Below are positions 1 to 64,000 of a stretch of DNA of 64,000 nucleotides, one piece after another. Within the stretch, counting starts at the first letter, position 1. The number at the start of each line of letters is the position of its first letter. Origin of the DNA: Streptomyces sp. Q6 (GTDB lineage Bacteria > Actinomycetota > Actinomycetes > Streptomycetales > Streptomycetaceae); the NCBI RefSeq assembly GCF_036967205.1, contig NZ_CP146022.1:1426001-1490000 (forward strand), read 5' to 3'. A program made the position numbers and the translations under genes. The notes below the pieces were generated by a model. The model saw only the letters and a list, made by a program, of their open reading frames with translations, did not search any database and was not told the DNA's origin.

Positions 1-577
1 TGCCCTGCGTGACCTCGAAGCCCACCAGGGCGTAGATCCCGACGGTGATGGTGATGTCGTGGATGAGCGCGACCAGGGCCGCCAGTGCCATCCGCCACTC
101 GAAGGCGATCGCCAGGTAGATCACGACGAGGACCATGAAGATGGCCAGGCCCTGCCATGCCTTGTTGGCGATCGACTGTCCCCAGCTGGGACCCACCAGT
201 TCGGCGTTGATCTTGTCGGCGGGGATGCCCATGTCCTTGGACAGCTCGGCCTTGATCTTGTCCGACTCGCCGGTGTCGATGCCGGCGACCTGGATGCGCA
301 GACCGCCCGTGCCGAGCTCCTGCACGGTCGCGGCGTGGCCGGACGCCTCCGTGGCGTACTCCTCCGCCTGCGAGGCGGAGACGCTCGTCTTGGGCGTCGT
401 GAAGGTCGCGCCGCCCTCGAACTCGATGCCCATGTTCAGGCCGCGCACCGACAAGCCGAGGATGGCCGTGATGGTGATCAGGATCGAGACGCCGTACCAG
501 ATCTTGCGCTTGCCGATGAAGTCGTAGCCGACCTCACCGCGATACAGCTTGGCGCCGAGATTGCCGAGCTTCGACAT
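1..577 (-). CDS. secF: Protein translocase subunit SecF, partial (3' end outside window)
   Basis: SecF is an inner-membrane component of the SecDF complex, which uses the proton-motive force to help preproteins leave the SecYEG channel. About 192 N-terminal residues are visible; the gene runs off the left edge. After a short cytoplasmic head (MSKLGNLGAKLYRGEVGYDF) comes a first membrane helix, then the family-typical stretch NMGIEFEGGATF and an extracytoplasmic domain. A second hydrophobic segment starts around residue 140 (AIFMVLVVIYLAIAFEWRMA), followed by the conserved LIHDITITVGIYAL. The ATG lies 2 bases beyond the secD stop, so the two genes are almost certainly cotranscribed and coupled. 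The C-terminal half cannot be judged. Confidence 0.95.
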   Translation of the reverse strand, partial: MSKLGNLGAKLYRGEVGYDFIGKRKIWYGVSILITITAILGLSVRGLNMGIEFEGGATFTTPKTSVSASQAEEYATEASGHAATVQELGTGGLRIQVAGIDTGESDKIKAELSKDMGIPADKINAELVGPSWGQSIANKAWQGLAIFMVLVVIYLAIAFEWRMALAALVALIHDITITVGIYALVGFEVTQG

Positions 578-578
578 C

Positions 579-2336
579 TCACGCCTCCTTCGGGTCGACG
601 GGAGCGGAGGCACGGCGGGTGCGGCGCAGCGGGGGCTGCACGCCGAGGCGCTTGGGGTCGAGGCCGGACCACTTGTGGCCGCTCGTGAAGAACTTCGTGC
701 GGGCCAGGACCGTCATCAGCGGCTTCGTGAAGAGGAAGACCACGACCACGTCGAGCAGGGTGGTCAGGCCGAGCGTGAACGCGAAGCCCTGCACCTTGCC
801 GACCGTCACGACGTAGAGCACCGCGGCCGCGAGGAACGACACGAAGTCGGAGACCAGGATGGTGCGCCGGGCACGCGGCCAGGCACGCTCCACGGCGGGC
901 CGCACGGAACGGCCCTCCCGGATCTCGTCCCGGATCCGTTCGAAGTACACGATGAACGAGTCCGCGGTGATGCCGATGGCCACGATCGCGCCGCAGACGG
1001 CCGGCAGGTTCAGCGCGAAGCCGATCGTCGGGCCGAGCAGCGTCATCAGCGTGTACGTGAGGATGCCGGAGGTCAGCAGCGAGGCGAGGGCCACGACCGA
1101 CAGACCGCGGTAGTAGACCACCAGGTAGATGACGACCAGGGCGAGACCGATGGCGCCGGCGATCAGACCGGCTTCCAGCTGCTCACCGCCGAGCGTGGCG
1201 GTCACCGAGGTGACGCTCTGCTCGTGGAAGGTCAGCGGCAGGGCGCCGTACGAGAGCACGTTGGCCAGGTCCTTGGCGGACTCCTGGTTGAAGCTGCCGG
1301 AGATCTCGGCGCTCTGGCTCAGGGTGGAGCTGACGCTGGGGGCGGAGACCACGTCGCCGTCGAGCACGATGGCGAACTGGTTCATCGGCGACTGCTGGTC
1401 CTTGAGCTTGCTGGTCGTCGTGGCGAACTTCTTCGAGCCGGAGCCCGTGAACTCCATGTTGACGACCCACTGGCCGGACTGCTGGTTGATGCCCGCCGAG
1501 GCCTTCTTGACGTCCTTGCCGTTCACCTCGGACGCGCCGAGGATGTACTTCTCCCAGGCGCCGGACGAGTCCTTGCCGCAGGCGACGATGGTGTCGGTCG
1601 CCTTGGCGCCCTCGTTGACCGCGGTACGGGCCTTGGAGTCGGTGCAGTCCAGAGCCGTGAACTTCTTCTCCAGCGCGGCCGTGGCCGGGTCGGCGGAGGC
1701 GCTCGCGGACGGCGTCGCGGACGCCTTGGCGTCGGCGCTCGCGGACGCGCTCGGCGTGGAGTCGGCCTTGAGGCCGTCACTGACGGCGCGGCCCTGCGAG
1801 GTGGCGGAGGCGGACGGCGTGGCCGAGGAGGACGCCGTGTCGGTCGCCTTGTCCGTGGCCTTGTCGGTCGCCTTGCTGCTCGACGAGGCGCTCGGCGACG
1901 GGCTCGTGGAGGAGTCCGCGGCGGGCGCGCCGGCGGCCACCGTCAACACCGGGCGGAAGTAGAGCTGCGCGGTCGTACCGACCTGGTCGCGCGCCTGCTT
2001 CTGGTTCGTGCCCTTGGGGATGTTGACGATGATGTTGTTGTTGCCCTGCGTCTGGACCTCGGCCTCGGAGACACCCATGCCGTTGACACGGCGGTTGATG
2101 ATGTCCGCCGCCGTGTCCATGTTGGTCTTGTTGATCGCGTTGGGCTTGCCCGGCTCGTTCTTGGCCTCCAGCGTGATGCTGGTGCCGCCCGCGAGGTCGA
2201 TGCCCAGTCGCGGGGTGAACGTCCCCGAGATGAACATCCCACCGACGAGCGCCACCATGATGATCACGATGAGGCTCAGAGCACGGCCCGGCTTGCTCGG
2301 GGCACCTGCCCCTCGGCTCTTTTTAGGTGTGGCCAC
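579..2336 (-). CDS. secD: Protein translocase subunit SecD
   Basis: Partner of SecF in the SecDF export motor. The start is placed at the GTG at 2336 (VATPKKSRG) because a purine-rich GAGAGGGAG sequence sits about 10 bases upstream; longer in-frame starts at 2357 and 2420 would bury that site. The product is 585 residues: a first membrane helix (ALSLIVIIMVALVGGMF), the SecD signature PRLGIDLAGGTSITLEAK, a large extracytoplasmic region and a C-terminal membrane block with GADSFIV-like ITADSFIVYFERIRDEIREG. The extracytoplasmic part contains a long Ala/Ser/Pro/Asp-rich low-complexity insert (about residues 150-250, with ATDKATDKATDTA), longer than in proteobacterial SecD and probably an unstructured spacer. 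Order yajC-secD-secF is the standard one. Confidence 0.96.
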   Translation of the reverse strand: MATPKKSRGAGAPSKPGRALSLIVIIMVALVGGMFISGTFTPRLGIDLAGGTSITLEAKNEPGKPNAINKTNMDTAADIINRRVNGMGVSEAEVQTQGNNNIIVNIPKGTNQKQARDQVGTTAQLYFRPVLTVAAGAPAADSSTSPSPSASSSSKATDKATDKATDTASSSATPSASATSQGRAVSDGLKADSTPSASASADAKASATPSASASADPATAALEKKFTALDCTDSKARTAVNEGAKATDTIVACGKDSSGAWEKYILGASEVNGKDVKKASAGINQQSGQWVVNMEFTGSGSKKFATTTSKLKDQQSPMNQFAIVLDGDVVSAPSVSSTLSQSAEISGSFNQESAKDLANVLSYGALPLTFHEQSVTSVTATLGGEQLEAGLIAGAIGLALVVIYLVVYYRGLSVVALASLLTSGILTYTLMTLLGPTIGFALNLPAVCGAIVAIGITADSFIVYFERIRDEIREGRSVRPAVERAWPRARRTILVSDFVSFLAAAVLYVVTVGKVQGFAFTLGLTTLLDVVVVFLFTKPLMTVLARTKFFTSGHKWSGLDPKRLGVQPPLRRTRRASAPVDPKEA

Positions 2337-2472
2337 CTTCTCGTACTCCCTCTCCATCCGTCCGGCATCGGGATTCGTGCTCGGACGGCCATGAAATGGT
2401 CGACACTCCGCGCGGGGCACTCACGAACGGGAACCGCGGGGGGACGAGCGTCGCCCGCGGTTCCTGCCGTGA

Positions 2473-2937
2473 CTACTTCGCGTCGGACTCGCCGTCGGTC
2501 TTCTTCGCCTCGGCGTCGTCGGCCTTCTCGGCCTCGACGTCCTTCTTGCCGAGGTCGATGCGCGAGTCGTCAGCGGCGGTCTCGTCGGTCTCGGTGAGGG
2601 AGGACGCGTCGTCCGGAACGACGGCGTCGTCGGTCAGCTCGTCGTCGCCGGCCTCCTCGCCGTGCACGATGCGGTTGTACTCGTCGTCGGAGAGCACGGC
2701 ACCGATCGCGTTCTTCGCGAACATGAGGTGGACGCCGGGGCCGGCGTCGAGGAGGACCGCGTCGTCGTGGACCTCCTTGACCGTCGCGTACATGCCCCCG
2801 ATCGTGCGGACGCCGGAACCGGGCTGCATTTCATTGCGCATCGTGGCGGCCTGCTGCTGCTTCTTCTTGGCCGACCGGGTCATCAGGAACATGGCCCCGA
2901 TGAGCACGATGAACGGGAGGAGGGTCACGAGACTCAC
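2473..2937 (-). CDS. yajC: Preprotein translocase accessory subunit YajC
   Basis: Small single-pass membrane protein that associates with SecDF. The 154-residue product has one N-terminal membrane helix (VTLLPFIVLIGAMFLM) followed at once by positive charge (RSAKKKQQQ) and the family motif MQPGSGVRTIGGMYATV, the compact YajC domain. After residue 95 there is an acidic tail rich in Asp, Glu and Ala (about 60 residues) that proteobacterial YajC lacks. It lies just upstream of secD, in the same direction, 136 bases away, so it is probably the first gene of the yajC-secD-secF unit. The 173 bases between it and ruvB probably hold its promoter. Confidence 0.93.
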   Translation of the reverse strand: MSLVTLLPFIVLIGAMFLMTRSAKKKQQQAATMRNEMQPGSGVRTIGGMYATVKEVHDDAVLLDAGPGVHLMFAKNAIGAVLSDDEYNRIVHGEEAGDDELTDDAVVPDDASSLTETDETAADDSRIDLGKKDVEAEKADDAEAKKTDGESDAK

Positions 2938-3110
2938 GGGTGGGAACTTCCTTCATACGACCGCGCCGGGGAGCGGCCTTGTTGGGTTCTGGGGGCGGCC
3001 GTCGACCGTAAACGGTAACGACGACGTCGGCGGAGTCTAAGCGAGTCCGCCATCTGGGAACAACGCTCAGCATGGCACCGGGGTTCCAGGCCCCGCGAGT
3101 ACCCGCGCCG

Positions 3111-4190
3111 TCACGCCCCGAAGAGGTCCTGTTGTCCGCTTGCGCCCGTTCTCCCCTGGGGCGGAGTGAGCCCCAGGTGGGCCCAGGCGGCCGGAGTGGC
3201 GACCCGGCCCCGGGGGGTTCGGGCCAGCAGACCCTCGCGTACGAGGAAGGGCTCGGCCACCTCCTCGACGGTCTCGCGCTCCTCCCCCACGGCCACGGCG
3301 AGCGTCGACAGGCCCACCGGTCCCCCGCCGAACAGCTTGAGCAGGGCTTCCAGGACGGCCCGGTCGAGGCGGTCGAGGCCGCGGCCGTCCACCTCGTACA
3401 CGGCGAGCGCGGCGGAGGCGATGTCGCGGTCGATCCGGCCCTCGGCCTTGACCTGGGCGTAGTCGCGCACCCGGCGCAGCAGTCGGTTGGCGATACGGGG
3501 CGTGCCGCGGGAGCGCCCGGCGATCTCCGCCGCGCCCACCGTGTCGATCTCCACGTCGAGCAGGCTCGCGGAGCGATGGATGACCCGCTCCAGCTCGGCC
3601 GGCTCGTAGAACTCCATATGCGCGGTGAAGCCGAAGCGGTCGCGCAGCGGGGGCGGCAGCAGGCCCGCGCGCGTGGTGGCGCCGACCAGGGTGAAGGGGG
3701 GCAGTTCGAGCGGGATGGCGGTGGCGCCGGGGCCCTTGCCGACGATGACGTCGACGCGGAAGTCCTCCATCGCCATGTAGAGCATCTCCTCGGCGGGCCG
3801 CGACATCCGGTGGATCTCGTCGAGGAAGAGGACCTCGCCCTCCTGGAGGGAGGAGAGGATCGCGGCCAGGTCGCCCGCGTGCTGGATCGCCGGGCCGCTG
3901 GTGATGCGGATCGGGGCACCCATCTCCGCGGCGATGATCATGGAGAGGGTGGTCTTGCCGAGGCCGGGGGCGCCGGAGAGCAGGACGTGGTCGGCGGTGG
4001 CGCCACGCGCGCGGGCGGCGCGCAGCACGAGGTCGAGCTGCTCCCTGACCTTCTCCTGGCCGATGAACTCGCCCAGGTCCTTGGGGCGCAGGGCCGCCTC
4101 GACGGCCTGGTCCTCGCCGTCGGCCGACGCACCGACGAGCCGGTCGGCGGCCTGGGGGGCGCCTTCGTCGGTCGTCTCGTCCCAGTTCAT
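3111..4190 (-). CDS. ruvB: Holliday junction branch-migration helicase RuvB
   Basis: AAA+ motor that drives branch migration of Holliday junctions with RuvA during recombinational repair. The 359-residue product begins with an acidic Ala-rich extension of about 30 residues, then the family opening ([19 protein letters not shown]). It has Walker [10 protein letters not shown], Walker B FLDEIHRM, sensor motif [19 protein letters not shown] and the C-terminal winged-helix DNA-binding domain ([19 protein letters not shown]). The C-terminus ends in QQDLFGA after a Gly/Thr-rich linker. It is the last gene of ruvC-ruvA-ruvB, 45 bases after ruvA. No actinobacterial LexA box was recognised upstream of ruvC, so damage control of the operon is unproven here. 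Confidence 0.97.
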
Positions 4191-4235
4191 GTGGTGTGCC
4201 TCGCGTTACGGGTCTGGAGGGGAGGGGGGCGGCGG

Positions 4236-4847
4236 CTAGCGGGTGCGGTTGAGGGTCTGGAGGGCCGCCTTGAGGAGCGGGCCCACCTGGGGGGTGCCCT
4301 CCATGGCCTCGGCCTGCGGGGCGACCGCGGAGACGGCCTCGTCGGCCTCTCGGGTCGCGTATCCCAGGCCGATGAGCGCGGCGTGCAGCTGCTCGCGCCA
4401 GCCGCTGGTGACGGCGGTGCCGATGGCGGGGCCGCCGGTGCCGAGGGGCTCGCCGAGCCGGTCCTTCAGTTCGAGGAGGAGCTTCTGGGCGCCCTTCTTG
4501 CCGATGCCGGGGACGGCGGTGAGCGCCTTCTCGTCACCGGTGGAGACCGCGCGGCGCAGGGCGTCGGGGCTGTGCACGGCGAGCATGGCCTGGGCCAGGC
4601 GCGGGCCGACGCCGCTCGCGGTCTGGAGCAGCTCGAACGTCTGCTTCTCGTCGTCGTCCGCGAAGCCGTACAGGGTGAGCGAGTCCTCCCGTACGACGAG
4701 GGAGGTGGCGAGCTTGGCCTGCTGGCCGAGGCGGAGCGTGGAGAGCGTGTTCGGCGTGCACTGGACGGCCATGCCGACACCGCCGACCTCGACCACCGCG
4801 GCGTCGGGTGCGAGTGCGGCGATCGGGCCGCTGACGAAGGCGATCAT
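4236..4847 (-). CDS. ruvA: Holliday junction branch-migration subunit RuvA
   Basis: Junction-binding tetramer that loads RuvB rings. The 203-residue product starts [20 protein letters not shown] with the typical N-terminal OB fold, followed by helix-hairpin-helix segments ([16 protein letters not shown] and [20 protein letters not shown]). A variable linker leads to the C-terminal RuvB-contacting domain ([21 protein letters not shown]). The start is the ATG at 4847 because it forms an ATGA overlap with the ruvC stop; longer in-frame readings upstream run through ruvC and are not real. Length and domain order are normal for the family. Confidence 0.96.
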
Positions 4848-5392
4848 GCGGTACGGCCTTTCAGTGCTTTGGATGCTTGAGCGGCGTGCAGGGCCACGGC
4901 CTGCTGGAGTCTGTTCTGCGCGGGGGCGCGCCAGATGTGGCAGATGGCGAGGGCGAGCGCGTCGGCGGCGTCGGCCGGCTTGGGGGGCGCGTCGAGCCGC
5001 AGGAGCCGGGTCACCATGGCGCCGACCTGGGCCTTGTCGGCGCGTCCGCTGCCGGTGACGGCGGCCTTGACCTCGCTGGGCGTGTGCAGGGCGACGGGGA
5101 TGCCGCGGCGTGACGCGCACAGCATGGCGACCGCACTGGCCTGGGCGGTGCCCATCACCGTGCTCACGTTGTGCTGGCTGAACACCCGCTCCACGGCGAG
5201 GACTTCGGGGTCGTGCTCGTCGAGCCACTGCTCGATGCCCTGCTCGATCGCGACGAGGCGGTGGCCCAACTCGGCGTCCGGCGGGGTCCGCACGACACCG
5301 ACGCCGCGCATCGTCAGGGGGCGGCCGGCGATCCCCTCGACCACGCCCACACCGCACCGGGTCAGACCCGGGTCCACGCCCAGTACGCGCAC
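4844..5392 (-). CDS. ruvC: Crossover junction endodeoxyribonuclease RuvC
   Basis: Structure-specific nuclease that resolves Holliday junctions symmetrically, in the RNase H-like fold. The 182-residue product opens with the catalytic strand [18 protein letters not shown] (first acidic residue at the DPG motif). It carries the second acidic site in [12 protein letters not shown] and the C-terminal pair in [16 protein letters not shown]. It overlaps ruvA by four bases (ATGA) and is the first gene of ruvCAB. The C-terminus is slightly longer than in Escherichia coli and ends [10 protein letters not shown]. Confidence 0.95.
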
Positions 5393-5456
5393 GCCTCGCC
5401 CCCAACTTCGCTCACCTGTTTGTGCAGGGTATCGGGGACCTCTGACAAACCGACAA

Positions 5457-5496
5457 AGCGACGGGCCGACGGAGTGTGTCCCGTCGGCCCGTCGCT
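5457..5496. terminator. Hairpin terminator after yebC
   Basis: Perfect 16-bp inverted repeat (AGCGACGGGCCGACGG paired with its complement) around an 8-base loop, starting 9 bases past the yebC stop on the minus strand. There is no clear U-tract, as is usual for Streptomyces terminators. It separates yebC from ruvC. Confidence 0.8.
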
Positions 5497-5505
5497 GAGG
5501 TGACG

Positions 5506-6258
5506 TCAGGCGTCGACCTTCTCCATGACCTCGTCGGAGACGTCGAAGTTCGCGAAGACGTTCTGGACGTCGTCGCTGTCCTCGAGGGCGTCGATCAGCT
5601 TGAAGATCTTGCGCGCGCCCTCCTCGTCCAGCTCGACCTGCATGGTCGGGACGAAGTTGGCGTCGGCCGAGTCGTAGTCGATGCCGGCCTCCTGGAGCGC
5701 GGTGCGGACCGCGACCAGGTCGGTGGCCTCGGAGAGCACCTCGAAGGACTCACCCAGGTCGTTGACCTCCTCGGCACCGGCGTCGAGCACCGCGCCCAGG
5801 ACGTCGTCCTCGGTCAGCTCGCCCTTGGGGACGACGACGACGCCCTTGCGGTGGAACAGGTACGACACGGAGCCCGGGTCGGCCATGTTGCCGCCGTTGC
5901 GGGTCATCGCGACGCGCACGTCCGAGGCGGCGCGGTTGCGGTTGTCGGTGAGGCACTCGATGAGCACCGCGACACCGTTCGGGCCGTAGCCCTCGTACAT
6001 GATCGTCTCGTAGTCGGCGCCGCCGGCTTCGAGACCGGCGCCACGCTTGACCGCGGAGTCGATGTTCTTGTTCGGGACCGAGCTCTTCTTCGCCTTCTGG
6101 ATGGCGTCGAACAGCGTCGGGTTACCGGACACGTCGGCGCCGCCGGTGCGGGCCGCGACCTCGATGTTCTTGATCATCTTCGCGAAGAGCTTGCCGCGCT
6201 TGGCGTCGATCACGGCCTTCTTGTGCTTCGTCGTAGCCCATTTAGAGTGGCCGGACAT
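5506..6258 (-). CDS. YebC/PmpR-family protein
   Basis: Conserved 250-residue protein of the YebC/TACO1 family, described in other bacteria as a DNA-binding regulator or as a translation factor that eases ribosome pausing; which role applies here cannot be told from sequence. It starts with the family signature [20 protein letters not shown], then [16 protein letters not shown]. Later it has [19 protein letters not shown] and [16 protein letters not shown]. The ATG at 6258 is supported by an AAGGAGA ribosome site 8-9 bases upstream; a longer in-frame reading has no family homology. It sits between pdxT and ruvC, the usual actinobacterial neighbourhood, and has its own terminator. Confidence 0.95.
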
Positions 6259-6298
6259 CTGCCTGTCTCCTTCGCGTAAGCATCCTCTAGAACGAACT

Positions 6299-6320
6299 CC
6301 CCCTGCCTGAAGGGCGGGGG
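6299..6320. terminator. Short hairpin between pdxT and yebC
   Basis: CCCCC/GGGGG and GCC/GGC arms with a one-base bulge and a 5-base loop, 15 bases beyond the pdxT stop. Probable weak terminator of pdxST. Confidence 0.5.
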
Positions 6321-6334
6321 GACCCCTCGAGATC

Positions 6335-6943
6335 CTACAAGGATCCCGACGCGGCCTTCGCCCGCACCATGTCCACGAACAGGCTGTGGATCCGGTGGTC
6401 GCCCGTGAGTTCCGGGTGGAACGACGTCGCCAGGGCGCTTCCCTGCCGTACGGCGACGATGTGTCCCCCGTGCTCGGCGAGCACCTCCACGGAGGCGCCC
6501 ACGGACTCCACCCAGGGAGCGCGGATGAAGACACCCTCTACAGGATCGCCCTCGACGCCCGCTACGTCGACCGCCGCTTCGAAGGACTCGTTCTGACGGC
6601 CGAAGGCGTTGCGGCGCACGATCATGTCGATGCCGCCGATGGTCTCCTGACCCGAGCGCGGGTCGAGGATCTTGTCGGCGAGCATGATCAGTCCCGCGCA
6701 TGTCCCGTAGACGGGCATTCCGGCGTGCACGCGCGCGCGGAGCGGCTCCATCAGGCCGAACAGGTGGGCCAGCTTGGAGATCGTGGTCGACTCGCCGCCG
6801 GGGATGACCAGACCGTCGACCTCGGCCAGTTCTTCGGGGCGCCGCACCGGCCTGGCCACGGCGTCGGCCGTGGCCAGGGCGATGAGGTGCTCCCGTACGT
6901 CGCCCTGGAGCGCCAGGACTCCGATGACGGGGGTGGCACTCAT
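6335..6943 (-). CDS. pdxT: Pyridoxal 5'-phosphate synthase glutaminase subunit PdxT
   Basis: Class I glutaminase that releases ammonia from glutamine and passes it to PdxS for pyridoxal phosphate synthesis. The product of about 202 residues has [13 protein letters not shown] at the start, the oxyanion motif IPGGESTT, the nucleophile Cys in [10 protein letters not shown] and the His/Glu pair in [10 protein letters not shown]. The start is uncertain. The ATG at 6943 gives the usual N-terminus ([10 protein letters not shown]), whereas a GTG at 6955 would overlap the pdxS stop as GTGA and add four residues. Either way it is tightly coupled to pdxS. Confidence 0.95.
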
Positions 6944-6951
6944 GGAGCGGG

Positions 6952-7866
6952 TCACCAGCCCCGGTTCGCGTAGCGCTCGGCCTCGGGCAGGGTGTCGCAG
7001 TTGATGCCGACCATGGCCTCGCCGAGGTTGCGGGAGGCGTCCGCGATGATCTTGGGGTCGTCGTAGAAGGTGGTGGCCTTCACGATGGCCGCGGCGCGCT
7101 TGGCCGGGTCGCCCGACTTGAAGATGCCGGAGCCGACGAAAACGCCCTCGGCGCCGAGCTGGCGCATGAGCGCGGCGTCGGCCGGGGTGGCGACACCACC
7201 GGCGGAGAAGAGGACCACCGGCAGCTTGCCCAGCTCGGAGACCTCCTTGACGAGCTCGTACGGGGCGCGCAGGTCCTTGGCGGCGGCGTACAGCTCGTTG
7301 TTGTCGAAGCCGCGCAGCCTGGCGATCTCGTTCTTGATCTGGCGCAGGTGGCGCACGGCCTCCACGACGTTGCCGGTGCCGGCCTCGCCCTTGGAGCGGA
7401 TCATGGCCGCGCCCTCGGCGATGCGGCGCAGTGCCTCGCCCAGGTTGGTGGCGCCACAGACGAACGGGGTCGTGAACGCGAACTTGTCGCTGTGGTTGAC
7501 CTCGTCGGCCGGGGTGAGGACCTCGGACTCGTCGATGTAGTCGACACCGAGCGACTGGAGGACCTGGGCCTCGACGAAGTGGCCGATGCGCGACTTGGCC
7601 ATGACCGGGATCGAGACGGCGCCGATGATCTCTTCGATCATGTTCGGGTCGGACATGCGCGCCACGCCGCCGTCCTTGCGGATGTCGGCGGGGACCCGCT
7701 CCAGCGCCATGACGGCGACGGCGCCGGCGTCCTCGGCGATCTTCGCCTGCTCGGCGTTGACGACGTCCATGATCACGCCGCCCTTGAGCTGCTCGGCCAT
7801 GCCTCGCTTGACGCGGGCGGTGCCGGTGGCGGGAGCGGCGGACGTGGACTGGGTGCTGGTGGACAC
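6952..7866 (-). CDS. pdxS: Pyridoxal 5'-phosphate synthase lyase subunit PdxS
   Basis: TIM-barrel synthase that makes pyridoxal 5'-phosphate from ribose 5-phosphate, glyceraldehyde 3-phosphate and ammonia delivered by PdxT; twelve copies form the core of the complex. The 304-residue product has a Ser/Thr/Ala-rich head, then [20 protein letters not shown]. Further on are [20 protein letters not shown], the catalytic-lysine strand [14 protein letters not shown] and the phosphate-binding [14 protein letters not shown]. The GTG start at 7866 has a GAGG site upstream; longer readings run into the insertion sequence. Its 202-bp upstream region contains two GGCC boxes shared with the MocR promoter at 17.6 kb. 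Confidence 0.97.
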
Positions 7867-7943
7867 GGGTGACCTCACTCGGTGAACGCGGTGAACTCTG
7901 GGGAGAGCATTTGGTACTGCACCGAGGAAACGCCTGTGCACCA

Positions 7944-7962
7944 GGCCACTACAAGGGCCAAT
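7944..7962. promoter_or_regulatory. Paired GGCCACT / GGCCAAT boxes upstream of pdxS
   Basis: GGCCACT (7944-7950) and GGCCAAT (7956-7962) lie 5 bases apart, 78-96 bases upstream of the pdxS start. The same two heptamers, in the same order and strand, occur upstream of mocR at 17627 and 17661. Read on the minus strand the first box is GTAGTGGCCTG, resembling the AGTGG-type sites described for corynebacterial PdxR. Candidate binding site of the MocR protein encoded at 17682; inference only. Confidence 0.45.
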
Positions 7963-8068
7963 GGGTAGGCGGTGGCTCCTTTTGGCCTGTGATCCTGAGC
8001 CTGCCGCGTGCTGACCTGCCCCGATCGAACCGACCAGGCCCGACCCCACCCGGCCCGGCCCGGCCCGC

Positions 8069-8074
8069 TCTAGC
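8069..8074. repeat. Left target-site duplication TCTAGC of the IS481 element
   Basis: Six bases identical to 9127-9132. On the minus strand this copy provides the TAG stop codon of the transposase. Confidence 0.9.
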
Positions 8075-9026
8075 TGTATTGACCCGCAGGGTTGTTGACG
8101 CGGGTGATGGGTGGCTGGCCGCCGAGTGCGGTGTGGCTGCGGTGGTGGTTGTAGGTGTGCAGGAAGTCTGCCAGGGCCGCGGTGCGTTCGTCGTTTGAGG
8201 TGTAGAGCCGCAGGTAGGCCCATTCCTCGAGCAGGGTGCGGTTGAAGCGTTCGACCTTGCCGTTGGTCTGGGGCCGGTAGGCGCGGGTGAGCTTGCCACT
8301 CGCGCCGAGTTCGGCCAGGACGTTCTTCCAGGCCAGGCCCTTGCGGTAGGCCCAGGCGTTGTCCGTCAGCACGCGTTCGATGCGGGTGATGCCCATCTCG
8401 GCGAAGAACGCGGCCGCGCGGGTGAGGAAGGCCGCGCAGGTCGCGGCCTTCTCGTCCGGGTGGATCTCGCTGTAGGCGAGGCGGGAGTGGTCGTCGACGG
8501 CCGAGTGGATGTAGTCGTAACCCATGTTGTTGCGGGTGACGCGGCCGGCCTGGCGGCCCAGGGCCTTGTGGCCGCCGCCGTCGGGAATCCGGCCGAGTTT
8601 CTTCACGTCGATGTGGATCAGTTCGCCGGGCCGGTCGCGTTCGTAACGGCGGATCACGGTGCCGGTCGGCCGGTCGATCCAGGACAGCCGGTTCAGCCGG
8701 TGGCGGGTCAGAACGCGGTGCACGGTCGAGGCGGGCAGTCCCAGGATCGGGCCGATCCGGGCCGGCCCGAGCTTGCGGTCGGTCCGCAGCCGGCAGACGT
8801 CGGCCTCGATACTCGCCGGGGTCCGATGCGGTGTCGTCAAAGGCCTGCTGGAGCGGTCGGCCAGGCCCGCCCCGCCCTCGGCTCGCCACCGCCGGAGCCA
8901 TTTATGGGCGGTCGCCCGCGAGATGCCCATCTCGGCGGCGACATGGGCGACGGGACGGCCGGACGCGACACGTTCGACCAGCAGGCGCCTGCCGTGCACG
9001 GTCAGCCGGGCATTACGGTGGGACAC
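8070..9026 (-). CDS. IS481-family DDE transposase
   Basis: Cut-and-paste type transposase of 318 residues. The N-terminal 60 residues form a helix-turn-helix domain ([20 protein letters not shown]) that should bind the element ends. The RNase H-like core carries the catalytic triad Asp140 ([12 protein letters not shown]), Asp222 ([12 protein letters not shown]) and Glu259 ([11 protein letters not shown]), with 36 residues between the last two. The GTG at 9026 ([10 protein letters not shown]) gives the usual length; a longer reading to 9068 adds residues that do not resemble the family. The final Ser codon is half element, half target and the TAG stop lies wholly in the duplicated target, so the element has no stop codon of its own. 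Confidence 0.94.
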
Positions 9027-9126
9027 GAAGACCTCCGTGTGGTGCAGTCCTAGACAGCTCCACCACACCGGAGGTCTTCGCCATGATCAAGACCCGCCAG
9101 TGTCAACAACGCTCGTGATCAATACA
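8075..9126 (-). mobile_element. Complete IS481-family insertion sequence (1052 bp)
   Basis: The ends are imperfect 25-bp inverted repeats: 8075-8099 begins TGTATTGACCCGCAG, and the complement of 9102-9126 begins TGTATTGATCACGAG; 20 of 25 positions match and both inner ends read GTTGTTGAC. It is flanked by a 6-bp target duplication TCTAGC at 8069-8074 and 9127-9132, matching the NCTAGN target of IS481-type elements. One transposase fills the element. It sits between the LemA-like gene and pdxS and disrupts neither reading frame. Intact ends, duplication and DDE triad suggest recent, possibly active, insertion. Confidence 0.93.
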
Positions 9127-9132
9127 TCTAGC
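9127..9132. repeat. Right target-site duplication TCTAGC of the IS481 element
   Basis: Six bases identical to 8069-8074. On the minus strand this copy is the original TAG stop codon of the LemA-like gene ending at 9128. Confidence 0.9.
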
Positions 9133-9682
9133 TCGTGGGCCGGTCGGCCAGGGCCGTCGGCGGCTCGTCGTCCATCTCGAAGGCGAGCGGGAACGGGGCG
9201 TGTCCGGCGAGCCGGAACCAGCGCACCGCGCGGTGCCGTCGCAGGGCGCGGGCCGCGCGGACGGCGTCGTTGTGGAAGCGGCGGGCCATGGGGACCCGGC
9301 GCACCGCCTGGGCCAGTTCCTCGGCGGCCTCCTCGCCGCCGCGGGCCGCGCGGACGGCCTCGACCTGGTCCGGCTCGTTGAAGACCGCCCTGAGCGCCTG
9401 GCTGAGCTCGCTCTCGGCGACCTCGCGCTGCTCCTCCTCCGTCTGCCGCGCGGCGTGCGCGGCCTCGTACAGGACGATCGAGGCGGCCGGGTCGAGGACG
9501 CCCGACGTGGCCAGTTCCTGGGCGACGGAGGCGCGGCGCAGGAGTTGGGCGTCGAGGGCGGCGCGGGCCGCGTCGATGCGGGCGTGCAGGCGGTCGAGGC
9601 GGCCCGCGGTCCAGCTCAGGTAGAGCCCGATCGCGAAGAGGCCTACGGCGATCCAGATGAGGGTGACGGTCACGGGCGGCAA
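9128..9682 (-). CDS. Membrane-anchored coiled-coil protein, LemA-like
   Basis: The 184-residue product has one N-terminal membrane helix (VTLIWIAVGLFAIGLYLSW) followed by long charged helices (AGRLDRLHARIDAARAALDA, EEEQREVAESELSQALRAVF). This is the layout of LemA-type proteins, although the match is loose. Function is unknown. It follows pimA by 65 bases in the same direction and is probably the last gene of the pgsA-acyltransferase-pimA unit. Its TAG stop is the CTAG target of the adjoining IS481 insertion; the duplication preserved the stop, so the protein is intact. Before the insertion its 3' end would have lain about 200 bp from pdxS. Confidence 0.7.
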   Translation of the reverse strand: MPPVTVTLIWIAVGLFAIGLYLSWTAGRLDRLHARIDAARAALDAQLLRRASVAQELATSGVLDPAASIVLYEAAHAARQTEEEQREVAESELSQALRAVFNEPDQVEAVRAARGGEEAAEELAQAVRRVPMARRFHNDAVRAARALRRHRAVRWFRLAGHAPFPLAFEMDDEPPTALADRPTS

Positions 9683-9747
9683 GGCTACCGTCGGCGCGGC
9701 CCGCCCCGGTCAGCCCGTGGCGGGCCGCGGCCGGTCCCGCGCCGGTG

Positions 9748-10908
9748 TCAGTCGCGGGCGAGGCCGAACCGGGCCCGCAGCCCCGTCCGCTCGTCCGCCG
9801 CCACGGCTGCCGCGCCCTGCGTCACCGTCTCGTACACGCTCAGGATGTCCGCGCCGACGGTCGACCAGTCGAAGCGGCGTACGTGCTTGCTGCCGCGCTC
9901 GCGCAGTTCCGCACGGCGCTCGGGGTCGCCGAGGAGGCGGATCGCGGCCGTGGCGAGGGCGTCCGCGTCCTCGTTCGTGAAGAGCTCGCCCGCGCCGCCC
10001 TGGTCGAGGACCTGGGTGAAGGCGTCCAGGTCCGAGGCGAGCACCGGGGCGCCCGCGGACATGGCCTCCACCAGGATGATGCCGAAGCTCTCGCCGCCGG
10101 TGTTCGGGGCGACGTACACGTCGACGCTGGCGAGGAAGCGGGCCTTGTCCTCGTCGCTGACCATGCCGAGGAACTCGACGCGCTCGCGCATCTCCTTCGG
10201 CAGCGACGCGACGGCCTCCTTCTCGTCGCCGCGCCCCGCCACGAGCAGCCGCGTCCGCGGCCGCTCGGCGAGGATCTTCGGCAGCGCCTTCATGAGGACC
10301 GGCAGGCCCTTGCGGGGCTCGTCGATGCGCCCGACGAAGCCGAGCGTCTCTCCCTGCCACTCGGGCTTGGGCTCGGCCCGCGCGAAGAAGTCCACGTCGA
10401 CGCCGTTCGGAATGACGACCGCGTCGCCGCCCAGGTGCTCGACCAACGTACGGCGGGCGTACTCGCTGACCGCGATGCGCGCGCTGATCTTCTCCAGGGC
10501 GGGCTGGAGGATCGGGTACGCGGCGATCATGGCCCGCGAGCGCGGGTTCGACGTGTGGAACGTGGCCACGATCGGGCCCTGCGCCGCCCAGCACGTCAGG
10601 AGGCCGAGCGACGGGGAGGCCGGCTCGTGGATGTGGATCACGTCGAACGTGCCGTCGTGCAGCCAGCGCCGCACACGCGCGGCGCTCAGGAAGCCGAAGT
10701 TGAGGCGCGCCACCGAGCCGTTGTAGGGCACCGGGACCGCGCGGCCCGCCGACACCACGTACGGCGGCAGCGGGGTCTCGTCGTCCGCCGGGGCGAGGAC
10801 GGAGACCTCGTGCCCCAGGGCGATGAGGTGCTCCGCCAGATCGCGGATGTGGAACTGGACGCCGCCCGGCACGTCCCACGAGTACGGGCAGACGATTCCG
10901 ATCCTCAC
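9748..10908 (-). CDS. pimA: Phosphatidylinositol alpha-mannosyltransferase (PimA-like GT4)
   Basis: Adds the first mannose from GDP-mannose to phosphatidyl-myo-inositol at the cytoplasmic face of the membrane. The 386-residue GT-B protein has the N-terminal donor-fold start RIGIVCPYSWDVPGGVQFHI, acceptor-side motif HIHEPASPSLGLL, then PNGVDVDFF, VGRIDEPRKGLPVL and the GT4 EX7E motif in NTGGESFGIILVEAMSAGAP. The GTG start at 10908 overlaps the preceding acyltransferase stop as GTGA. The gene order pgsA, acyltransferase, pimA is that of mycobacteria, which supports the assignment over a generic glycosyltransferase. Confidence 0.9.
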   Translation of the reverse strand: MRIGIVCPYSWDVPGGVQFHIRDLAEHLIALGHEVSVLAPADDETPLPPYVVSAGRAVPVPYNGSVARLNFGFLSAARVRRWLHDGTFDVIHIHEPASPSLGLLTCWAAQGPIVATFHTSNPRSRAMIAAYPILQPALEKISARIAVSEYARRTLVEHLGGDAVVIPNGVDVDFFARAEPKPEWQGETLGFVGRIDEPRKGLPVLMKALPKILAERPRTRLLVAGRGDEKEAVASLPKEMRERVEFLGMVSDEDKARFLASVDVYVAPNTGGESFGIILVEAMSAGAPVLASDLDAFTQVLDQGGAGELFTNEDADALATAAIRLLGDPERRAELRERGSKHVRRFDWSTVGADILSVYETVTQGAAAVAADERTGLRARFGLARD

Positions 10909-11828
10909 GCCGGCCGCTCCTCGAAGTTCGGTGCTTTCTCGAGGTCCGCGAGCCACAGTCGTTGCAGCATGTGCCAGTCCTCCGGATGGTCCGCGATCCC
11001 CGTGGCGAAGGCATCGGCCAGCGCCTGCGTCATGACAGACGTCTTCTCGGCCCGCGTGCCTGTCTCCGGTACGTCGACGGGCGGGTGGACCCGGCCTCGC
11101 ATTATGGAGGACGAGTCGTACCAGAGGGTGACAGGAAGGAGCAGCGCGCCGGTCTGCTGGGCGAGCATGGCAGGTCCGGCCGGCATCCGCGTGGCCTCGC
11201 CGAAGAACTTCACCTCGACGCCCGACGCGGACAGGTCGCGGTCGGCGACCAGGCACACGAGCCCGCCGGCCCGCAGCCGCCGCGCGAGGGTCCCGAAGGC
11301 GACGCCGCCCGTGTGGGGCAGCACCTCCATGCCGAGCCCTTCCCGGTAGGCGACGAAACGGTCGTACAGGGTCTCCGGCTTGAGCCGCTCGGCGACCGTC
11401 GTGAACGGGGTCTCCAGCTTGGTGGTGACCCACGCGCCCGCGAGGTCGTAGTTGCCCATGTGGGGCAGGGCGAGGACGACGCCCTTGCCGGCGTCCAGGC
11501 CCTCGGTGAGGTAGTGGAGGTCCTTGGGCGTGAAGCCGTCCTTGATGCGCTGCTTGCTCCACGCGGGCAGCCGGAAGGACTCCATCCAGTAGCGCAGGTA
11601 CGAGCGCATGCACGCCTTGGAGAGCTCCTTGAGCCGCTCGGGCGTGGCGTCGGGCACCACGCGCGCGAGGTTGGACTCCAGGCGCAGCACGCCCTTGCCG
11701 CGCTTCTTCCACGCGATGTCCGCGATGGTGCGGCCCAGCCGGTTCGCGACCGGCTCGGGGAGCTTCTTGACGGTGGCCCAGCCGAGCCCGTAGAGCGCGT
11801 CGCTGACCTTCTCCTGCGCGCCGCTCAC
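10905..11828 (-). CDS. Phosphatidylinositol mannoside acyltransferase (PatA/HtrB-like)
   Basis: LpxL/HtrB-superfamily acyltransferase of 307 residues, expected to transfer a fatty acid to the mannose of phosphatidylinositol mannosides. The catalytic HxxxxD-type motif is seen as LPHMGNYDLAGAWV (His and Asp four residues apart). Other family segments include CLVADRDLSASGVEVKFFGE and MPAGPAMLAQQTGA. It is joined to its neighbours by GTGA overlaps at both ends (with pgsA upstream and pimA downstream), so the three enzymes are translationally coupled. The operon position is the same as that of the mycobacterial PIM acyltransferase. Confidence 0.88.
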   Translation of the reverse strand: MSGAQEKVSDALYGLGWATVKKLPEPVANRLGRTIADIAWKKRGKGVLRLESNLARVVPDATPERLKELSKACMRSYLRYWMESFRLPAWSKQRIKDGFTPKDLHYLTEGLDAGKGVVLALPHMGNYDLAGAWVTTKLETPFTTVAERLKPETLYDRFVAYREGLGMEVLPHTGGVAFGTLARRLRAGGLVCLVADRDLSASGVEVKFFGEATRMPAGPAMLAQQTGALLLPVTLWYDSSSIMRGRVHPPVDVPETGTRAEKTSVMTQALADAFATGIADHPEDWHMLQRLWLADLEKAPNFEERPA

Positions 11829-12493
11829 GAGGCGGCCTCCTCCTGGGCGCCGGCCGACGCGGCCGCGTCGGCCTCGGCGGACTCGCGGCGCACGGTGACC
11901 ACACGCTGGATCAGCGTGACGAGGCTGCCGACGGCGACGATCCACAGGGCGACGGGCAGCAGGTACTGGATGCCCGGCACGCCGAACTTGTGCAGTCCGG
12001 CGAAGCCCGCGGCGACCAGCGAGATGACGAGCCGCTCGGCGCGCTCCACGAGACCGTTCACGGCGACGGGCAGGCCGATCGATTCTCCACGTGCCTTCGT
12101 GTACGACACGACCTGGCCGCTGGCGAGGCAGAAGATCGACACGGCGCAGAGCACGTTGTCGTTCCCCGAGCCCGCGTACCAGAGGGCGAGGCCGCCGAAG
12201 ATGGCACTGTCGGCGACACGGTCGAGCGTGGAGTCGAGGAACGCGCCCCAGCGGCTCGTCCGGCCGAGCTGGCGCGCCATGTTGCCGTCGACGAGGTCCG
12301 AGAAGACGAACAGCGTGATGACGACGGTGCCCCAGAAGAACTCTCCGCGCGGGTAGAAGACCAGCGCTCCCGCCACGACTCCCGCGGTGCCCAGGAGCGT
12401 GACCGTGTCGGGGCTGACCCCGCGACGGATGAGAAACGCGGCGAACGGTGTGAGGACACGCGTGAAGAATGCACGCGCGTACTTGTTCAGCAT
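11825..12493 (-). CDS. pgsA: CDP-alcohol phosphatidyltransferase (phosphatidylinositol phosphate synthase)
   Basis: Membrane enzyme of 222 residues, expected to condense CDP-diacylglycerol with inositol phosphate, the first committed step of PI and PIM synthesis. It holds the complete CDP-alcohol motif DxxDGxxAR(x8)GxxxDxxxD: DLVDGNMARQL, then WGAFLDSTLD. Five to six hydrophobic helices are spread through the chain. The ATG at 12493 (MLNKYARAFF) is preferred. The C-terminus is Ala/Glu-rich. It is the first gene of a coupled operon reading pgsA, acyltransferase, pimA, LemA-like. The reaction is inferred from the operon; the motif alone fits any enzyme of the superfamily. Confidence 0.9.
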   Translation of the reverse strand: MLNKYARAFFTRVLTPFAAFLIRRGVSPDTVTLLGTAGVVAGALVFYPRGEFFWGTVVITLFVFSDLVDGNMARQLGRTSRWGAFLDSTLDRVADSAIFGGLALWYAGSGNDNVLCAVSIFCLASGQVVSYTKARGESIGLPVAVNGLVERAERLVISLVAAGFAGLHKFGVPGIQYLLPVALWIVAVGSLVTLIQRVVTVRRESAEADAAASAGAQEEAAS

Positions 12494-12740
12494 GGCCTTC
12501 CCGAGGGTCGGTGCCGCGCGGCCCCTCTGGCCACCGGCTGGCCCATCGTAGCCACGCGCGCCCGGGATCGGCCGCCGGGCCACCACGCGCGCGTGCGATC
12601 GCGTACGACGTATGGACGCACAGTGACCGGAGTGGAAAGCTCGAAGACACCGCGGGCGTCGCCGAAGCCGCCTCCGCACGCGGATTCGCGTGTCCGCGCC
12701 CCCGAGGACCTCACCGAGCAATCAACCGGGAGGCACAGGC

Positions 12741-14936
12741 ATGGGCGACAAGGCGAACACACACCCCGGAGCCGCCGGCAGGGCAACGGCGGCCGACCAT
12801 CCCGCGTCCGTACGGAATGTGGTGCTGGTCGGCCACAGCGGATCGGGCAAGACGACTCTGGTGGAGGCCCTCGCGCTGACCGCGGGGGCGGTGAACCGGG
12901 CCGGCCGCGTCGAGGACGGGACCTCCGTCTCCGACTACGACGAGATCGAGCACCGCCAGCAGCGCTCGGTCCAGCTCTCCCTCGTCCCGGTGGACTGGGG
13001 CGGCTACAAGATCAATCTCCTGGACACCCCCGGCTACGCCGATTTCGTCGGGGAACTGAGGGCCGGTCTGCGCGCGGCGGACGCGGCCCTCTTCGTCGTC
13101 TCGGCGGCGGACGGCATCGACGGCGCGACCCGCATGGTGTGGGACGAGTGCGCGGCGGTCGGCATGCCGCGGGCCATCGTGATCACGCATCTGGAGGCGG
13201 CCAGGTCCGACTTCGAGGACATGACGCGGACCTGCGCGGCGGCCTTCGGGGGCGACGACCCCGACGCCGTGCTCCCGCTCTACCTGCCGCTGCGCGGCGA
13301 GCAGGGTCCGGACGGGCACGCGCCCGTCACGGGGTTGGTGGGGCTGCTCTCGCAGCGCGTGTACGACTACACGTCGGGCGAACGCAAGGAGTCCGAACCG
13401 GGCGCCGAGCAGCTGCCGTCGATCGAGGACGCCCGCAACCGGCTCATCGAGGGGATCATCGCGGAGAGCGAGGACGAGACCCTCATGGACCGCTATCTCG
13501 GCGGCGAGGACATCGACGTCAAGACACTCGTCGAGGACCTGGAACGGGCGGTCGCGCGCGGCGTCTTCCACCCGGTCCTCGCCGCGGCCCCGGCCGCCGA
13601 GGGCGCACGGCAGGGCATCGGCACGGTCGAGCTTCTCGAACTGATCACGGGCGGATTCCCCACGCCGCTGGAGCGCGCGGCGCCGGTCGTGAGCACGCCC
13701 GGCGGCAAGGCCCGCGCGATCAGCGCCTGCGACCCGGACGGCCCGCTCGTGGCCGAGGTGGTGAAGACCGCGTCCGACCCGTATGTCGGGCGCGTCTCTC
13801 TCGTACGGGTCTTCTCGGGCACCCTGCGCCCCGACGAGACGGTGCACGTGTCGGGGCACGGGCTCGCGGACCGCGGGCACGAGGACCACGACGTGGACGA
13901 GCGGATCGGCGCGCTGTCGGCCCCGTTCGGCAAACAGCAACGGGCGCTGACGCACTGCATCGCTGGTGATCTGGCGTGCGTGGCGAAGCTGAACCGGGCG
14001 GAGACCGGTGACACCCTCTCCGCGAAGGACGACCCGCTCCTCATGGCGCCCTGGGACATGCCGGACCCGCTGCTCCCGCTGGCCATCCAGGCGCACAGCA
14101 AGGCCGACGAGGACAAGCTGTCGCAGGGCCTGTCGCGGCTGGTCGCCGAGGACCCGACGATGCGGCTCGAACAGAACCAGGACACCCACCAGGTGGTGCT
14201 GTGGTGTCTGGGCGAGGCCCACGCGGACGTGGCCCTGGAGCGACTGCGCAGCCGGTACGGGGTGCAGGTCGACGTCGTGGCGCACAAGGTCTCCCTGCGG
14301 GAGACGTTCGCCGGGAAGTCGGCGGGGCGCGGCCGGCACGTGAAGCAGTCCGGGGGCCACGGGCAGTACGCGATCTGCGAGATCGAGGTGGAGCCGTTGC
14401 CCGGGGGTTCGGGCATCGAGTTCGTGGACAAGGTCGTCGGCGGCGCGGTGCCGCGGCAGTTCATCCCGTCCGTGGAGAAGGGCGTACGGGCGCAGGCGGC
14501 GCGCGGGGTCGCGGCCGGGTATCCGCTCATCGACGTGCGCGTGACGCTCCTCGACGGCAAGGCGCACTCGGTGGACTCGTCCGACGCCGCCTTCCAGACG
14601 GCGGGGGCGCTCGCGCTGCGGGAGGCCTCCGCGGACGCCCGGATCCATCTCCTGGAGCCGGTGGCCGAGGTGCAGGTGCTGGTCGGCGACGACTACGTGG
14701 GCGCCGTGATGAGCGATCTGTCCGGGCGGCGCGGCCGTGTCGTCGGCACCGAACAGGCGCCGGGCAAACGCACGCTCGTACGGGCGGAGGTGCCGGAGAT
14801 CGAGATCGGGCGGTACGCGGTGGACCTGCGGTCGCTGTCGCACGGTACGGCGCGTTTCAGCCGCAGGTACGCGCGGCACGAGCCGATGCCGGCCCAGATC
14901 GGCGAGCGGATCCGCGAACAGGCGCAGAAAGCCTAG
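12741..14936 (+). CDS. EF-G-like GTPase with degenerate guanine-specificity motif
   Basis: Translational-GTPase-like protein of 731 residues, shaped as EF-G domains I to V. The start is the ATG at 12741, preceded by GGGAGG; an in-frame ATG at 12690 lacks support. The P-loop is GHSGSGKTT (31-39) and switch II is NLLDTPGYADF. Where EF-G has NKxD the sequence reads THLE (149-152), so guanine recognition should be weakened. The C-terminal half keeps the domain IV/V pattern (GRHVKQSGGHGQYA, AVMSDLSGRRGRV, LRSLSHGTARFS). It resembles the second EF-G-like paralogue of actinobacteria (FusA2 type), not the canonical fusA beside rpsG/tuf. It is transcribed divergently from pgsA. Confidence 0.88.
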   Translation: MGDKANTHPGAAGRATAADHPASVRNVVLVGHSGSGKTTLVEALALTAGAVNRAGRVEDGTSVSDYDEIEHRQQRSVQLSLVPVDWGGYKINLLDTPGYADFVGELRAGLRAADAALFVVSAADGIDGATRMVWDECAAVGMPRAIVITHLEAARSDFEDMTRTCAAAFGGDDPDAVLPLYLPLRGEQGPDGHAPVTGLVGLLSQRVYDYTSGERKESEPGAEQLPSIEDARNRLIEGIIAESEDETLMDRYLGGEDIDVKTLVEDLERAVARGVFHPVLAAAPAAEGARQGIGTVELLELITGGFPTPLERAAPVVSTPGGKARAISACDPDGPLVAEVVKTASDPYVGRVSLVRVFSGTLRPDETVHVSGHGLADRGHEDHDVDERIGALSAPFGKQQRALTHCIAGDLACVAKLNRAETGDTLSAKDDPLLMAPWDMPDPLLPLAIQAHSKADEDKLSQGLSRLVAEDPTMRLEQNQDTHQVVLWCLGEAHADVALERLRSRYGVQVDVVAHKVSLRETFAGKSAGRGRHVKQSGGHGQYAICEIEVEPLPGGSGIEFVDKVVGGAVPRQFIPSVEKGVRAQAARGVAAGYPLIDVRVTLLDGKAHSVDSSDAAFQTAGALALREASADARIHLLEPVAEVQVLVGDDYVGAVMSDLSGRRGRVVGTEQAPGKRTLVRAEVPEIEIGRYAVDLRSLSHGTARFSRRYARHEPMPAQIGERIREQAQKA

Positions 14937-14957
14937 GAGTTGAGGACCGGTCGGCCG

Positions 14958-14975
14958 CCCGTCCCTGGGGACGGG
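14958..14975. terminator. Hairpin after the EF-G-like gene
   Basis: Perfect CCCGTCC/GGACGGG stem with a CTGG loop, 22 bases after the stop. Likely terminator. Confidence 0.6.
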
Positions 14976-15109
14976 TGGTTTCGGCCGTCCCGGGACGGAT
15001 GTCGGTGGGGGCGGATACGCTGGTCGACGATCAGCGGGATCAGGACGATGAACTGATCAACAGGTGTGCGGGGCAGGGAAGTCGGGAAAAGCCGCAGCAG
15101 CGATGACGT

Positions 15110-16861
15110 GTGGCGATGGGGGCGGCAGTGGCGGACGGATTCGATTTCAGTCCTGGGGCTCAGGTCCCGTTGCAGGGGTCCGCGGGACAGACCGCGGCGA
15201 CGTTCGCCATCGCCTCGGCCGCCTATCGGGACGGCCCGGCCTCGAAGATCGAAGAGGCGAACAGCGAGTGGCACAAGTCCGAGATGAAGAAGGGGCTTTG
15301 GTCCCTTTTCTCCCCGGATTTCGGTGAGGCGTTCTCGCGGGCCGTGCAGGTGCGGATGCTGGGCGGGGGGCGCAACCCGCTCATCCAGTCGTTCGGCACG
15401 GAGCCCCAGGTCATCGTGGAGCACTGCCTCGCCGCCACGCGGATCCGCCGGCAGCGCGACGCGCTCCTGACGATCGTGACGACGGTGTTCGGCATCCTGT
15501 TCCTGCCCGGGTTCCTGCTCTGGCTGGTCGCGTTCCAGATCCGCCGGACGAACAACAACAAGGTGAGGGACGCCGAGAAGGACGTCAATGAAGCCGCGGG
15601 CAAGTCGTCCAAGGAGAAGCGCGAGGCGAAGAAGAAGGAGCGCGAGGCCCGCGGCCGGGCGGCCGTGACGACGGCGATCATGGCGATCATCGGCGTGGCC
15701 ATCGTGATCCTGCTGATCCGCCTGCCGTTCACCGGCGTACTGGCCTGGTACCTGCGGGCCTCGTTCGTCGCGCCCGTCATCGGCGGACTCTGGGCGCGGC
15801 GGATCTGCGAGGGCACCGCGAAGGACCTGCGGGACCGGTGGGACGGACTGCTGTCCGGCGGCGGCATCGGCGCCAAGGTCCCGGAGGCCGTGCCCGGCAG
15901 CCCCGGCGAGACCGCCGCCGAGCAACTGCGCCAGGGCCTGGCCAAGTTGAGCGCGGAACAGCAGGCGAACTCGGTCTTCTACGCGGGGCCCAAGGGCATC
16001 CTGGGCATGGGCACGCGGTGGGGCAGCTGGCAGCTCGCGGAGGACCTCGTGCCGCGCGACGAGGGCGCGGAGATCCACCCGTTCCGCAGCTGGGACGTCA
16101 TACGGGCGATCCACGACCAGCTCAAGCTCCTGGAGCGGGGCCCGCTGCACACGGGCGGCTTCCCGACGCCGTCGATCAAGCACTGGATCGTCGCCCCCAT
16201 CGGGGAGAACGCGAAGAAGGTGGCGCGGCCGACCGGCGCGGACGTCGACACCTACCAGATCAGGCCGCACGAGATACAGCGGATCTGCAACGAACAGCAG
16301 TTCAGCGGGGGCAACCGGCACTACCTCGGCGTCCAGTTCACGCTCTGGGACGGCCAGTTGGTGATCACGATGCTCATCACGGTGACCGTGCTGCACGAGA
16401 CGCTGCGCATCGAGGTCACCGGCCACGCGCTCGGCCCGGTGCACTCCCTGTTCACGTCGAAGCCGGAGCCGAAGACCAAGGAGGTCGCCAAGAGCATCCG
16501 CTTCTGGGAGACCACGGAGAAGACGCTCCCGCTGATCGAGTCCGACGAGGTCGTCCGCCTGGCGGTGCGCGCCCCCCTCACCTGGTACCCGCCGGTCCTC
16601 GACTACCTGGGCGGCAAGCTGGTCCTGCCGGAGCCGTTCGGCCTGCGGCACGCCTGGGCGGACAAGCCCTGGCGCCACCGCTTCATGGCGGACGACGCGC
16701 TGCGCACCGCGACGCCGGTGCTGCGCGTGGTCCACGCGTCGGCCCTGAGGGTCCTGGAGGACCACGGCGTGAACACGGAGAAGTTCGGCAACCGCTCCGG
16801 CGTGCTCAGCGGTCTCGTCCAGGACGCGTCACCGCGACAGGCGGACGTGTACGACGCGTAG
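15110..16861 (+). CDS. Uncharacterised 583-residue membrane protein
   Basis: Function not recognised. After about 100 polar residues there are two membrane segments (LLTIVTTVFGILFLPGFLLWLVAF, then AVTTAIMAIIGVAIVILLIRL). They are separated by a highly charged cytoplasmic-looking stretch rich in Lys/Glu (KSSKEKREAKKKEREARGR). A third weaker segment follows at FVAPVIGGLWA. The C-terminal 330 residues form a large soluble region with LGMGTRWGSWQLAEDLVPRD and one more hydrophobic stretch (LVITMLITVTVLHETL). A -10-like TACGCT at 15016-15021 lies upstream. Start choice is open between GTG 15110, ATG 15116 and GTG 15128. The 3' end overlaps the convergent yczE-like gene by 56 bp. Confidence 0.75.
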   Translation: MAMGAAVADGFDFSPGAQVPLQGSAGQTAATFAIASAAYRDGPASKIEEANSEWHKSEMKKGLWSLFSPDFGEAFSRAVQVRMLGGGRNPLIQSFGTEPQVIVEHCLAATRIRRQRDALLTIVTTVFGILFLPGFLLWLVAFQIRRTNNNKVRDAEKDVNEAAGKSSKEKREAKKKEREARGRAAVTTAIMAIIGVAIVILLIRLPFTGVLAWYLRASFVAPVIGGLWARRICEGTAKDLRDRWDGLLSGGGIGAKVPEAVPGSPGETAAEQLRQGLAKLSAEQQANSVFYAGPKGILGMGTRWGSWQLAEDLVPRDEGAEIHPFRSWDVIRAIHDQLKLLERGPLHTGGFPTPSIKHWIVAPIGENAKKVARPTGADVDTYQIRPHEIQRICNEQQFSGGNRHYLGVQFTLWDGQLVITMLITVTVLHETLRIEVTGHALGPVHSLFTSKPEPKTKEVAKSIRFWETTEKTLPLIESDEVVRLAVRAPLTWYPPVLDYLGGKLVLPEPFGLRHAWADKPWRHRFMADDALRTATPVLRVVHASALRVLEDHGVNTEKFGNRSGVLSGLVQDASPRQADVYDA

Positions 16862-17537
16862 CCCGGCCGGTGCGGTGAGCCACCCGCCCGCGCGCGGGTC
16901 CATCGCCCGGCACGGCGCCGCCGTCACCGCGCGCCCGGTACACGCACCGGGGCAGGCAGTACTGCGTGATCGTGCCCACGGTCAGGGCGTACAGGAGGGT
17001 GCCGAGGCCGACCGAGCCGCCCAGGAGCCAGCCCGCGGCCAGGACCGTGAGCTCGATGGCGGTGCGGATCAGGCGCAGGGAGCGGCCCGATGCCGCCGTG
17101 AGCCCGGTCATCAGGCCGTCGCGCGGTCCTGGCCCGCACCGGGCGCCCACGTAGACGGCGATCGAGACGCCGTTGAGGAGGATGCCGCCGAGCAGCAGGG
17201 CGACGCGCAGCGGCAGGCCGGGGTGCGCCGGAAGGAGCCACAGGCCGAGGTCGGACATCCAGCCCACCGTGAGGATGTTGGCGAACGTGCCGAACGTCGG
17301 GCGCTGGCGCAGCGGGATCCACAGCAGCAGCACACCCGCGCCGACCAGCGTGGTGAGCGTGCCGAAGCTGAGCGCGGCGTGATGGGCGAGGCCCTCGTTG
17401 AGGACGCTCCACGGGCTGAGACCGAGGCCCGCGCGGACCATCAGCCCGAGACTGAAGCCGTACAGGGCGAGGCCGAGAAGGAGCTGCGGAAGACGGCGGG
17501 CGGGGCGTTCGCGCAGCGGGACGTACGTGAGGATCAC
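16806..17537 (-). CDS. YczE-like integral membrane protein
   Basis: The 243-residue protein has about five membrane helices and opens with LPQLLLGLALYGFSLGLMVRAGLGLSPWSVLNEGL, of which the segment RAGLGLSPWSVL is typical of the YczE/YitT-like family. Further signatures are GTFANILTVGWMSDLGL and YVGARCGPGPRDGLMTGL. Role unknown; such proteins are often encoded beside MocR regulators, as here, where mocR starts 144 bp away in the opposite direction. The last 45 residues are Arg/Pro/Thr-rich and unlike the family core; that part lies over the neighbouring gene's 3' end, so the tail may be a fortuitous extension. Confidence 0.82.
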   Translation of the reverse strand: MILTYVPLRERPARRLPQLLLGLALYGFSLGLMVRAGLGLSPWSVLNEGLAHHAALSFGTLTTLVGAGVLLLWIPLRQRPTFGTFANILTVGWMSDLGLWLLPAHPGLPLRVALLLGGILLNGVSIAVYVGARCGPGPRDGLMTGLTAASGRSLRLIRTAIELTVLAAGWLLGGSVGLGTLLYALTVGTITQYCLPRCVYRARGDGGAVPGDGPARGRVAHRTGRATRRTRPPVAVTRPGRDR

Positions 17538-17613
17538 GAGATGCGGTCTCCAGAGGTCGGGCGGAACGAACGGCCCGCCGGGACAGGCGGCCCACCGGTC
17601 CGGTCGGCCGCCT

Positions 17614-17667
17614 TTGATGCCAATACGGCCACTCTGTAGATTGATCGGCCCGTACTACATGGCCAAT
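17614..17667 (+). promoter_or_regulatory. mocR promoter with GGCCACT/GGCCAAT boxes
   Basis: A good vegetative-type promoter reads TTGATG (17614-17619), 17-bp spacer, TAGATT (17637-17642). GGCCACT (17627-17633) lies inside the spacer and GGCCAAT (17661-17667) just downstream of the expected start. The pair recurs upstream of pdxS. A factor bound here would block mocR, and could also affect divergent yczE. Confidence 0.55.
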
Positions 17668-17681
17668 CCGAGGAGAATGGT

Positions 17682-19148
17682 GTGGTCGACGCAGGCGGTC
17701 ACCGCGACCGGACACCCCGCACCGTGGGCAGCAAGCAGCTCGCCGCGATGCTCCCCTCCCCCGCCCTGGCCCGTCCGGCGTACCGCCATCTCGCCCACGC
17801 CATCGGCGAGTTGATCCTCGACGGCCGTCTCGCCCTGCATGTCCGACTGCCCGCCGAGCGGGAGCTGGCCACCGCCCTCGGCACCAGCCGGACGACCGTG
17901 ACGGCCCTGTACGACCTGCTGCGCCAGGACGGCTTCGCGCACAGCCGCCAGGGCTCCGGCACCTGGACCTCCCTGCCGCCGAGCCGCGCCACCAAGGGCG
18001 TCAGCCGGCTGCTCGGCCCCGCCGACACCGCGATCGACCTGGCCAGGGCGGCCCCCGCGCTGCCCCAGGAGGTCCTCGCCGACGCGCTCGCCGAGGTGGC
18101 CCCGCGGCTGGCCCTGCACTCCGCGAGCCCCGGCTACCACCCGTACGGGCTCCCGGAGTTGAGGTCGCTGCTCGCCGCCCGCTTCACCGCGCGGGGCCTC
18201 GCGACGACCCCCGAGCAGATCCTGGTGACGGCCGGCGCCCAGCACGCGCTGAACCTGGTCCTCGGCCTGCTCTCCGGGCCGGGCGACCGGATCATGGTCG
18301 AGAACCCGTCGTACCCGAACGCCCTGGAGGCGATGCGGCGGGCCCGGCTGCGCCCCGTGTCCGTACCGGTGACGGACGACGGCGGCTGGGACATCGAGAT
18401 CATCGAGTCGACACTGCGCCGCTCCGTGCCCCGGCTCGCCCATCTGATCCCGGACTTCCACAATCCGACGGGCGGGGTGATGCCTCCGGCGGAGCGGGCC
18501 AGGACGCTGCGCGCCGTACAGCGTGCGGGCACCTGGCTGGTGGTCGACGAGACGCTCACCGAACTCGCCCTGGACGTCCCCGCCCCGGAGCCGTTCGCCG
18601 CGCACGGCGAGTCCGGGCGGGTCGTCACGCTCGGCTCGATGAGCAAGACGCACTGGGCGGGCCTGCGCATCGGCTGGCTGCGCGCACCGGCCCGGCTGGT
18701 CGAGGAGTTCGCGGCGCAGCGCGTGGCGACCGACATGGGCGGCTCGGTCGTGGACCAGCTCCTCGCGCTGACGCTCCTGACCGACACGGACCGGCTGCCG
18801 GCGGAGCGCCTCACCACCCTGCGGGAGGGTCGGGCCGCGCTCACCGAGGCGCTGACCCGCCACGTCCCGCACTGGTCCTGGCGGCTGCCGCCCGGCGGCC
18901 TCTCGCTCTGGGTCGACCTGGGCGGCCCGCACGCCTCGGAGCTGGCGGAACGCGGCCTGGAGCACGGCGTCCGCGTGGAAGGCGGCGGCTACTTCGCGAC
19001 GGACCCCGGCCTGTTCGAGCACCGGCTGCGCCTGCCGTACACACTGCCCGCGCAGACGCTCACGGAGGCGGTCCAGCGGCTGGCCCGCGCCGAGAGCGGG
19101 GACGCCTCGACCCCGCCGTCGGCACGGCGCCGGCACTGGATCGCGTAG
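17682..19148 (+). CDS. MocR-family regulator (GntR-type wHTH fused to aminotransferase fold)
   Basis: A 488-residue transcription factor. Residues about 30-100 form a GntR-type winged helix (PAERELATALGTSRTTVTALYDLLRQDGF) and the rest is a class I aminotransferase domain. The pyridoxal phosphate lysine is Lys322 in SMSKTHWAGLRIGW; PDFHNPTGGVM and VVDETLTELALD are cofactor-pocket motifs. GTG at 17682 is preceded by AGGAG. MocR proteins sense pyridoxal phosphate or related amines; the subgroup PdxR controls vitamin B6 synthesis. Divergent linkage to yczE and the shared boxes upstream of pdxS make PdxR-like control of pdxST a reasonable inference, not an observation. Confidence 0.9.
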   Translation: MVDAGGHRDRTPRTVGSKQLAAMLPSPALARPAYRHLAHAIGELILDGRLALHVRLPAERELATALGTSRTTVTALYDLLRQDGFAHSRQGSGTWTSLPPSRATKGVSRLLGPADTAIDLARAAPALPQEVLADALAEVAPRLALHSASPGYHPYGLPELRSLLAARFTARGLATTPEQILVTAGAQHALNLVLGLLSGPGDRIMVENPSYPNALEAMRRARLRPVSVPVTDDGGWDIEIIESTLRRSVPRLAHLIPDFHNPTGGVMPPAERARTLRAVQRAGTWLVVDETLTELALDVPAPEPFAAHGESGRVVTLGSMSKTHWAGLRIGWLRAPARLVEEFAAQRVATDMGGSVVDQLLALTLLTDTDRLPAERLTTLREGRAALTEALTRHVPHWSWRLPPGGLSLWVDLGGPHASELAERGLEHGVRVEGGGYFATDPGLFEHRLRLPYTLPAQTLTEAVQRLARAESGDASTPPSARRRHWIA

Positions 19149-19197
19149 GCCGCGATCATCGGCGTACGCGCGCCGGAGCACACGTACCGACGACTCC

Positions 19198-19749
19198 TCA
19201 GGCGCTCGGCCACGCCTTCGCCAGGATCGTGCGGGTGTCGCCGAGGAGCTGCGGCAGCACCTTCGTGTGGCCGACGACCGGCATGAAGTTGGTGTCGCCG
19301 CCCCAGCGCGGGACGATGTGCTGGTGCAGGTGGGCGGCGATCCCGGCGCCGGCGACCGCACCCTGGTTCATGCCGATGTTGAAGCCGTGCGCCCCGGACG
19401 CGGACCGCAGCGCGGTCATCGCGCGCTTGGTGAACAGCGCGAGCTCGGCGGTCTCGGCCTCGTCGAGGTCGGTGTAGTCGGCGACGTGCCGGTACGGCAG
19501 CACCATCATGTGACCGCCGTTGTACGGGTACAGGTTCAGGATCGCGAAGACGTGCTCGCCGCGGGCCACGATCAGCGCGTCCTCGTCGGACTTGCCGGGA
19601 GCGGTGCAGAAGGGACAGCCGTCGTCGGCCCCGGGGCCCGTCGGTTTGCCCTCACCCTGGATATAGGCGATGCGGTGCGGGGTCCACAGACGCCCGAATC
19701 CGTCCGGCTCACCCACTGGACCGACCTGCTGCTCCGGCTCACTCGTCAT
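19198..19749 (-). CDS. HIT-family nucleotide hydrolase/transferase
   Basis: Histidine-triad protein of about 183 residues. It has a Cys pair near the N-terminus (DDGCPFCTAP, a possible half zinc site), the conserved NLYPYNGGHMMVLPYRHVADY and the triad HLHQHIVPRW. Members hydrolyse or phosphorylyse dinucleoside polyphosphates or AMP conjugates. The ATG at 19749 (MTSEPEQQ) is preferred over one four codons upstream. In mycobacteria the same protein sits between thrS and pgsA; here a K+ channel and four other genes separate them. It is read in the same direction as thrS. Confidence 0.92.
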   Translation of the reverse strand: MTSEPEQQVGPVGEPDGFGRLWTPHRIAYIQGEGKPTGPGADDGCPFCTAPGKSDEDALIVARGEHVFAILNLYPYNGGHMMVLPYRHVADYTDLDEAETAELALFTKRAMTALRSASGAHGFNIGMNQGAVAGAGIAAHLHQHIVPRWGGDTNFMPVVGHTKVLPQLLGDTRTILAKAWPSA

Positions 19750-19828
19750 GAAGTGCAGCATATGGCGTCACCTCGGCATGGCGTGTCGGCGGGTACCGGC
19801 CCAGGTCGGCTCGGGTGATGCTGTCGGG

Positions 19829-20533
19829 ATGACCGACAGCCCCCTCGCCCGCTGGGAACGCCGCAACGGCACCGTTCTCGCGGTCGCCTCCCTGCTGTAC
19901 CTCGCCGCGTACGCGATCAGAGTCCTCGCGAACGGGTTGCCCGGTGTCCTCCACGACCTGTGCCTCGCGGTGACGTTCGCGACGTGGGCCGTGTTCCTCG
20001 TGGACTACCTGGTCCGCCTGCGCCTGAGCCGTCAGCGCCCGCTGCGCTTCCTGCGCACCCACTGGCTGGACACCCTTGTCCTGATCCTGCCGCTGCTGCG
20101 CCCGGTCCGCGTCGTGCAGACCTACGAGCACGTGCAGCGCCGCCGCGACGAGCCGCGGCTGTCGCTGCACGCCCGGGTGATCGCGTACGCGAGCCTGTCC
20201 GCGGCTCTGCTCGGCTTCGCCGCCTCCCTCACGGTGTACGCGTACGAGCACGTGGCGCCCGGGGCGAGCATCCGTACGTACGGCGACTCGGTGTGGTGGG
20301 CCTGCACCACGCTGTCGACGGTCGGCTACGGGGACATGGCGCCGGTGACCCCGGTGGGACGGCTGGTGGCGGTGGGCCTGATGGGGTGCGGGCTGGCGCT
20401 GCTCGGCGCGGTGACCGGCTCGTTCTCGTCGTGGATGTTGCAAGTGTTCGCGCGGGAGGGCGAGAACCCCTACCCCCCGGAGGCCGACAGGCCCCCGGGG
20501 AACTCCCCGGGGGCCTGTGACCGTACGGACTGA
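19829..20533 (+). CDS. Potassium channel protein (Kv-like, six-helix)
   Basis: The 234-residue protein has an N-terminal sensor-like block of hydrophobic helices (VLAVASLLYLAAYAIRVL; LCLAVTFATWAVFLVDYLVRL; an Arg-bearing segment around LLRPVRVVQ) and then a pore module. The selectivity filter TVGYGD is at residues 164-169, followed by a final hydrophobic helix (VGLMGCGLALLGAVTG). This predicts a K+-selective channel; voltage gating is uncertain because S4 is short. The last 15 codons lie inside a perfect 14-bp hairpin (20487-20518), so the transcription terminator is embedded in the coding sequence. Confidence 0.9.
   Translation: MTDSPLARWERRNGTVLAVASLLYLAAYAIRVLANGLPGVLHDLCLAVTFATWAVFLVDYLVRLRLSRQRPLRFLRTHWLDTLVLILPLLRPVRVVQTYEHVQRRRDEPRLSLHARVIAYASLSAALLGFAASLTVYAYEHVAPGASIRTYGDSVWWACTTLSTVGYGDMAPVTPVGRLVAVGLMGCGLALLGAVTGSFSSWMLQVFAREGENPYPPEADRPPGNSPGACDRTD
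20487..20518. terminator. Bidirectional terminator inside the 3' end of the K+ channel gene
   Basis: Perfect 14-bp stem (ACAGGCCCCCGGGG and complement) with an AACT loop. It ends 15 bases before the channel stop and 21 bases beyond the convergent thrS stop, so it could serve both. Confidence 0.75.
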
Positions 20534-20538
20534 ACGGG

Positions 20539-22518
20539 TCAGACCTGCGACCGCTCCGCCACGACCTTCACGATCTTCGCGATGGCCTCGTCGACCGGGA
20601 TGCCGTTCTCCTGCGAGCCGTCGCGGTAGCGGAAGGACACCGAACCCGCGTTCATGTCCTCGTCGCCCGCGATGACCATGAAGGGCACCTTGGCCTTCTG
20701 CTGGTTGCGGATCTTCTTCTGCATCCGGTCCGAGGACGCGTCGACCTCGACCCGCAGACCCTGGGCGCGCGCCTTCTCGGCGAACTCCTGGAGGTACGGG
20801 ATGTGCGCGTCGCCGATCGGGATGCCGACGGCCTGGACCGGGGCCAGCCACGCCGGGAACGCGCCCGCGTAGTGCTCCAGGAGCACGCCGAAGAACCGCT
20901 CGATCGAGCCGAACAGGGCACGGTGCAGCATGACCGGCTGCTGGCGCGAGCCGTCCGCCGCGGTGTACTCCAGACCGAACCGCTTGGGCTGGTTGAAGTC
21001 GACCTGGAGGGTCGACATCTGCCAGGACCGGCCGATGGCGTCCTTGGCCTGGACGGAGATCTTCGGGCCGTAGTACGCGGCGCCGCCCGGGTCCGGAACC
21101 AGCGGCAGGTTCTGCTTCTCGGCGGCGAGACGCAGCGCCTCGGTGGCCTCGGCCCAGTCCTCGTCCGTGCCGATGAACTTGTCGGAGTCGTCGCGGGTGG
21201 ACAGCTCCAGCTCGAACTCGGTCAGGCCGTAGTCGCGCAGCAGGTCGAGCACGAAGGTCAGGAGCGTGTCGAGCTCCTGCGGCATCTGCTCCTTGGTGCA
21301 GTAGATGTGCGAGTCGTCCTGGGTGAAGCCGCGCGAGCGGGTCAGGCCGTGCACGACACCGGACTTCTCGTACCGGTACACGGTGCCGAACTCGAAGAGC
21401 CGCAGGGGCAGCTCACGGTAGGAACGCCCGCGGGACTTGAAGATCAGGTTGTGCATCGGGCAGTTCATCGCCTTGAGGCGGTAGTTCTGCTCGTCGAACT
21501 GGATGGGCGGGAACATGCCCTCCGCGTAGTGCGGCAGGTGGCCCGAGGTCTCGAAGAGGTGCTCCTTCGAGATGTGCGGGGTGTTCACGAACTCGTAGCC
21601 GGAGACCTCGTGGCGGCGCCGCGAGTAGTCCTCCATGACCTTGCGGACCACGCCGCCCTTGGGGTGGAACACGGCGAGACCCGGGCCGAGCTCCTCCGGG
21701 AAGGAGAACAGGTCCAGCTCGGCGCCGAGCTTGCGGTGGTCGCGCTTCTCGGCCTCGACGAGGAAGTCGAGGTACGCCTTCAGCTCGTCCTTGGTCGGCC
21801 ACGCGGTGCCGTAGATGCGCTGGAGCTGCGGGTTCTTCTCGCTGCCGCGCCAGTAGGCGGCGGCGGAGCGCATCAGCTTGAACGCCGGGATGTTCCGGGT
21901 GGTGGGCAGGTGCGGGCCTCGGCAGAGGTCCTTCCAGCACAGGTCGCCGGTCTTGGCGTCGAGGTTGTCGTAGATGGTCAGCTCGCCGCCGCCGACCTCG
22001 GCGTCGGCGCCGTCGGCGGCCTGCGCCGCGTTGCCCTTGAGGCCGATGAGCTCCAGCTTGTACGGCTCGTCGGCCAGCTCGACGCGCGCGGCGTCGTCGC
22101 TGGTCACGCGGCGCGAGAAGCGCTGCCCCCGCTTCTGGATCTCCTGCATCTTCTTCTCGATGCGCTTGATGTCCTCGGGGGTGAACGGCTCCTTGACGTC
22201 GAAGTCGTAGTAGAAGCCGTCCTTGATGGGCGGGCCGATGCCGAGCTTGGCGTCCGGGAACAGCTCCTGGACGGCCTGCGCCATCACGTGCGCGGTGGAG
22301 TGCCGCAGGATGTCGAGACCGTCCTCGGACGAGATCTCGACGGGCTCGACCTCCTCGCCGTCCTGGACGGCGTACGCGAGGTCCTTCAGCTCGCCGGCCA
22401 CGCGGGCGGCGACGATGGTGCGCTCCCCGGCGAAGAGCTCGGCGGCCGTAGTGCCCGTCGCCACCACGCGTTCTTCCCGCTCGGAATCGCGTTGGATGAT
22501 CACACGGACGTCAGACAC
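20539..22518 (-). CDS. thrS: Threonyl-tRNA synthetase
   Basis: Class II synthetase of 659 residues that charges tRNA-Thr. Domain order: N-terminal TGS domain (1-60), the editing SAD region with [21 protein letters not shown], motif 1-containing catalytic core ([20 protein letters not shown]), zinc-site strand NCPMHNLIF, motif 2 [15 protein letters not shown] and motif 3 [13 protein letters not shown]. The C-terminal anticodon-binding domain is [17 protein letters not shown] onward. The GTG start at 22518 has GGAGAAG 8 bases upstream. No T-box leader was recognised in the 157 bases upstream; a TACGAT hexamer at 22579-22584 (minus) could be the -10. Confidence 0.98.
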
Positions 22519-22675
22519 CGGTCTTCTCCTACCTGAAGATGGAACGCCGCGCCATTACCTGTGACGCGCGCAAGTGCGATCGTACCGAGTCACGGGGACC
22601 GCTCGCGAAACGATTGTCGCGCAGCTCGCGCGGCCGGCCGCGGGCCGGGTCCCCCGGTCCCGGCGCCCGTGCCGG

Positions 22676-23908
22676 TCACAGCGGCGGCTGCTCCTCCCCC
22701 GCGCACGCCTCCTCGAAGAAGTCCAGGTTCTCCTGGAGCGACTTCATCAGGCGGTCCCGCTCGGCCTCCTCCACCTGGACGGGGACGACGCCGGACGCCC
22801 CGGTCAGCCGACGGAACCCGCCGCGGCTCTCCAGCCGCCCGTGCACCCGGATCGGCAGGCCGACGAGGTGCGCGTGCCCGGCGGTCCGGTACGCCTCCTC
22901 GTCCAGCGTCATGCGTACGTGGGGGATCTCGGCGCCGGCGATGACGTGCAGCCGCACCGTGCCCTCGCCGCGCGGTCCGCTGCGCCGCATCCGGACGACG
23001 GTGCCGGTGACGCGGACGGAGACAGCGGGCTCGGTGTGCCGGTAGCGGGCGCCGGCCTCGCGCAGCACGTCCAGGTCGCCGGGTGAGAACTCGACGGGCG
23101 CGTCCCCGTCGGTGCACTCCTCGGGCACGCCGGCGGCCGGTGCCCACGCGACGCCGATCCGGGCGCCCTCGGTGCCGCGCACCAACGCGACGAGCGCCTC
23201 GGTGAGTTCATGGCTGACGCCCGCCTCGACGGCGCCGTCGAACGCGTCCATGCCGCCCGTGGCCCGCCGGTAGTCGACGGCCTCGCGGACCGCGTACAGC
23301 GCCTGGTGCAGCCGGACGGCGAGCTCCCGGCCGCCCGCGACCGGGACGAACGCGGTGAGCCTGCGGCCGCCCGGCGCGGACTGGACGAGGACGTTCTCCA
23401 GGGCCGCGGCGGCGGGCCGCCGGAACCGGGCACCGTAGTACCCGGCGCGGCCGCGCGCGGCGAGCGCCCCGGCGAGCAGGACGCGCCGCGCGGCGGACCG
23501 CAGTTGTTCCTCCGCGGTCCAGGTCGAGGCGCCGGTGGGACCGGCCGGTACGTCCCGCCACCACCGGATCTCGTCGCTGGGCACGGCGAGCGAGACGAGC
23601 ACCTCGCGCGCGGAGGCGGTGCCGCTGCGTTCGAGTGCGGTCAGCGCCTCGCCGAGCAGTTCCTCGCTGTCCGGAAAGGCCCGGCTCTCCGGCACGAGCA
23701 GGCTCGTCCGCGCGCCGGGTCCCGGCAGGATCCAGCGGGCGTACCGGCCGGCGGCGCCGCCGCGGCGCTCCCAGCCGTGCCGGTCGAGCAGGGCGCTCAG
23801 GACGGCCGGGTCGACCTGTCCGGGGTCGGGTCCCTCGAGGTCGACGGGGTGGGCGCGGGCCACGCCGAACGGGCGTCCGGGCTCACCGACGGGGCGGTGC
23901 TGCTGCAT
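22676..23908 (-). CDS. Uncharacterised actinobacterial protein (about 410 residues)
   Basis: Family not recognised. The protein is soluble-looking, Ala/Arg-rich, with no signal peptide or membrane segment. Readable blocks include ALLDRHGWERRGGAAGRYARW near the N-terminus, a central Arg-rich helical part (AEEQLRSAARRVLLAGALAARGR), and a beta-rich C-terminal half (VSVRVTGTVVRMRRSGPRGEG, RLHVIAGAEIPHVRMTLDEE). The last of these could be an OB-like or sandwich fold. ATG 23908 has GGGAG 7 bases upstream. It follows the DUF4365 gene by about 36 bases in the same direction, so the two products probably act together. It is downstream of a nuclease-like gene and next to an exonuclease. Confidence 0.7.
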   Translation of the reverse strand: MQQHRPVGEPGRPFGVARAHPVDLEGPDPGQVDPAVLSALLDRHGWERRGGAAGRYARWILPGPGARTSLLVPESRAFPDSEELLGEALTALERSGTASAREVLVSLAVPSDEIRWWRDVPAGPTGASTWTAEEQLRSAARRVLLAGALAARGRAGYYGARFRRPAAAALENVLVQSAPGGRRLTAFVPVAGGRELAVRLHQALYAVREAVDYRRATGGMDAFDGAVEAGVSHELTEALVALVRGTEGARIGVAWAPAAGVPEECTDGDAPVEFSPGDLDVLREAGARYRHTEPAVSVRVTGTVVRMRRSGPRGEGTVRLHVIAGAEIPHVRMTLDEEAYRTAGHAHLVGLPIRVHGRLESRGGFRRLTGASGVVPVQVEEAERDRLMKSLQENLDFFEEACAGEEQPPL

Positions 23909-23944
23909 CACGTAACTCCCTTCCGGGCCCGCCGGATCGACGGG

Positions 23945-24511
23945 TCAGGGCCGCCCGCCCGTCCCGACGCGGGTCATGATCTCGCACAGTGCGCGGTCGT
24001 CGAAGATCCGCGAGGTCGGGATGCGCACGGTGGTCCTGCGCCGGCCGGTGACCGGGACTCCGGCGAGGTTGGTCCAGTAACAGCAGTGCCGCAGGTCGAG
24101 CCGGTCGTGACTGGCGCGCAGCCAGTCGTCCTGGGAGCGCGGCACGAGCATCACGACAAGGATCTTGTGCACCGAGACCGGGGACCGGGCGAGCTTCTCC
24201 AGGTGGGGGTTGTCGAGCGTGAAGGAGAAGAAGGGGCCCGGCGGGTTCGGCGGTATCTGATAGGTCGCCTTCAACTGCACCTTGATGGTGACCTCGTCGT
24301 CGACCGTGTGCCCGGGGGCGCTGTGGCTGACGTGCCAGTCGATGCCGTTGTCGGGAAAGGGCTGCGAGAGCGAGCAGCCGGCGGCGGCGGCCACGGCGTG
24401 CAGATAGGCCACCTGCAAGGTCTCCATGCAGGCGGTGGTGGCGAGTGTGCCGCGCGACGGTGCGAACCGCTCGGGCAGCAGCCCGCCCTGTTCGGGCTGC
24501 GCGAGCGCCAT
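23945..24511 (-). CDS. DUF4365-type protein with PD-(D/E)XK-like motif
   Basis: The 188-residue protein resembles the DUF4365 family, which belongs to or resembles the PD-(D/E)XK nuclease superfamily. The candidate active site is Asp in DNGIDWHVSH followed about 20 residues later by VQLKATYQI, that is D...QxK in place of D...ExK, a variant known in some nuclease families. HKILVVMLVPRSQDDWL and CCYWTNLAG are family-like blocks. It has no signal peptide. It is the first gene of a two-gene unit, divergent from a DEDDh exonuclease across 214 bp. Nuclease activity is inferred from motif shape only. Confidence 0.72.
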   Translation of the reverse strand: MALAQPEQGGLLPERFAPSRGTLATTACMETLQVAYLHAVAAAAGCSLSQPFPDNGIDWHVSHSAPGHTVDDEVTIKVQLKATYQIPPNPPGPFFSFTLDNPHLEKLARSPVSVHKILVVMLVPRSQDDWLRASHDRLDLRHCCYWTNLAGVPVTGRRRTTVRIPTSRIFDDRALCEIMTRVGTGGRP

Positions 24512-24549
24512 GGTGCAACTGGCCTTTCGGAACGGTGAATCCCCGCGGA

Positions 24550-24565
24550 GATCAAGATTTTGATC
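24550..24565. promoter_or_regulatory. Inverted repeat GATCAA-N4-TTGATC between divergent genes
   Basis: Perfect 6-bp arms with a GATT centre, 39 bases upstream of the DUF4365 start and AT-rich compared with its surroundings. Possible operator, or overlapping -35 element (TTGATC) for the minus-strand pair. Nothing else was recognised in the 214-bp gap. Confidence 0.3.
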
Positions 24566-24725
24566 AACCCCGAGTCAATGGCGCCCCGCTGAACTGCCAT
24601 GACTCGTACCTGTGTTGTCACCGCTCGGCGTACGACGCAAACGGCCCGGGTATCACGGAAACGGGGCGGGACACAAGGGCTGATGGGCCGTCATCCGCCG
24701 TGCGTGAACGAGGAGTTGCATTGAC

Positions 24726-25451
24726 ATGACGTGCTGGTACGAGGGCCCCCTGGCCGCCTTCGACACAGAGACCACGGGCGTGGACGTGGAGAACGACCGC
24801 ATCGTCTCGGCGGCGATCGTGGTGCAGGACGCCACGGGCACCCGCCCCCGGGTGACACGCTGGCTGGTGAACCCGGGGGTGCCGGTACCGGCCGGAGCCA
24901 CGGAGATCCACGGGCTCACCGACGAACATCTTCAGCGCAACGGCCGCTGGCCCGCGCCCGTCATGGAGGAGATAGGCCGCGAGCTCGCGGAGCAGGCGGC
25001 GGCGGGACGCCCCCTGGTCGTGATGAACGCTCCCTTCGATCTGACGCTCCTGGACCGCGAGTTGAAGCGCCACCGCAACTCGTCGCTGGCGCGCTATCTG
25101 GAGACCTCGCCGTTGAACGTCCTCGACCCGCGGGTCCTGGACAAGCACCTGGACCGCTATCGCAAGGGCCGGCGCACCCTGACGGATCTGTGCGCGCACT
25201 ACGAGGTGGAGCTGGCGGGCGCGCACGACGCGGGCGCGGACGCGCAGGCGTCCCTCGACGTGGTCCGGGCGATCGGCCGCCGCTTCGCGACGCGTCTGGA
25301 GCGCCTCGCGCCGGCGGAGCTGCACACGCTCCAGGCGGTCTGGCACGCGGCGCAGGCCCGCGGCCTCCAGGCCTGGTTCGCCCGCAGCGGCACTCCGGAA
25401 ACAGTGGATCAGTCATGGCCGCTGCGCCCGGAACTCCCGGCGGCCGCCTGA
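24726..25451 (+). CDS. DEDDh 3'-5' exonuclease (DnaQ-like)
   Basis: The 241-residue exonuclease of the DnaQ superfamily has Exo I FDTETTGVDVENDRI (Asp13, Glu15), then EIHGLTDEHL, Exo II VVMNAPFDLTLLDREL (Asp) and the DEDDh Exo III with its His in ELAGAHDAGADAQASLDVV. The C-terminal 50 residues (RLERLAPAELHTLQAVWHAAQARGLQAWF) are typical of the actinobacterial stand-alone enzyme and are absent from the polymerase III epsilon proofreader. It probably trims 3' ends in repair or DNA turnover. The start is ATG 24726 with GAGGAG upstream at a slightly long spacing. Confidence 0.92.
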   Translation: MTCWYEGPLAAFDTETTGVDVENDRIVSAAIVVQDATGTRPRVTRWLVNPGVPVPAGATEIHGLTDEHLQRNGRWPAPVMEEIGRELAEQAAAGRPLVVMNAPFDLTLLDRELKRHRNSSLARYLETSPLNVLDPRVLDKHLDRYRKGRRTLTDLCAHYEVELAGAHDAGADAQASLDVVRAIGRRFATRLERLAPAELHTLQAVWHAAQARGLQAWFARSGTPETVDQSWPLRPELPAAA

Positions 25452-25524
25452 TCGTTGCGACGCCGGGGGGCAGTGCGGGCGGAAACGAAAAAACGGCCCG
25501 CCATGTCTGGCGGACCGGTCATTC

Positions 25525-25605
25525 TCCGGGTGGGCGATACTGGGTTCGAACCAGTGACCTCTTCGGTGTGAACGAAGCGCTCTCCCACTGAGCTAATCGC
25601 CCGGG
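25525..25605. repeat. 81-bp direct repeat, left copy, containing tRNA-Val(CAC)
   Basis: Exact match to 32927-33007, extending a few bases beyond both ends of the tRNA. The two copies are in the same orientation and bracket 7.3 kb that holds the pectin/ABC cassette. Confidence 0.9.
25531..25602 (-). tRNA. tRNA-Val (anticodon CAC), copy 1
   Basis: Cloverleaf on the minus strand: acceptor GGGCGAT paired with ATCGCCC, D-arm TTAGCTCAGTGGGAGAGC, anticodon stem CTTCG/CGAAG with loop TTCACAC (anticodon CAC, reads GTG), and T-arm with GGTTCGAACC. No encoded CCA. Identical to the copy at 32933. Confidence 0.97.
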
Positions 25606-25641
25606 AACGGGTTGAACAATACAGGTCGTGGCGCCCTGTGT

Positions 25642-26100
25642 TCAAACCGGTTGCAGGGAGGCCGCGAGGCCGCGCCGTCCGCCGCGCATCATCCACGCGT
25701 GGTTGGCGAGGAACACCGGCCGACCGGGCACGGCGAAGCGCCGCATCAGGGCCTTGCGCACCTCGACCTCCTGGTCGTAGACGGCGCGCGTGCCGCCGCC
25801 CGGGACGGGCCGCAGGGTCCAGCGCGCCCAGCCGTCGAGATCCCCGCTCATCTCGACCTCCAGGATCCCGGCGGCCGGGTCGCGGCGCTTCTCGCGTGCC
25901 GTGACCGTGAGCTCGTACGGCAGGAAGGACCGGAAGACGGCGACGCCGCTGGTGTCGTCCAGCGGCGTCACCGCGCGTACCTGCGGCCACCACGCCGGGT
26001 ACTCCTCCGCCCGTTCGAGGACGGCGAAGACCGCGGCGGGCGGTGCGGGCAGGTCCCAGACGCTACGGAACCGGTAGTGACTCCAGGCACTGAGGTCCAT
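25642..26100 (-). CDS. SRPBCC (START/polyketide-cyclase-like) family protein
   Basis: Lipid- or polyketide-binding helix-grip fold protein of about 152 residues. Family features: HYRFRSVWDLPAPPAAVFAVL at the start, ERAEEYPAWWPQV, the beta stretch ILEVEMSGDLDGWARWTL, and a C-terminal long helix (RPVFLANHAWMMRGGRRGLAA). These proteins often act as small-molecule binders; no substrate can be named. The ATG at 26100 (MDLSAWSHYRF) fits the family. It lies between the tRNA repeat and the lyase gene and is read leftwards; 40 bp separate it from the lyase. Confidence 0.88.
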   Translation of the reverse strand: MDLSAWSHYRFRSVWDLPAPPAAVFAVLERAEEYPAWWPQVRAVTPLDDTSGVAVFRSFLPYELTVTAREKRRDPAAGILEVEMSGDLDGWARWTLRPVPGGGTRAVYDQEVEVRKALMRRFAVPGRPVFLANHAWMMRGGRRGLAASLQPV

Positions 26101-26140
26101 GGGCCGAGTCTGCCCGCGGAACATGACGTTCAGGTGGACG

Positions 26141-28882
26141 TCACGGCATCTTGTCGCCGACGAGTGCCAGGTTCTCGATGGCGGCGAGTCCGTACAGGGC
26201 CGTGTCGTTGGTGTAGACCCAGTTCGCCTCGGTGCCCGCGACGAGCGTGACCGGGCCGCTGACCTTCTCCGTCTTCCACGGCGAGGACTCGGTGTAGCCG
26301 TCGCTCTTGTAGAACTTCGCCCAGGCGCGCGCCGCCAGCTTGTCGTCGCCGGTGCGCACCGCCGCGTACGCGTCGAGACGCGAGTGGCCCTGGAAGAGGA
26401 GCAGGGTGCCGAAGTTGGAGCCGTAGCGTGCCGCCTGCTCCGCCTTGGTGGCGTTGAAGTAGCGGCAGTAGTCGTAGTACGCCTCCTCGAACTTCGGCAT
26501 GTCGACGATGTCGATGAGTTCGGCGCACAGTTCGTTCAGGCCGAAGACGGCCGACAGGTGGGAGACGCCGACGACCGGTTCCGTGGCGATGGCGAACTTG
26601 CCGGTGTCGAGGTCGTAGAGCCCGCTGCCCTGCACGAATCCGTTGGGCTGCGCGGCGATGGTCTCCATGGTCGACAGGACCCGGGCCTTCGCCTTCTCCC
26701 ACTTGGGTCCGCGCCGCTCCCACTCGGTGAGCCACGCGGAGACGAGCCCGCTCCAGTCGGTGCCGAAGCCGATCGACAGGGCGTTGCGGTCCGGGGTGTA
26801 CGGCTCGGTGCGGATCTTGCGCAGCGGGTCGAGCACGAGGAACGTCTCGTCGGAGTCGACGTTGGCGTGCATGAGGTCGCCGACGCGCTCGTCACCGGTG
26901 AGGAAGTAGTAGTAGCGGCGGTACGTGGTGTTCGCGATGCGCTGCTGCTTGGCGGAGTCCGCGTAGTGCTGGACGCCGTGCCGGGTGCCGAGCCCGGCCC
27001 ACTTGCCGAGGTGGTAGACGTCGACCTCGCCGGTGTGCCGGGTCATGGCCTCGGCGAACCGGAAGATGTCGGAGCGGCCCGAGCGCAGGTAGGCCATCCA
27101 CAGCCAGATGTCGGGCGACAGCTCCGAGTTGTCCCAGGCGTAGCCTCCGACGTCGTAGCGCCACTGGTGGCGTGCCGGGTCGTAGGAGTGCATGACGTCG
27201 CCGTAGTCCCAGAAGCCGTACCAACGCCGCATCTCCACCTGGTCCTTGTAATAGGTGAAGAGGAAGTCGAGGTGGTCCTCGATCTTGGCCTTGGCGGGGG
27301 TGGAGCGGTCCGGCTCGGAGTACAGGCCGGGGCCGAAGACGCCGGCCTTGATGAGCTGCTTGGGCGGCGCGGTCAGCTGCGGGGCCACGCGCACGGCCTC
27401 GACCTGCTGGGCGAGCGTCTCGGGCTTCGGCGTCGAGCCGTTGGCCCAGAACATCAGCTCGCTGGTGCGGGCGATGCCGTACGGGGTGCCGAACTCGGGC
27501 TCGTAGTCCTCGTAGGTGATCTGGATGCCCTCGGCCTGCTCCGGGTACGTGTCCTGGCCCAGGCCGTCGTGGTAGAAGCGCAGGTCCATGGGTTGCGCCT
27601 CGGGCGACCAGAGCCAGAGGGTGACCTCGGCCTCGTCGGTGTGGGCGCCGCGGATGTCGAGGCCGGTGGGGTGCTTCTCCCAGAAGTCGCGCAGGCCGAA
27701 GGAGAATCCGCCGCTCGGTCCGCCGAGGTAGCCGAAGCCGCTGGCGCGCTTGCCGCCGCCCGCGGCGATCCATCCGTGCCCGGCCTTCGTGCGCTTGCGC
27801 AGCGTGAAGCCGTCAGCGGAGAGCTGGGAGAGGGTGTAGTCGCCCCACTCGGGGATGTACTGGAGGCGGGTCGTGACGCGCTGGTCCCAGGTGGAGGGGT
27901 CGGCGAGCTTCTCGCCCGCGAACTGCGCGGCCTGTACGGACGCGCCGGGGTCGCGGCGCAGACCGGTGATGCCCTTGACGGCCTCCCGGATCATGCCGGT
28001 GTCCTCGCCGCCGATGCGGACGTGACGGTCGTACGAGGCGTCGCGCATCGGCACGGTGAAGCGCACGCCGAGGCCGCGGATGAAGTCGCCGGACGCCTTG
28101 CCGGGGTCCTGGGTGCCGTCATAGGTGATGGTGTGCACCATGCGGAAGGAGTCGGCACCGGCGTAGAAGTAGAACCGGATGGAGAAGGGGAGCCAGCTGC
28201 GGTTGCCCTTGCGGTGCTTGCCGTCGATCTTGACGACGGCGCGGACCGGGCCGTCCTGCTCGACGGTGGTCTCCTCGATGACGGACTCGAAGCGTTCCGT
28301 CTTGACGGTGCCCTGCTCGTCGTCCTCGATCTCGGCCTGCCGCAGCAGCACGAGCCGCCCGTCCTTGGCGATCTCGGTGGAGCCCCGGGTGACGCTCTTG
28401 ACCAGGCTCGATCCGCTCTTGCCGAGCTTGGTGACGACGACACCGGTGTCGACGGTGACGACACCACCGCTGGTGGAGACGCTGACCTTCTTCTGGGGCG
28501 CGGCGGCGTTCCCGGCGGCCAAGGTGAGCTTGCCGTCGCCCGCGCCGGGTCCGACCGCGTGCGCGGTCCACTTCAGCGAGCCGTCGGGCCACTGGGCCAG
28601 CGGCCAGGTCTGCACGGGGACCTGCTTGCCGTCGGCGTCCGTGAGGGCGAACTCCTGGCCCTTGTCGTACGCGCCCTTCGGCCAGGGCACGCCGACGGTG
28701 GAGCCGGGGGCGGCGCCGAGGCCGCCGTCCTCCAGCCAGCTCAGGGTGACGGGCGTGGCCTCGGCGGTGTCGGCGCCGGTCGCGGCCTGCGCGTTCTTGC
28801 TGCCGAGGGCCCAGCTGAACTGGGCGGCGGCGCCGGCGACCGCGGCGGCCTTGAGGAGGGATCTGCGAGGAATGGGGGACAT
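26141..28882 (-). CDS. Secreted exo-rhamnogalacturonan lyase-like protein (PL26/YetA-like)
   Basis: A 913-residue Tat-exported enzyme. The signal peptide is MSPIPRRSLLKAAAVAGAAAQ with twin arginines and an Ala-rich core. The mature part has an N-terminal beta domain (TLSWLEDGGLGAAPGSTVGV; WPDGSLKWTAHAVGP) and a central domain with GADSFRMVHTITYDGTQDP. The C-terminal part is (alpha/alpha)-barrel-like (YDVGGYAWDNSELSPDIWLW, YHLGKWAGLGTRHGVQHYAD, LLLFQGHSRLDAY). This is the architecture of the PcRGLX/YetA group (PL26), which cleaves the rhamnogalacturonan-I backbone from its end. An AAAGGAAC ribosome site precedes ATG 28882. It is the last gene of the sugar-import cassette; substrate is inferred from family and context. 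Confidence 0.8.
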   Translation of the reverse strand: MSPIPRRSLLKAAAVAGAAAQFSWALGSKNAQAATGADTAEATPVTLSWLEDGGLGAAPGSTVGVPWPKGAYDKGQEFALTDADGKQVPVQTWPLAQWPDGSLKWTAHAVGPGAGDGKLTLAAGNAAAPQKKVSVSTSGGVVTVDTGVVVTKLGKSGSSLVKSVTRGSTEIAKDGRLVLLRQAEIEDDEQGTVKTERFESVIEETTVEQDGPVRAVVKIDGKHRKGNRSWLPFSIRFYFYAGADSFRMVHTITYDGTQDPGKASGDFIRGLGVRFTVPMRDASYDRHVRIGGEDTGMIREAVKGITGLRRDPGASVQAAQFAGEKLADPSTWDQRVTTRLQYIPEWGDYTLSQLSADGFTLRKRTKAGHGWIAAGGGKRASGFGYLGGPSGGFSFGLRDFWEKHPTGLDIRGAHTDEAEVTLWLWSPEAQPMDLRFYHDGLGQDTYPEQAEGIQITYEDYEPEFGTPYGIARTSELMFWANGSTPKPETLAQQVEAVRVAPQLTAPPKQLIKAGVFGPGLYSEPDRSTPAKAKIEDHLDFLFTYYKDQVEMRRWYGFWDYGDVMHSYDPARHQWRYDVGGYAWDNSELSPDIWLWMAYLRSGRSDIFRFAEAMTRHTGEVDVYHLGKWAGLGTRHGVQHYADSAKQQRIANTTYRRYYYFLTGDERVGDLMHANVDSDETFLVLDPLRKIRTEPYTPDRNALSIGFGTDWSGLVSAWLTEWERRGPKWEKAKARVLSTMETIAAQPNGFVQGSGLYDLDTGKFAIATEPVVGVSHLSAVFGLNELCAELIDIVDMPKFEEAYYDYCRYFNATKAEQAARYGSNFGTLLLFQGHSRLDAYAAVRTGDDKLAARAWAKFYKSDGYTESSPWKTEKVSGPVTLVAGTEANWVYTNDTALYGLAAIENLALVGDKMP

Positions 28883-28956
28883 CGTTGTTCCTTTCCGTGC
28901 ATGCCAAACGTGCTGTACGAGAAGGGGATCGGGGGAAGTCGAGGTGGTGCGGGGCC

Positions 28957-29531
28957 TCAGCGGGCCCGGCCGCGTTCCTCCACGGCGACGGCCGCGGCGG
29001 CGAGGACGCCGAGGACCGGGACCGCGAGCGGCGTCAGGAATTCGGCGGTGAGCGCCACGAGCGCGAGCCCGCACACGAGCAGCAGCGACCCGGCGGGGGC
29101 GCGGACGGTGCGCAGGGCGGCGGCGGTGAGCAGCGCCCGCCAGGAGGCGCCGGGGTCCACACGGTGGCGGCCCGCAGGACGGCGACGGCGGCCGCGAGCA
29201 GTGTGAGCAGGCCGATGGCCGCCGCGAGCTGACCGCCGGGCAGTCCGGCGCGGGCCACCCGGACGTCGATCAGGACGGCGACGAACCCGGCGAGTCCGCC
29301 GGTGCCGACCAGCCAGCCGCGGCGCGCCGCGAGCCGGAAGTCCGCGAAGCACTCGCGCCAGCCACCGCTCTGCCCGCGGAGGTGCCGGCGCAGGTGCCGG
29401 GCCCCGGCCGCGAAGGCGGCCGGAGCGGTGACGACGGGCACGGACAGGACGGCGATCCACACCCCGGTCAGCAGGCATTCGGCGAAGACGCCGAACCCGA
29501 CCCGTCGTCGCGACTCCACCGGGGCGCTCAT
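28957..29531 (-). pseudogene. YesL-like (DUF624) membrane protein, frameshifted
   Basis: Reading begins at ATG 29531, in a TGATG overlap with the preceding permease, and gives MSAPVESRRRVGFGVFAECL, hydrophobic helices and LLTLLAAAVAVLRAATVW. It then loses frame near 29160. The neighbouring frame continues the membrane protein as DPGASWRALLTAAALRTVRA and LVCGLALVALTAEFLTPLAV to a stop at 28957. Adding one G to the GTGTGGACC run (making TGGGAC) restores a single 191-codon gene. So this is a one-base deletion or an error in a short G run. YesL-like proteins often close sugar ABC operons. Confidence 0.72.
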
Positions 29532-30403
29532 CACTTGAGCCCCGAGGTGGCCATGCCGTCGATCAGGTAGCGCTGGAACGCCATGAAGAACGCGACGACC
29601 GGGATGAGCGCGACCATCGCCATGGCGATCTGGCCGCCGTAGTCGGAGATGCCCTGCTGGTCGCGGAACATCATCAGGCCGAGCGAGACGGTGTACTTGG
29701 AGGGCTCGTTGAGGTAGATCAGCGGTCCCATGAAGTCGTTCCAGGCGTTGATGAACGTGAAGATGGCGCTGGTGATGAGGGCGGGCCGGCTCAGCGGCAG
29801 CACGATCGACCAGTAGGTGCGCAGGTGTCCGCACCCGTCGAGCTTGGCGGCCTCGTCGAGCTCGCGGGGCAGTCCGCGCATGAACTGCACCATCAGGAAG
29901 ACGAAGAACGCCTCCGTGGCCAGGAACTTGCCGGCGAGCAGCGGCACGTACGTGTTGATGAGGTCCAGCTTCTGGAACATCACGTACTGCGGGATGAGCA
30001 GTACGTGGTACGGCAGCAGCAGGGTGCCGATCATCATCGCGAAGAAGAACTTGCGGCCCTTGAAGGGGATCTTCGAGAAGGCGTACGCGGTCAGCGAGCT
30101 GGAGATGACGACGCCGACCACGGCCATGCCCGCGTAGAACAGCGAGTTGAGGAAGAACGAGCTGATGGAGATGCCCGCGATGCCGTCGCCCAGGCCCTTG
30201 ATGTTGTCCATGATGGGCGAGGTCGGGAAGAGCTGGGCCGAGCCGACGATCGTCTTGCCGGGCTTGAAGGCGGCGCCGATCACCCAGACGACGGGGTAGA
30301 GGACGACGCAGAGCACGGCGATCGCGAACACGTGCCAGACGATCGATCCGGTGCGCTTGCGCGGGTCGGCGCTCTGGCTGACTTGCGGGGTCACGGTGGT
30401 CAC
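29531..30403 (-). CDS. Sugar ABC transporter permease (MalG/LacG type)
   Basis: Inner-membrane subunit of a carbohydrate importer (CUT1 type). The 290-residue protein has six membrane helices, opening IVWHVFAIAVLCVVLYPVVWV, and the coupling loop EAAKLDGCGHLRTYWSIVLP that docks on the ATPase. The GTG start at 30403 overlaps the upstream permease stop (GTGA) and its own stop overlaps the YesL-like ATG (TGATG). No ATPase is encoded in the cassette, so it presumably relies on a shared multifunctional ATPase such as MsiK, as is usual for Streptomyces sugar systems. Confidence 0.94.
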   Translation of the reverse strand: MTTVTPQVSQSADPRKRTGSIVWHVFAIAVLCVVLYPVVWVIGAAFKPGKTIVGSAQLFPTSPIMDNIKGLGDGIAGISISSFFLNSLFYAGMAVVGVVISSSLTAYAFSKIPFKGRKFFFAMMIGTLLLPYHVLLIPQYVMFQKLDLINTYVPLLAGKFLATEAFFVFLMVQFMRGLPRELDEAAKLDGCGHLRTYWSIVLPLSRPALITSAIFTFINAWNDFMGPLIYLNEPSKYTVSLGLMMFRDQQGISDYGGQIAMAMVALIPVVAFFMAFQRYLIDGMATSGLK

Positions 30404-31365
30404 TTGACGTCCTCCTCGTAGTGCACCCACTTCTTCTGGGACCAGAAAAGGACGGCGGTGACGAGGGCCACGGCGAGCAGCAGCATCCAGGCCATCGCGG
30501 AGGCGAAGCCCATCTGCGACTGCTGGAAGCCCTTCTGGTACAGGTAGCAGGTGTAGACGAGCGTGGCGTCGGCCGGTCCGCAGAAGGTGTTGGAGACGAC
30601 GTACGCCGAGCCGAAGATCTGGAACGAGTGGATCGATTCCAGCAGGACGTTGAAGAAGAGCACCGGCGAGATCATCGGCAGGGTGATGTTCCAGAAGCGG
30701 CGCAGCGGTCCCGCGCCGTCTACCGCGGCGGCCTCGTACAGCTCCTTCGGGACCTGCTTGAGGCCCGCGAGGAAGATGACCATCGGGGCGCCGAACTGCC
30801 AGACGGTGAGCGCCACGAGGGAGTAGAGGATCAGGTCGGGGTCGCCGATCCAGCCCCCCAGGTTCAGGCCCAGGGCGCCGAGTCCCTTGTCGACGACGGC
30901 GTTGTCCGAGAAGATCGCCCGCCAGACGAAGCCGACCGAGACGCTGGCGCCGATCAGCGACGGCGCGTAGAAGGCGGCCCGGTACAGGCCCTGGCCGCGG
31001 CGGCTCTGGTTGAGCAGCAGGGCGACGGCGAGCGCGAGGGCGAGCTTCAGCGGTGTGCCGATGACCACGTACTTCAGCGTGACCTGCACCGACTTCTGCC
31101 AGCGCGGGTCGTCGAACATGGCCGTGAAGTTGTCGAAACCGACCCACTGCGGCGGCGCGAACAGGTTGTAGTTCGTGAACGCGTAGTAGAGCGACGCGAT
31201 CATCGGCCCTGCCGTGAGCAGCAGGAACCCTGCCAGCCAGGGTGACATGAACAGATAGCCGGCAAGGTTGTCGCGCCTGCCCCGTCGCCGGTGGGCGACG
31301 GGGCGGACGGACGTGTTCTTGTCGGCCAAGGAAGTGGCGCCGGTGGCGTCCTTGACGAGCGACAT
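30400..31365 (-). CDS. Sugar ABC transporter permease (MalF/LacF type)
   Basis: First permease of the importer, 321 residues. An Arg-rich cytoplasmic head (VRPVAHRRRGRRDNLAGYLF) is followed by six helices, with LFMSPWLAGFLLLTAGPMIA as the first. The coupling motif is EAAAVDGAGPLRRFWNITLP. The family opening YYAFTNYNLFAPPQWVGFDNF is present. It lies 32 bp after the binding-protein gene and overlaps the next permease by four bases, consistent with a single transcript. Confidence 0.94.
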   Translation of the reverse strand: MSLVKDATGATSLADKNTSVRPVAHRRRGRRDNLAGYLFMSPWLAGFLLLTAGPMIASLYYAFTNYNLFAPPQWVGFDNFTAMFDDPRWQKSVQVTLKYVVIGTPLKLALALAVALLLNQSRRGQGLYRAAFYAPSLIGASVSVGFVWRAIFSDNAVVDKGLGALGLNLGGWIGDPDLILYSLVALTVWQFGAPMVIFLAGLKQVPKELYEAAAVDGAGPLRRFWNITLPMISPVLFFNVLLESIHSFQIFGSAYVVSNTFCGPADATLVYTCYLYQKGFQQSQMGFASAMAWMLLLAVALVTAVLFWSQKKWVHYEEDVK

Positions 31366-31397
31366 GGTGCTGTTTCCCCTCGGAAACGTCGGGGGCG

Positions 31398-32720
31398 TCA
31401 GCCCTGGAAGGCTGCCTCGGCCTCACTGAAGAACTGCTTCACGGCGGCCGGTACCTTCTGCTTCGCGTTCGCGACGTCGCCGGCGATGCGCAGGAACGCG
31501 GCCTCGACGACGTCCGCACCGGACGGGTGCGGCGTGATCTTGCCGAGGACCCCGGCCTTGTCGACCGCGGTCTCGTAGGCGGCGATGCCCTCGTTGGCCT
31601 CGGCGACGGCCTTGTCGGCCTCCTCGCCCGGCTTGTAGGCGTCGAACTGGTCGGTGGTGGCGAGCACCCCCATGTCGTAGCCCAGGATCTTGCCGACCTC
31701 GGGGTCGTGGACCATGAAGTCGATGAACTTGGCGGCCTGCGCCTGGGCCTTGCACTTGGTGGAGATCGACAGCATCAGCGAGCCGAGGTACTGGCCGGTG
31801 TCCTTGCCGTCGGTGGTGGGGATCGGCGCGAGCCCGTAGTCCGAGTCGCCCTCACCCTCGTAGCGCACCGAGAAGTTGTCCCAGGTGAACTCGCCGGCGG
31901 CGAGCCCGGCGGAGAGCCCGGACTTCGGCTTGACCTGCTCGATCTTCTTGGGGTCGGCGACGATCCCGGACTTCACGCGCTTGTAGTAGTCGGACCACCA
32001 CTGCGTCAGGTCGTCCTCGGTGAAACCGAGTTTGCCGTCCTTGAAGAACGCCTTTCCGTTCTGACGGAGATACAGGTCGTACAGGTACATGATCCCGGCG
32101 TAGCCCGTGTCACCGGAGATCTTGAGCTTGTCCTGGATGGTCTGGAGCGTCTTGAAGTACTCGTCCCAGGTCCAGCCGAACTTGGGCTCGACGCCCGCCT
32201 TCGCGAAGGCCTTCTTGTCGATGACGAGCGACATGGTGTTGGCGCCGACCGGCACCGCGACCTGCTTGCCGCCGGTGACCTGACCCGCGGACTCGACGCC
32301 GCCCCGGAAGTTCTTGAGGCTCAGATTTCCCGCGTCTATCTGGGACTTGAGGTCGAGCAGCACACCCCGCTTGTCGTACTTCGCAAGAAATGCAACGGAG
32401 TTGAGGAATACGTCCGGCGGATTGCCTCCGGAGGCCTGCGTCTGGAACTTCTCCCAGAACGCCTGGTAGTCGGTGAATTCGGGCTTGATCTTGATCTTCG
32501 GGTTCTTCTTCTCGAAGAGGGCGATCGCCTTCTTGATCTTCACGGCGCGCGGTTCGCCGCCCCACCAGGCGAACCGGAGCGTCGCCGGACCGTCCGCGTT
32601 CGTCCCGCCCGAACCTCCGTCGTCGCCGCCACAGCCGGCTGCTGCCAGACCGACCGTCGCGAGCGACGCCCCCGTGACCTTCAGCAGGCCACGCCGGTCA
32701 AGATCCCTGTTCGTAGGCAC
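31398..32720 (-). CDS. Extracellular sugar-binding lipoprotein
   Basis: Cluster B-type solute-binding protein of 440 residues that delivers oligosaccharide to the two permeases. The GTG at 32720 is chosen because GGAGGGG lies 7 bases upstream. The export signal is DRRGLLKVTGASLATVGLAAAGC: a twin-arginine start and a lipobox (LAAAGC), so a Tat-exported lipoprotein. The mature chain starts Gly/Asp-rich, then LRFAWWGGEPRAVKIKKAIALFEKKNPKIKI, FLNSVAFLAKYDKRG and ANTMSLVIDKKAF, as in CUT1 binding proteins. It is the first gene of the cassette and is preceded by a promoter flanked by LacI-type palindromes. Confidence 0.94.
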   Translation of the reverse strand: MPTNRDLDRRGLLKVTGASLATVGLAAAGCGGDDGGSGGTNADGPATLRFAWWGGEPRAVKIKKAIALFEKKNPKIKIKPEFTDYQAFWEKFQTQASGGNPPDVFLNSVAFLAKYDKRGVLLDLKSQIDAGNLSLKNFRGGVESAGQVTGGKQVAVPVGANTMSLVIDKKAFAKAGVEPKFGWTWDEYFKTLQTIQDKLKISGDTGYAGIMYLYDLYLRQNGKAFFKDGKLGFTEDDLTQWWSDYYKRVKSGIVADPKKIEQVKPKSGLSAGLAAGEFTWDNFSVRYEGEGDSDYGLAPIPTTDGKDTGQYLGSLMLSISTKCKAQAQAAKFIDFMVHDPEVGKILGYDMGVLATTDQFDAYKPGEEADKAVAEANEGIAAYETAVDKAGVLGKITPHPSGADVVEAAFLRIAGDVANAKQKVPAAVKQFFSEAEAAFQG

Positions 32721-32756
32721 AGTTCGCCCCTCCACCTGCGCATTGAATCGTTTTAG

Positions 32757-32768
32757 GAAAGCGCTTGC
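32757..32768. promoter_or_regulatory. LacI-type operator O1 downstream of the cassette promoter
   Basis: GAAAGCGCTTGC with palindromic core AAGCGCTT, 7-18 bases downstream of the -10. A LacI-family repressor here would block transcription. Its centre is 68 bp from the second palindrome. Confidence 0.55.
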
Positions 32769-32774
32769 CGGGCC

Positions 32775-32803
32775 AAGGTAGAGACGGGGCGGGGGCGCGT
32801 CAA
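32775..32803 (-). promoter_or_regulatory. Promoter of the sugar-uptake/lyase cassette
   Basis: On the minus strand: TTGACG (32798-32803), a 17-bp spacer, then TACCTT (32775-32780). This is a close fit to the vegetative consensus, placed about 55 bases upstream of the binding-protein start and between two AAGCGCTT palindromes. Confidence 0.6.
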
Positions 32804-32823
32804 CGGTTCGGGCAAGAATTGGG

Positions 32824-32837
32824 TCGAAGCGCTTCGA
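32824..32837. promoter_or_regulatory. LacI-type operator O2, perfect palindrome TCGAAGCGCTTCGA
   Basis: A 14-bp perfect palindrome upstream of the -35, sharing the AAGCGCTT core with O1. Two sites on either side of the promoter suggest looping or cooperative repression. No LacI-family gene is present in this window. Confidence 0.55.
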
Positions 32838-32886
32838 ACCCGCAGGTCAGAGCAGTGATTGAACCGTTACACAGGAACCGGGAACG

Positions 32887-32925
32887 CCGAAGGCCCCGGA
32901 GACGTGGTGTCTCCGGGGCCTTCGG
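32887..32925. terminator. Strong hairpin downstream of tRNA-Val copy 2
   Basis: Perfect 17-bp stem (CCGAAGGCCCCGGAGAC and complement) with a GTGGT loop, starting 8 bases past the tRNA 3' end on the minus strand. It insulates the tRNA from the cassette promoter. Confidence 0.8.
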
Positions 32926-32926
32926 T

Positions 32927-33007
32927 TCCGGGTGGGCGATACTGGGTTCGAACCAGTGACCTCTTCGGTGTGAACGAAGCGCTCTCCCACTGAGCTAATC
33001 GCCCGGG
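32927..33007. repeat. 81-bp direct repeat, right copy, containing tRNA-Val(CAC)
   Basis: Exact match to 25525-25605 in the same orientation, 7402 bp away. Confidence 0.9.
32933..33004 (-). tRNA. tRNA-Val (anticodon CAC), copy 2
   Basis: Identical in all 72 positions to the tRNA at 25531-25602: acceptor GGGCGAT/ATCGCCC and anticodon loop TTCACAC. Followed by a strong hairpin terminator. Confidence 0.97.
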
Positions 33008-33079
33008 CGCAGAAAGAACATTACCCCATGTCAGCGGGTGCCTGGGACCATCCCGCGGACCCTCCCGCGCCGCCCCGGA

Positions 33080-33514
33080 TCACTCCTTGATGTTCCACGG
33101 CATCTCGAGCCCGAACTTCCAGACGTAGATCCCCACGAGCACCGCGATGATCACCAGGCCGATCGTCGTCAGGATGATGTTCCGGCGCCGCACCTTCGGA
33201 TCGAGGGCGCGCTGCGTGGCCTCCGTGACCTTGCGTTTCGTCCAGCGCAGCACCAGCTGCGCCCAGACGAACTCGGTCGCCCAGATCGCCATGCCCCCGA
33301 AGATCACCAGCCAGCCCGGCCCCGGCAGCGGCAGCATGACCACGCCCGCGCCGACGACCGCGAGCCCCACGACGAAGACGCCCACCTGCCAGCTCAGGTG
33401 CAGGGCCCTGCGGGCCTGGACGAACTCCGGCGCTCGCGAGCCCAGCGGCTTCTCGGTCTTCCCGTCGTCCGCGTCGGCGACCGCGTCGGCCGCCCCGTCA
33501 CTCCCCGTATTCAT
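33080..33514 (-). CDS. Small membrane protein with PGPGW motif (TIGR02611-like)
   Basis: The 144-residue protein has an acidic Asp/Ala-rich head, a basic amphipathic stretch (FVQARRALHLSWQV), two adjoining membrane helices (GVFVVGLAVVGAGVVMLPLPGPGWLVIFGGMAIWA, with the PGPGW turn between them) and a third near the C-terminus (IILTTIGLVIIAVLVGIYVW). It belongs to the actinobacterial PGPGW transmembrane family of unknown function. The ATG at 33514 (MNTGSDGAAD) is preferred over a longer reading. It is divergent from ssgB, as in other Streptomyces, and 75 bp downstream of its stop lies the tRNA-Val 5' end. Confidence 0.88.
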   Translation of the reverse strand: MNTGSDGAADAVADADDGKTEKPLGSRAPEFVQARRALHLSWQVGVFVVGLAVVGAGVVMLPLPGPGWLVIFGGMAIWATEFVWAQLVLRWTKRKVTEATQRALDPKVRRRNIILTTIGLVIIAVLVGIYVWKFGLEMPWNIKE

Positions 33515-33619
33515 ACAGCCAAACCTACCCGAACGATTCGCGTCACCGGAATGGCCGTTCCCCGTCAAGAAAGACTCCGCCGTACGAGCTACCTAAAGAC
33601 GCCCAAAACCCTCAGAGGG

Positions 33620-33643
33620 GTTTACAACGGCACCGTAGGTGGC
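33620..33643 (+). promoter_or_regulatory. Candidate stress/developmental-sigma promoter of ssgB
   Basis: GTTT (33620-33623), 14 bases, then GGTGGC (33638-33643) resembles the GTTT-N14/16-GGGTAT promoters used by sigma-B/sigma-H-type factors of Streptomyces. ssgB is known to depend on such a factor in Streptomyces coelicolor. It lies 62 bases upstream of the start. Confidence 0.45.
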
Positions 33644-33704
33644 ATGTCGATTTCGCCGACGTGCGAATCCCCGAGCGCACACTGAGCGAAAGGCCCTGGC
33701 GCTT

Positions 33705-34118
33705 ATGAACACCACGGTCAGCTGCGAGCTGCACCTGCGCCTCGTTGTGTCGAGCGAGTCCTCACTGCCTGTTCCCGCAGGACTGCGGTATGACACGGCC
33801 GATCCGTATGCCGTGCACGCCACCTTCCACACCGGAGCCGAGGAGACGGTCGAGTGGGTGTTTGCCCGCGATCTCCTCGCCGAAGGTCTTCACCGGCCTA
33901 CGGGCACCGGAGACGTCCGAGTCTGGCCGTCCCGGAGCCACGGTCAGGGCGTTGTCTGCATCGCCCTGAGCTCCCCAGAGGGCGAAGCTCTGCTGGAGGC
34001 CCCGGCACGGGCCCTGGAGTCGTTCCTCAAGCGGACCGACGCCGCCGTGCCCCCGGGCACGGAGCATCGCCACTTCGATCTCGACCAGGAGCTCTCGCAC
34101 ATCCTCGCGGAGAGCTAA
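33705..34118 (+). CDS. ssgB: Sporulation-specific cell division regulator SsgB
   Basis: A 137-residue SsgA-like protein that marks future septum sites in aerial hyphae and helps recruit FtsZ at sporulation. The sequence is a near-perfect SsgB: MNTTVSCELHLRLVVSSESS, LRYDTADPYAVHATFHTGAE, then VEWVFARDLLAEGLHRPTG and the end LDQELSHILAES. The length equals the family norm; the ATG at 33705 starts exactly at the conserved N-terminus. SsgB is restricted to sporulating actinomycetes, which helps to place the organism. Two hairpins follow the stop. Confidence 0.97.
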   Translation: MNTTVSCELHLRLVVSSESSLPVPAGLRYDTADPYAVHATFHTGAEETVEWVFARDLLAEGLHRPTGTGDVRVWPSRSHGQGVVCIALSSPEGEALLEAPARALESFLKRTDAAVPPGTEHRHFDLDQELSHILAES

Positions 34119-34170
34119 CCGCGCAGGAGGCGCGCGTCGGCAGCCAGCCGCCGTGAGCAGGGCGAGAGCG

Positions 34171-34202
34171 CCCGTGCCGTCGACTCGGGGAGACGGCACG
34201 GG
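34171..34202. terminator. First hairpin after ssgB
   Basis: Perfect 11-bp stem CCCGTGCCGTC/GACGGCACGGG with a 10-base loop, 53 bases past the ssgB stop. Confidence 0.65.
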
Positions 34203-34237
34203 GTCAGCCAGGTTCAACAACCGCATACGGCATACAC

Positions 34238-34277
34238 CGGCGCCGCCACCGTGGGACTTTCCACGGGGGCGGCGCCG
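34238..34277. terminator. Second hairpin after ssgB
   Basis: A 17-bp stem (CGGCGCCGCCACCGTGG side) with a single mismatch and a 6-base loop GACTTT. Probably the main terminator; the rest of the 285-bp gap to the next gene shows no further feature. Confidence 0.7.
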
Positions 34278-34403
34278 ATGCGCGCTCGGTGCCCTTCCGT
34301 GACCTTCTCCGGCCCTCTCCGGCCTTCTCCGCGCCGCTCAGGCATTAGGCTCGGCCAGCATCGACGGGCGAGGGCCCGACCCCCCCAGGGCAGGGAGCGA
34401 ATC

Positions 34404-34964
34404 GTGCTGATCACCCACGACACCCGGTGCGCGCTGGACACCGTGGTCGATCTGGTGAACACCGCACCGGAGGACGACGGCGCGGCCGACGGGCTCGCGA
34501 GCGTGGCGGCTCTGGAGGATTTCGTACGAAAGAACGACATCAGTGACGTCGGCGTTCTCACGGAGCGTGACCTGCGCGGGGTGCGCACGGTGCGTGACCG
34601 GTTCGCCGAGGTGTTCGCGGCTCCGGATCCGCGCGGCGCCGCGTCGCTGATCAACGAACTGATCGCCGCGGCGGGCACCACGCCCCGTCTGACGGACCAC
34701 GACGGCTACGACTGGCACGTGCACTACTTCGCGCCCGGTGCGTCCGTCGCGGACCACCTGGCGGCCGACTGCGGGATGGCCCTCGCGTTCTTCGTGGTCG
34801 CCGGGGAACAGGAGCGACTGCGGCGCTGTGAGGCTCCGGACTGCCGGCACGCGTTCGTGGATCTGTCGCGCAACCGCTCGCGCCGCTACTGCGACAGCCG
34901 TACGTGCGGGAACCGGCTGCACGTGGCCGCGTACCGGGCGCGCCGCAAGGAAGCCGCGGGCTGA
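34404..34964 (+). CDS. CGNR zinc-finger protein (ABATE domain)
   Basis: Predicted stress-related transcription factor of 186 residues. The N-terminal ABATE domain has the family start DTRCALDTVVDLVNTAP and a helical middle. The C-terminus is a CGNR zinc finger: CEAPDCRHAFVDLSRNRSRR, then YCDSRTCGNRLHVAAYRARR, with four Cys as ligands and the CGNR sequence itself. The GTG start at 34404 is preceded by GGGAG. It is a single-gene unit ending 6 bp before a convergent small gene. Targets unknown. Confidence 0.92.
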   Translation: MLITHDTRCALDTVVDLVNTAPEDDGAADGLASVAALEDFVRKNDISDVGVLTERDLRGVRTVRDRFAEVFAAPDPRGAASLINELIAAAGTTPRLTDHDGYDWHVHYFAPGASVADHLAADCGMALAFFVVAGEQERLRRCEAPDCRHAFVDLSRNRSRRYCDSRTCGNRLHVAAYRARRKEAAG

Positions 34965-34970
34965 GCCGGA

Positions 34971-35180
34971 TCACAGCAGCAGGAGGTCGTGCAGGGCCGC
35001 CATCATGAGCAGGCAGCCGATCACCGCCAGGAAGATCATCAGCGGTGGCTGGGAGAGCGCGAAGAGACAGCCTCGCGGCTCGGTGGAGTGTGCGGGTGCG
35101 GGCGGCGCGGGTTCGCACGGCGACGGCGCCTGCCCCTGTTCGGCGTCCAGCTGGTCGTCCAGCTGCGGTGTGTCGAGCAT
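34971..35180 (-). CDS. Small C-terminal-anchored membrane protein
   Basis: A 69-residue reading frame: an acidic, Pro/Ala-rich head (LDDQLDAEQGQAPSPCEPAP) and a single hydrophobic helix at the end (PPLMIFLAVIGCLLMMAALHDLLLL), the layout of a tail-anchored protein. No family recognised. It is convergent with the CGNR gene. It may be a real conserved small protein, but evidence is only the coherent anchor. The 205 bp between it and the next gene shows no clear feature. Confidence 0.5.
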   Translation of the reverse strand: MLDTPQLDDQLDAEQGQAPSPCEPAPPAPAHSTEPRGCLFALSQPPLMIFLAVIGCLLMMAALHDLLLL

Positions 35181-35385
35181 CTCGCCCCGAAGACTACGCA
35201 GCCCCCAGGTGACGGAGCCTCAATACGCCCGCCCACAGCGGCAGTTCGCCGGATTACGTGACACCGCGCACGGGCATCTGCGCGAATTCCCGGCCCGCGT
35301 CGAACTCCCGTACTGACAAAGGGTGTTGGAAGGGCTCCATGACACCCTTCGTCCACCGCCCTTCTCCGGTGGCCCGTTTGTGACG

Positions 35386-35841
35386 TCAGATGCCGTGCTT
35401 CTTCAGGATCGCCTCGATGTCGCTGAAGTCCTCGCTCGCCGCCGCCTTCGGCTTCGGCTGGGCGGCGGGGGTGGGGGCGGGGGTCGCGCGGGTGCTCTGA
35501 CCGAGCGAGGGGGCGGACGCGGCGGGGGCCACGGCCTCGCGCCGTGCGGCCGCCTTCGCCGCCCTGCGCTCCTTGCGGGTGCCGCCGGTACGGCGCTCGA
35601 CGGCACGGGTCACCATGAAGATCAGCCAGGCCGCGCCGAGCACACCGAAGCCGGCCCAGGCGGTGGGGCTGAACGCGGTGTCCACGACCCACTCGACCGC
35701 CCCGGTCATCACCAGGCCCAGCGGGACCAGGGAGTAGGCGGCCAGCCGGGCGGCCGCGAGGAAGCGCTTGCGGTACGCGGTGACGGCGGCGATGCCCAGG
35801 CCCGCCACGGACACGGCGGAGCAGACGGTCTCGGCAATCAT
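35386..35841 (-). CDS. Membrane protein with Ala/Pro-rich cytoplasmic tail
   Basis: Function not recognised. The 151-residue product has three hydrophobic helices in its first 85 residues (VCSAVSVAGLGIAAVTAY; LAAYSLVPLGLVMTGAVEWVV; WAGFGVLGAAWLIFMVTRAV). A very basic stretch (ERRTGGTRKERRAAKAAARR), an Ala/Pro-rich linker and a conserved-looking acidic end (SEDFSDIEAILKKHGI) follow. The start ATG 35841 has an excellent AGGAGG 7-8 bases upstream. The terminal amphipathic helix could be a protein-contact peptide. Transcribed alone, divergently from the DsbA-like gene. Confidence 0.8.
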   Translation of the reverse strand: MIAETVCSAVSVAGLGIAAVTAYRKRFLAAARLAAYSLVPLGLVMTGAVEWVVDTAFSPTAWAGFGVLGAAWLIFMVTRAVERRTGGTRKERRAAKAAARREAVAPAASAPSLGQSTRATPAPTPAAQPKPKAAASEDFSDIEAILKKHGI

Positions 35842-36017
35842 CCGGTCCTCCTGGGTTCGGGCGTTCTGGTCGCGGGCGGGCGGTCCGTCCCCTTCCATCC
35901 TGCACCGCCCGGGGGTCCACGGGCCATGGCCGAGGCCGACCTCAGGGACATCTAGGGGTCGCGCCTCCTCCGCAGGTCCAGGTTGGGCACCGCGACCGGG
36001 CCTGGGAGACTGACCCC

Positions 36018-36521
36018 ATGAACGCCCCGAACCCGGCCCCCGTCCTTGATGTGTGGTGCGAGCTCCAGTGTCCCGACTGCCGATCGGCCCTGGACGACGT
36101 CCGCGCGCTGCGTGAGCGCTACGGCGATCGTCTCGAGCTGCGCCTGCGCCACTTCCCGCTGGAGAAGCACAAGCACTCCTTCGCCGGGGCACAGGCCGCC
36201 GAGGAGGCGTTCGAGCAGGGCAAGGGATGGCCCTACGTGGAGGCCGTGCTCGGCCGGGTCGAGGAGTTCGACGCGGCGGGCGAGCCGTTCCTGGTCGAGG
36301 TGGCGCGTGAACTCGGCCTGGACGCCGAGGAGTTCGACACCGCGCTGGTCGACGGGCGGCACATCCTGATCGTCGACGCCGACCAGGCCGAGGGGAAGGC
36401 GATCGGCGTGACCGGCACGCCGACCTACGTCATCGGGGGCGAGCGCCTCGACGGCGGCAAGAGCCAGGACGGGCTGCGGGAGCGCATCGAGGAGATCGCG
36501 GACCGGCTGCTGGCCGGCTAG
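36018..36521 (+). CDS. DsbA/FrnE-like thioredoxin-fold protein
   Basis: The 167-residue cytoplasmic DsbA-family protein has the redox motif Cys-Pro-Asp-Cys in LDVWCELQCPDCRSALDDV, the cis-Pro loop in GVTGTPTYVIGGERL, and a helical insertion domain. FPLEKHKHSFAGAQAAEEAF matches thiol:disulfide oxidoreductases of the DsbA/FrnE group. With no signal peptide it probably acts on cytosolic or cofactor thiols. Convergent with the GNAT gene, with an 18-bp gap. Confidence 0.88.
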   Translation: MNAPNPAPVLDVWCELQCPDCRSALDDVRALRERYGDRLELRLRHFPLEKHKHSFAGAQAAEEAFEQGKGWPYVEAVLGRVEEFDAAGEPFLVEVARELGLDAEEFDTALVDGRHILIVDADQAEGKAIGVTGTPTYVIGGERLDGGKSQDGLRERIEEIADRLLAG

Positions 36522-36539
36522 CGCTCCGCCGCACGCCGC

Positions 36540-37364
36540 TCACAGCAGCGGTTTGTAGAGGTGGTGGAGGGTCGGCTCGTAACCGAGCGACTCGTACAGG
36601 CGCTGCGCGGGCACGTTGTCCGCGAAGACGTTGAGGCCGAGCCGGGTGGCGCCCCCGGCGAGGGCATCGGCCTCGGCGAGCAGCATCAGGGAGCGCCCGT
36701 GCCCCTGTCCCCGGTGGTCGGGCGCGACCTCCACGTCGTAGACGTACGCGCCGTCGGAGCGCTGGGCGACCCACAGCGTCCCGACGCGTTCGCCGTCGTG
36801 CTCCAGTACGCCGAGGTAGACGTCCGGGGTCGCGATGCCGTCGGGCAGCAGCGCCGCGTGGTCGCGCTCGGCCTTCGCGCGGGCGTCCTCCTCGGTGGCA
36901 CCGCGCTCGACGACGGAGCGCGCGTAGTGCTCCTTGGCATGCGCGAGCCACGGCCCGAACTCGGCCTCCGTCATGCGCCGCCCCACGCTGCCCGCGGGGA
37001 GCGCCGGTGGCCGCGCGGGCAGCGTCTTCGCCATGTTCCGGTTGCGCTCGACGTATCCGAGGGCGCCCGCGAGACGCAGCAGCGCGTGCTGCCGCGCGGG
37101 GACGGTGATCTCGAGGCGGCGGCAGTTCCAGCCGCGGGCCACCTCCTCGGCGGCGAGCGCGGCGACCGTGCCGCGGCCGCGCCCCCGGTCCCGCTCGTCG
37201 ATGAACAGGTCCAGTATCTGGGCCACGGACGGGCCGAACACCGGGTGCGTGGCGAGGTGGAGCGTGCCGACGGGACGGCTGTTCACGCACACCGCGTAGT
37301 GGCGCGAGCGTGCACCGTCGGTGGTGCGCTGGAGCGGCTCGGTCGGCCGCAGGGTCGTGGTCAT
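36540..37364 (-). CDS. Tandem GNAT acetyltransferase
   Basis: The 274-residue protein contains two acetyltransferase folds. The N-terminal one keeps a glycine-rich acetyl-CoA loop DERDRGRGRGTVAALAAEE. The C-terminal one has the full motif A VEVAPDHRGQGHGRSLMLLAEADA and the terminal NVPAQRLYESLGYEPTLHHLY. Duplicated GNAT proteins of this kind include mycothiol synthase, but this one is shorter and lacks clear MshD motifs, so no substrate is named. Single-gene unit between a DsbA-like gene and pabC. Confidence 0.88.
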   Translation of the reverse strand: MTTTLRPTEPLQRTTDGARSRHYAVCVNSRPVGTLHLATHPVFGPSVAQILDLFIDERDRGRGRGTVAALAAEEVARGWNCRRLEITVPARQHALLRLAGALGYVERNRNMAKTLPARPPALPAGSVGRRMTEAEFGPWLAHAKEHYARSVVERGATEEDARAKAERDHAALLPDGIATPDVYLGVLEHDGERVGTLWVAQRSDGAYVYDVEVAPDHRGQGHGRSLMLLAEADALAGGATRLGLNVFADNVPAQRLYESLGYEPTLHHLYKPLL

Positions 37365-37416
37365 CAGGGGTGTTCTACCCGCCCGCGCCCCGCGGACGAC
37401 AGCCGATCCGCCGGAC

Positions 37417-38238
37417 TCACGGGTCGATGTGGTCCGTGGCGCGCTCGTCCCACACCCGCATCGCCTTGGCGGTGACGGGTCCCGGGGTGTCGCCCAGGTC
37501 GCGGTCGTCGACCCGGTGCACGGCCTGGACGTCGCGCAGGGTCGACGTCAGGAAGATCTCGTCGGCCTCGGCGAGCACGGTCAGCGGCAGGTCGGTCTCC
37601 TTGGCGCCCGTCCACTCCACGGCCAGGGCGCGCGTGATCCCGGCGAGGCAGCCGGAGGCGACCGGCGGGGTGTGGATCTCGCCGTCCAGGACGACGAAGA
37701 CGTTCGAGCCCGTGCCCTCGCACAGCTGCCCCACCGTGTTCGCGAACAGGGCCTCGGACGCGCCGAGTTCGTGGGCGCGGGCGAGGGCGACGACGTTCTC
37801 CGCGTACGAGGTGGTCTTCAGGCCGGTGAGCGCGCCGCGCTCGTTGCGGGTCCACGGGACGGTGATCACGGCGGTGGTGTCGGGCCGCCGGGTGACCTGG
37901 CCGAGGGCGACGACGAGCGTGGTGCCCTGGTCGCCGCGGTCGGAGCCGAGGGGGGAGACGCCGCCGGTGTAGGTGATGCGCAGCCGGCCGAGCGGCATCG
38001 GGTTGGCGTCGAGCACGGCGGCGCAGGCGCGGCGTACCTCGTCGAGGTCGGGCGCGGGCAGGCCGAGTCCCTGCGCCGAGCGGGCGAGCCGGTCGAGGTG
38101 ACGGGTGAGGGCGAAGGGCCGTCCGTCGACCGCCTTCACGGTCTCGAAGATGCCGTCGCCCACGGTCAGCCCGTGGTCGAAGACGGAGACGCGGGCGGTC
38201 TCGGTGTCCTGGAGCCCGCCGTCGAGCCAGATCTTCAC
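37417..38238 (-). CDS. pabC: Class IV aminotransferase, probable aminodeoxychorismate lyase PabC
   Basis: Pyridoxal phosphate enzyme of 273 residues of the D-amino acid transaminase/ADC lyase fold. Family blocks: SVFDHGLTVGDGIFETVKAV, then the catalytic lysine in ALTGLKTTSYAENVVALARA. GQLCEGTGSNVFVVLDGEI and EADEIFLTSTLRDVQAVHRV follow. It should release pyruvate from 4-amino-4-deoxychorismate to give p-aminobenzoate for folate. The GTG at 38238 is favoured by GGAGGGA upstream. It follows pabB by 28 bp; the linkage to pabB supports ADC lyase over a branched-chain aminotransferase. Confidence 0.88.
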   Translation of the reverse strand: MKIWLDGGLQDTETARVSVFDHGLTVGDGIFETVKAVDGRPFALTRHLDRLARSAQGLGLPAPDLDEVRRACAAVLDANPMPLGRLRITYTGGVSPLGSDRGDQGTTLVVALGQVTRRPDTTAVITVPWTRNERGALTGLKTTSYAENVVALARAHELGASEALFANTVGQLCEGTGSNVFVVLDGEIHTPPVASGCLAGITRALAVEWTGAKETDLPLTVLAEADEIFLTSTLRDVQAVHRVDDRDLGDTPGPVTAKAMRVWDERATDHIDP

Positions 38239-38266
38239 TTCCGTCAGTCCCTCCACCGTGCGCGGA

Positions 38267-39310
38267 CTATGCGTCCCTGTACGTTCCCGACGCTACAGCC
38301 AACAGCCGCGATGCCTTCAGCTCGGTCTCCCGCCACTCCCCCTCGGGGTCGGAACCCCAGGTGATGCCGGCGCCGGTCCCGAACCGCAGGAAGGCCCCGC
38401 CCGCACCGCGATCGATCCAGAAGGTGCGGATGCCGACGGCGAGTTCCCCGGTGCCCCGGTCCGCGTCGACCCAGCCGATGCCGCCGCAGTACGGGCCGCG
38501 CGGCGCCGTCTCCAGCTCGTCGATGATGCGCAGGGCGCTGGACTTGGGTGCGCCGGTGACGGAGCCCGGCGGGAAGGCGGCGCCGAGCAGCTCGGCCCAG
38601 CCGGCCCGCTCGGGCAGCTCGCCGCGCACCGTCGACACGAGGTGGACGAGGCCCGGGTGCTTCTCGACCACGCACAGGTCGGGCACGGTGACCGTGCCGG
38701 TGGCGCAGACGCGGCCCAGGTCGTTGCGGACCAGGTCGACGATCATCACGTTCTCGGCGTAGTCCTTCTCCAGAAGGTCCGCCTCGGTGCGGCCGGTGCC
38801 CTTGATGGGGCCCGACTCGACGACCCTCCCCCGTCGGCGCAGGAACAGCTCGGGGGAAGCTGTCGCGATCTCCACGCCGTGCTCGGGCAGCCGAATCGTT
38901 CCCGCAAAGGGGGCCGGGTTCCCGCGCGCGAGGAGAGCGGTGAGGGCGTCCACGTCGGCGTCGTCCGCGACCGGCGCGGAGAGGACCCGGCAGAGGTTGG
39001 CCTGGTAGACCTCGCCGGTCGCGATGCGGTCCCGTATACGGCGCACGCCGTCCGTGTACGCGGCGTGGCCGAGCGAGGACACCCAGTCCACGGCCGCGGG
39101 CCCGTGCCAGGCGCCGGGGACGGGCGCGGGCACGGGCCGCTCCCGTACGTCGCCGAAGCGCGCGCACACCAGCCGGCCCTCGAAGTCGGCGGAGACCGCC
39201 CAGAAGCCGGTGGAGTCCAGGGCCGCGGGGTCGCTGGTCACGTCGCGGAGGTCGGTCGCGAGGAGGTCGCCGAAGCGGGCGAGCGGAGGAAGAGCGGAGG
39301 AGCCGTGCAC
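38267..39310 (-). CDS. pabB: Aminodeoxychorismate synthase component I / chorismate-binding enzyme
   Basis: Chorismate-utilising enzyme of 347 residues. Conserved blocks: ATGEVYQANLCRVLSAPV, ASPELFLRRRGRVVESGPIKGTGRT, DLVRNDLGRVC, and the C-terminal AFPPGSVTGAPKSSALRIIDELE and CGGIGWVDADRGTGELAVGIRTFW. The product, with a glutaminase partner encoded elsewhere, would make aminodeoxychorismate. It is shorter than most PabB proteins at the N-terminus. The GTG at 39310 has no ribosome site, but TAGACT lies exactly 7 bases upstream of it on the minus strand, which suggests a leaderless mRNA. Confidence 0.9.
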   Translation of the reverse strand: MHGSSALPPLARFGDLLATDLRDVTSDPAALDSTGFWAVSADFEGRLVCARFGDVRERPVPAPVPGAWHGPAAVDWVSSLGHAAYTDGVRRIRDRIATGEVYQANLCRVLSAPVADDADVDALTALLARGNPAPFAGTIRLPEHGVEIATASPELFLRRRGRVVESGPIKGTGRTEADLLEKDYAENVMIVDLVRNDLGRVCATGTVTVPDLCVVEKHPGLVHLVSTVRGELPERAGWAELLGAAFPPGSVTGAPKSSALRIIDELETAPRGPYCGGIGWVDADRGTGELAVGIRTFWIDRGAGGAFLRFGTGAGITWGSDPEGEWRETELKASRLLAVASGTYRDA

Positions 39311-39323
39311 GGTTTTGAGTCTA
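39311..39323 (-). promoter_or_regulatory. Candidate -10 of a leaderless pabB transcript
   Basis: TAGACT at 39318-39323 (minus strand) followed by CAAAACC and the GTG start codon. Transcription would begin at or next to the start codon. Confidence 0.4.
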
Positions 39324-39418
39324 TGGCCGGTGACCGGAGGGTGACCTGGGGTGCGGGTGCGCAGGTCATCGAGTGCGTACGCCGACGATCGCACCGCAGC
39401 ACGCTGCGCAAACGCGTT

Positions 39419-39447
39419 TTGGACCTCCCCCGGGAATCCGCTAGAGT
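39419..39447 (+). promoter_or_regulatory. Promoter of the tRNA Gly-Cys-Val cluster
   Basis: TTGGAC (39419-39424), 17-bp spacer, TAGAGT (39442-39447); about 40 bases upstream of the tRNA-Gly 5' end. Good vegetative match. Confidence 0.7.
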
Positions 39448-39488
39448 TCAACACGTCGCCGGGACGCGGAAGCGAAACGGAAAGACAC

Positions 39489-39561
39489 GCGAACGTAGCT
39501 CAGTTGGTAGAGCGCAACCTTGCCAAGGTTGAGGTCGCCGGTTCGAACCCGGTCGTTCGCT
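39489..39561 (+). tRNA. tRNA-Gly (anticodon GCC)
   Basis: Acceptor GCGAACG/CGTTCGC, anticodon stem CAACC/GGTTG with loop TTGCCAA (GCC), T-loop GTTCGAACC. No encoded CCA. First of five tRNAs. Confidence 0.97.
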
Positions 39562-39598
39562 CAGGATGTGGGGGATCTTCCCGAACCCCTACGCTCCT

Positions 39599-39672
39599 GG
39601 TGGAGTGGCCGAGAGGCGAGGCAACGGCCTGCAAAGCCGTCTACACGGGTTCAAATCCCGTCTCCACCTCCA
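39599..39672 (+). tRNA. tRNA-Cys (anticodon GCA)
   Basis: Acceptor GGTGGAG/CTCCACC, anticodon stem ACGGC/GCCGT with loop CTGCAAA (GCA), discriminator T as usual for Cys, and CCA encoded at 39670-39672. It is the only tRNA in the window with encoded CCA. Confidence 0.97.
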
Positions 39673-39673
39673 T

Positions 39674-39745
39674 GCGCGATTAGCTCAGCGGGAGAGCGCT
39701 TCCCTGACACGGAAGAGGTCACTGGTTCAATCCCAGTATCGCGCA
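39674..39745 (+). tRNA. tRNA-Val (anticodon GAC), copy 1 of 3
   Basis: Acceptor GCGCGAT/ATCGCGC, anticodon stem CTTCC/GGAAG with loop CTGACAC (GAC), T-arm ACTGGTTCAATCCCAGT. It starts one base after tRNA-Cys CCA. Confidence 0.97.
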
Positions 39746-39785
39746 CTGGATCTTCGGACTCCGGTTCGTTCCACAGATCCGTCCC

Positions 39786-39857
39786 GCGCGATTAGCTCAG
39801 CGGGAGAGCGCTTCCCTGACACGGAAGAGGTCACTGGTTCAATCCCAGTATCGCGCA
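39786..39857 (+). tRNA. tRNA-Val (anticodon GAC), copy 2 of 3
   Basis: Identical in sequence to copy 1; 40-base spacer of unrelated sequence. Confidence 0.97.
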
Positions 39858-39920
39858 CGCAGCACCTGGTAGTACCTGGCAGTACCCCTCGCGGAGCCTG
39901 ATAGAGTCTGGCCTGTTCCC

Positions 39921-39992
39921 GCGCGATTAGCTCAGCGGGAGAGCGCTTCCCTGACACGGAAGAGGTCACTGGTTCAATCCCAGTATCGCGCA
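39921..39992 (+). tRNA. tRNA-Val (anticodon GAC), copy 3 of 3
   Basis: Identical in sequence to copies 1 and 2. A TAGAGT hexamer at 39902-39907 upstream could be an extra -10 for this copy. Confidence 0.97.
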
Positions 39993-40002
39993 CCAGCAAG
40001 TA

Positions 40003-40030
40003 GCCCCCGGTCGATGATGCGGCCGGGGGC
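40003..40030. terminator. Terminator of the tRNA cluster
   Basis: GCCCCCGG/CCGGGGGC stem with a 12-base loop, followed by TTCTTC, 10 bases past the last tRNA. Confidence 0.75.
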
Positions 40031-40050
40031 TTCTTCATGCTCGGGGATGC

Positions 40051-40338
40051 TCAGGAGGAGAAGAGCATCCGGCCGAAGCCCTTGTTGCGGTGGTGGCCCT
40101 GGTGTCCGTAGTGGCCGCCCTGGTGCGGGGCTCCCCACGCCGGGGCCGGGGCGGACGGGTAGGCCTGTGGAGCGGGCGGGGCCGGCGGGGCCTGCTGCTG
40201 CCACTGCGACTCGAGGCGGGTCAGCGACTCCAGCTCGCCGTAGTCGAGGAATATCCCGCGGCAACCGCTGCACTGCTCGATCTGGACGCCATTGCGGTTG
40301 TACGTGTGCATCGGTGCGTGACACTTGGGGCACTGCAT
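40051..40338 (-). CDS. TFIIB-type zinc-ribbon protein
   Basis: The 95-residue protein has a zinc ribbon at its start, MQCPKCHAPMHTYNRNGVQI and QCSGCRGIFLDYGELESL (two CxxC pairs), matching the bacterial zf-TFIIB family. A low-complexity Pro/Ala/Gln and then Gly/His-rich tail (GGHYGHQGHHRNKGFGRMLF) follows and could bind additional metal. ATG 40338 starts right at the ribbon; a longer reading adds nothing conserved. Function unknown. Confidence 0.88.
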   Translation of the reverse strand: MQCPKCHAPMHTYNRNGVQIEQCSGCRGIFLDYGELESLTRLESQWQQQAPPAPPAPQAYPSAPAPAWGAPHQGGHYGHQGHHRNKGFGRMLFSS

Positions 40339-40407
40339 GGTCCGGTCAACTCCTCGCCGTTCGGCACTGCTTCGCCGGAACACTTCCCGGCTTCCGTCTC
40401 CCGCACC

Positions 40408-41358
40408 CTACTTGGCGTCGCCGTGTCCCAACTGGGGCGGTACGGAGACCATTCGGACACAGGCGTCGATCACGGCCTCCTCCACCTCGTCGAGCGCGCG
40501 GTCCGCCTCGGTGGCCTTCGTCACGGCGAGCGCGGCGGTCTGGACGGTGAGGGCGCGGGCCGGGACGTCGAGGGCCGGCCAGGGGTCGGGCAGGCCCAGT
40601 TCCTTCGCGCCGCCCGTGCGCCGGTACGCGCCGAGGAAGCGCGTCCAGTCCTCGGCGGGCAGCAGGCCGCAGGCGAACCAGGCCGCCGGGCGGGCCAAGT
40701 CCCAGGCGGGATCGCCGATCCCGAGGTCGTCGACGTCGATCAGGAGCCACTGCGCGGAGTCGGCCGGGTGGCGGACCAGCTGGCCCAGGTGGAGATCGCC
40801 GTGGCACAGGGCCCGCGCGTGGTCGTACGGGGCCTCGTCGCGGGCCCAGGCGGGCAGCGAGCGCCAGGCCCGGCGGATCGAGTCCGCGGCCGGGTGGTCG
40901 GGGGCCGTCGCGCGGAGGCGGGCGAGGGCGCGGGCCGCCTTCGCCGGGCCGCGCATCGGGGGCAGCGCGTGCGGGAGTTCGACGGTGGGGGTGGTGTGGA
41001 GGCGGGCCAGGAGGGTGGCGGCGGCTTCCCAGGGCGCGTCCTCGGGGTGGTCCGGGTCGACGGGGGTGCCGTGGGGCCAGAAGGTGACCAGGCGGTCGTG
41101 GAGCGGCGACGCCGTGGGGCGCAGGGGTGGCAGGAGGACGCCGGAGAGGGCCGGGTGGGCGGCCACCGCGACGCGCAGGGCGAGTTCGGCGGGGTCCGTG
41201 TCCGGGGCGTGGGCCTTCGCGACGGTGTCGCCGTGCCGGACCACGGTGGCGTCGGCGCGGTCGGCGAGGGTGGTGGCGCCGCAGACGCAGGAGATGCCCG
41301 TGGGGTGGGCCTGGCCTCTCACTCGGGCACGGAGCGCGGGAAGGATGGGCGTGGTCAC
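40408..41358 (-). CDS. APH-fold phosphotransferase
   Basis: The 316-residue kinase-like protein is of the aminoglycoside phosphotransferase/choline kinase fold. Catalytic loop ALCHGDLHLGQLV (His-Gly-Asp) and metal-binding LLIDVDDLGIGDPAWDLARP are intact; the N-lobe has DATVVRHGDTVAKAHAP with the ATP lysine. GTG 41358 is preceded by AGGGGA. Most actinomycete members are housekeeping small-molecule or metabolite kinases, so no antibiotic resistance is implied. It lies downstream of two small membrane genes in the same direction. Confidence 0.85.
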   Translation of the reverse strand: MTTPILPALRARVRGQAHPTGISCVCGATTLADRADATVVRHGDTVAKAHAPDTDPAELALRVAVAAHPALSGVLLPPLRPTASPLHDRLVTFWPHGTPVDPDHPEDAPWEAAATLLARLHTTPTVELPHALPPMRGPAKAARALARLRATAPDHPAADSIRRAWRSLPAWARDEAPYDHARALCHGDLHLGQLVRHPADSAQWLLIDVDDLGIGDPAWDLARPAAWFACGLLPAEDWTRFLGAYRRTGGAKELGLPDPWPALDVPARALTVQTAALAVTKATEADRALDEVEEAVIDACVRMVSVPPQLGHGDAK

Positions 41359-41429
41359 AGTGTCCCCTGGTGTGATGCGTGGTCGTGCCGAGCCTACGGC
41401 GCCGGGCTCCGCCGTCCGGGGGAAAAGGC

Positions 41430-41465
41430 AATGCCGCGTGCAGCTCCCCAGCTGCACGCGGCATT
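41430..41465. terminator. Hairpin between APH-fold gene and small membrane gene
   Basis: Perfect 15-bp stem AATGCCGCGTGCAGC/complement with a TCCCCA loop; about 90 bases past the stop of the gene at 41553. Likely terminator for that gene. Confidence 0.7.
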
Positions 41466-41552
41466 TGTGCCGTCCGCCGCACCCCCGTCCCCACGGGGTT
41501 TCCTGGCCGGATGTCCCCGCCCGGACCGCTCTTCCGGGCCTGGAGGCGCCGC

Positions 41553-41759
41553 TCAGCGCCCCAGCATCACGCCCACGGACGACGCTTGTGTGACCATCGC
41601 GTCCCAGCCGCCGAAGACGACGACGAGAAGGGCCGCGAGGGGGAGGACCATGGCCGTGGCCACCAAGGGGTGACGGCGGCCGGCCGCGGGGCTGCCGAAC
41701 GCGTCGGCCCTGCCGATGCGTGCGCGGAGCGCTGTCGTCCGCGATGCCGTGTCCGCCAT
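41553..41759 (-). CDS. Small single-pass membrane protein
   Basis: A 68-residue protein with a basic cytoplasmic head (TTALRARIGRADAFGSPAAGRRH) and one membrane helix (PLVATAMVLPLAALLVVVFGGW). No family recognised. ATG 41759 is preceded by GGGAGAGG. The AT-richer stretch just upstream probably contains its promoter. Single-gene unit with its own terminator. Confidence 0.7.
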   Translation of the reverse strand: MADTASRTTALRARIGRADAFGSPAAGRRHPLVATAMVLPLAALLVVVFGGWDAMVTQASSVGVMLGR

Positions 41760-41978
41760 GGTCCTCTCCCGGTCAAACTCTTGAGTTCTAAAGTCTGTGT
41801 CCTTGATCTGGTGGCAGCGGCGGGTGCCTGACCTCGGGGGACGAGTGCTGCACCCGCCGCTTGACCTCAAATCTATGGGCGGCGACGACCCGGGTCGTCA
41901 TGCCCTCGTACCGATTGCCGGGCCTCCCCGAGGATGAGCGCTCCCACGCCGTGTACTCCCCTGGGTGGAGACGGGGTC

Positions 41979-42251
41979 CTAGGTCTCGGGGTCTTCCCGG
42001 AGGGGGCGGCTCTTCTCCGCCGCCTCCGACGCCTCCTCCCGCGGAACGGGCTGCTCTACCAGTGCGAGGACCCGCGTCGCCATGAAGCGCGCGGTGCGCA
42101 CCACAGAGCCGGAGCGGGTGACTTCGCTCACTTCCACGACTCCCCTGCGCACCGCCGTCTCCACTCTGCGGCCCGCCCTGCTGGCCACCACCTCGTACGT
42201 ACGCGTCGTGTCACCGGCGTCCACGACTATCTCGACCCGATCGCCCTTCAT
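41979..42251 (-). CDS. Small conserved-type hypothetical protein (90 residues)
   Basis: A soluble, beta-rich basic/acidic protein: MKGDRVEIVVDAGDTTRTYE, then VVASRAGRRVETAVRRGVVE and SVVRTARFMATRVLALVEQP, with a charged C-terminus. The pattern of alternating hydrophobic residues suggests a small beta-barrel, but no family is recognised. ATG 42251 has GGGGGA upstream. Divergent from the Ser/Thr kinase across 199 bp. Confidence 0.75.
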   Translation of the reverse strand: MKGDRVEIVVDAGDTTRTYEVVASRAGRRVETAVRRGVVEVSEVTRSGSVVRTARFMATRVLALVEQPVPREEASEAAEKSRPLREDPET

Positions 42252-42450
42252 GGGCTCAATCCCCCTTCTGCGACGGGTGGTTGAGGATGCGCGCGCCCTC
42301 AAGCCGCCCTGTTTCCGCGCTCCCTGACCACCTTTCAAGTTTCCCACCCGGCACTGACAATCGAATGGGACGAGAGGGCGCGGCCTCTGCGCGCACCCGG
42401 GCGCGGAAACGTAAGCTGTGGCTCGTCAGACGGACCGGGCAGCAGCGGGG

Positions 42451-43746
42451 ATGAACATGGCGATGATGCGCCTGAGGCGCGAGGACCCGCGCGTCGTCGG
42501 CTCGTTCAGGCTTCACAGACGGCTGGGCGCCGGCGGGATGGGCGTCGTCTATCTCGGTTCCGACCGCCGTGGGCAGCGGGTCGCCCTCAAGGTGATCAGG
42601 CCCGACCTGGCGGAGGATCAGGAGTTCAGGTCGCGGTTCGCGCGCGAGGTGTCCGCCGCGCGGCGGATCCGGGGCGGGTGCACCGCGCGGCTCGTCGCCG
42701 CCGATCTGGACGCGGAGCGGCCGTGGTTCGCGACGCAGTACGTGCCGGGTCCCTCGCTGCACGACAAGGTCGCCGAGGAAGGGCCGTTGGCCGCCGCGGA
42801 CGTGGCCGCCGTGGGCGCCGCGCTGTCGGAGGGGCTCGTCGCCGTCCATGAGGCGGGCGTCGTCCACCGGGATCTGAAGCCCTCCAACATCCTGCTGTCC
42901 CCGAAGGGGCCGCGGATCATCGACTTCGGTATCGCGTGGGCGACCGGGGCCTCGACGCTGACGCACGTGGGGACCGCGGTCGGCTCCCCCGGTTTCCTCG
43001 CGCCCGAGCAGGTGCGGGGCGCGGCCGTGACGCCCGCGACCGATGTGTTCGCCCTCGGGGCCACGCTCGCGTACACGGCCATGGGTGACTCACCCTTCGG
43101 GCACGGCAGTTCCGAGGTCATGCTCTACCGGGTCGTGCACGAGGAGGCGCAGCTGGCCGGGGTGCCGGACGCGCTCGCGCCGCTGTTGCGCGCGTGTCTG
43201 GCCAAGGACCCGGAGGAGCGGCCCAGCACGCTGCAACTGTCGCTGCGGCTCAAGGAGATCGCGGCGCGGGAGGCGCAGGGGCTCGGTGAGGTGCGGCCGC
43301 CCGCGCCGCGCAGCGCCGAGCTGGACCGGCCGACGGGACGGCTCACCGAGGACGGTCACGTCGAGCACCGCACCCAGCGGCGTACGCAGCCGGGTACTCC
43401 GGCCCCGCGGCCCAGCAACGGCAGGACGGGCGGTGGTTCGGGCCCGCGCAGCACCACGTCCCGGTCGGGTTCACGGCCCGCGCCGCGCAGTGGTGCCGGG
43501 CGGCCCGCGCCCCGTACGAATGGGACGGGCGCGGGCAAGAAGCTGCGGCCCGCGAATCCGCGGCTGCTGCGGCAGCGGCTGTTCGTGTTCGTCGTCGTGA
43601 CCCTGCTCGTGGCGCTCGCCATCGCCGCGGCTCAGGGATGCCAGGGCCCTTCGCGCGGGCTGGGCGGCGACAGCGGCGTACCGCACACCTCAAGCGCTGG
43701 ACAGAACCCCGGTCAGAGTTCCGGGCGGCCGGTGGCCACCGCGTAG
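42451..43746 (+). CDS. Transmembrane Ser/Thr protein kinase (PknB-like)
   Basis: Hanks-type kinase of 431 residues. Glycine loop LGAGGMGVVYLG, ATP lysine Lys47 (VALKVI), catalytic VHRDLKPSN (Asp141), DFG Asp158 and APE in FLAPEQ are all present, so it should be active. A Pro/Arg/Gly/Ser-rich juxtamembrane linker (about 280-375) leads to one helix (LFVFVVVTLLVALAIAAAQG) and only about 35 extracellular residues, with no PASTA repeats. ATG 42451 is chosen because a TAAGCT -10-like element at 42411-42416 places the mRNA start after an in-frame GTG at 42418. The 3' end overlaps the convergent SpoU gene by 34 bp. Confidence 0.92.
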   Translation: MNMAMMRLRREDPRVVGSFRLHRRLGAGGMGVVYLGSDRRGQRVALKVIRPDLAEDQEFRSRFAREVSAARRIRGGCTARLVAADLDAERPWFATQYVPGPSLHDKVAEEGPLAAADVAAVGAALSEGLVAVHEAGVVHRDLKPSNILLSPKGPRIIDFGIAWATGASTLTHVGTAVGSPGFLAPEQVRGAAVTPATDVFALGATLAYTAMGDSPFGHGSSEVMLYRVVHEEAQLAGVPDALAPLLRACLAKDPEERPSTLQLSLRLKEIAAREAQGLGEVRPPAPRSAELDRPTGRLTEDGHVEHRTQRRTQPGTPAPRPSNGRTGGGSGPRSTTSRSGSRPAPRSGAGRPAPRTNGTGAGKKLRPANPRLLRQRLFVFVVVTLLVALAIAAAQGCQGPSRGLGGDSGVPHTSSAGQNPGQSSGRPVATA

Positions 43747-44540
43747 AAGGCGACGGCGGCCGCGGCGCCCACGTTGAGCGAGTCGACGCCGTGGGCCATG
43801 GGGATGCGCACCCATTCGTCGGCCGCCATCAGGGCCTTCGTGGACAGTCCCTCGCCTTCGGCGCCGAGCATCAGCGCGACCCGGTCCATACGGTGCGGGG
43901 CCACTTCGTCCAGGGACTTGGCCTGGTCGGCCGGGGTGAGGGCGAGGAGGTTGAAGCCCGCCTCGCGGACCGTCTCCAGGGACTTGGGCCAGGCGTCGAG
44001 TCGTGCGTAGGGGACCGCGAAGACCGCGCCCATGGAGACCTTCACCGAGCGGCGGTACAGCGGGTCCGCGCAGTCCGGCGAGAGCAGGACGGCGTCCATG
44101 CCGAGGGCCGCGGCGGAGCGGAAGATCGCGCCGATGTTGGTGTGGTCGTTGACCGACTCCATGATCACCACGCGGCGGGCGGTGGTGAGGAGTTCGTCGG
44201 CCGTGGGGAGCGGCTTGCGCTGCATGGAGGCGAGGGCGCCGCGGTGCACGTGGTAGCCGGTGACCGCTTCGGCCAGGTCGGGGGCGACCGCGTAGACCGG
44301 GGCGGGGACCTCGTCGATGACGTCGCGCATGACGTCGACCCACTTCGCGGAGAGCAGCATCGAGCGCATCTCGTAGCCGGCCTGCTTGGCGCGGCGGATG
44401 ACCTTCTCGCCCTCCGCGATGAACAGGCCCTCGGCCGGCTCGCGCTTGCGGCGCAGCTCGACGTCGGTCAGGCCCGTGTAGTCGCGCAGGCGCGGGTCGG
44501 CGGGGTCGTCGATGGTGATGAGACCTTGGGGTTCTGCCAC
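43713..44540 (-). CDS. SpoU/TrmH-family RNA 2'-O-methyltransferase
   Basis: The 275-residue SPOUT enzyme has an N-terminal RNA-binding substrate domain (EPAEGLFIAEGEKVIRRAKQ) and a C-terminal knotted catalytic domain. Motif 1 is VVIMESVNDHTNIGAIFRSAAA, motif 2 RVALMLGAEGEGLS, and motif 3 IPMAHGVDSLNVGAAAAVAF. It should methylate a ribose in rRNA or tRNA; the exact target is unknown. It lies 54 bp downstream of the siroheme/B12 fusion gene's stop-side neighbour and is convergent with the kinase. Confidence 0.93.
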   Translation of the reverse strand: MAEPQGLITIDDPADPRLRDYTGLTDVELRRKREPAEGLFIAEGEKVIRRAKQAGYEMRSMLLSAKWVDVMRDVIDEVPAPVYAVAPDLAEAVTGYHVHRGALASMQRKPLPTADELLTTARRVVIMESVNDHTNIGAIFRSAAALGMDAVLLSPDCADPLYRRSVKVSMGAVFAVPYARLDAWPKSLETVREAGFNLLALTPADQAKSLDEVAPHRMDRVALMLGAEGEGLSTKALMAADEWVRIPMAHGVDSLNVGAAAAVAFYAVATGRPEL

Positions 44541-44594
44541 GGGTCGATACTGCCTTGTTCTGGGTGTGGTGCCAACGGCTGGGGACGGTTTACG

Positions 44595-45830
44595 TTACCG
44601 CTGGTTACGGCTGGGGTTCTCGTGCACCACGGCGCCGACGACGATGACGGCCGGCGGCTTGACGCCCTCGGAGACCACGGTCTCGCCGACGGTGGCGAGC
44701 GTCGCGTCGACGCGGCGCTGGGTGGCGGTGGTGCCCTCCTGGATGAGGGCGACGGGGGTGTCCGCCGGCTTTCCGTGCGTGATCAGGGCCTCGGCGATCT
44801 TTCCGATCTTGTCGACGCCCATGAGGATCACGAGGGTGCCGGTGAGCCGGGCCATCGCCGACCAGTCGACGAGCGAACGCTCGTCGTCGGGGGCCACGTG
44901 GCCGCTGACCACGGTGAACTCGTGGGCGACGCCGCGGTGCGTGACCGGGATGCCGGCCGCGCCCGGGACCGAGATCGAGCTGGAGATGCCGGGGACGACC
45001 GTGACCGGGATGCCTTCGGCGGCGAGCGCCTGGGCCTCTTCCATGCCCCGGCCGAAGACGTACGGGTCGCCGCCCTTGAGGCGGACGACGGCCTTGCCCT
45101 GCTTGGCGTGGTCGATGAGGGCCTGGTTGATGGCCTCCTGGACCATCTGACGGCCGTACGGGATCTTCGCGGCGTCGATCACCTCGACGTGCGGCGGGAG
45201 TTCGTCGAGGAGGTCGCGCGGGCCGAGGCGGTCGGCGATCACGACGTCGGCCTCGGCGAGGAGACGCCGGCCGCGGACCGTGATGAGGTCCGGGTCGCCG
45301 GGGCCGCCACCCACCAGGGCGACGCCCGGGGTGCGGGTGCGGTCGGCGGTGACCGTGCCGTCGCGCAGGGCCTCGACGAGGGCGTCCCGGACGGCCGCGG
45401 TGCGGCGCGGGTCGCGGTCGGCGGCCTCGGAGGAGAGCACGGCGACGGTGACGCCTTCGGTGCGGCCGGTGGCCGGGGTCCAGGCGGTGGCCGCGTCGGC
45501 GTCGTCGGAGCGGACGCACCAGATACGGCCCCGCTCCGCCTCGGCGGAGGCCAGGTCGTTCGCGGCGCGGTCGGCCGTCGCGACCAGGACGTACCAGGAG
45601 TCGGCGAGGTCGCCCTCCTCGTAGCGGCGCCTCACCCAGGTGATCTCGCCCGCGTCGGCCATGGCCTCCACGGAAGGGGTGGCCGAGGGGGAGATCAGCG
45701 TGATGTCCGCGCCCGCCGCTATCAGGGCCGGCAGGCGGCGCTGTGCCACCTGGCCGCCGCCGATGACGATCGTCTTGCGGTCGGTCAGGCGCAGGCCTAC
45801 GGGGTATGCGGGGTGCTGTGCGGCGGGCAT
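44595..45830 (-). CDS. cobA: Siroheme synthase-type fusion: precorrin-2 dehydrogenase + uroporphyrinogen-III C-methyltransferase
   Basis: The 411-residue bifunctional protein is fused in CysG order. The N-terminal 150 residues are an NAD-binding precorrin-2 dehydrogenase (KTIVIGGGQVAQRRLPALIA). From about residue 165 comes a class III methyltransferase: ALVGGGPGDPDLITVRGRRL, ADRLGPRDLLDEL, RLKGGDPYVFGRGMEEAQAL and VVPGISSSISVPGAAGIPVT. It makes precorrin-2, the branch point to siroheme and cobalamin. It is encoded next to bluB-cobT and cobL. It lacks an obvious separate ferrochelatase residue set at the linker, so iron insertion may be elsewhere. Confidence 0.93.
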   Translation of the reverse strand: MPAAQHPAYPVGLRLTDRKTIVIGGGQVAQRRLPALIAAGADITLISPSATPSVEAMADAGEITWVRRRYEEGDLADSWYVLVATADRAANDLASAEAERGRIWCVRSDDADAATAWTPATGRTEGVTVAVLSSEAADRDPRRTAAVRDALVEALRDGTVTADRTRTPGVALVGGGPGDPDLITVRGRRLLAEADVVIADRLGPRDLLDELPPHVEVIDAAKIPYGRQMVQEAINQALIDHAKQGKAVVRLKGGDPYVFGRGMEEAQALAAEGIPVTVVPGISSSISVPGAAGIPVTHRGVAHEFTVVSGHVAPDDERSLVDWSAMARLTGTLVILMGVDKIGKIAEALITHGKPADTPVALIQEGTTATQRRVDATLATVGETVVSEGVKPPAVIVVGAVVHENPSRNQR

Positions 45831-46018
45831 GTCGTGCGGCTCCTGAGGCGGCGGGGCTGGCTGGGCTGCGACGGTGGAGCCCTGTGACGTGCGGTTTCCG
45901 GTGGCGACAGCTTATGCCCGGCCGACCGGTGCGAGAGCGTGTGGCTGGTCACGGCTACGCACCGCGACCTTGGCGCGCCGTGCGCCGGGTGCGGTGCGTC
46001 GTGGCCGGTCGGGCGGTT

Positions 46019-46059
46019 CTCCGCGCCCCGGAGAGCCTGCGGCTGTCCGGGGCGCGGAG
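46019..46059. terminator. Terminator of the bluB-cobT gene
   Basis: Perfect 14-bp stem CTCCGCGCCCCGGA/complement with a 13-base loop, 9 bases beyond the stop. The remaining 190 bases to the cobA start must hold the cobA promoter; no riboswitch was recognised. Confidence 0.75.
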
Positions 46060-46067
46060 CCTTCCGG

Positions 46068-49000
46068 CTACTTCTCGGTGACGCCCGCCGAGTCGAACGT
46101 GGCCACCTCGTGCATGGCCCGCGCCGCGCTCTGCACGATCGGGAGGGCCAGGAGGGCTCCCGTGCCCTCGCCGAGGCGGAGGTCCAGGTCGACCAGGGGG
46201 CGCAGGCCCAGCTTGTTGAGCGCGGCGACGTGGCCGGGCTCGGCGCTGCGGTGGCCCGCGATGCAGGCGGCCAGGACCTCGGGGGCGATGGCGCGGGCGA
46301 CCAGGGCGGCCGCACCGGCGCTGACGCCGTCGAGGATGACCGGCGTACGGAGCGAGGCGCCGCCGAGGAGGAGGCCGACCATCGCCGCGTGCTCCAGGCC
46401 GCCGACCGCCGCGAGGACGCCGATGGGGTCCGCCGGGTCGGGCCGGTGCACGTCGAGGGCGCGGCGCACGACCTCGATCTTGCGGGCGTGGGTCTCGTCG
46501 TTGATGCCGGTGCCGCGGCCGGTGACCTCGGCCGGGTCGACCTCGGTGTAGACGGAGATCAGGGCCGCCGACGCCGTGGTGTTGGCGATGCCCATCTCGC
46601 CGGTCAGGAGCGCCTTGTTGCCCGCGGAGACGAGGTCGCGGGCGGTCTCGATGCCGACCTCGATGGCCGCCTTGACCTCCTCGCGGGTCATCGCCTGGCC
46701 GGTGGTCATGTCGGCGGTGCCCGCTCGCACCTTGCGGGGCAACAGACCGGGCGTGGCCGGGAGTTCGGAGGCGACGCCCACGTCGATGACGCAGACCTCG
46801 GCGCCCACCTGGTTCGCGAAGGCGTTGCAGACCGCGCCGCCGCCGAGGAAGTTCGCGACCATCTGGCCGGTCACCTCCTGGGGCCACGGGGTGACGCCCT
46901 GGGCGTGCACGCCGTGGTCGCCGGCGAAGATCGCGACGGCCGCGGGCTCCGGGATCGGCGGCGGGCACATGCGGGACAGTCCGGACAGCTGCGCGGAGAT
47001 GATCTCCAGCATGCCGAGGGCGCCCGCGGGCTTCGTCATACGCTTCTGCCGCTCCCAGGCCTCGCCGAGCGCCTTGGCGTCCAGCGGGCGGATGTTGGAG
47101 ACGGTCTCGGAGAGCAGGTCGTGCGGGTCCTCGCCGGGCAGGGCGCGACGCCCGTACGTCTCCTCGTGCACGACCCACGACAGCGGGCGGCGCTTGGCCC
47201 AGCCGGCCTGCATCAGCTCGGGCTCGTCCGGGAACTCGTCGACGTAGCCGACGCAGAGGTACGCGACCACTTCGAGGTGCTCGGGCAGGCCCAGGGTGCG
47301 GACCATCTCGCGCTCGTCGAAGAAGCTCACCCAGCCGACGCCGAGGCCCTCGGCGCGGGCCGCGAGCCACAGGTTCTCGACCGCGAGCGCGGAGGAGTAC
47401 GGGGCCATCTGCGGCTGCGTGTGACGGCCCAGCGTGTGGCGGCCGCCGCGGGTCGGGTCGGCGGTGACGACGATGTTCACCGGGGTGTCGAGGATGGCCT
47501 CGATCTTCAGTTCCTTGAACTGCTTCGCGCGGCCCTTGGGGAGCGACTTGGCGTACGCGTCCTTCTGGCGCATGGCCAGTTCGTGCATGGTGCGCCGGGT
47601 GTCCGCGGAGCGGATGACGACGAAGTCCCAGGGCTGCGAGTGGCCGACGGAGGGCGCCGTGTGGGCGGCCTCCAGGACGCGGAGCAGCACCTCGTGCGGG
47701 ATGGGGTCGCTGCGGAAGCCGTTGCGGATGTCACGGCGCTCGCGCATAACGCGCAGGACGGCCTCGCGCTCGGCGTCGTCGTAGCCGGGGGCCGCGCTGC
47801 CGGTCGCCTCGGCGACGGGCTCGGCGGGGAGCCGCTCGGCGGGGGCGACGGGCTCGGGCTGCGGCTCGGGCGCGACCTCGATCAGCTCGGGGAGTTCGGA
47901 CTCGTCCTCGGCCACCGGCTCGGGGGCCGGGGTCGCCGCCGGACCGCCGTCACGGGGCGTGGGCACGGCGGCCGCGACCTCGATGAGCTCCGGCTCCTCG
48001 GCCGGGAGCTGCTCGGCGGTGTCGGCGGCCGGGGCCTCGGCGACCGGAGCCTCCACGGGCTGCGGCTCCTCGGCCTGGACCTGCTGGATCTGTACGGGCT
48101 CCGCGACCGGCTCGGGCACCTCGGCGGGCTCGGCGGGCTGCTGCTCGGCGGCCGGCTCCGCGGGCTGCTCCGCCTGCGGTTCGGCGACGGCGACCGGCTG
48201 CGGGGCCTCGGCCACGTGGTCGGGAGCGACCGGCTCGTGCGCGAGGGGCTCGGCGGCGACCTGCTCGGGCGCGACGGGAGCGACAGGCTCGACGGGAGCG
48301 ACAGGCTCGGCGGGCGCTGCGGCCTGGGCCGGTTCTGCGTGCTGCGCGGGCTCGGCGTGCTGCGCGGGTTCGGCGTGCTCCGGGAGCGGCGGCACGACCA
48401 TGGCCTGCGGCGGCGTCGGCGCCAGGTGCGGTGTCGTCGGCACGATGCCGTCCACGGGCACGAACTGCCCGAGGGGCTGGGCGGCCGGCTCGGGCGCGGC
48501 GGCGTACTGGCCGTGCTGCTCGCCGTGTCCGACGTACGCGCCGACCGGGGTCGGCTCGGCGACGGGGGCGAACTCCTGGCCGGCGTCCGGGGTGTGCGGG
48601 AACGGAACGTGCTGCTCCGCGTACGCCGCGGGGGCCTGCTCAGGGACGACCGTTTCTGCGGGGGCCGCGGACGGCATCTCGTATCCGGCCTGCTGCTGCG
48701 GCTCGACCGGCTGCTGCGGCGGGGCGGCCTCGGCGGGCTGCCACGGCGCCGCACCCTGCGGCGGGATGTCGAGGTACTCGGGTCCGGTGGTGGGCGGGCC
48801 CGCCTGGCGCACCGGCATGGCGTGCGGCGGCGTCGCCTGCGCGGGGCCGCGGTCGGCGAGGGAGCGGACCGGACCGCCGGTCTCGGGCATGGGCGGGCCC
48901 ATGTGCAGCGGGCGCCGCGACTGGCCGCCCAGGCTCTGCGCCTGCGGGACCTGCTGGGCCGGGGCCGCGGCGGGCGTGTGCAGCGCGCCGAGGTCGTGGT

Positions 49001-49253
49001 GCCCGCTGTCACGGCCCGCGGTCTCGTGCGGACCCGGCTCGTGCGCGACGGGGGCCGACTCGTAGCTCGGCTGGGCCTGTGGCTGGCCCCAGGCGCCCTG
49101 GGAGCCGGGCATCAGGAGGAGTTCGTCGTCCTCGGCGGTGGCGTCGGCGGGATCGAGGAAGGCGTACGCACCCGGGGCTGGAACGCCCGGCTGGTCCACC
49201 AAGCCTGCGTTCTCCGGCAGCCCCTCGTTCGGAACCTGACCGGTGTCGGTCAT
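46068..49253 (-). CDS. BluB-CobT fusion with long disordered N-terminal region
   Basis: A 1061-residue protein. Residues 1 to about 489 are Pro/Ala/Glu/Gln-rich and repetitive (EHAEPAQHAEPAQHAEPAQ; EPVAPVEPVAPVAPEQ), predicted to be disordered. About 490-705 is BluB, the flavin-destructase that makes 5,6-dimethylbenzimidazole (ERRDIRNGFRSDPIPHEVLL, TAPSVGHSQPWDFVVIRSAD, GWVSFFDEREM). About 715-1061 is CobT, which couples that base to nicotinate mononucleotide (RMTKPAGALGMLEII, FAGDHGVHAQGVTPWPQEVT, DGVSAGAAALVA, catalytic Glu near 1029 in DLRLGEGTGALL). Making and activating the lower ligand of B12 in one chain is chemically sensible. ATG 49253 is preceded by GAGGGG. Confidence 0.9.
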   Translation of the reverse strand: MTDTGQVPNEGLPENAGLVDQPGVPAPGAYAFLDPADATAEDDELLLMPGSQGAWGQPQAQPSYESAPVAHEPGPHETAGRDSGHHDLGALHTPAAAPAQQVPQAQSLGGQSRRPLHMGPPMPETGGPVRSLADRGPAQATPPHAMPVRQAGPPTTGPEYLDIPPQGAAPWQPAEAAPPQQPVEPQQQAGYEMPSAAPAETVVPEQAPAAYAEQHVPFPHTPDAGQEFAPVAEPTPVGAYVGHGEQHGQYAAAPEPAAQPLGQFVPVDGIVPTTPHLAPTPPQAMVVPPLPEHAEPAQHAEPAQHAEPAQAAAPAEPVAPVEPVAPVAPEQVAAEPLAHEPVAPDHVAEAPQPVAVAEPQAEQPAEPAAEQQPAEPAEVPEPVAEPVQIQQVQAEEPQPVEAPVAEAPAADTAEQLPAEEPELIEVAAAVPTPRDGGPAATPAPEPVAEDESELPELIEVAPEPQPEPVAPAERLPAEPVAEATGSAAPGYDDAEREAVLRVMRERRDIRNGFRSDPIPHEVLLRVLEAAHTAPSVGHSQPWDFVVIRSADTRRTMHELAMRQKDAYAKSLPKGRAKQFKELKIEAILDTPVNIVVTADPTRGGRHTLGRHTQPQMAPYSSALAVENLWLAARAEGLGVGWVSFFDEREMVRTLGLPEHLEVVAYLCVGYVDEFPDEPELMQAGWAKRRPLSWVVHEETYGRRALPGEDPHDLLSETVSNIRPLDAKALGEAWERQKRMTKPAGALGMLEIISAQLSGLSRMCPPPIPEPAAVAIFAGDHGVHAQGVTPWPQEVTGQMVANFLGGGAVCNAFANQVGAEVCVIDVGVASELPATPGLLPRKVRAGTADMTTGQAMTREEVKAAIEVGIETARDLVSAGNKALLTGEMGIANTTASAALISVYTEVDPAEVTGRGTGINDETHARKIEVVRRALDVHRPDPADPIGVLAAVGGLEHAAMVGLLLGGASLRTPVILDGVSAGAAALVARAIAPEVLAACIAGHRSAEPGHVAALNKLGLRPLVDLDLRLGEGTGALLALPIVQSAARAMHEVATFDSAGVTEK

Positions 49254-49604
49254 GCCTACCCCTCGCCCATCGATGAGAACTTGGCCGCTGCCGGCCGACC
49301 GCCGGTCATGCAACCCCCTTGACCGGAGCGGCACGTCGTCCGCTCGTCCTGGTGAACGAGCACACGCGTCGCGCGGCACGAACCGTCCCGGACAACACGC
49401 ATTGTCCCGGTCGGATCGCGGCCACGGAACGTAGTTCGACCATGGCCTTCTGTGGACTGCGCCACGTTGCGCGTCCTCCGGTCGTCGCCGTACCACACGC
49501 GCTCCAAAACTGGCGCGTTTTCAGGACATTGACGTACGAAAAGTCGGACGTCCCGGTGCGGTACAACGATCGGCCAGCCTACCGCGCGCGTTGGGCCGTC
49601 AGGG
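49254..49604. other. 351-bp intergenic region upstream of bluB-cobT
   Basis: No gene is confidently assigned. Several short minus-strand frames read through it, but none has a ribosome site or recognisable family. Less GC-rich than its surroundings in parts (CCTGAAAACGCGCCAGTTTTGG). A -10-like TAGGCT occurs on the minus strand near 49577. No conserved cobalamin-riboswitch box (GCCACTG or the AGCCAGGAGACC-type element) was seen. Confidence 0.4.
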
Positions 49605-50822
49605 TCACGGGTGGCGGTCCTGCAACCTTCCGGACAGGAGGAACCCGACCGTCCGCTCCTTCTCCGTCCAGACACGAGTGTCCAGTTCGACGGATTGCAG
49701 GAGGGCGCATTCGACGTCGTATCCGTGCTCCGTCAGGTCCCTGCCGATGAGTTCGGCGGCATCGCGTGTCGCGGCGTGCGTGACGATGCGCGCGGGGCGC
49801 CGGTCGGCGACGGCCGAGACGACCGCCGCTCCCCCGCCGCCGACGCGGACGACGTCGGGCTCGGGCAGGTCCTCCAGGTCGTGCGGCGCGATGCCTTGCA
49901 CGATCTGGGCCTGGACGCCGAAGTGGCGGGTGGTGGCGAGCGTGCGGGCGCAGGCGTCGGGGTCGCGGTCGACGGCGATGACGGCGGCTCCGAAGCGCGC
50001 GGCCTCCGCGGTGAACGCGCCGCCGCCGCAGCCGATGTCCCAGACGAGGTCGCCCGACTTCGGCCCGAGGCGGGCGAGTTGGGCGGCGCGCAGCAGCTCC
50101 GTCTCGCCCTCGCCCAAGGGGCCCGCGTACGCGGCGGCGGGCAGCGCCCAGCCGCGGGGCGTCGTGTCGGGGTCGCCGCCCGCGAGCCAGCCCCCGTTCT
50201 CCGGGGTGCCGGTGCTGACCGGGCCGCCGATGACGATGACGACGTTCGGGTCGCGCCAGCTGTGGTCGGCGGCCTTGTCGGAGGTGACGACGGTGACCTG
50301 CTCGCGCTCGGTGCCGAGTTCCTCGCAGATGACGAAGGTGCGGTGGACGCCTTCGAGGAGGAGGCCGAGTTCGGCGGGGCCCGCGCCGGGCGAGGTGAGG
50401 ACGGCGACCTTGGTGTGGGCACGGCACACGTTCACCGCGCGTCGCAGGGTGCGACGGTGTGCGACGACCACCTGGGCGTCGTCCCACGGCATGCCCGCGC
50501 GGGCGAAGGCCTGGGCGACGGCGGAGACGGCGGGCACCACTTCGACCTCGAGGCCGTACTCGGGTGCGCGCAGGGTCCGTACGACACCGAAGAAGCCAGG
50601 GTCGCCGTCGGCGAGGACCACGGCGGTGCCGCGGTGGCCCGTGATGCGGCGGGCGGCCAGGGACACGCTGCCGAGCCGGATCCGCTCGGCGCGGGCGGGC
50701 ACCTCGGGCAGCGCCAGGTGGTGGGCGGCGCCCGCCACGAGGGTGGCGGCGCCGAGCGCGGAGCGGGCCGCCGCGGTCAGGGGCGAACCGTCCCAGCCGA
50801 TCACCGTGACCCGGTCGGCCAT
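49605..50822 (-). CDS. cobL: Precorrin-6Y C5,15-methyltransferase (CbiE-CbiT fusion, CobL)
   Basis: The 405-residue bifunctional corrin-ring enzyme of the aerobic cobalamin route. The N-terminal CbiE-type methyltransferase has TVIGWDGSPLTAAARSAL, VVLADGDPGFFGVVRTL and VPAVSAVAQAFARAGMPW. The C-terminal CbiT half is a class I SAM enzyme with VWDIGCGGGAFTAEAARFG and a decarboxylation/methylation pocket. It follows a GNAT gene and precedes bluB-cobT; the other cob genes are not in this window. GTG or ATG at 50822 gives the standard start MADRVTVIGWDG. Confidence 0.93.
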   Translation of the reverse strand: MADRVTVIGWDGSPLTAAARSALGAATLVAGAAHHLALPEVPARAERIRLGSVSLAARRITGHRGTAVVLADGDPGFFGVVRTLRAPEYGLEVEVVPAVSAVAQAFARAGMPWDDAQVVVAHRRTLRRAVNVCRAHTKVAVLTSPGAGPAELGLLLEGVHRTFVICEELGTEREQVTVVTSDKAADHSWRDPNVVIVIGGPVSTGTPENGGWLAGGDPDTTPRGWALPAAAYAGPLGEGETELLRAAQLARLGPKSGDLVWDIGCGGGAFTAEAARFGAAVIAVDRDPDACARTLATTRHFGVQAQIVQGIAPHDLEDLPEPDVVRVGGGGAAVVSAVADRRPARIVTHAATRDAAELIGRDLTEHGYDVECALLQSVELDTRVWTEKERTVGFLLSGRLQDRHP

Positions 50823-50961
50823 CGTCGTCAGTCTCCAGGGTGTGCTCGGGTGCGTACGGGATCGGTACGCCGATCAGTGCGCGGAATCAGGGGGCCGCCG
50901 GTGACAGGGTCGGGCGGGGCAACGAGAGCGTACCTGCCGGGCCCGGGGACTTCCTGTGGGG

Positions 50962-51600
50962 TCAGTTCCAGTCGGAGAAGGCCGTGAAACCCCCGGCCTC
51001 GGCGAGCTGCTCGGTGACGCCGTCCAGGTCCTCGGGCAGCAGGCTCCAGACGATGAAGTCGGTGCGGACCTCGACCCAGCTGCCGTCCTCGGTACGGGTA
51101 CGCGCTATGCACGCGTTGCGCAGGACGCCCTCGCTGATGCAGCCGATCTTCTGGGCGACCTGCTGCGAGGCGGTGTTGTCCGCGGCGGTGCGCAGCTCGA
51201 TGCGCTCGAAGCCCTGGTCGCGGAAGAGCCACTGGGCCATGGCGAGCGCGGCCTCGGAGGCGTAGCCCTCACCGCGGGCCCAGGGGGCGACGATGTACGA
51301 CAACTCGGTCGCGCGGACGTGCCAGTTGGTCTTGGTCAGCTGGACGATGCCGACGATGCGCTGGGTGAGGAACTCGGTGATGGCGAGGTCGATCCCGGTG
51401 CCCGCCGCGCGTTCCCTCGGCGCGTAGTCGGTGATCCAGCGGCGTGCGCCGTCCTCGGTGAAGGGCTGCGGCACCGACGTCCAGGCGGCGACCAGTTCGT
51501 CGTTCATCATCTCGGCCAGGGCGGGGACGTCGTCCTCGTCGAGCGGGCGCAGCACCAAGCGCTCCGTGCTGATGGAGATCTCGGGGAAGGTGTTCGTCAT
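50962..51600 (-). CDS. GNAT acetyltransferase (RimJ/RimL-like)
   Basis: The 212-residue N-acetyltransferase opens ISTERLVLRPLDEDDVPALA. It has LTKTNWHVRATELSYIVAPWARGEGYASEA as acetyl-CoA motif A and the terminal helix NTASQQVAQKIGCISEGVLR. This is the RimJ/RimL subgroup, whose members acetylate ribosomal protein N-termini or small amines. ATG 51600 (MTNTFPEISIS) has GGAG upstream; the longer reading is not conserved. The protein is downstream of the met importer on the same strand but beyond a terminator. Confidence 0.9.
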   Translation of the reverse strand: MTNTFPEISISTERLVLRPLDEDDVPALAEMMNDELVAAWTSVPQPFTEDGARRWITDYAPRERAAGTGIDLAITEFLTQRIVGIVQLTKTNWHVRATELSYIVAPWARGEGYASEAALAMAQWLFRDQGFERIELRTAADNTASQQVAQKIGCISEGVLRNACIARTRTEDGSWVEVRTDFIVWSLLPEDLDGVTEQLAEAGGFTAFSDWN

Positions 51601-51693
51601 GCGCCGCTCCGTAACCTTCGTGGCCGCCTGTCGTCCTTCTCGTCGGCCGAGTGAAGTGCCCAGCATGCAGCATGAAGGTACGTAACTGCACAT

Positions 51694-51725
51694 GGGGGCC
51701 GCCCCTGTTGTCAGGTGCGGCCCCC
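51694..51725. terminator. Terminator of the metNIQ operon
   Basis: GGGGGCCGC/GCGGCCCCC stem with a 14-base loop, 38 bases beyond the last metQ stop. Confidence 0.7.
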
Positions 51726-51762
51726 CTGTGAGGCGTACGGGCCGGGGCCCCGGGAGGGTTCC

Positions 51763-52581
51763 TCAGACGGGGAGCACCGAGCCCTGGTACTTCTCCTCGA
51801 TGAACTTCCTGACCTCGGGTGATGTCAGGAGTTTCGCCAGCTTCCTGACCCGCGGGTCGTCCTCGTCGCCCTTCTTGACGGCGAGGACGTTGTTGTACGG
51901 GTTGTCCTTCACGGACTCCAGAAGGATGGCGTCCTTCTTGGGGCTCAGGCCCGCGTCGAGCGCGAAGTTGTTGTTGACGGCGGCGACGTCGACGTCGTCC
52001 AACGACCGCGGCAGCTGGGCCGCTTCGAGCTCCTTGAAGGTGAGGTGCTTCGGGTTCTTCACGACGTCCTTGGGTGTCGCGTTCACCCCCGCGCCCTTCT
52101 TGAGCTCGATCACGCCCTGGGAGGCGAGGAGTTCGAGCGCCCTCGCCTCGTTGGTCGCGTCGTTGGGCAGCGCGACGGTGGCGCCGTCCCGCAGCTTCGC
52201 GATGTCCTCGACCTTCTTGGAGTAGAAGCCGAGGGGCGGCAGGTAGACCTCCGTGACGGCGGTCAGCGTGGTGCCCTTGGACTTGTTGAAGTCCTTCAGG
52301 TACGGCGCGTGCTGGAAGAGGTTGGCGTCGAGCTCGCCCTGCTGGAGCGCGGTGTTCGGCAGGACGTAGTCCGTGAACTCCTTCACCTCCAGGTCGAGTC
52401 CGGCCTTCTTCGCCAGGTTCTTCTGTACGTACGCGAGGACTTCACCGGCCGGGGTCGGGGTGGCGCCGACGACGAGCTTGTCGCCACCGCCGCCCGCGTC
52501 GGCCTTCTCGGACCCGCAGGCCGTCAGGCCGAGCACGAGGGCTCCGGCGATGACGGCGGCGGGAATCGTGAACGTACGCAT
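51763..52581 (-). CDS. metQ: Methionine-binding lipoprotein MetQ, paralogue 1
   Basis: NlpA-family binding lipoprotein of 272 residues for the MetNI importer. Signal MRTFTIPAAVIAGALVLGLTAC with lipobox LTAC. Family blocks: TPTPAGEVLAYVQKNLAKKA, EFTDYVLPNTALQQGELDAN, LFQHAPYLKDFNKSKG and VALPNDATNEARALELLAS. Its ATG overlaps the stop of the upstream paralogue (TGATG), so the two are translationally coupled. The two chains are clearly homologous throughout but diverge in the ligand-side loops, so ligand preference may differ (L-Met, D-Met or related sulfur compounds). Confidence 0.93.
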   Translation of the reverse strand: MRTFTIPAAVIAGALVLGLTACGSEKADAGGGGDKLVVGATPTPAGEVLAYVQKNLAKKAGLDLEVKEFTDYVLPNTALQQGELDANLFQHAPYLKDFNKSKGTTLTAVTEVYLPPLGFYSKKVEDIAKLRDGATVALPNDATNEARALELLASQGVIELKKGAGVNATPKDVVKNPKHLTFKELEAAQLPRSLDDVDVAAVNNNFALDAGLSPKKDAILLESVKDNPYNNVLAVKKGDEDDPRVRKLAKLLTSPEVRKFIEEKYQGSVLPV

Positions 52582-53411
52582 CAGAACGACGGGAGGACGG
52601 AGCCGGCGTACTTGTCCTCGATGAACTTCTTCACCTGGGGCGACGTCAGGAGCTTCGCGAGCTTCTTCACGCGCGGGTCGCTCTCGTTGCCCGACTTCAC
52701 GGCGAGGACGTTGTTGTACGCGTTGTTCTTCGTGGACTCCAGGGCGAGGGCGTCCTTGGCCGGCTTGAGGTCGGCGCCCAGCGCGTAGTTGCCGTTGATG
52801 ACCGCGCCGTCGACGTCCTCGAGGGAGCGCGGGGTCTGGGCCGCCTCGACCTCCTTGAACGTCAGGTCCTTCGGGTTCTTCGCGATGTCCTGCGGGGTCG
52901 CGGTGGCCTCCGAGCCGGACTTGAGCGTGATGACGTCGTTCGCGGCGAGGAAGCGCAGCGCGCGGCTCTCGTTGTCGGCGTCGTTCGGAAGGGCGATGGT
53001 GCCGCCCTTCTTCAGGTCGGCGAGCTTCGTGACCTTCTTCGAGTAGAGGCCGAGCGGCTCCAGGTGGACGACGGCGACCGACTTGAGGTGCGTGCCCTTC
53101 TTCTTGTTGAAGTCCTCGAGGTAGGGCTGGGTCTGGAAGTAGTTGGCGTCGACGGACCCGTCCTCGGTCGCCGTGTTCGGCGTGACGTAGTCGGTGAACT
53201 CCTTGACCTCGAGGTTGAGGCCTTCCTTCTTCGCCAGGTTCTTCTTGATGTAGTCGAGGATCTCGGCGTGGGGCACGGCGGTCGCGGCGACGACCAGCGT
53301 GTCGGACGCCTTGGCCTTGGTGTCGCCCTTGTCGGAGCCGCAGGCGGTGAGTCCCAGGGTGAGGGCGCCGGTGGCGAGGACAGCTGCGGTGATCTTGGTG
53401 GTGTTACGCAC
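52581..53411 (-). CDS. metQ: Methionine-binding lipoprotein MetQ, paralogue 2
   Basis: Second NlpA-family binding protein, 276 residues. Signal with lipobox in ALTLGLTACGSDKG. Blocks parallel to paralogue 1: TAVPHAEILDYIKKNLAKKE, EFTDYVTPNTATEDGSVDAN, YFQTQPYLEDFNKKKG and IALPNDADNESRALRFLAAN. GTG 53411 opens the frame. It is placed between metI and paralogue 1, 59 bp after metI. Tandem duplication of the receptor for one importer. Confidence 0.93.
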   Translation of the reverse strand: MRNTTKITAAVLATGALTLGLTACGSDKGDTKAKASDTLVVAATAVPHAEILDYIKKNLAKKEGLNLEVKEFTDYVTPNTATEDGSVDANYFQTQPYLEDFNKKKGTHLKSVAVVHLEPLGLYSKKVTKLADLKKGGTIALPNDADNESRALRFLAANDVITLKSGSEATATPQDIAKNPKDLTFKEVEAAQTPRSLEDVDGAVINGNYALGADLKPAKDALALESTKNNAYNNVLAVKSGNESDPRVKKLAKLLTSPQVKKFIEDKYAGSVLPSF

Positions 53412-53470
53412 GAAAAGTGCCTTTCTCCATGGGTGGTGCAACCCGCCGGGTGAGGCGGGGAGTCTGGGGG

Positions 53471-54205
53471 TCAGCGGGTCTTGGCGGGGGCGGCCACGGA
53501 GGGCCGTCCGGCGAAGAGGTTGAAGCGGAACGGTTCGCCGCCCTTGCCGGCGCGGCGGTGCAGGACGCGGGCGCCGCTGTCTCCGGCGAGCTGGATGATC
53601 GCGATGGCGACGGCGAGGATCGCGACGATGATCCACATCAGCTCGGTCTCGAACCGCTGGTAGCCGTAGCGGATCGCGAGGTCGCCGAGGCCGCCCGCGC
53701 CGACCGTGCCGGCCATCGCGGAGTAGCCGATGATCGCGATGATCGTCGTGGTGGTCGCCGAGATCAGCGACGGCAGCGACTCGGGCACGAGGACCTTGCG
53801 GACCACGGTCCAGGTGTTGCCGCCCATCGCCTGCACGGCCTCGATCAGACCGCCGTCGACCTCACGCACGGACGTCTCGACGAGCCGCGCGAAGAACGGG
53901 ATGGCGCCGATGGCGAGCGGCACGATGGCGGCCTCACGGCCGATGGTGGTGCCGACGATCAAGCGCGTGAAGCTCATCAGGGCGACCATGAGGATCAGGA
54001 AGGGCATCGAGCGGACGATGTTCACGATCTGTCCGATGACCTTGTTGGCCACGCTGTTCTGGAGCATCCCGCCGCGGTCGCTGAGGACCAGGAGGATGCC
54101 GAGCGGCAGACCGCCGACGACGGCGATCAGCGTGGACCAGCCGACCATGTAGAGGGTGTCCCAACACGCCTGGGACAGCAGCGGCTCCATCTCCGACCAG
54201 GTCAC
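53471..54205 (-). CDS. metI: Methionine ABC transporter permease MetI
   Basis: Membrane subunit of the methionine importer, 244 residues, five to six helices. Conserved blocks: GLPLGILLVLSDRGGM, IVNIVRSMPFLILMVALMSF, then the coupling region VDGGLIEAVQAMGGNTWTVV and LVPESLPSLISATTTTIIAI. GYSAMAGTVGAGGLGDLAIRYGYQRFET is the MetI hallmark. The GTG start overlaps the metN stop (GTGA). A C-terminal extension of about 25 residues (HRRAGKGGEPFRFNLFAGRP) is longer than in Escherichia coli. Confidence 0.95.
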   Translation of the reverse strand: MTWSEMEPLLSQACWDTLYMVGWSTLIAVVGGLPLGILLVLSDRGGMLQNSVANKVIGQIVNIVRSMPFLILMVALMSFTRLIVGTTIGREAAIVPLAIGAIPFFARLVETSVREVDGGLIEAVQAMGGNTWTVVRKVLVPESLPSLISATTTTIIAIIGYSAMAGTVGAGGLGDLAIRYGYQRFETELMWIIVAILAVAIAIIQLAGDSGARVLHRRAGKGGEPFRFNLFAGRPSVAAPAKTR

Positions 54206-55239
54206 TGGGTGACACCTTCCTTCAGCAGTGCGGGCTCCTGGCCCTGGATCTCGACCTGGAGGCCCTGCTCGCGCAGGAATCCGATCGGGACGACGTTCTC
54301 CTCGTAGCGGCCGGGCAGTTCGATGCGCATGCGGCCGACCTGCTTGCCCGCGACGGTGTCCATCGCGGCGCCGAGGATCGAGATGTCGATGTTGTACGTG
54401 CGCGAGAGCTGCGAGATGACCGGCTGGGTCGTCGACTCACCGTGGAAGGTGACGTCGATGACGGTGCGGTCGGCGCCGGAGGCGTCGCCGCTGACCGGGA
54501 AGAGCGCGGCGGCGAGTTCGGAGCCCGGCGTCGCGAGGAGCTCGCTGACGGTGCCGGACTCCACGATCCGCCCGCGCTCCATGAGGGCGGCGGAGTCGCA
54601 GACGGTCTTGACGACGTCCATCTCGTGCGTGATGAGCAGGACGGTCAGGCCGAGCTGCTGGTTGAGGTCGCGCAGGAGCTGGAGGATCGAGCGGGTGGTC
54701 TCCGGATCGAGGGCGCTGGTGGCCTCGTCGGAGAGCAGTACCTTCGGGTCGCCGGCGAGCGCGCGGGCGATGCCGACGCGCTGCTTCTGGCCGCCGGAGA
54801 GCTGGGCCGGGTAGGACTTCGCCTTGTCGGCGAGGCCGACGAGGTCGAGGAGTTCCAGCGCCTTGGCGGAACGTTCCTTCCCCGACTTGCCGAGGATTTC
54901 GAGCGGCAGCTCGATGTTGTCCTGGACGGTGCGCGAGGACAACAGGTTGAAGTGCTGGAAGACCATGCCGATCCGGCTGCGCGCCTCGCGCAGTTCCTTG
55001 CCGGCGCGCGGTCCGCGCCCGACGAGGGCGGTGAGGTCCTGACCGGCGACGGTCACGGAGCCCGCGGTGGGGCGTTCGAGCAGGTTGACGCAGCGGATCA
55101 GCGAGGACTTGCCGGCGCCGGACTGGCCGATGACGCCGTACACCTCGCCTTCGCGCACGTGCAGATCGACGCCGTCGAGGGCGGTGACCTCGCGGCCGCG
55201 CGAGCGGTAGACCTTGGTGAGGCCCTGAGTGGTGATCAC
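54202..55239 (-). CDS. metN: Methionine ABC transporter ATPase MetN
   Basis: ATPase of the importer, about 345 residues. Walker A GQSGAGKSSLIR, Q-loop MVFQHFNLLSSRTV, signature LSGGQKQRVGIARALA, Walker B VLLSDEATSALD, switch His in LITHEMDVVKTVC. The C-terminal NIL regulatory domain starts near residue 265 (VIDVTFHGESTTQPVISQLS); this domain binds methionine and inhibits transport in the known family. GTG 55239 (MITTQGLTKVY) gives the usual N-terminus with GGAA upstream; GTG 55254 would add five residues. First gene of metN-metI-metQ2-metQ1. Confidence 0.95.
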   Translation of the reverse strand: MITTQGLTKVYRSRGREVTALDGVDLHVREGEVYGVIGQSGAGKSSLIRCVNLLERPTAGSVTVAGQDLTALVGRGPRAGKELREARSRIGMVFQHFNLLSSRTVQDNIELPLEILGKSGKERSAKALELLDLVGLADKAKSYPAQLSGGQKQRVGIARALAGDPKVLLSDEATSALDPETTRSILQLLRDLNQQLGLTVLLITHEMDVVKTVCDSAALMERGRIVESGTVSELLATPGSELAAALFPVSGDASGADRTVIDVTFHGESTTQPVISQLSRTYNIDISILGAAMDTVAGKQVGRMRIELPGRYEENVVPIGFLREQGLQVEIQGQEPALLKEGVTQ

Positions 55240-55479
55240 TGGGGTTTCCGTCACTGTCGAGTGCCGGGCACGGGTGGCGCCGGGCACGGGGCAAACATTT
55301 CGGGAACTTGGGGGAGTTTCCGGGCGCGCGCCAGGCTCTCGCGGCCGACGGTGGTCGGCACAGGAGTCAGTACTGGAATGGAGGATCAGTACGGAGAAGC
55401 TGTGCGCGGGGCAGACCCGGTCACGTAGTCGAGCTGTTTCTCCCTGCGGAGTCACTCCCTACGGAACAGGGCGCGCGGG

Positions 55480-55499
55480 TCTCGCTTCGGGGCGCGAGA
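55480..55499. promoter_or_regulatory. Hairpin in the metN leader after the Cys/Met-rich frame
   Basis: TCTCGC/GCGAGA stem with an 8-base loop, 20 bases after the leader stop. Weaker inverted pairs follow (GTACTG...CAGTAC near 55365-55390). The 280-base leader to metN is therefore able to fold; no SAM-riboswitch core was recognised. Confidence 0.35.
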
Positions 55500-55518
55500 A
55501 CAGGCGTGGTGGGGGCCC

Positions 55519-55605
55519 TCAGAAGGCGCACATTCGACACATACAACGAGCACCGGGCGTCATCGTCGCCTCGGTCGCAAGGGTGCGGCTGCTCGTCGTG
55601 GTCAT
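55519..55605 (-). CDS. Candidate leader peptide with Cys-Met-Cys-Arg-Met-Cys end
   Basis: A 28-codon frame, M-TTTSSRTLATEATMTPGAR then CMCRMCAF, ending in TGA 279 bases upstream of metN. A -10-like TTTACT (55613-55618, minus) lies 7 bases upstream of the ATG, so the message would be leaderless. Three of the last eight codons are Cys and two are Met; both residues are rare in this proteome. Short leaderless cysteine-rich frames act as cysteine-responsive attenuators upstream of sulfur genes in mycobacteria. Here the frame precedes a methionine importer and could sense charging of tRNA-Cys, tRNA-Met or both. Translation is not shown. Confidence 0.6.
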   Translation of the reverse strand: MTTTSSRTLATEATMTPGARCMCRMCAF

Positions 55606-55612
55606 GCGGGAA

Positions 55613-55618
55613 AGTAAA
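55613..55618 (-). promoter_or_regulatory. -10-like element TTTACT of the met leader transcript
   Basis: TTTACT followed by 7 bases and ATG. The -35 region (GTGGTC at 17 bp spacing) is weak. Confidence 0.4.
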
Positions 55619-55645
55619 GCAGACGTGAGGACGTGGACCACCCTC

Positions 55646-55666
55646 CCTGTCCGAATAGCGGACAGG
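55646..55666. terminator. Hairpin between the HAD remnant and the met leader
   Basis: Perfect 8-bp stem CCTGTCCG/CGGACAGG with a 5-base loop, 23 bases past the HAD-remnant stop. It insulates the met leader from upstream transcription, or could be an operator since it lies near the leader's -35 region. Confidence 0.6.
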
Positions 55667-55688
55667 CGTGGGCGTCCGGCGCGGCACG

Positions 55689-55949
55689 TCAGGGGGTGGC
55701 GGTGAACTCCACGCCGACCTCCGTGGCCAGTGCGGACACGGCCGACAGGTCCTTCACCACGACGCCCGCGGAGAGCTCGCGGGCCTCGCGCGTTGTGGCC
55801 AAGGCCACGATCGTCATGCCTCCGGCGCGGCTCGCGGCGCGTCCTCGGCGACGACGCGGCGGGCGGGATCCACGCCGAGCTTCTCGGCGGCGGGGCGGCC
55901 GTGCGGCTCGACCTTTCGCGAACGCCTCGGCGGTGATCCCGTACTCCTG
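55689..55949 (-). pseudogene. Decayed HAD-family phosphatase (3' remnant)
   Basis: Conserved HAD pieces can be read only by switching frames: YGITAEAFAKG (about 55918-55949), then in another frame PHGRPAAEKLGVDPARRVVAEDAP, then back to MTIVALATTREARELSAGVV and VKDLSAVSALATEVGVEF to the stop at 55689. The order matches motif III-IV of sugar-phosphatase HAD proteins (GKP-PEP, LGVDP, VEDAPAG, VKDLSAV). The 5' two thirds are missing; the next gene begins 64 bp away. At least two frameshifts are needed, so sequencing error alone is unlikely. Confidence 0.65.
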
Positions 55950-56000
55950 CACGGAGGGGGTCCGCCCGGGGGCGAGCGCATCGGGCCTTTTGGCCCGTAA

Positions 56001-56013
56001 TAGGCTCACGGCC
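56001..56013 (+). promoter_or_regulatory. -10 element of a leaderless transcript (56014 gene)
   Basis: TAGGCT (56001-56006), then CACGGCC and ATG. The transcript should begin at the start codon. Confidence 0.45.
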
Positions 56014-56373
56014 ATGCTTGATGCCCTGACCCTGGTGACGGGTCTCGCCGCGCTCGCGCTCGCCGCGTGGTGCGGCTTCGCCGCCTCCCGTGACCAGCCG
56101 ACCAAGGACTGGCACTTCATCGGCATGGCCGTGGTATCCGTACTCGCGCTCGCGCAGCTCGTGGTCGGGATCGTGCAGCTCGCGCGGGGCGAGAAGCCGG
56201 AGCAGGGCACGACGATCTTCGTCGCGTATCTGATCGGGGCGTTCGCGTGCGTCCCGGCGGCGGGGTTCATGTCGCTGGCCGAGCGCACCCGCTGGGGTTC
56301 GGTGACGGTCGCCGCGGGCGGAATCGTCCTGGCCGTTCTCGAAGTGCGGCTCTACGACATCTGGGGAGGATGA
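56014..56373 (+). CDS. Small integral membrane protein, four helices
   Basis: The 119-residue hydrophobic protein is not assigned to a family. Four membrane segments: LDALTLVTGLAALALAAWCGFA, FIGMAVVSVLALAQLVVGIVQL, FVAYLIGAFACVPAAGFMSL and VTVAAGGIVLAVLEVRLYDI, with short charged loops (SRDQPTKDWH, RGEKPEQGTT). ATG 56014 has no ribosome site and follows a -10 by 7 bases, so leaderless expression is likely. It is separated by one base from the next membrane gene and probably works with it. Confidence 0.82.
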   Translation: MLDALTLVTGLAALALAAWCGFAASRDQPTKDWHFIGMAVVSVLALAQLVVGIVQLARGEKPEQGTTIFVAYLIGAFACVPAAGFMSLAERTRWGSVTVAAGGIVLAVLEVRLYDIWGG

Positions 56374-56374
56374 G

Positions 56375-56821
56375 GTGGCTGTGACCTCTTCGGAGCGTTC
56401 CGGCAAGCGTCAGCGGCTGATCGGCGGGCCGGGCATCGTGCTCGTGTGGCTCTACGGGGTGATGGTCGTCGGAGCCGTGTCGCGGTCCGTCTTCCAGATC
56501 TCCACGGAGTTCGACAAGGCGCCGCTCGCCTACTCGCTGTCGGCGGTGGCGGGGCTCGTCTACTGCTTCATCACGTACTCGCTGGTCCGCGGCGGGGACT
56601 CGGCGCGGCGGGCCGCCTTCGTGTGCTGCGCCCTGGAGTTGGCGGGGGTGCTGATCGTCGGCGCGTGGACGGTCGTGGACCCGTCGGCGTTCCCGGACCA
56701 GACCGTGTGGTCGGACTTCGGGATGGAGTACCTGTTCATCCCGGTGCTGCTGCCGCTCACCGCCATGTACTGGCTGCGCAAGGGCGTGCTGCGACAGCAG
56801 CAGCCGGAATCCGCGAACTGA
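56375..56821 (+). CDS. Integral membrane protein paired with the 56014 gene
   Basis: The 148-residue product also has four helices (GIVLVWLYGVMVVGAVSRSV, LAYSLSAVAGLVYCFITYSLV, AAFVCCALELAGVLIVGAWTV, YLFIPVLLPLTAMYWLRKGV). GTG 56375 follows the upstream stop almost directly with a GGGGAGGATGAG ribosome site. The pair of four-helix proteins is typical of conserved actinomycete operons of unknown role. Alternative GTG at 56381. Confidence 0.82.
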   Translation: MAVTSSERSGKRQRLIGGPGIVLVWLYGVMVVGAVSRSVFQISTEFDKAPLAYSLSAVAGLVYCFITYSLVRGGDSARRAAFVCCALELAGVLIVGAWTVVDPSAFPDQTVWSDFGMEYLFIPVLLPLTAMYWLRKGVLRQQQPESAN

Positions 56822-56857
56822 CGGGTCCCGCGGGCAGGCGCGACGTTCGGCCTACGC

Positions 56858-57361
56858 CTAGGCGCTCGTGGCGAAGGCTCCTGCCTCCGCGTCCTTGGCC
56901 AGGGTCACCAGTGTCAGCCGGTCGTCGACCCGCTGCTGGGAGACCTGCGCGTAGCCGTGTTTGCGGTACAGGCGCAGGTTGTGCTCGCTGCGGTGGCCCG
57001 TGAAGAGCTGGTAGCGCTTGGCGGTGCCCGGACCGGCGAGGTCGGACTCGATGGCCGCCAGGAGGCGGCCGCCCAGGCCGTGGCGCTGCATGCGCGGGTG
57101 CACGATGAGTTTGTTGATGCGGGCGGTGCCGTCGGCGTCGACCGTGCCGCGCACCGACGCGACCACTTCGTCGCCGAGACGCGCCACCAGCACGCTGCCC
57201 CTGGCCAGTTCGGCCCTGACCGAGTCGAGGGACTGGGTCAGCGGCTCGATCGAGTAGTCCCCGTAGAGCTGGGCCTCGCTCTGGTAGCAGAGGTACTGCA
57301 GTTTGAGGATCTGCTCGGCATCCGCTTCGGTCGCCGCAGAGATGGTCACGCTCATGCCCAT
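56858..57361 (-). CDS. GNAT acetyltransferase
   Basis: The 167-residue acetyltransferase begins VTISAATEADAEQILKLQYL and has motif A INKLIVHPRMQRHGLGGRLLAA. It ends with EHNLRLYRKHGYAQVSQQRV. Substrate unknown; the sequence resembles small-molecule or peptide acetyltransferases. ATG 57361 with GGGAGG about 9 bases upstream; ATG 57355 is an alternative. It follows the sigma-factor gene by 40 bp in the same direction, so the two may share a transcript. Confidence 0.9.
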   Translation of the reverse strand: MGMSVTISAATEADAEQILKLQYLCYQSEAQLYGDYSIEPLTQSLDSVRAELARGSVLVARLGDEVVASVRGTVDADGTARINKLIVHPRMQRHGLGGRLLAAIESDLAGPGTAKRYQLFTGHRSEHNLRLYRKHGYAQVSQQRVDDRLTLVTLAKDAEAGAFATSA

Positions 57362-57401
57362 GTGTGCATGCCTCCCGCTCACCTGTCCCGCCGGTTGTCC
57401 C

Positions 57402-57920
57402 TCACCCTTTTCCCCGACGGACCGGCGGCGCAACCTCGGCGGCCATGATTCTGCGCAGGCATCCCAGACATCTGGAACGTTCTGGCCCAAGACTGCCCTG
57501 TGACATACCCAACTCGCCCGCGATCTCGCGGTAGGTGAGGTCCTTCGGGGACAGGAGCGCGCCGATGAGGCGGGGACAGCGTCCCGGGAGGCGGCGGACG
57601 GCGGCGTGCAGCGCCCGGGTCCGTTCCCGGGCCAGGGTGCGGTGCTCGGGGTCCGTCTCGGTGGTGTCGGCGGCGGGTTCGGTGGCGTACGGCATCTCGC
57701 GGCGGGTCGTGCCGCGCCGGCGGCGGGCCTCCGAGCGGACAGTCGCCGTGAGCCAGGCGGCCGGGTCGGGCGGCGGGCCGTCGGCGCCGAGGCGCTCCAG
57801 CAGGCGCAGCCAGACGGTCTGTTCGAGGTCGCCGGCCTCGTCGGCGGAGGCGGGGAGCTCGGCGCGGACCTCCGCGGCGAGCAGCGGGCGCAGGGTCGCG
57901 ATCACCGTGTCGTACGTCAT
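57402..57920 (-). CDS. ECF-type RNA polymerase sigma factor
   Basis: The 172-residue sigma-70-family protein has region 2 as ADEAGDLEQTVWLRLLERLG and AAWLTATVRSEARRRRGTTR. Region 4 is LPGRCPRLIGALLSPKDLTY then REIAGELGMSQGSLGPERSR and CLGCLRRIM (helix-turn-helix for the -35). It lacks regions 1 and 3, as ECF factors do. No anti-sigma gene is adjacent; the C-terminal CxxC may be a redox- or zinc-sensitive site but this is speculation. It lies between the glpQ and GNAT genes on the same strand. Confidence 0.85.
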   Translation of the reverse strand: MTYDTVIATLRPLLAAEVRAELPASADEAGDLEQTVWLRLLERLGADGPPPDPAAWLTATVRSEARRRRGTTRREMPYATEPAADTTETDPEHRTLARERTRALHAAVRRLPGRCPRLIGALLSPKDLTYREIAGELGMSQGSLGPERSRCLGCLRRIMAAEVAPPVRRGKG

Positions 57921-57935
57921 GCCGGGCGGGACGCC

Positions 57936-57965
57936 GCCGCCCCGGCGGGTGGTTGCCGGGGCGGC
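57936..57965. terminator. Terminator after glpQ
   Basis: Perfect 11-bp stem GCCGCCCCGGC/complement with an 8-base loop, 30 bases past the glpQ stop and 15 bases before the sigma-factor start. Confidence 0.7.
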
Positions 57966-57994
57966 CGCGTGTCACTCCAACCGGCGCTCGTGGA

Positions 57995-59194
57995 TCAGCC
58001 GTTGACGAAGTCCTCGCGGGCCAGCAGCGCGGTGTCGCAGTTGTCCGAGAAGATCCCGTCGATCCCGGTGGCGTAGTAGGTCTTGAAGGCGCCGAACGCG
58101 TCGCCGTAGGCGTTCGGGTCCGTGCCCTTCTTGAAGTCGGCGGGCAGGAAGGTGTTCTCGTTGCGCATCGTGTACGGGTGCAGGATCAGCCCGGCGTCGT
58201 GCGCGTCCGCGACGAGCGTCGTGGGCTGGAGCAGCTTGCCTGTCGAGTCCTTCGGGATGATCAGGTCCAGGGTCGGTCCGATGCCCTGCGCGTACGTCGC
58301 GATCTCGGCGAGGCCCTTGGGCGTGATCAGGTCGGCGACGGTGCGCGGGTCGCCGAGGTCGACGAAGTCCGCGGGCCGGGAGGCCGCCGTGGAGAGCAGG
58401 ACGGCGAGGGGATTGCCGACGAGCTTGTCGAGGCGCTGGATGCTCGTCGGCTCGAAGGACTGGATGATGACGGGCGAGTTCTTCTTGTCGAGGCCGTGCG
58501 CGCGCAGGATCTTCGCGAGGCGCTCCTCGACGCCGAGGCCGAGCTTGCGGAAGTAGGTGGGGTGCTTGACTTCCGGGTAGATCCACACCTCGCGGCCGCA
58601 CTTCCTGCTCTGCTCGGCGCGCCACTCCAGGACTTCCTCGAAGGTGGGGATCTCCCAGCGGCCGTCGTAGATCGTGTTGCGCTGGCGGGTCGCCGGGATG
58701 CGCTCCTTGGCGCGCAGCGTCTTCAGTTCGGCGAGCGTGAAGTCCTCGGTGAACCAGCCGGTCGTGGAGACGCCGTCGAGGATCTTCGTGGTCCTGCGGG
58801 ACGCGAACTCGGGGTGCGCGGACACGTCCGTGGTGCCGCCGATTTCCGGCTCGTGACGGCATACGAGGTGGCCGTCCTTGGTCGGGACGAGGTCACCGGC
58901 CTCGATGACGTGGGCGCCCATGTCCAGCGCCAGTTGGTACGAGCCCAGGGTGTGCTCGGGCCGGTAGCCGCTGGCGCCGCGGTGGCCGATGACCGTCGGC
59001 ACGGGCAGGGCCTTGTATCCCTTGCCGTTCGCGGAGTGATTCGTACCACTGTCGCGGTCGGCGGCTCTCGCCGTTCCCGGCGCGGCGAGGGCGGCAGCGC
59101 CCGCGCCCAGGACCGCGGCGCCGAGCAGCGAACGCCGGCCCACTCCCCCGCCGGCCTGCGACTCCTGTGCCTGTTGTGACTTCTTGTTGCCCAT
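57995..59194 (-). CDS. glpQ1: Secreted glycerophosphodiester phosphodiesterase (GlpQ1-like)
   Basis: The 399-residue Tat-exported enzyme hydrolyses deacylated phospholipids to glycerol 3-phosphate. Signal: GVGRRSLLGAAVLGAGAAAL and a cleavage-like APGTARA. Catalytic GDPD motif HRGASGYRPEHTLGSYQLAL is intact, as are VPTKDGHLVCRHEPEIGGTT and YPEVKHPTYFRKLGLG. ATG 59194 has GGGAGG upstream. Streptomyces glpQ genes are activated under phosphate limitation by PhoP; candidate PHO boxes lie 156-193 bp upstream of this start. Confidence 0.92.
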   Translation of the reverse strand: MGNKKSQQAQESQAGGGVGRRSLLGAAVLGAGAAALAAPGTARAADRDSGTNHSANGKGYKALPVPTVIGHRGASGYRPEHTLGSYQLALDMGAHVIEAGDLVPTKDGHLVCRHEPEIGGTTDVSAHPEFASRRTTKILDGVSTTGWFTEDFTLAELKTLRAKERIPATRQRNTIYDGRWEIPTFEEVLEWRAEQSRKCGREVWIYPEVKHPTYFRKLGLGVEERLAKILRAHGLDKKNSPVIIQSFEPTSIQRLDKLVGNPLAVLLSTAASRPADFVDLGDPRTVADLITPKGLAEIATYAQGIGPTLDLIIPKDSTGKLLQPTTLVADAHDAGLILHPYTMRNENTFLPADFKKGTDPNAYGDAFGAFKTYYATGIDGIFSDNCDTALLAREDFVNG

Positions 59195-59349
59195 GAAGCA
59201 CTCCTCCCGCCCAGTACTGCCTTGCACCTGTCAAAGCGGGACCGATGGTAGGTGGGCGGGAGTGACGAACGGGAGACCTCGGACAGAACGTCAGGGTGCG
59301 GCGCGGTGACTCCTGGGGGACGTGAGCCCATGAACGGGGCGCGACGTCC

Positions 59350-59387
59350 GGTGAACTCTGTCAACTCTGCGTATCCAGTCGGTGAAC
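59350..59387 (-). promoter_or_regulatory. PHO-box-like elements upstream of glpQ
   Basis: On the minus strand GTTCACC (59381-59387), GTTGACA (59359-59365, exactly 22 bases on) and GTTCACC (59350-59356). PhoP boxes are 11-nt direct repeats opening GTTCACC; 22 bases is two units. The third is off register (9 bases). Confidence 0.45.
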
Positions 59388-59482
59388 CCGATGTGCAAGG
59401 GGTACCCGCCCGCGAGTATCGTCCTCACCTGCACAGACCCCGCACCTCTTCTCTGTCCATTCCTTGAAAACCGGAGGGCCCG

Positions 59483-60154
59483 TTGTCCCGCTTCGCGCTC
59501 ATCAAGGCAGTGCTCGGACCGATCATGCGCCTGATGTTCCGTCTGCGGACGGAAGGCGCCGAGAACATTCCGGGGAACGGTCCCGTCATCCTGGCGGGCA
59601 ACCACCTGACGTTCATCGACTCGATGATCCTGCCGCTCGTCTGTGACCGGCAGGTGTTCTTCATCGGCAAGGACGAGTACGTCACCGGCACGTCCCTCAA
59701 GGGGCGCCTCATGGCGTGGTTCTTCACCGGGGTCGGCATGATCCCGGTCGACCGCGACGGAGCCAACGGTGGTGTGGCCGCGCTGATGACCGGCCGCCGC
59801 GTCCTGGAGGACGGCAACATCTTCGGGATCTACCCGGAGGGCACCCGCTCCCCCGACGGACGTCTGTACCGGGGCCGCACCGGGATCGCGCGGCTGACAC
59901 TGATGACCGGCGCGCCCGTCGTGCCGTTCGCGATGATCGGCACCGACAAGCTCCAGCCGGGCGGGTCGGGGATGCCGCGACCGGGCCGGGTGACCGTGCG
60001 GTTCGGCGAGCCGATGGAGTTCTCGCGCTACGACGGCATGGGCCGCGACCGGTACGTCCTGCGGGCCGTGACCGACTCCGTGATGACGGAGGTCATGCGG
60101 CTCTCCGGCCAGGAGTACGTGGACATGTACGCCACGAAGGCGAAGGCCGCGTAG
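59483..60154 (+). CDS. 1-acyl-glycerol-3-phosphate acyltransferase (PlsC-like)
   Basis: The 223-residue membrane-associated enzyme makes phosphatidic acid. Motif I NHLTFIDSMIL (NHx4D), motif II around FFIGKDEYVTG, motif III FGIYPEGTRSPDGRLYRGRTG, motif IV VVPFAMIGTDKLQPGG. TTG 59483 is the likely start, with GGAGGG 4-5 bases upstream; the chain starts SRFALIKAVLG. Divergent from glpQ over 288 bp; a TATCGT hexamer lies in front. Ends with a strong hairpin. Confidence 0.92.
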   Translation: MSRFALIKAVLGPIMRLMFRLRTEGAENIPGNGPVILAGNHLTFIDSMILPLVCDRQVFFIGKDEYVTGTSLKGRLMAWFFTGVGMIPVDRDGANGGVAALMTGRRVLEDGNIFGIYPEGTRSPDGRLYRGRTGIARLTLMTGAPVVPFAMIGTDKLQPGGSGMPRPGRVTVRFGEPMEFSRYDGMGRDRYVLRAVTDSVMTEVMRLSGQEYVDMYATKAKAA

Positions 60155-60167
60155 GTACGCGGAACCG

Positions 60168-60205
60168 AGCCCCGGCCGACCGGAGATGTCCGGCGGGCCG
60201 GGGCT
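60168..60205. terminator. Terminator between plsC and the MFS gene
   Basis: AGCCCCGGCC/GGCCGGGGCT, 10-bp perfect stem, followed by TCGTCGTG; 14 bases past the plsC stop and convergent with the MFS gene. Confidence 0.75.
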
Positions 60206-60237
60206 TCGTCGTGCGTCTCACGCGCCGGGGCCCCGGG

Positions 60238-61764
60238 TCACTGCTCCAGGCGCTGGCCGCGCAGGAGGAACCAGGCCGCGACGGCCGTCGCCAGCAGGAC
60301 GGCCGCGCCGACGCCCGCCGCGACCTGGAGGCCGTCCACGAAGGCGGTCTGCGCCGAGGTCAGCAGTTCCTGGGCCTGGGCGGCCGGCAGGGCACCGGCC
60401 GCGTCGACCGCTCCGCCGAGGGACTCGTGCGCGGCCGACGCCACGTCCGACGGGGTGCCCGGCGGCGCGGTGAAGCCCGCGTAGACGCCGGTGACGATCG
60501 AGCCGAGCACGGCGATGCCGAGGGCCGCGCCGAGTTCGTACGCCGTCTCGGAGACCGCCGACGCCGAGCCCGCCTGTTCCTTGGGAACGCTGGAGAGGAT
60601 CACGTCCGCCGTCACCGTGAACGAGAAGCCCGCGCCGACGCCGACGACCAGGAGCACCGTGCCGAGCAGCGGGTAGCCGGTCGACTGGCTCAGTGTCGTG
60701 AGCGCCGCGAGGGCCAGGCCCACCGCGGCGAGGCCGCCCGCGACGACGGACCGTACGGAGAAGCGGCGCGCGACCGTACCGGCCACCAGACCGGCGGCCA
60801 CCGCTCCCACGGCGGCCGGGAGTTCGGCCAGTCCCGCCTCGAACGGCTCGCGTCCCTGGACCAGTTGGAGGAACTGGGACAGGAAGAAGACCAGGCCCGA
60901 CAGGCCGAGGATCGTCAGCAGGTCGGCGAGGACCGCTCCCGAGAAGCCGCGGTGGCGGAACAGACGCATGTCCAACAGGGGCGAGGGAAGCGTGAGTTGG
61001 CGGCGCACGAAGTACGTCAGTGCCGCGACGCCGATGACCGCCGACACCGCGACGTTTCCCTGGATGCCGTGTGCGGCCGCTTCCTTGACGGCGTAGACGA
61101 CACCGATCATGCCGAGCAGGGAGAGGACGACGCTCATCAGGTCCCAGGGGCCGTGCACCGGGTTCTTCGACTCGGGGATGAGCTTCACGCCGACGACGAC
61201 CAGGACCGCCATCACGGGCAGGTTGATGAGGAAGACCGAGCCCCACCAGAAGTGTTCGAGCAGGAAACCGCCGACGACCGGGCCGACCGCCGCGCCGGCC
61301 GAGGCCATGGCGCCCCAGATGCCGACGGCGAGGGACCGCTCGCGCGGGTCGTGGAAGATGTTGCGGATCAGGGCGAGGGTCGACGGCATCAGCGTCGCAC
61401 CGGCCACGCCGAGCAGGGCCCGCGCCAGGATCATCATCTCCGGCGTCGTGGCGTAGGCGTTGAGCACCGAGACGGCGCCGAACGCGACCGCGCCGGTCAG
61501 CAGCAGCTTCTTGCGGCCGATGCGGTCGCCGAGGCTGCCCATCGAGACGAGCAGACCGGCGATGACGAACGAGTAGACGTCGCCGATCCACAGGAGCTGG
61601 GTGCCGGAGGGCTTCAGGTCCTCGCTGATGTACGGGGTCGCGAGGCCGAGGACGGTGGCGTCCACGGCGACGAGCAGCACGGCGAGCACGAGGACGGAGA
61701 GGGCGAGCCACCGTCCGGGGCGTGCCACCTCCGTCGCCGGGGTGCCCTGGTGTGTGCTGGTCAT
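60238..61764 (-). CDS. MFS drug exporter (DHA2/EmrB-QacA type, 14 helices)
   Basis: The 508-residue proton-coupled efflux pump has motif A GSLGDRIGRKKLLLTGAVAF, motif D1 near WLALSVLVLAVLLVAVDATVLGLATP and motif C GPVVGGFLLEHFWWGSVFLINLP. The 14-helix layout and a long C-terminal extracellular loop place it in the DHA2 family; substrate unknown. It follows the TetR gene with ATGA overlap, so pump and repressor share one transcript. Confidence 0.93.
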   Translation of the reverse strand: MTSTHQGTPATEVARPGRWLALSVLVLAVLLVAVDATVLGLATPYISEDLKPSGTQLLWIGDVYSFVIAGLLVSMGSLGDRIGRKKLLLTGAVAFGAVSVLNAYATTPEMMILARALLGVAGATLMPSTLALIRNIFHDPRERSLAVGIWGAMASAGAAVGPVVGGFLLEHFWWGSVFLINLPVMAVLVVVGVKLIPESKNPVHGPWDLMSVVLSLLGMIGVVYAVKEAAAHGIQGNVAVSAVIGVAALTYFVRRQLTLPSPLLDMRLFRHRGFSGAVLADLLTILGLSGLVFFLSQFLQLVQGREPFEAGLAELPAAVGAVAAGLVAGTVARRFSVRSVVAGGLAAVGLALAALTTLSQSTGYPLLGTVLLVVGVGAGFSFTVTADVILSSVPKEQAGSASAVSETAYELGAALGIAVLGSIVTGVYAGFTAPPGTPSDVASAAHESLGGAVDAAGALPAAQAQELLTSAQTAFVDGLQVAAGVGAAVLLATAVAAWFLLRGQRLEQ

Positions 61765-62312
61765 GGTTCCACGCTCCGTCGTACGCCGCCGAGCAGCAGC
61801 TCGGTGATCATGAATGGGAAGTCGTTCGCCGCCACGCGGCCGTCCATGACGGCCCAGGCGCCGCTGCCGATGAGGCCGTACAGGGCCTCGGTCAGCCAGG
61901 CGGGTGTCAGGTCGATGCGGAACTCGCCGCTCTCCTGGCCGCGCCGGAACAGGGCTCCGATGCGGGCGTCCAGGCGCGCCCAGCCCTCGTTCTGCCCCTC
62001 GCCCTCGAAGAGCTGGTTCTCGGTGACGAGGAAGGCGAGCAGCGGGGCTGACGGTTCGATCGCCCCGACGAGGCGGCGCAGCGCGTCCGCGGCCGGGCCG
62101 TCCTCCAGACGGGCGCGATCGAGCGCGGCGTCGCACTCCTGGATACCGAGGTCCTCCAGGGCGCGGACGAGGGCGTCACGGCCCGCGAAGTGGCGGTGGA
62201 GGGTGGCGCGACTGATGCCCGCGGCCCGCGCGACCTCGTCCATCGTGGCCGTGGACTTGCGGGTGAGCAGGGCGGCGGCGCTGCGCAGCATCTGTTCGCG
62301 ATCGACTGACAT
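61761..62312 (-). CDS. TetR-family repressor of the MFS exporter
   Basis: The 183-residue regulator starts MSVDREQMLRSAAALLTRKS, with the helix-turn-helix TMDEVARAAGISRATLHRHFAGRDALVRAL, then a ligand-binding helical domain (APLLAFLVTENQLFEGEGQN). It overlaps the pump gene by four bases. A perfect 9-bp inverted repeat lies 19 bases upstream, and TACTCT sits just before the start codon, consistent with autoregulation of the whole two-gene unit. Inducer unknown. Confidence 0.92.
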   Translation of the reverse strand: MSVDREQMLRSAAALLTRKSTATMDEVARAAGISRATLHRHFAGRDALVRALEDLGIQECDAALDRARLEDGPAADALRRLVGAIEPSAPLLAFLVTENQLFEGEGQNEGWARLDARIGALFRRGQESGEFRIDLTPAWLTEALYGLIGSGAWAVMDGRVAANDFPFMITELLLGGVRRSVEP

Positions 62313-62330
62313 GAGACAAGAGTAGACCGG

Positions 62331-62350
62331 ATGAGACATTGATGTCTCAT
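62331..62350. promoter_or_regulatory. TetR operator ATGAGACAT-N2-ATGTCTCAT
   Basis: 9-bp arms with a TG centre, in the promoter of the repressor/pump unit and adjoining the -35 region; a third ATGAGACA half-site occurs at 62311-62318. Confidence 0.65.
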
Positions 62351-62467
62351 TCTTAAGGGGGAGATGAGCGGGAACGAGCCGGAATCGGCCGCAGGTGACT
62401 CCGGTGGCCGGGCGCCTCACCCGGTGTTACGACTGTCGGAACGTTCAGGTCTCCGGGAGGTACGGGC

Positions 62468-62737
62468 ATGGGGTGCTGCATCTTCGCGGCGATGGCGGCG
62501 ATCGGACCACGGGTCGCGCTGGTGATCACCTGGCTGTTCACCCATCTCGTGGACCGCGCGTTCAACGGGGTCCTGCTGCCGCTGCTCGGTCTGATCCTGC
62601 TGCCGTGGACGACCCTGGGTTACGTCTTCGCGTACGCGCCCGTCGTCGGCGTCGGCGGCATCGGCTGGATCGTGGTGCTGTGCGGGCTGCTGCTCGATCT
62701 GTCGAGCTACGGGGGCGGGGCGCGGGCGCGCCGCTGA
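62468..62737 (+). CDS. Small membrane protein with two helices
   Basis: An 89-residue protein with two or three hydrophobic segments (AAIGPRVALVITWLFTHLV; GVLLPLLGLILLPWTTLGYV; GVGGIGWIVVLCGLLLDLS). It is Gly/Leu-rich with a short basic C-terminus. Function unknown, but the pattern (MGCCIFAAMAAIG, NGVLLPLLGLILLPWTTLGY) looks like a conserved actinomycete family. GGGAGG about 8 bases upstream supports ATG 62468. Confidence 0.78.
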   Translation: MGCCIFAAMAAIGPRVALVITWLFTHLVDRAFNGVLLPLLGLILLPWTTLGYVFAYAPVVGVGGIGWIVVLCGLLLDLSSYGGGARARR

Positions 62738-62764
62738 GCGTGGTGCGCGCCCTGGGCGAACGGG

Positions 62765-62868
62765 GTCACCGGGTCACCGAGTCACCGAGTCACCGAGTCA
62801 CCGAGTCACCGAGTCACCGAGTCACCGAGTCACCGAGTCACCGAGTCACCGAGTCACCGAGTCACCGA
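62765..62868. repeat. 8-bp tandem repeat (GTCACCGA) x 13
   Basis: Thirteen consecutive 8-bp units; the first is GTCACCGG, the next twelve are perfect GTCACCGA. It lies between two convergent genes and provides the TGA stop of the right-hand gene. A slippage-prone simple repeat. Confidence 0.95.
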
Positions 62869-64000
62869 GTCCAGGCTGCGTCGCTCAATGCTGCTGACAC
62901 CTCCTGGGTGTAGCGGGCGCAGGCCAGCCACGTACGGGCGAACGCGCCCTCGTCGGCCGGGGCGAGACGGCCGAACGCGTCGCGGCCCCGGTCGGCCGCC
63001 GCGCGGTGCAGCGCGTCGAGAAGCTCGGCCGCCGTGGGCAGTCCGGCCTTGCGCAGCGCCGCCGCCTCGGCATCCGGGCGGACCAGGGTCAGGGCGCGGC
63101 GGCCCGCGATCACCGCCTGGTCGACACGGCGGCGCAGAGGGTGGGTGGGGGCGGATGGCATCGGCATGGGCATCGGGGGCGGGGAGGAAACCGTGGGCGT
63201 CGGCTCGGTCGCGGGGACGTCCGCGCGCCCGAGGCGGTCCAGACCCAGGTCGTGCGTCGCGCCGGAGGGCAGACGGATGGCGAGGAGGGTCGCACGGGCG
63301 TGGGCGGCCGGGATGAGGCGAGCGATGACGCGCAGGCGGGTGCCGGGGGCGGCGGCGAGCAGGGCGAGGTTGTCCCGGTGGGCGAAGGTGGGGTCGTCGT
63401 GCGCGGCGGTGAGCCGTATGACGACACCGTCGCCGCCGGGGATGCCGCTGACGCCGCTGACGCCGGGGATGCCGGGGATGCCGGGGATGCCATCGATTCC
63501 AGTTGCTGCATGGCCTCCGACGGCTCCGGTGACTCCGACGGCTCCGGTGGCTCCAGTGGCTCCGGTGACTCCGACGGCTCCGACGGCTCCGACGGCTCCG
63601 ACGGCTCCGACGGCTCCGACGGCTCCGGTGGCTCCGGTGACTGCGTCGCATGTTGCGATCAGGCAGTCGCCGCCTCGCTCGCGCGCGACGCCGCGCAGTG
63701 TCACGTCCAGGAAGAGGAGGCCGTGCGGTGAAGTGCGGGCTCGGGCGGCCTGTTCGGCGACGGGGACGGACCACAGCGCGGCGAGCGGCTGCTCGGTCCA
63801 GTCGGCGCCGCGGGCGCGGGCCGCCTGCACGGCCTGTCCCGCGCCGAGTCTTCCGTCCGGCGCCACCGTCGCACCGGAGACGGTCAGGCCGGCCCGGGAC
63901 AGTTCGCGCGGGGTGAGGGATGTGTCGCCGAGCCGGATCGCGCGGTCGGCGACGGCGCGGGCCCGGGTCGCGGTACCGGGGGCGATGTCCGTGACCGTGT
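62862..64000 (-). CDS. Uncharacterised protein with collagen-like Gly-X-Y tract, partial at 5' end
   Basis: Open to the window edge; about 379 C-terminal residues seen. Not recognised as a known family. Order in the visible part: Ala/Arg-rich segment ([20 protein letters not shown]), a short conserved-looking block ([20 protein letters not shown]), the tract [20 protein letters not shown] through VSGIPGGDG (about 75 residues, largely Gly at every third position), [20 protein letters not shown], and a Pro/Met linker ([20 protein letters not shown]). It ends with a helical domain [20 protein letters not shown] through [17 protein letters not shown]. The stop is in the adjoining 8-bp repeat. The Gly-X-Y region is expanded at DNA level as a 9-bp repeat. 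Confidence 0.7.
63516..63642. repeat. 9-bp quasi-repeat encoding the Gly-X-Y tract
   Basis: Units related to GGCTCCGAC/GGCTCCGGT in a run, with six nearly perfect GACGGCTCC copies in 63570-63625. A second, shorter tract of GGGATGCC/GACGCC units lies at 63443-63492. Both keep frame, so variation in copy number changes tract length without frameshift. Confidence 0.85.

Follow-up and report, generated by a model that had tools for sequence, protein, structure and literature searches.

The window (the whole 64,000-nucleotide stretch of Streptomyces sp. Q6 DNA that was analyzed) carries on its minus strand the methionine importer operon metNIQ, ahead of which lies a leader with a short open reading frame. 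The features of the locus are listed here from the upstream end.

55648..55664, no strand assigned: palindrome TGTCCGCTATTCGGACA, candidate operator, beginning 59 bases ahead of the ATG
55613..55621, minus: extended -10 TGCTTTACT, 7 bases ahead of the ATG (leaderless spacing)
55519..55605, minus: leader frame of 28 codons, MTTTSSRTLATEATMTPGARCMCRMCAF and stop (sequence and translation; orthologue of S. lividans metL)
55591..55599, minus: predicted P1 5′ strand ACGACGAGC, codons 3-5 (fold, pair counts)
55576..55587, minus: predicted P2 hairpin CGCA-CCCT-TGCG (fold, stem counts)
55552..55575, minus: predicted P3 hairpin ACCG(A)GGCG-ACGATGA-CGCCCGGT (fold, pair counts)
55543..55551, minus: predicted P1 3′ strand GCTCGTTGT, codons 19-21 including the first Cys codon (fold, pair counts)
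55522..55545, minus: putative sensor codons 21-28, Cys-Met-Cys-Arg(CGA)-Met-Cys-Ala-Phe (sequence, codon-by-codon counts)
55481..55498, minus: hairpin H, CTCGCG-CCCCGAA-GCGAG, five pairs, 3′ of the stop codon
55402..55414, minus: mid-leader block CTGCCCCGCGCAC, possible helix A partner (minimum-energy fold, association)
55261..55287, minus: hairpin T, just 5′ of the metN ribosome site (covarying pairs)
55237..55260, minus: metN initiation region TCGACAGTGACGGAAACCCCAGTG with conserved TCGACA, GACGGAA and the start GTG 55239-55237 (alignment)
54202..55239, minus: metN, methionine importer ATP-binding subunit (TIGR02314, NIL domain in Pfam)
53471..54205, minus: metI, permease (ORF start mechanical)
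52581..53636, minus: metQ-like substrate-binding lipoprotein, first copy (ORF start mechanical)
51763..52581, minus: metQ-like lipoprotein, second copy (ORF start mechanical)

The leader frame runs from an ATG at 55605-55603 to a TGA at 55521-55519. A preliminary description of this DNA had proposed a 28-codon frame ending Cys-Met-Cys-Arg-Met-Cys-Ala-Phe-stop, a -10 element at leaderless spacing, a short hairpin past the stop, a leader of about 280 bases ahead of metN and the absence of a SAM riboswitch, and each of these is borne out. The frame and its end are as described in both sequence and translation, TTTACT lies at 55618-55613 with the TG of the extended -10 at 55621-55620, the pairing halves CTCGCG and GCGAG of hairpin H follow the stop, and 279 bases separate the stop from the metN GTG at 55239. 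An Rfam search of 50-60 kb with matches accepted up to E 5 gave two weak matches, neither of them within the leader and neither a SAM riboswitch.

MetN matches TIGR02314 with E 5e-112, which is below that model's curated cut-off. An alternative metN start, GTG 55254 (55252-55254), was rejected in favor of 55239 because, in 52 of the 122 relatives in which both can be placed, it does not share the reading frame of the conserved GTGATCAC start; GACGGAA lies directly 5′ of the chosen start. We also note that the two metQ-like lipoprotein genes are adjacent within one operon (window 51763-53636) and that a 199-codon open frame without a Pfam match lies just 5′ of the leader (window 55689-56288, minus).

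This leader frame has a published counterpart. S. lividans TK24 metL (SLIV_29928), MSTTSDRTPATEATTTPGARCMCRRMCAF and stop, located ahead of metNIQ, is listed as an attenuator in Table 4 of PMC8079986, the metL portion of which gives it a leaderless start by RNA-seq, describes termination as unclear with no Rho-independent terminator, and presumes methionine to be the signal. The locus and peptide are the same here, with 24 of 28 aligned residues identical and one gap, and no Rho-independent terminator was seen in either (PMC8079986). The preliminary interpretation of the region as a leader is partly supported: a leaderless-type, conserved Cys-Met-rich frame does stand ahead of metNIQ, one that had already been published as metL. 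The transcript start is mapped by RNA-seq for the S. lividans orthologue and is predicted in the present strain from promoter spacing. In its treatment of metL, PMC8079986 stresses the methionines and threonines, and that part of the paper does not take up the Cys codons, the conservation, or the in-frame junction and palindrome described below. Our literature search recognized no further paper on the metNIQ leader, and no mention of metN or the leader peptide was found in the accessible parts of PMC4681348, PMC4895711 and PMC8914203.

Comparison with other genomes is informative in understanding the frame. A tail pattern with at most 3 mismatches in 27 is present in 272 of 392 Streptomyces genomes, vs. 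2 of 392 for a reversed control, and in 90 of 90 extracted loci where the pattern was found metN follows in the same orientation, at most about 450 bases downstream. (One genome, G002, has two matches; the other tabulated genomes have one each.) The preliminary description had named conservation of the tail upstream of metN in other Streptomyces as a point to check, and in a class-wide draw with a MetN cut-off of E 1e-80 or better the frame precedes metN in all 15 other Streptomyces with MetN. Thirty genomes without the strict pattern include 28 with MetN at 77% identity or higher, and the leader is present in 26 of the 28; the remaining two loci lie at contig ends, where 152 and 2 bases of upstream sequence are available. 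The leader also extends to sister genera, where MetN occurs in 19 of 24 genomes (13 of 16 genera) and every one of the 19 metN loci has a leader, with a frame that starts 6-7 bases past TTTACT or TTTAAT and whose Cys-Met tail reads, e.g., RRMCRMCEL, RTCRMCRVCRMCDC or CRCMCRMCRMRGC. A pattern search of 249 family genomes gave a Kitasatospora-type leader in 13. Outside the family, the class draw contains 18 genomes with MetN, and the leader is absent at the 14 loci examined (L217-L230).

Two observations outside this distribution may be mentioned. At L223 (G514), a genome outside the family, a Cys-Met-rich frame ending SCCRMRMGRMPAR precedes metN by about 266 bases; it lacks the promoter motif and is perhaps an independent leader. 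A 7.3 kb Actinomadura contig (L047:945-1114) contains a frame related to this one, after which comes the hairpin CTCGCGCCCCGAAGCGAG seen in Streptomyces.

Short frames are common in this DNA (71 ORFs of at least 20 aa in 52-60 kb), so that a chance frame without function might be considered, but the conservation of the frame together with its promoter across genus and family refutes this and reduces it to a negligible probability. The frame is open in every relative that could be checked and length changes stay in frame; with the synonymous excess at Cys codons given below, these bear out conservation beyond DNA drift, another point that had been raised at the outset.

The most constant part of the frame is its tail. 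Cys is present in the tails of all 128 distinct peptides (range 1-6, mean 2.9) and Met in 127 (mean 1.9), in a count that excludes the frames of L205-L216 and draws on Streptomyces frames mostly collected with CGA-ATG required and on later class-draw and sister-genus sets collected with Cys required. The lone Met-less tail is that of L191 (the leader of G045), CRCCTCAR; with its four Cys and not a single Met, it shows that Met is not an absolute requirement. L191, which was read by eye, is the sole locus that escaped the first filter and also the sole escapee with enough upstream sequence. Because every tail contains Cys, it is the better supported signal, with Met as a possible second one. 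Codons 21, 23 and 26, all Cys, show 30 synonymous and 24 non-synonymous single-base changes, where a fraction of 0.11 synonymous is expected by chance; this coding signal is weaker if only transitions occur, because the chance fraction is then about 1/3. Among the 87 frames of 28 codons, Met25 is retained in 86 and Met22 in 65 (replaced by Leu, Thr or Arg), and the stop codon is TGA in 52 and TAG in 35. In the tails of L024, L032, L034, L172, L177 and L180 the Met-Cys-Arg unit is expanded in frame, and resembles a growing codon repeat.

One feature of the tail, the CGA at codon 24, which is fixed in 86 of 87 frames with zero synonymous change, finds no explanation in amino-acid sensing. Such fixation of CGA-ATG, and the recurrence of the RMC end across sister genera, would suit an arrest peptide, in which the nascent ..R-M-C near the stop and the rare CGA would stall the ribosome on a metabolite (methionine or S-adenosylmethionine) and not on empty tRNAs. 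Arrest peptides usually depend on a conserved chain in the exit tunnel. Here the upstream residues instead track RNA structure, and loop codons 6, 8, 9, 14 and 15 have 165 non-synonymous and 6 synonymous single-base changes; therefore the N-terminal peptide is not selected. Sister genera, moreover, have little upstream sequence in common, and the CGA-ATG fixation is overstated, being the selection filter for most of the frames, while the one tail recovered without that filter (L191) departs from it. We thus consider an arrest peptide unlikely.

The conserved sequence upstream of the tail is better accounted for by RNA structure. The minimum-energy fold of the window leader has a z of -3.2, with 0 of 100 shuffles as low, and includes three helices, P1, P2 and P3, by which codons 3-21 are predicted to form a three-way junction. 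This is supported by near-invariant stems, variable loops and covarying pairs. In P1, ACGACGAGC (codons 3-5) pairs with GCUCGUUGU (codons 19-21), so that the strand closing the junction contains the first Cys codon in most Streptomyces. Across 93 distinct Streptomyces sequences, column identity is 97.7% at paired and 77.9% at other positions, even the third codon positions of the stems reach 96.3%, and the variable codons 6, 8, 9, 14 and 15 all fall outside the stems. When sister genera are included (101 distinct rows), 95.9% of pairs are standard. Doubly changed paired cells number 20, a value that none of 500 shuffles reaches (2.7, sd 1.4), 5 pairs show double change vs. 2.0 in shuffles (2 of 500 as high), and P1 pairs at 93.5% in register and at 22-64% when slid by 1-3 bases. 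The set with sister genera uses 138 of 162 frames, 24 without a CCCGG anchor (mainly Kitasatospora-type) having been dropped; in both sets one codon was removed from a few frames to hold register, and these statistics, like all others given here, ignore kinship among genomes. The clearest covariation turns AGC/GCT into AAC/GTT in several sister genera; L116 has the G-U intermediate. Comparison with synonymous recodings is less striking, with a mean z of only -1.05 over 133 frames, and three sister-genus frames (L274, L277 and L278) are less stable than their own recoded versions. Kitasatospora-type leaders have different predicted folds, in which the Thr-rich start often again pairs with the Cys-Met end; the closing strand may contain putative sensor codons in both types of leader. 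With regard to the frame, then, conservation beyond DNA drift holds, and much of what is conserved in codons 3-21 is RNA structure and not peptide.

Such nucleotide-level conservation of codons 3-21, with a covarying three-way junction, would also be seen if the RNA fold itself did the regulating, as a riboswitch or a protein-bound element with which the transcript begins, and the frame were incidental. We think this improbable as well, since the variable parts are the loops and the junction segment at codon 6, unlike an aptamer core, and no Rfam family was matched in the leader. An incidental frame also does not fit with a frame that is open in all relatives checked, changes length in frame and ends in either TGA or TAG, or with a Cys-Met tail that is kept in sister genera although the fold differs.

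The promoter is conserved as well, with TGnTTnAnT 6 or 7 bases from the ATG in 133 of 134 leaders. The string TTTACTN{6,7}ATG occurs 3 times in this genome (4 in the reversed control), and as candidates for sibling leaders its other two matches were set aside, since they start 139- and 31-codon frames and are taken as chance. Farther upstream, a palindrome TGTCC(G/A)nnATnCGGACA with at least 10 of 12 half-site letters occurs in 125 of 134 leaders (in 120 at -57 to -60) and may bind a regulator about 58 bases upstream of the frame. This near-constant distance would be expected if metNIQ were controlled chiefly by a dimeric regulator at that site, with a minor role for the leader frame; that view leaves the conserved frame, junction and downstream hairpins unexplained, and we judge it improbable as the main control, though it can coexist with attenuation. 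A genome scan allowing up to 2 mismatches gave 69 palindrome sites vs. 32 for a reversed control, and TGTCCGCTATTCGGACA is the sole zero-mismatch site. Nine one-mismatch loci were inspected roughly; several are near gene ends, and three ORFs near such sites comprise one with arginyl-tRNA synthetase domains, one isocitrate/isopropylmalate dehydrogenase and one with no match. No sulfur regulon was thus seen at the best other sites of this genome, of which few were inspected, and this too speaks against promoter control.

Between the frame and metN, hairpins H and T are both conserved. Hairpin H is matched by regular expression in 121 of 127 leaders, and 3 of 122 rows replace a U-A pair by C-G. 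In hairpin T, A-U takes the place of G-C at one pair in 8 rows and at another in 4, with two other pairs unpaired in 44 and 48 of 120 rows. A longer-range helix A, between GTGCGC at the frame end (55526-55531) and GCGCAC in mid-leader, seems to be conserved less surely than these. Frames with GTGTGAC carry GCGTCAC in 19 of 22 leaders vs. 1 of 105 others, kinship again being ignored, but many leaders with RMRAF lack the usual partner, which is GCGCAC in 5 of 20 and GCGCAT in 4 of 20. Helix B, which pairs TGT-CGA in the frame with TCGACA before metN in the minimum-energy fold, was rejected: both of its sides are conserved, and among 127 leaders the pairing is unchanged in 98, unparsed in 4 and short of a pair in all 25 parsed variants, without compensation in any of them. 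Duplex energies for helix A (cognate -25.62 vs. permuted -25.21; 7 of 2000) and helix B (-23.09 vs. -22.79; 9 of 2000) are about equally favorable and do not separate the two, and shared ancestry can explain both. Of the structures between which a ribosome might switch the leader, then, P1-P3, H and T are supported, helix A partly so, and helix B is not.

Two possible outputs of the leader were considered. When the footprint of a stalled ribosome is held unpaired in the leader fold, the metN ribosome site is unpaired at 0.459 vs. 0.461 with the ribosome on the first Cys codon, at 0.486 with it on the last Met-Cys (78 of 124 up) and at 0.464 with it on the stop codon; access is barely altered, and sequestration of the ribosome site is unsupported by this model. 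No terminator-like site was found in 55150-55750. The leader is rich in C (46.2%, G 28.7%), its C minus G being 0.175 vs. 0.070 at the start of metN, and such a composition would be compatible with Rho.

Taken together, the leaderless-type promoter, the open frame, the Cys/Met run, P1-P3 and hairpins H and T suggest that the metNIQ leader is a ribosome-mediated attenuator that reads the charging of tRNA-Cys, and possibly of tRNA-Met, a reading to which we give a probability of roughly 60%. Comparative evidence stands behind the frame, its sensing codons and the folds; what we infer is the signal, direction and output of the attenuator. A 70S ribosome would start on the 5′-terminal AUG and, as it moves along, open P1-P3. 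When sulfur amino acids are short it would stall on codons 21-26, leaving the P1 5′ strand free and covering the frame end; the stall would prevent helix A and perhaps also keep Rho from loading on the C-rich leader, and metNIQ would be expressed. With ample Cys and Met the ribosome would depart, the leader would fold and metNIQ would be turned down. Candidate outputs are metN translation or Rho-dependent termination. More tentatively, and in our estimate distinctly less probably, a single leader frame may read two sulfur amino acids at once, with a Cys-Met-(Cys)-Arg-Met-Cys sensor that overlaps the three-way junction, so that ribosome position sets the fold, across Streptomycetaceae and with 9-base Met-Cys-Arg expansions.

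Cys-rich leaders are reportedly known from elsewhere in the class, in the polycysteine leaderless short ORFs of mycobacteria of Canestrari et al. 2020. Such ORFs are described as acting by translation attenuation upstream of sulfur genes (relevant parts of PMC13236596, PMC9094748 and PMC4633059), and have in common with the present frame that they are short, of leaderless type, with Cys codons near the stop and sulfur genes downstream. They differ, as far as those accounts extend, in that theirs is a Cys-only cluster ahead of cys-type genes, whereas the present frame interleaves Cys with Met and Arg, contains a conserved junction and precedes an operon for methionine import. The window frame has no consecutive terminal Cys run, and CC pairs are found in some relatives, e.g., L250, L259 and L191. 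Cys leader peptides have also been predicted in Mycobacterium, Propionibacterium and Bifidobacterium, and like these the present leader has a Cys run and no visible terminator; the same work, in the portion consulted, reports no conserved RNA regulatory structures ahead of methionine operons in Actinobacteria (PMC1262725). With the classical trp- and ilv-type attenuators of Actinobacteria, as described in parts of PMC1262725 and PMC13236596, the leader shares a peptide rich in the relevant amino acids; unlike them it is without a terminator hairpin and U run.

What was already known is the metL orthologue of S. lividans, and what is unusual here is the in-frame junction and the mixed Cys-Met tail; comparison of sequences adds the predicted junction in codons 3-21, the tail Cys in all 128 distinct peptides, the conserved hairpins H and T, less surely helix A, and the putative operator palindrome. 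Through metNIQ an antibiotic-producing genus imports methionine, and the control of this operon is little described in the literature examined. A one-line table entry, metL, thus becomes a family-wide element with a distinction between Cys and Met codons, an in-frame junction, two downstream hairpins and a candidate operator. Codons that appear to double as sensor and RNA stem make the leader a clean case for leaderless translation controlling an operon without an intrinsic terminator, and it offers a test of whether one leader can read two amino acids.
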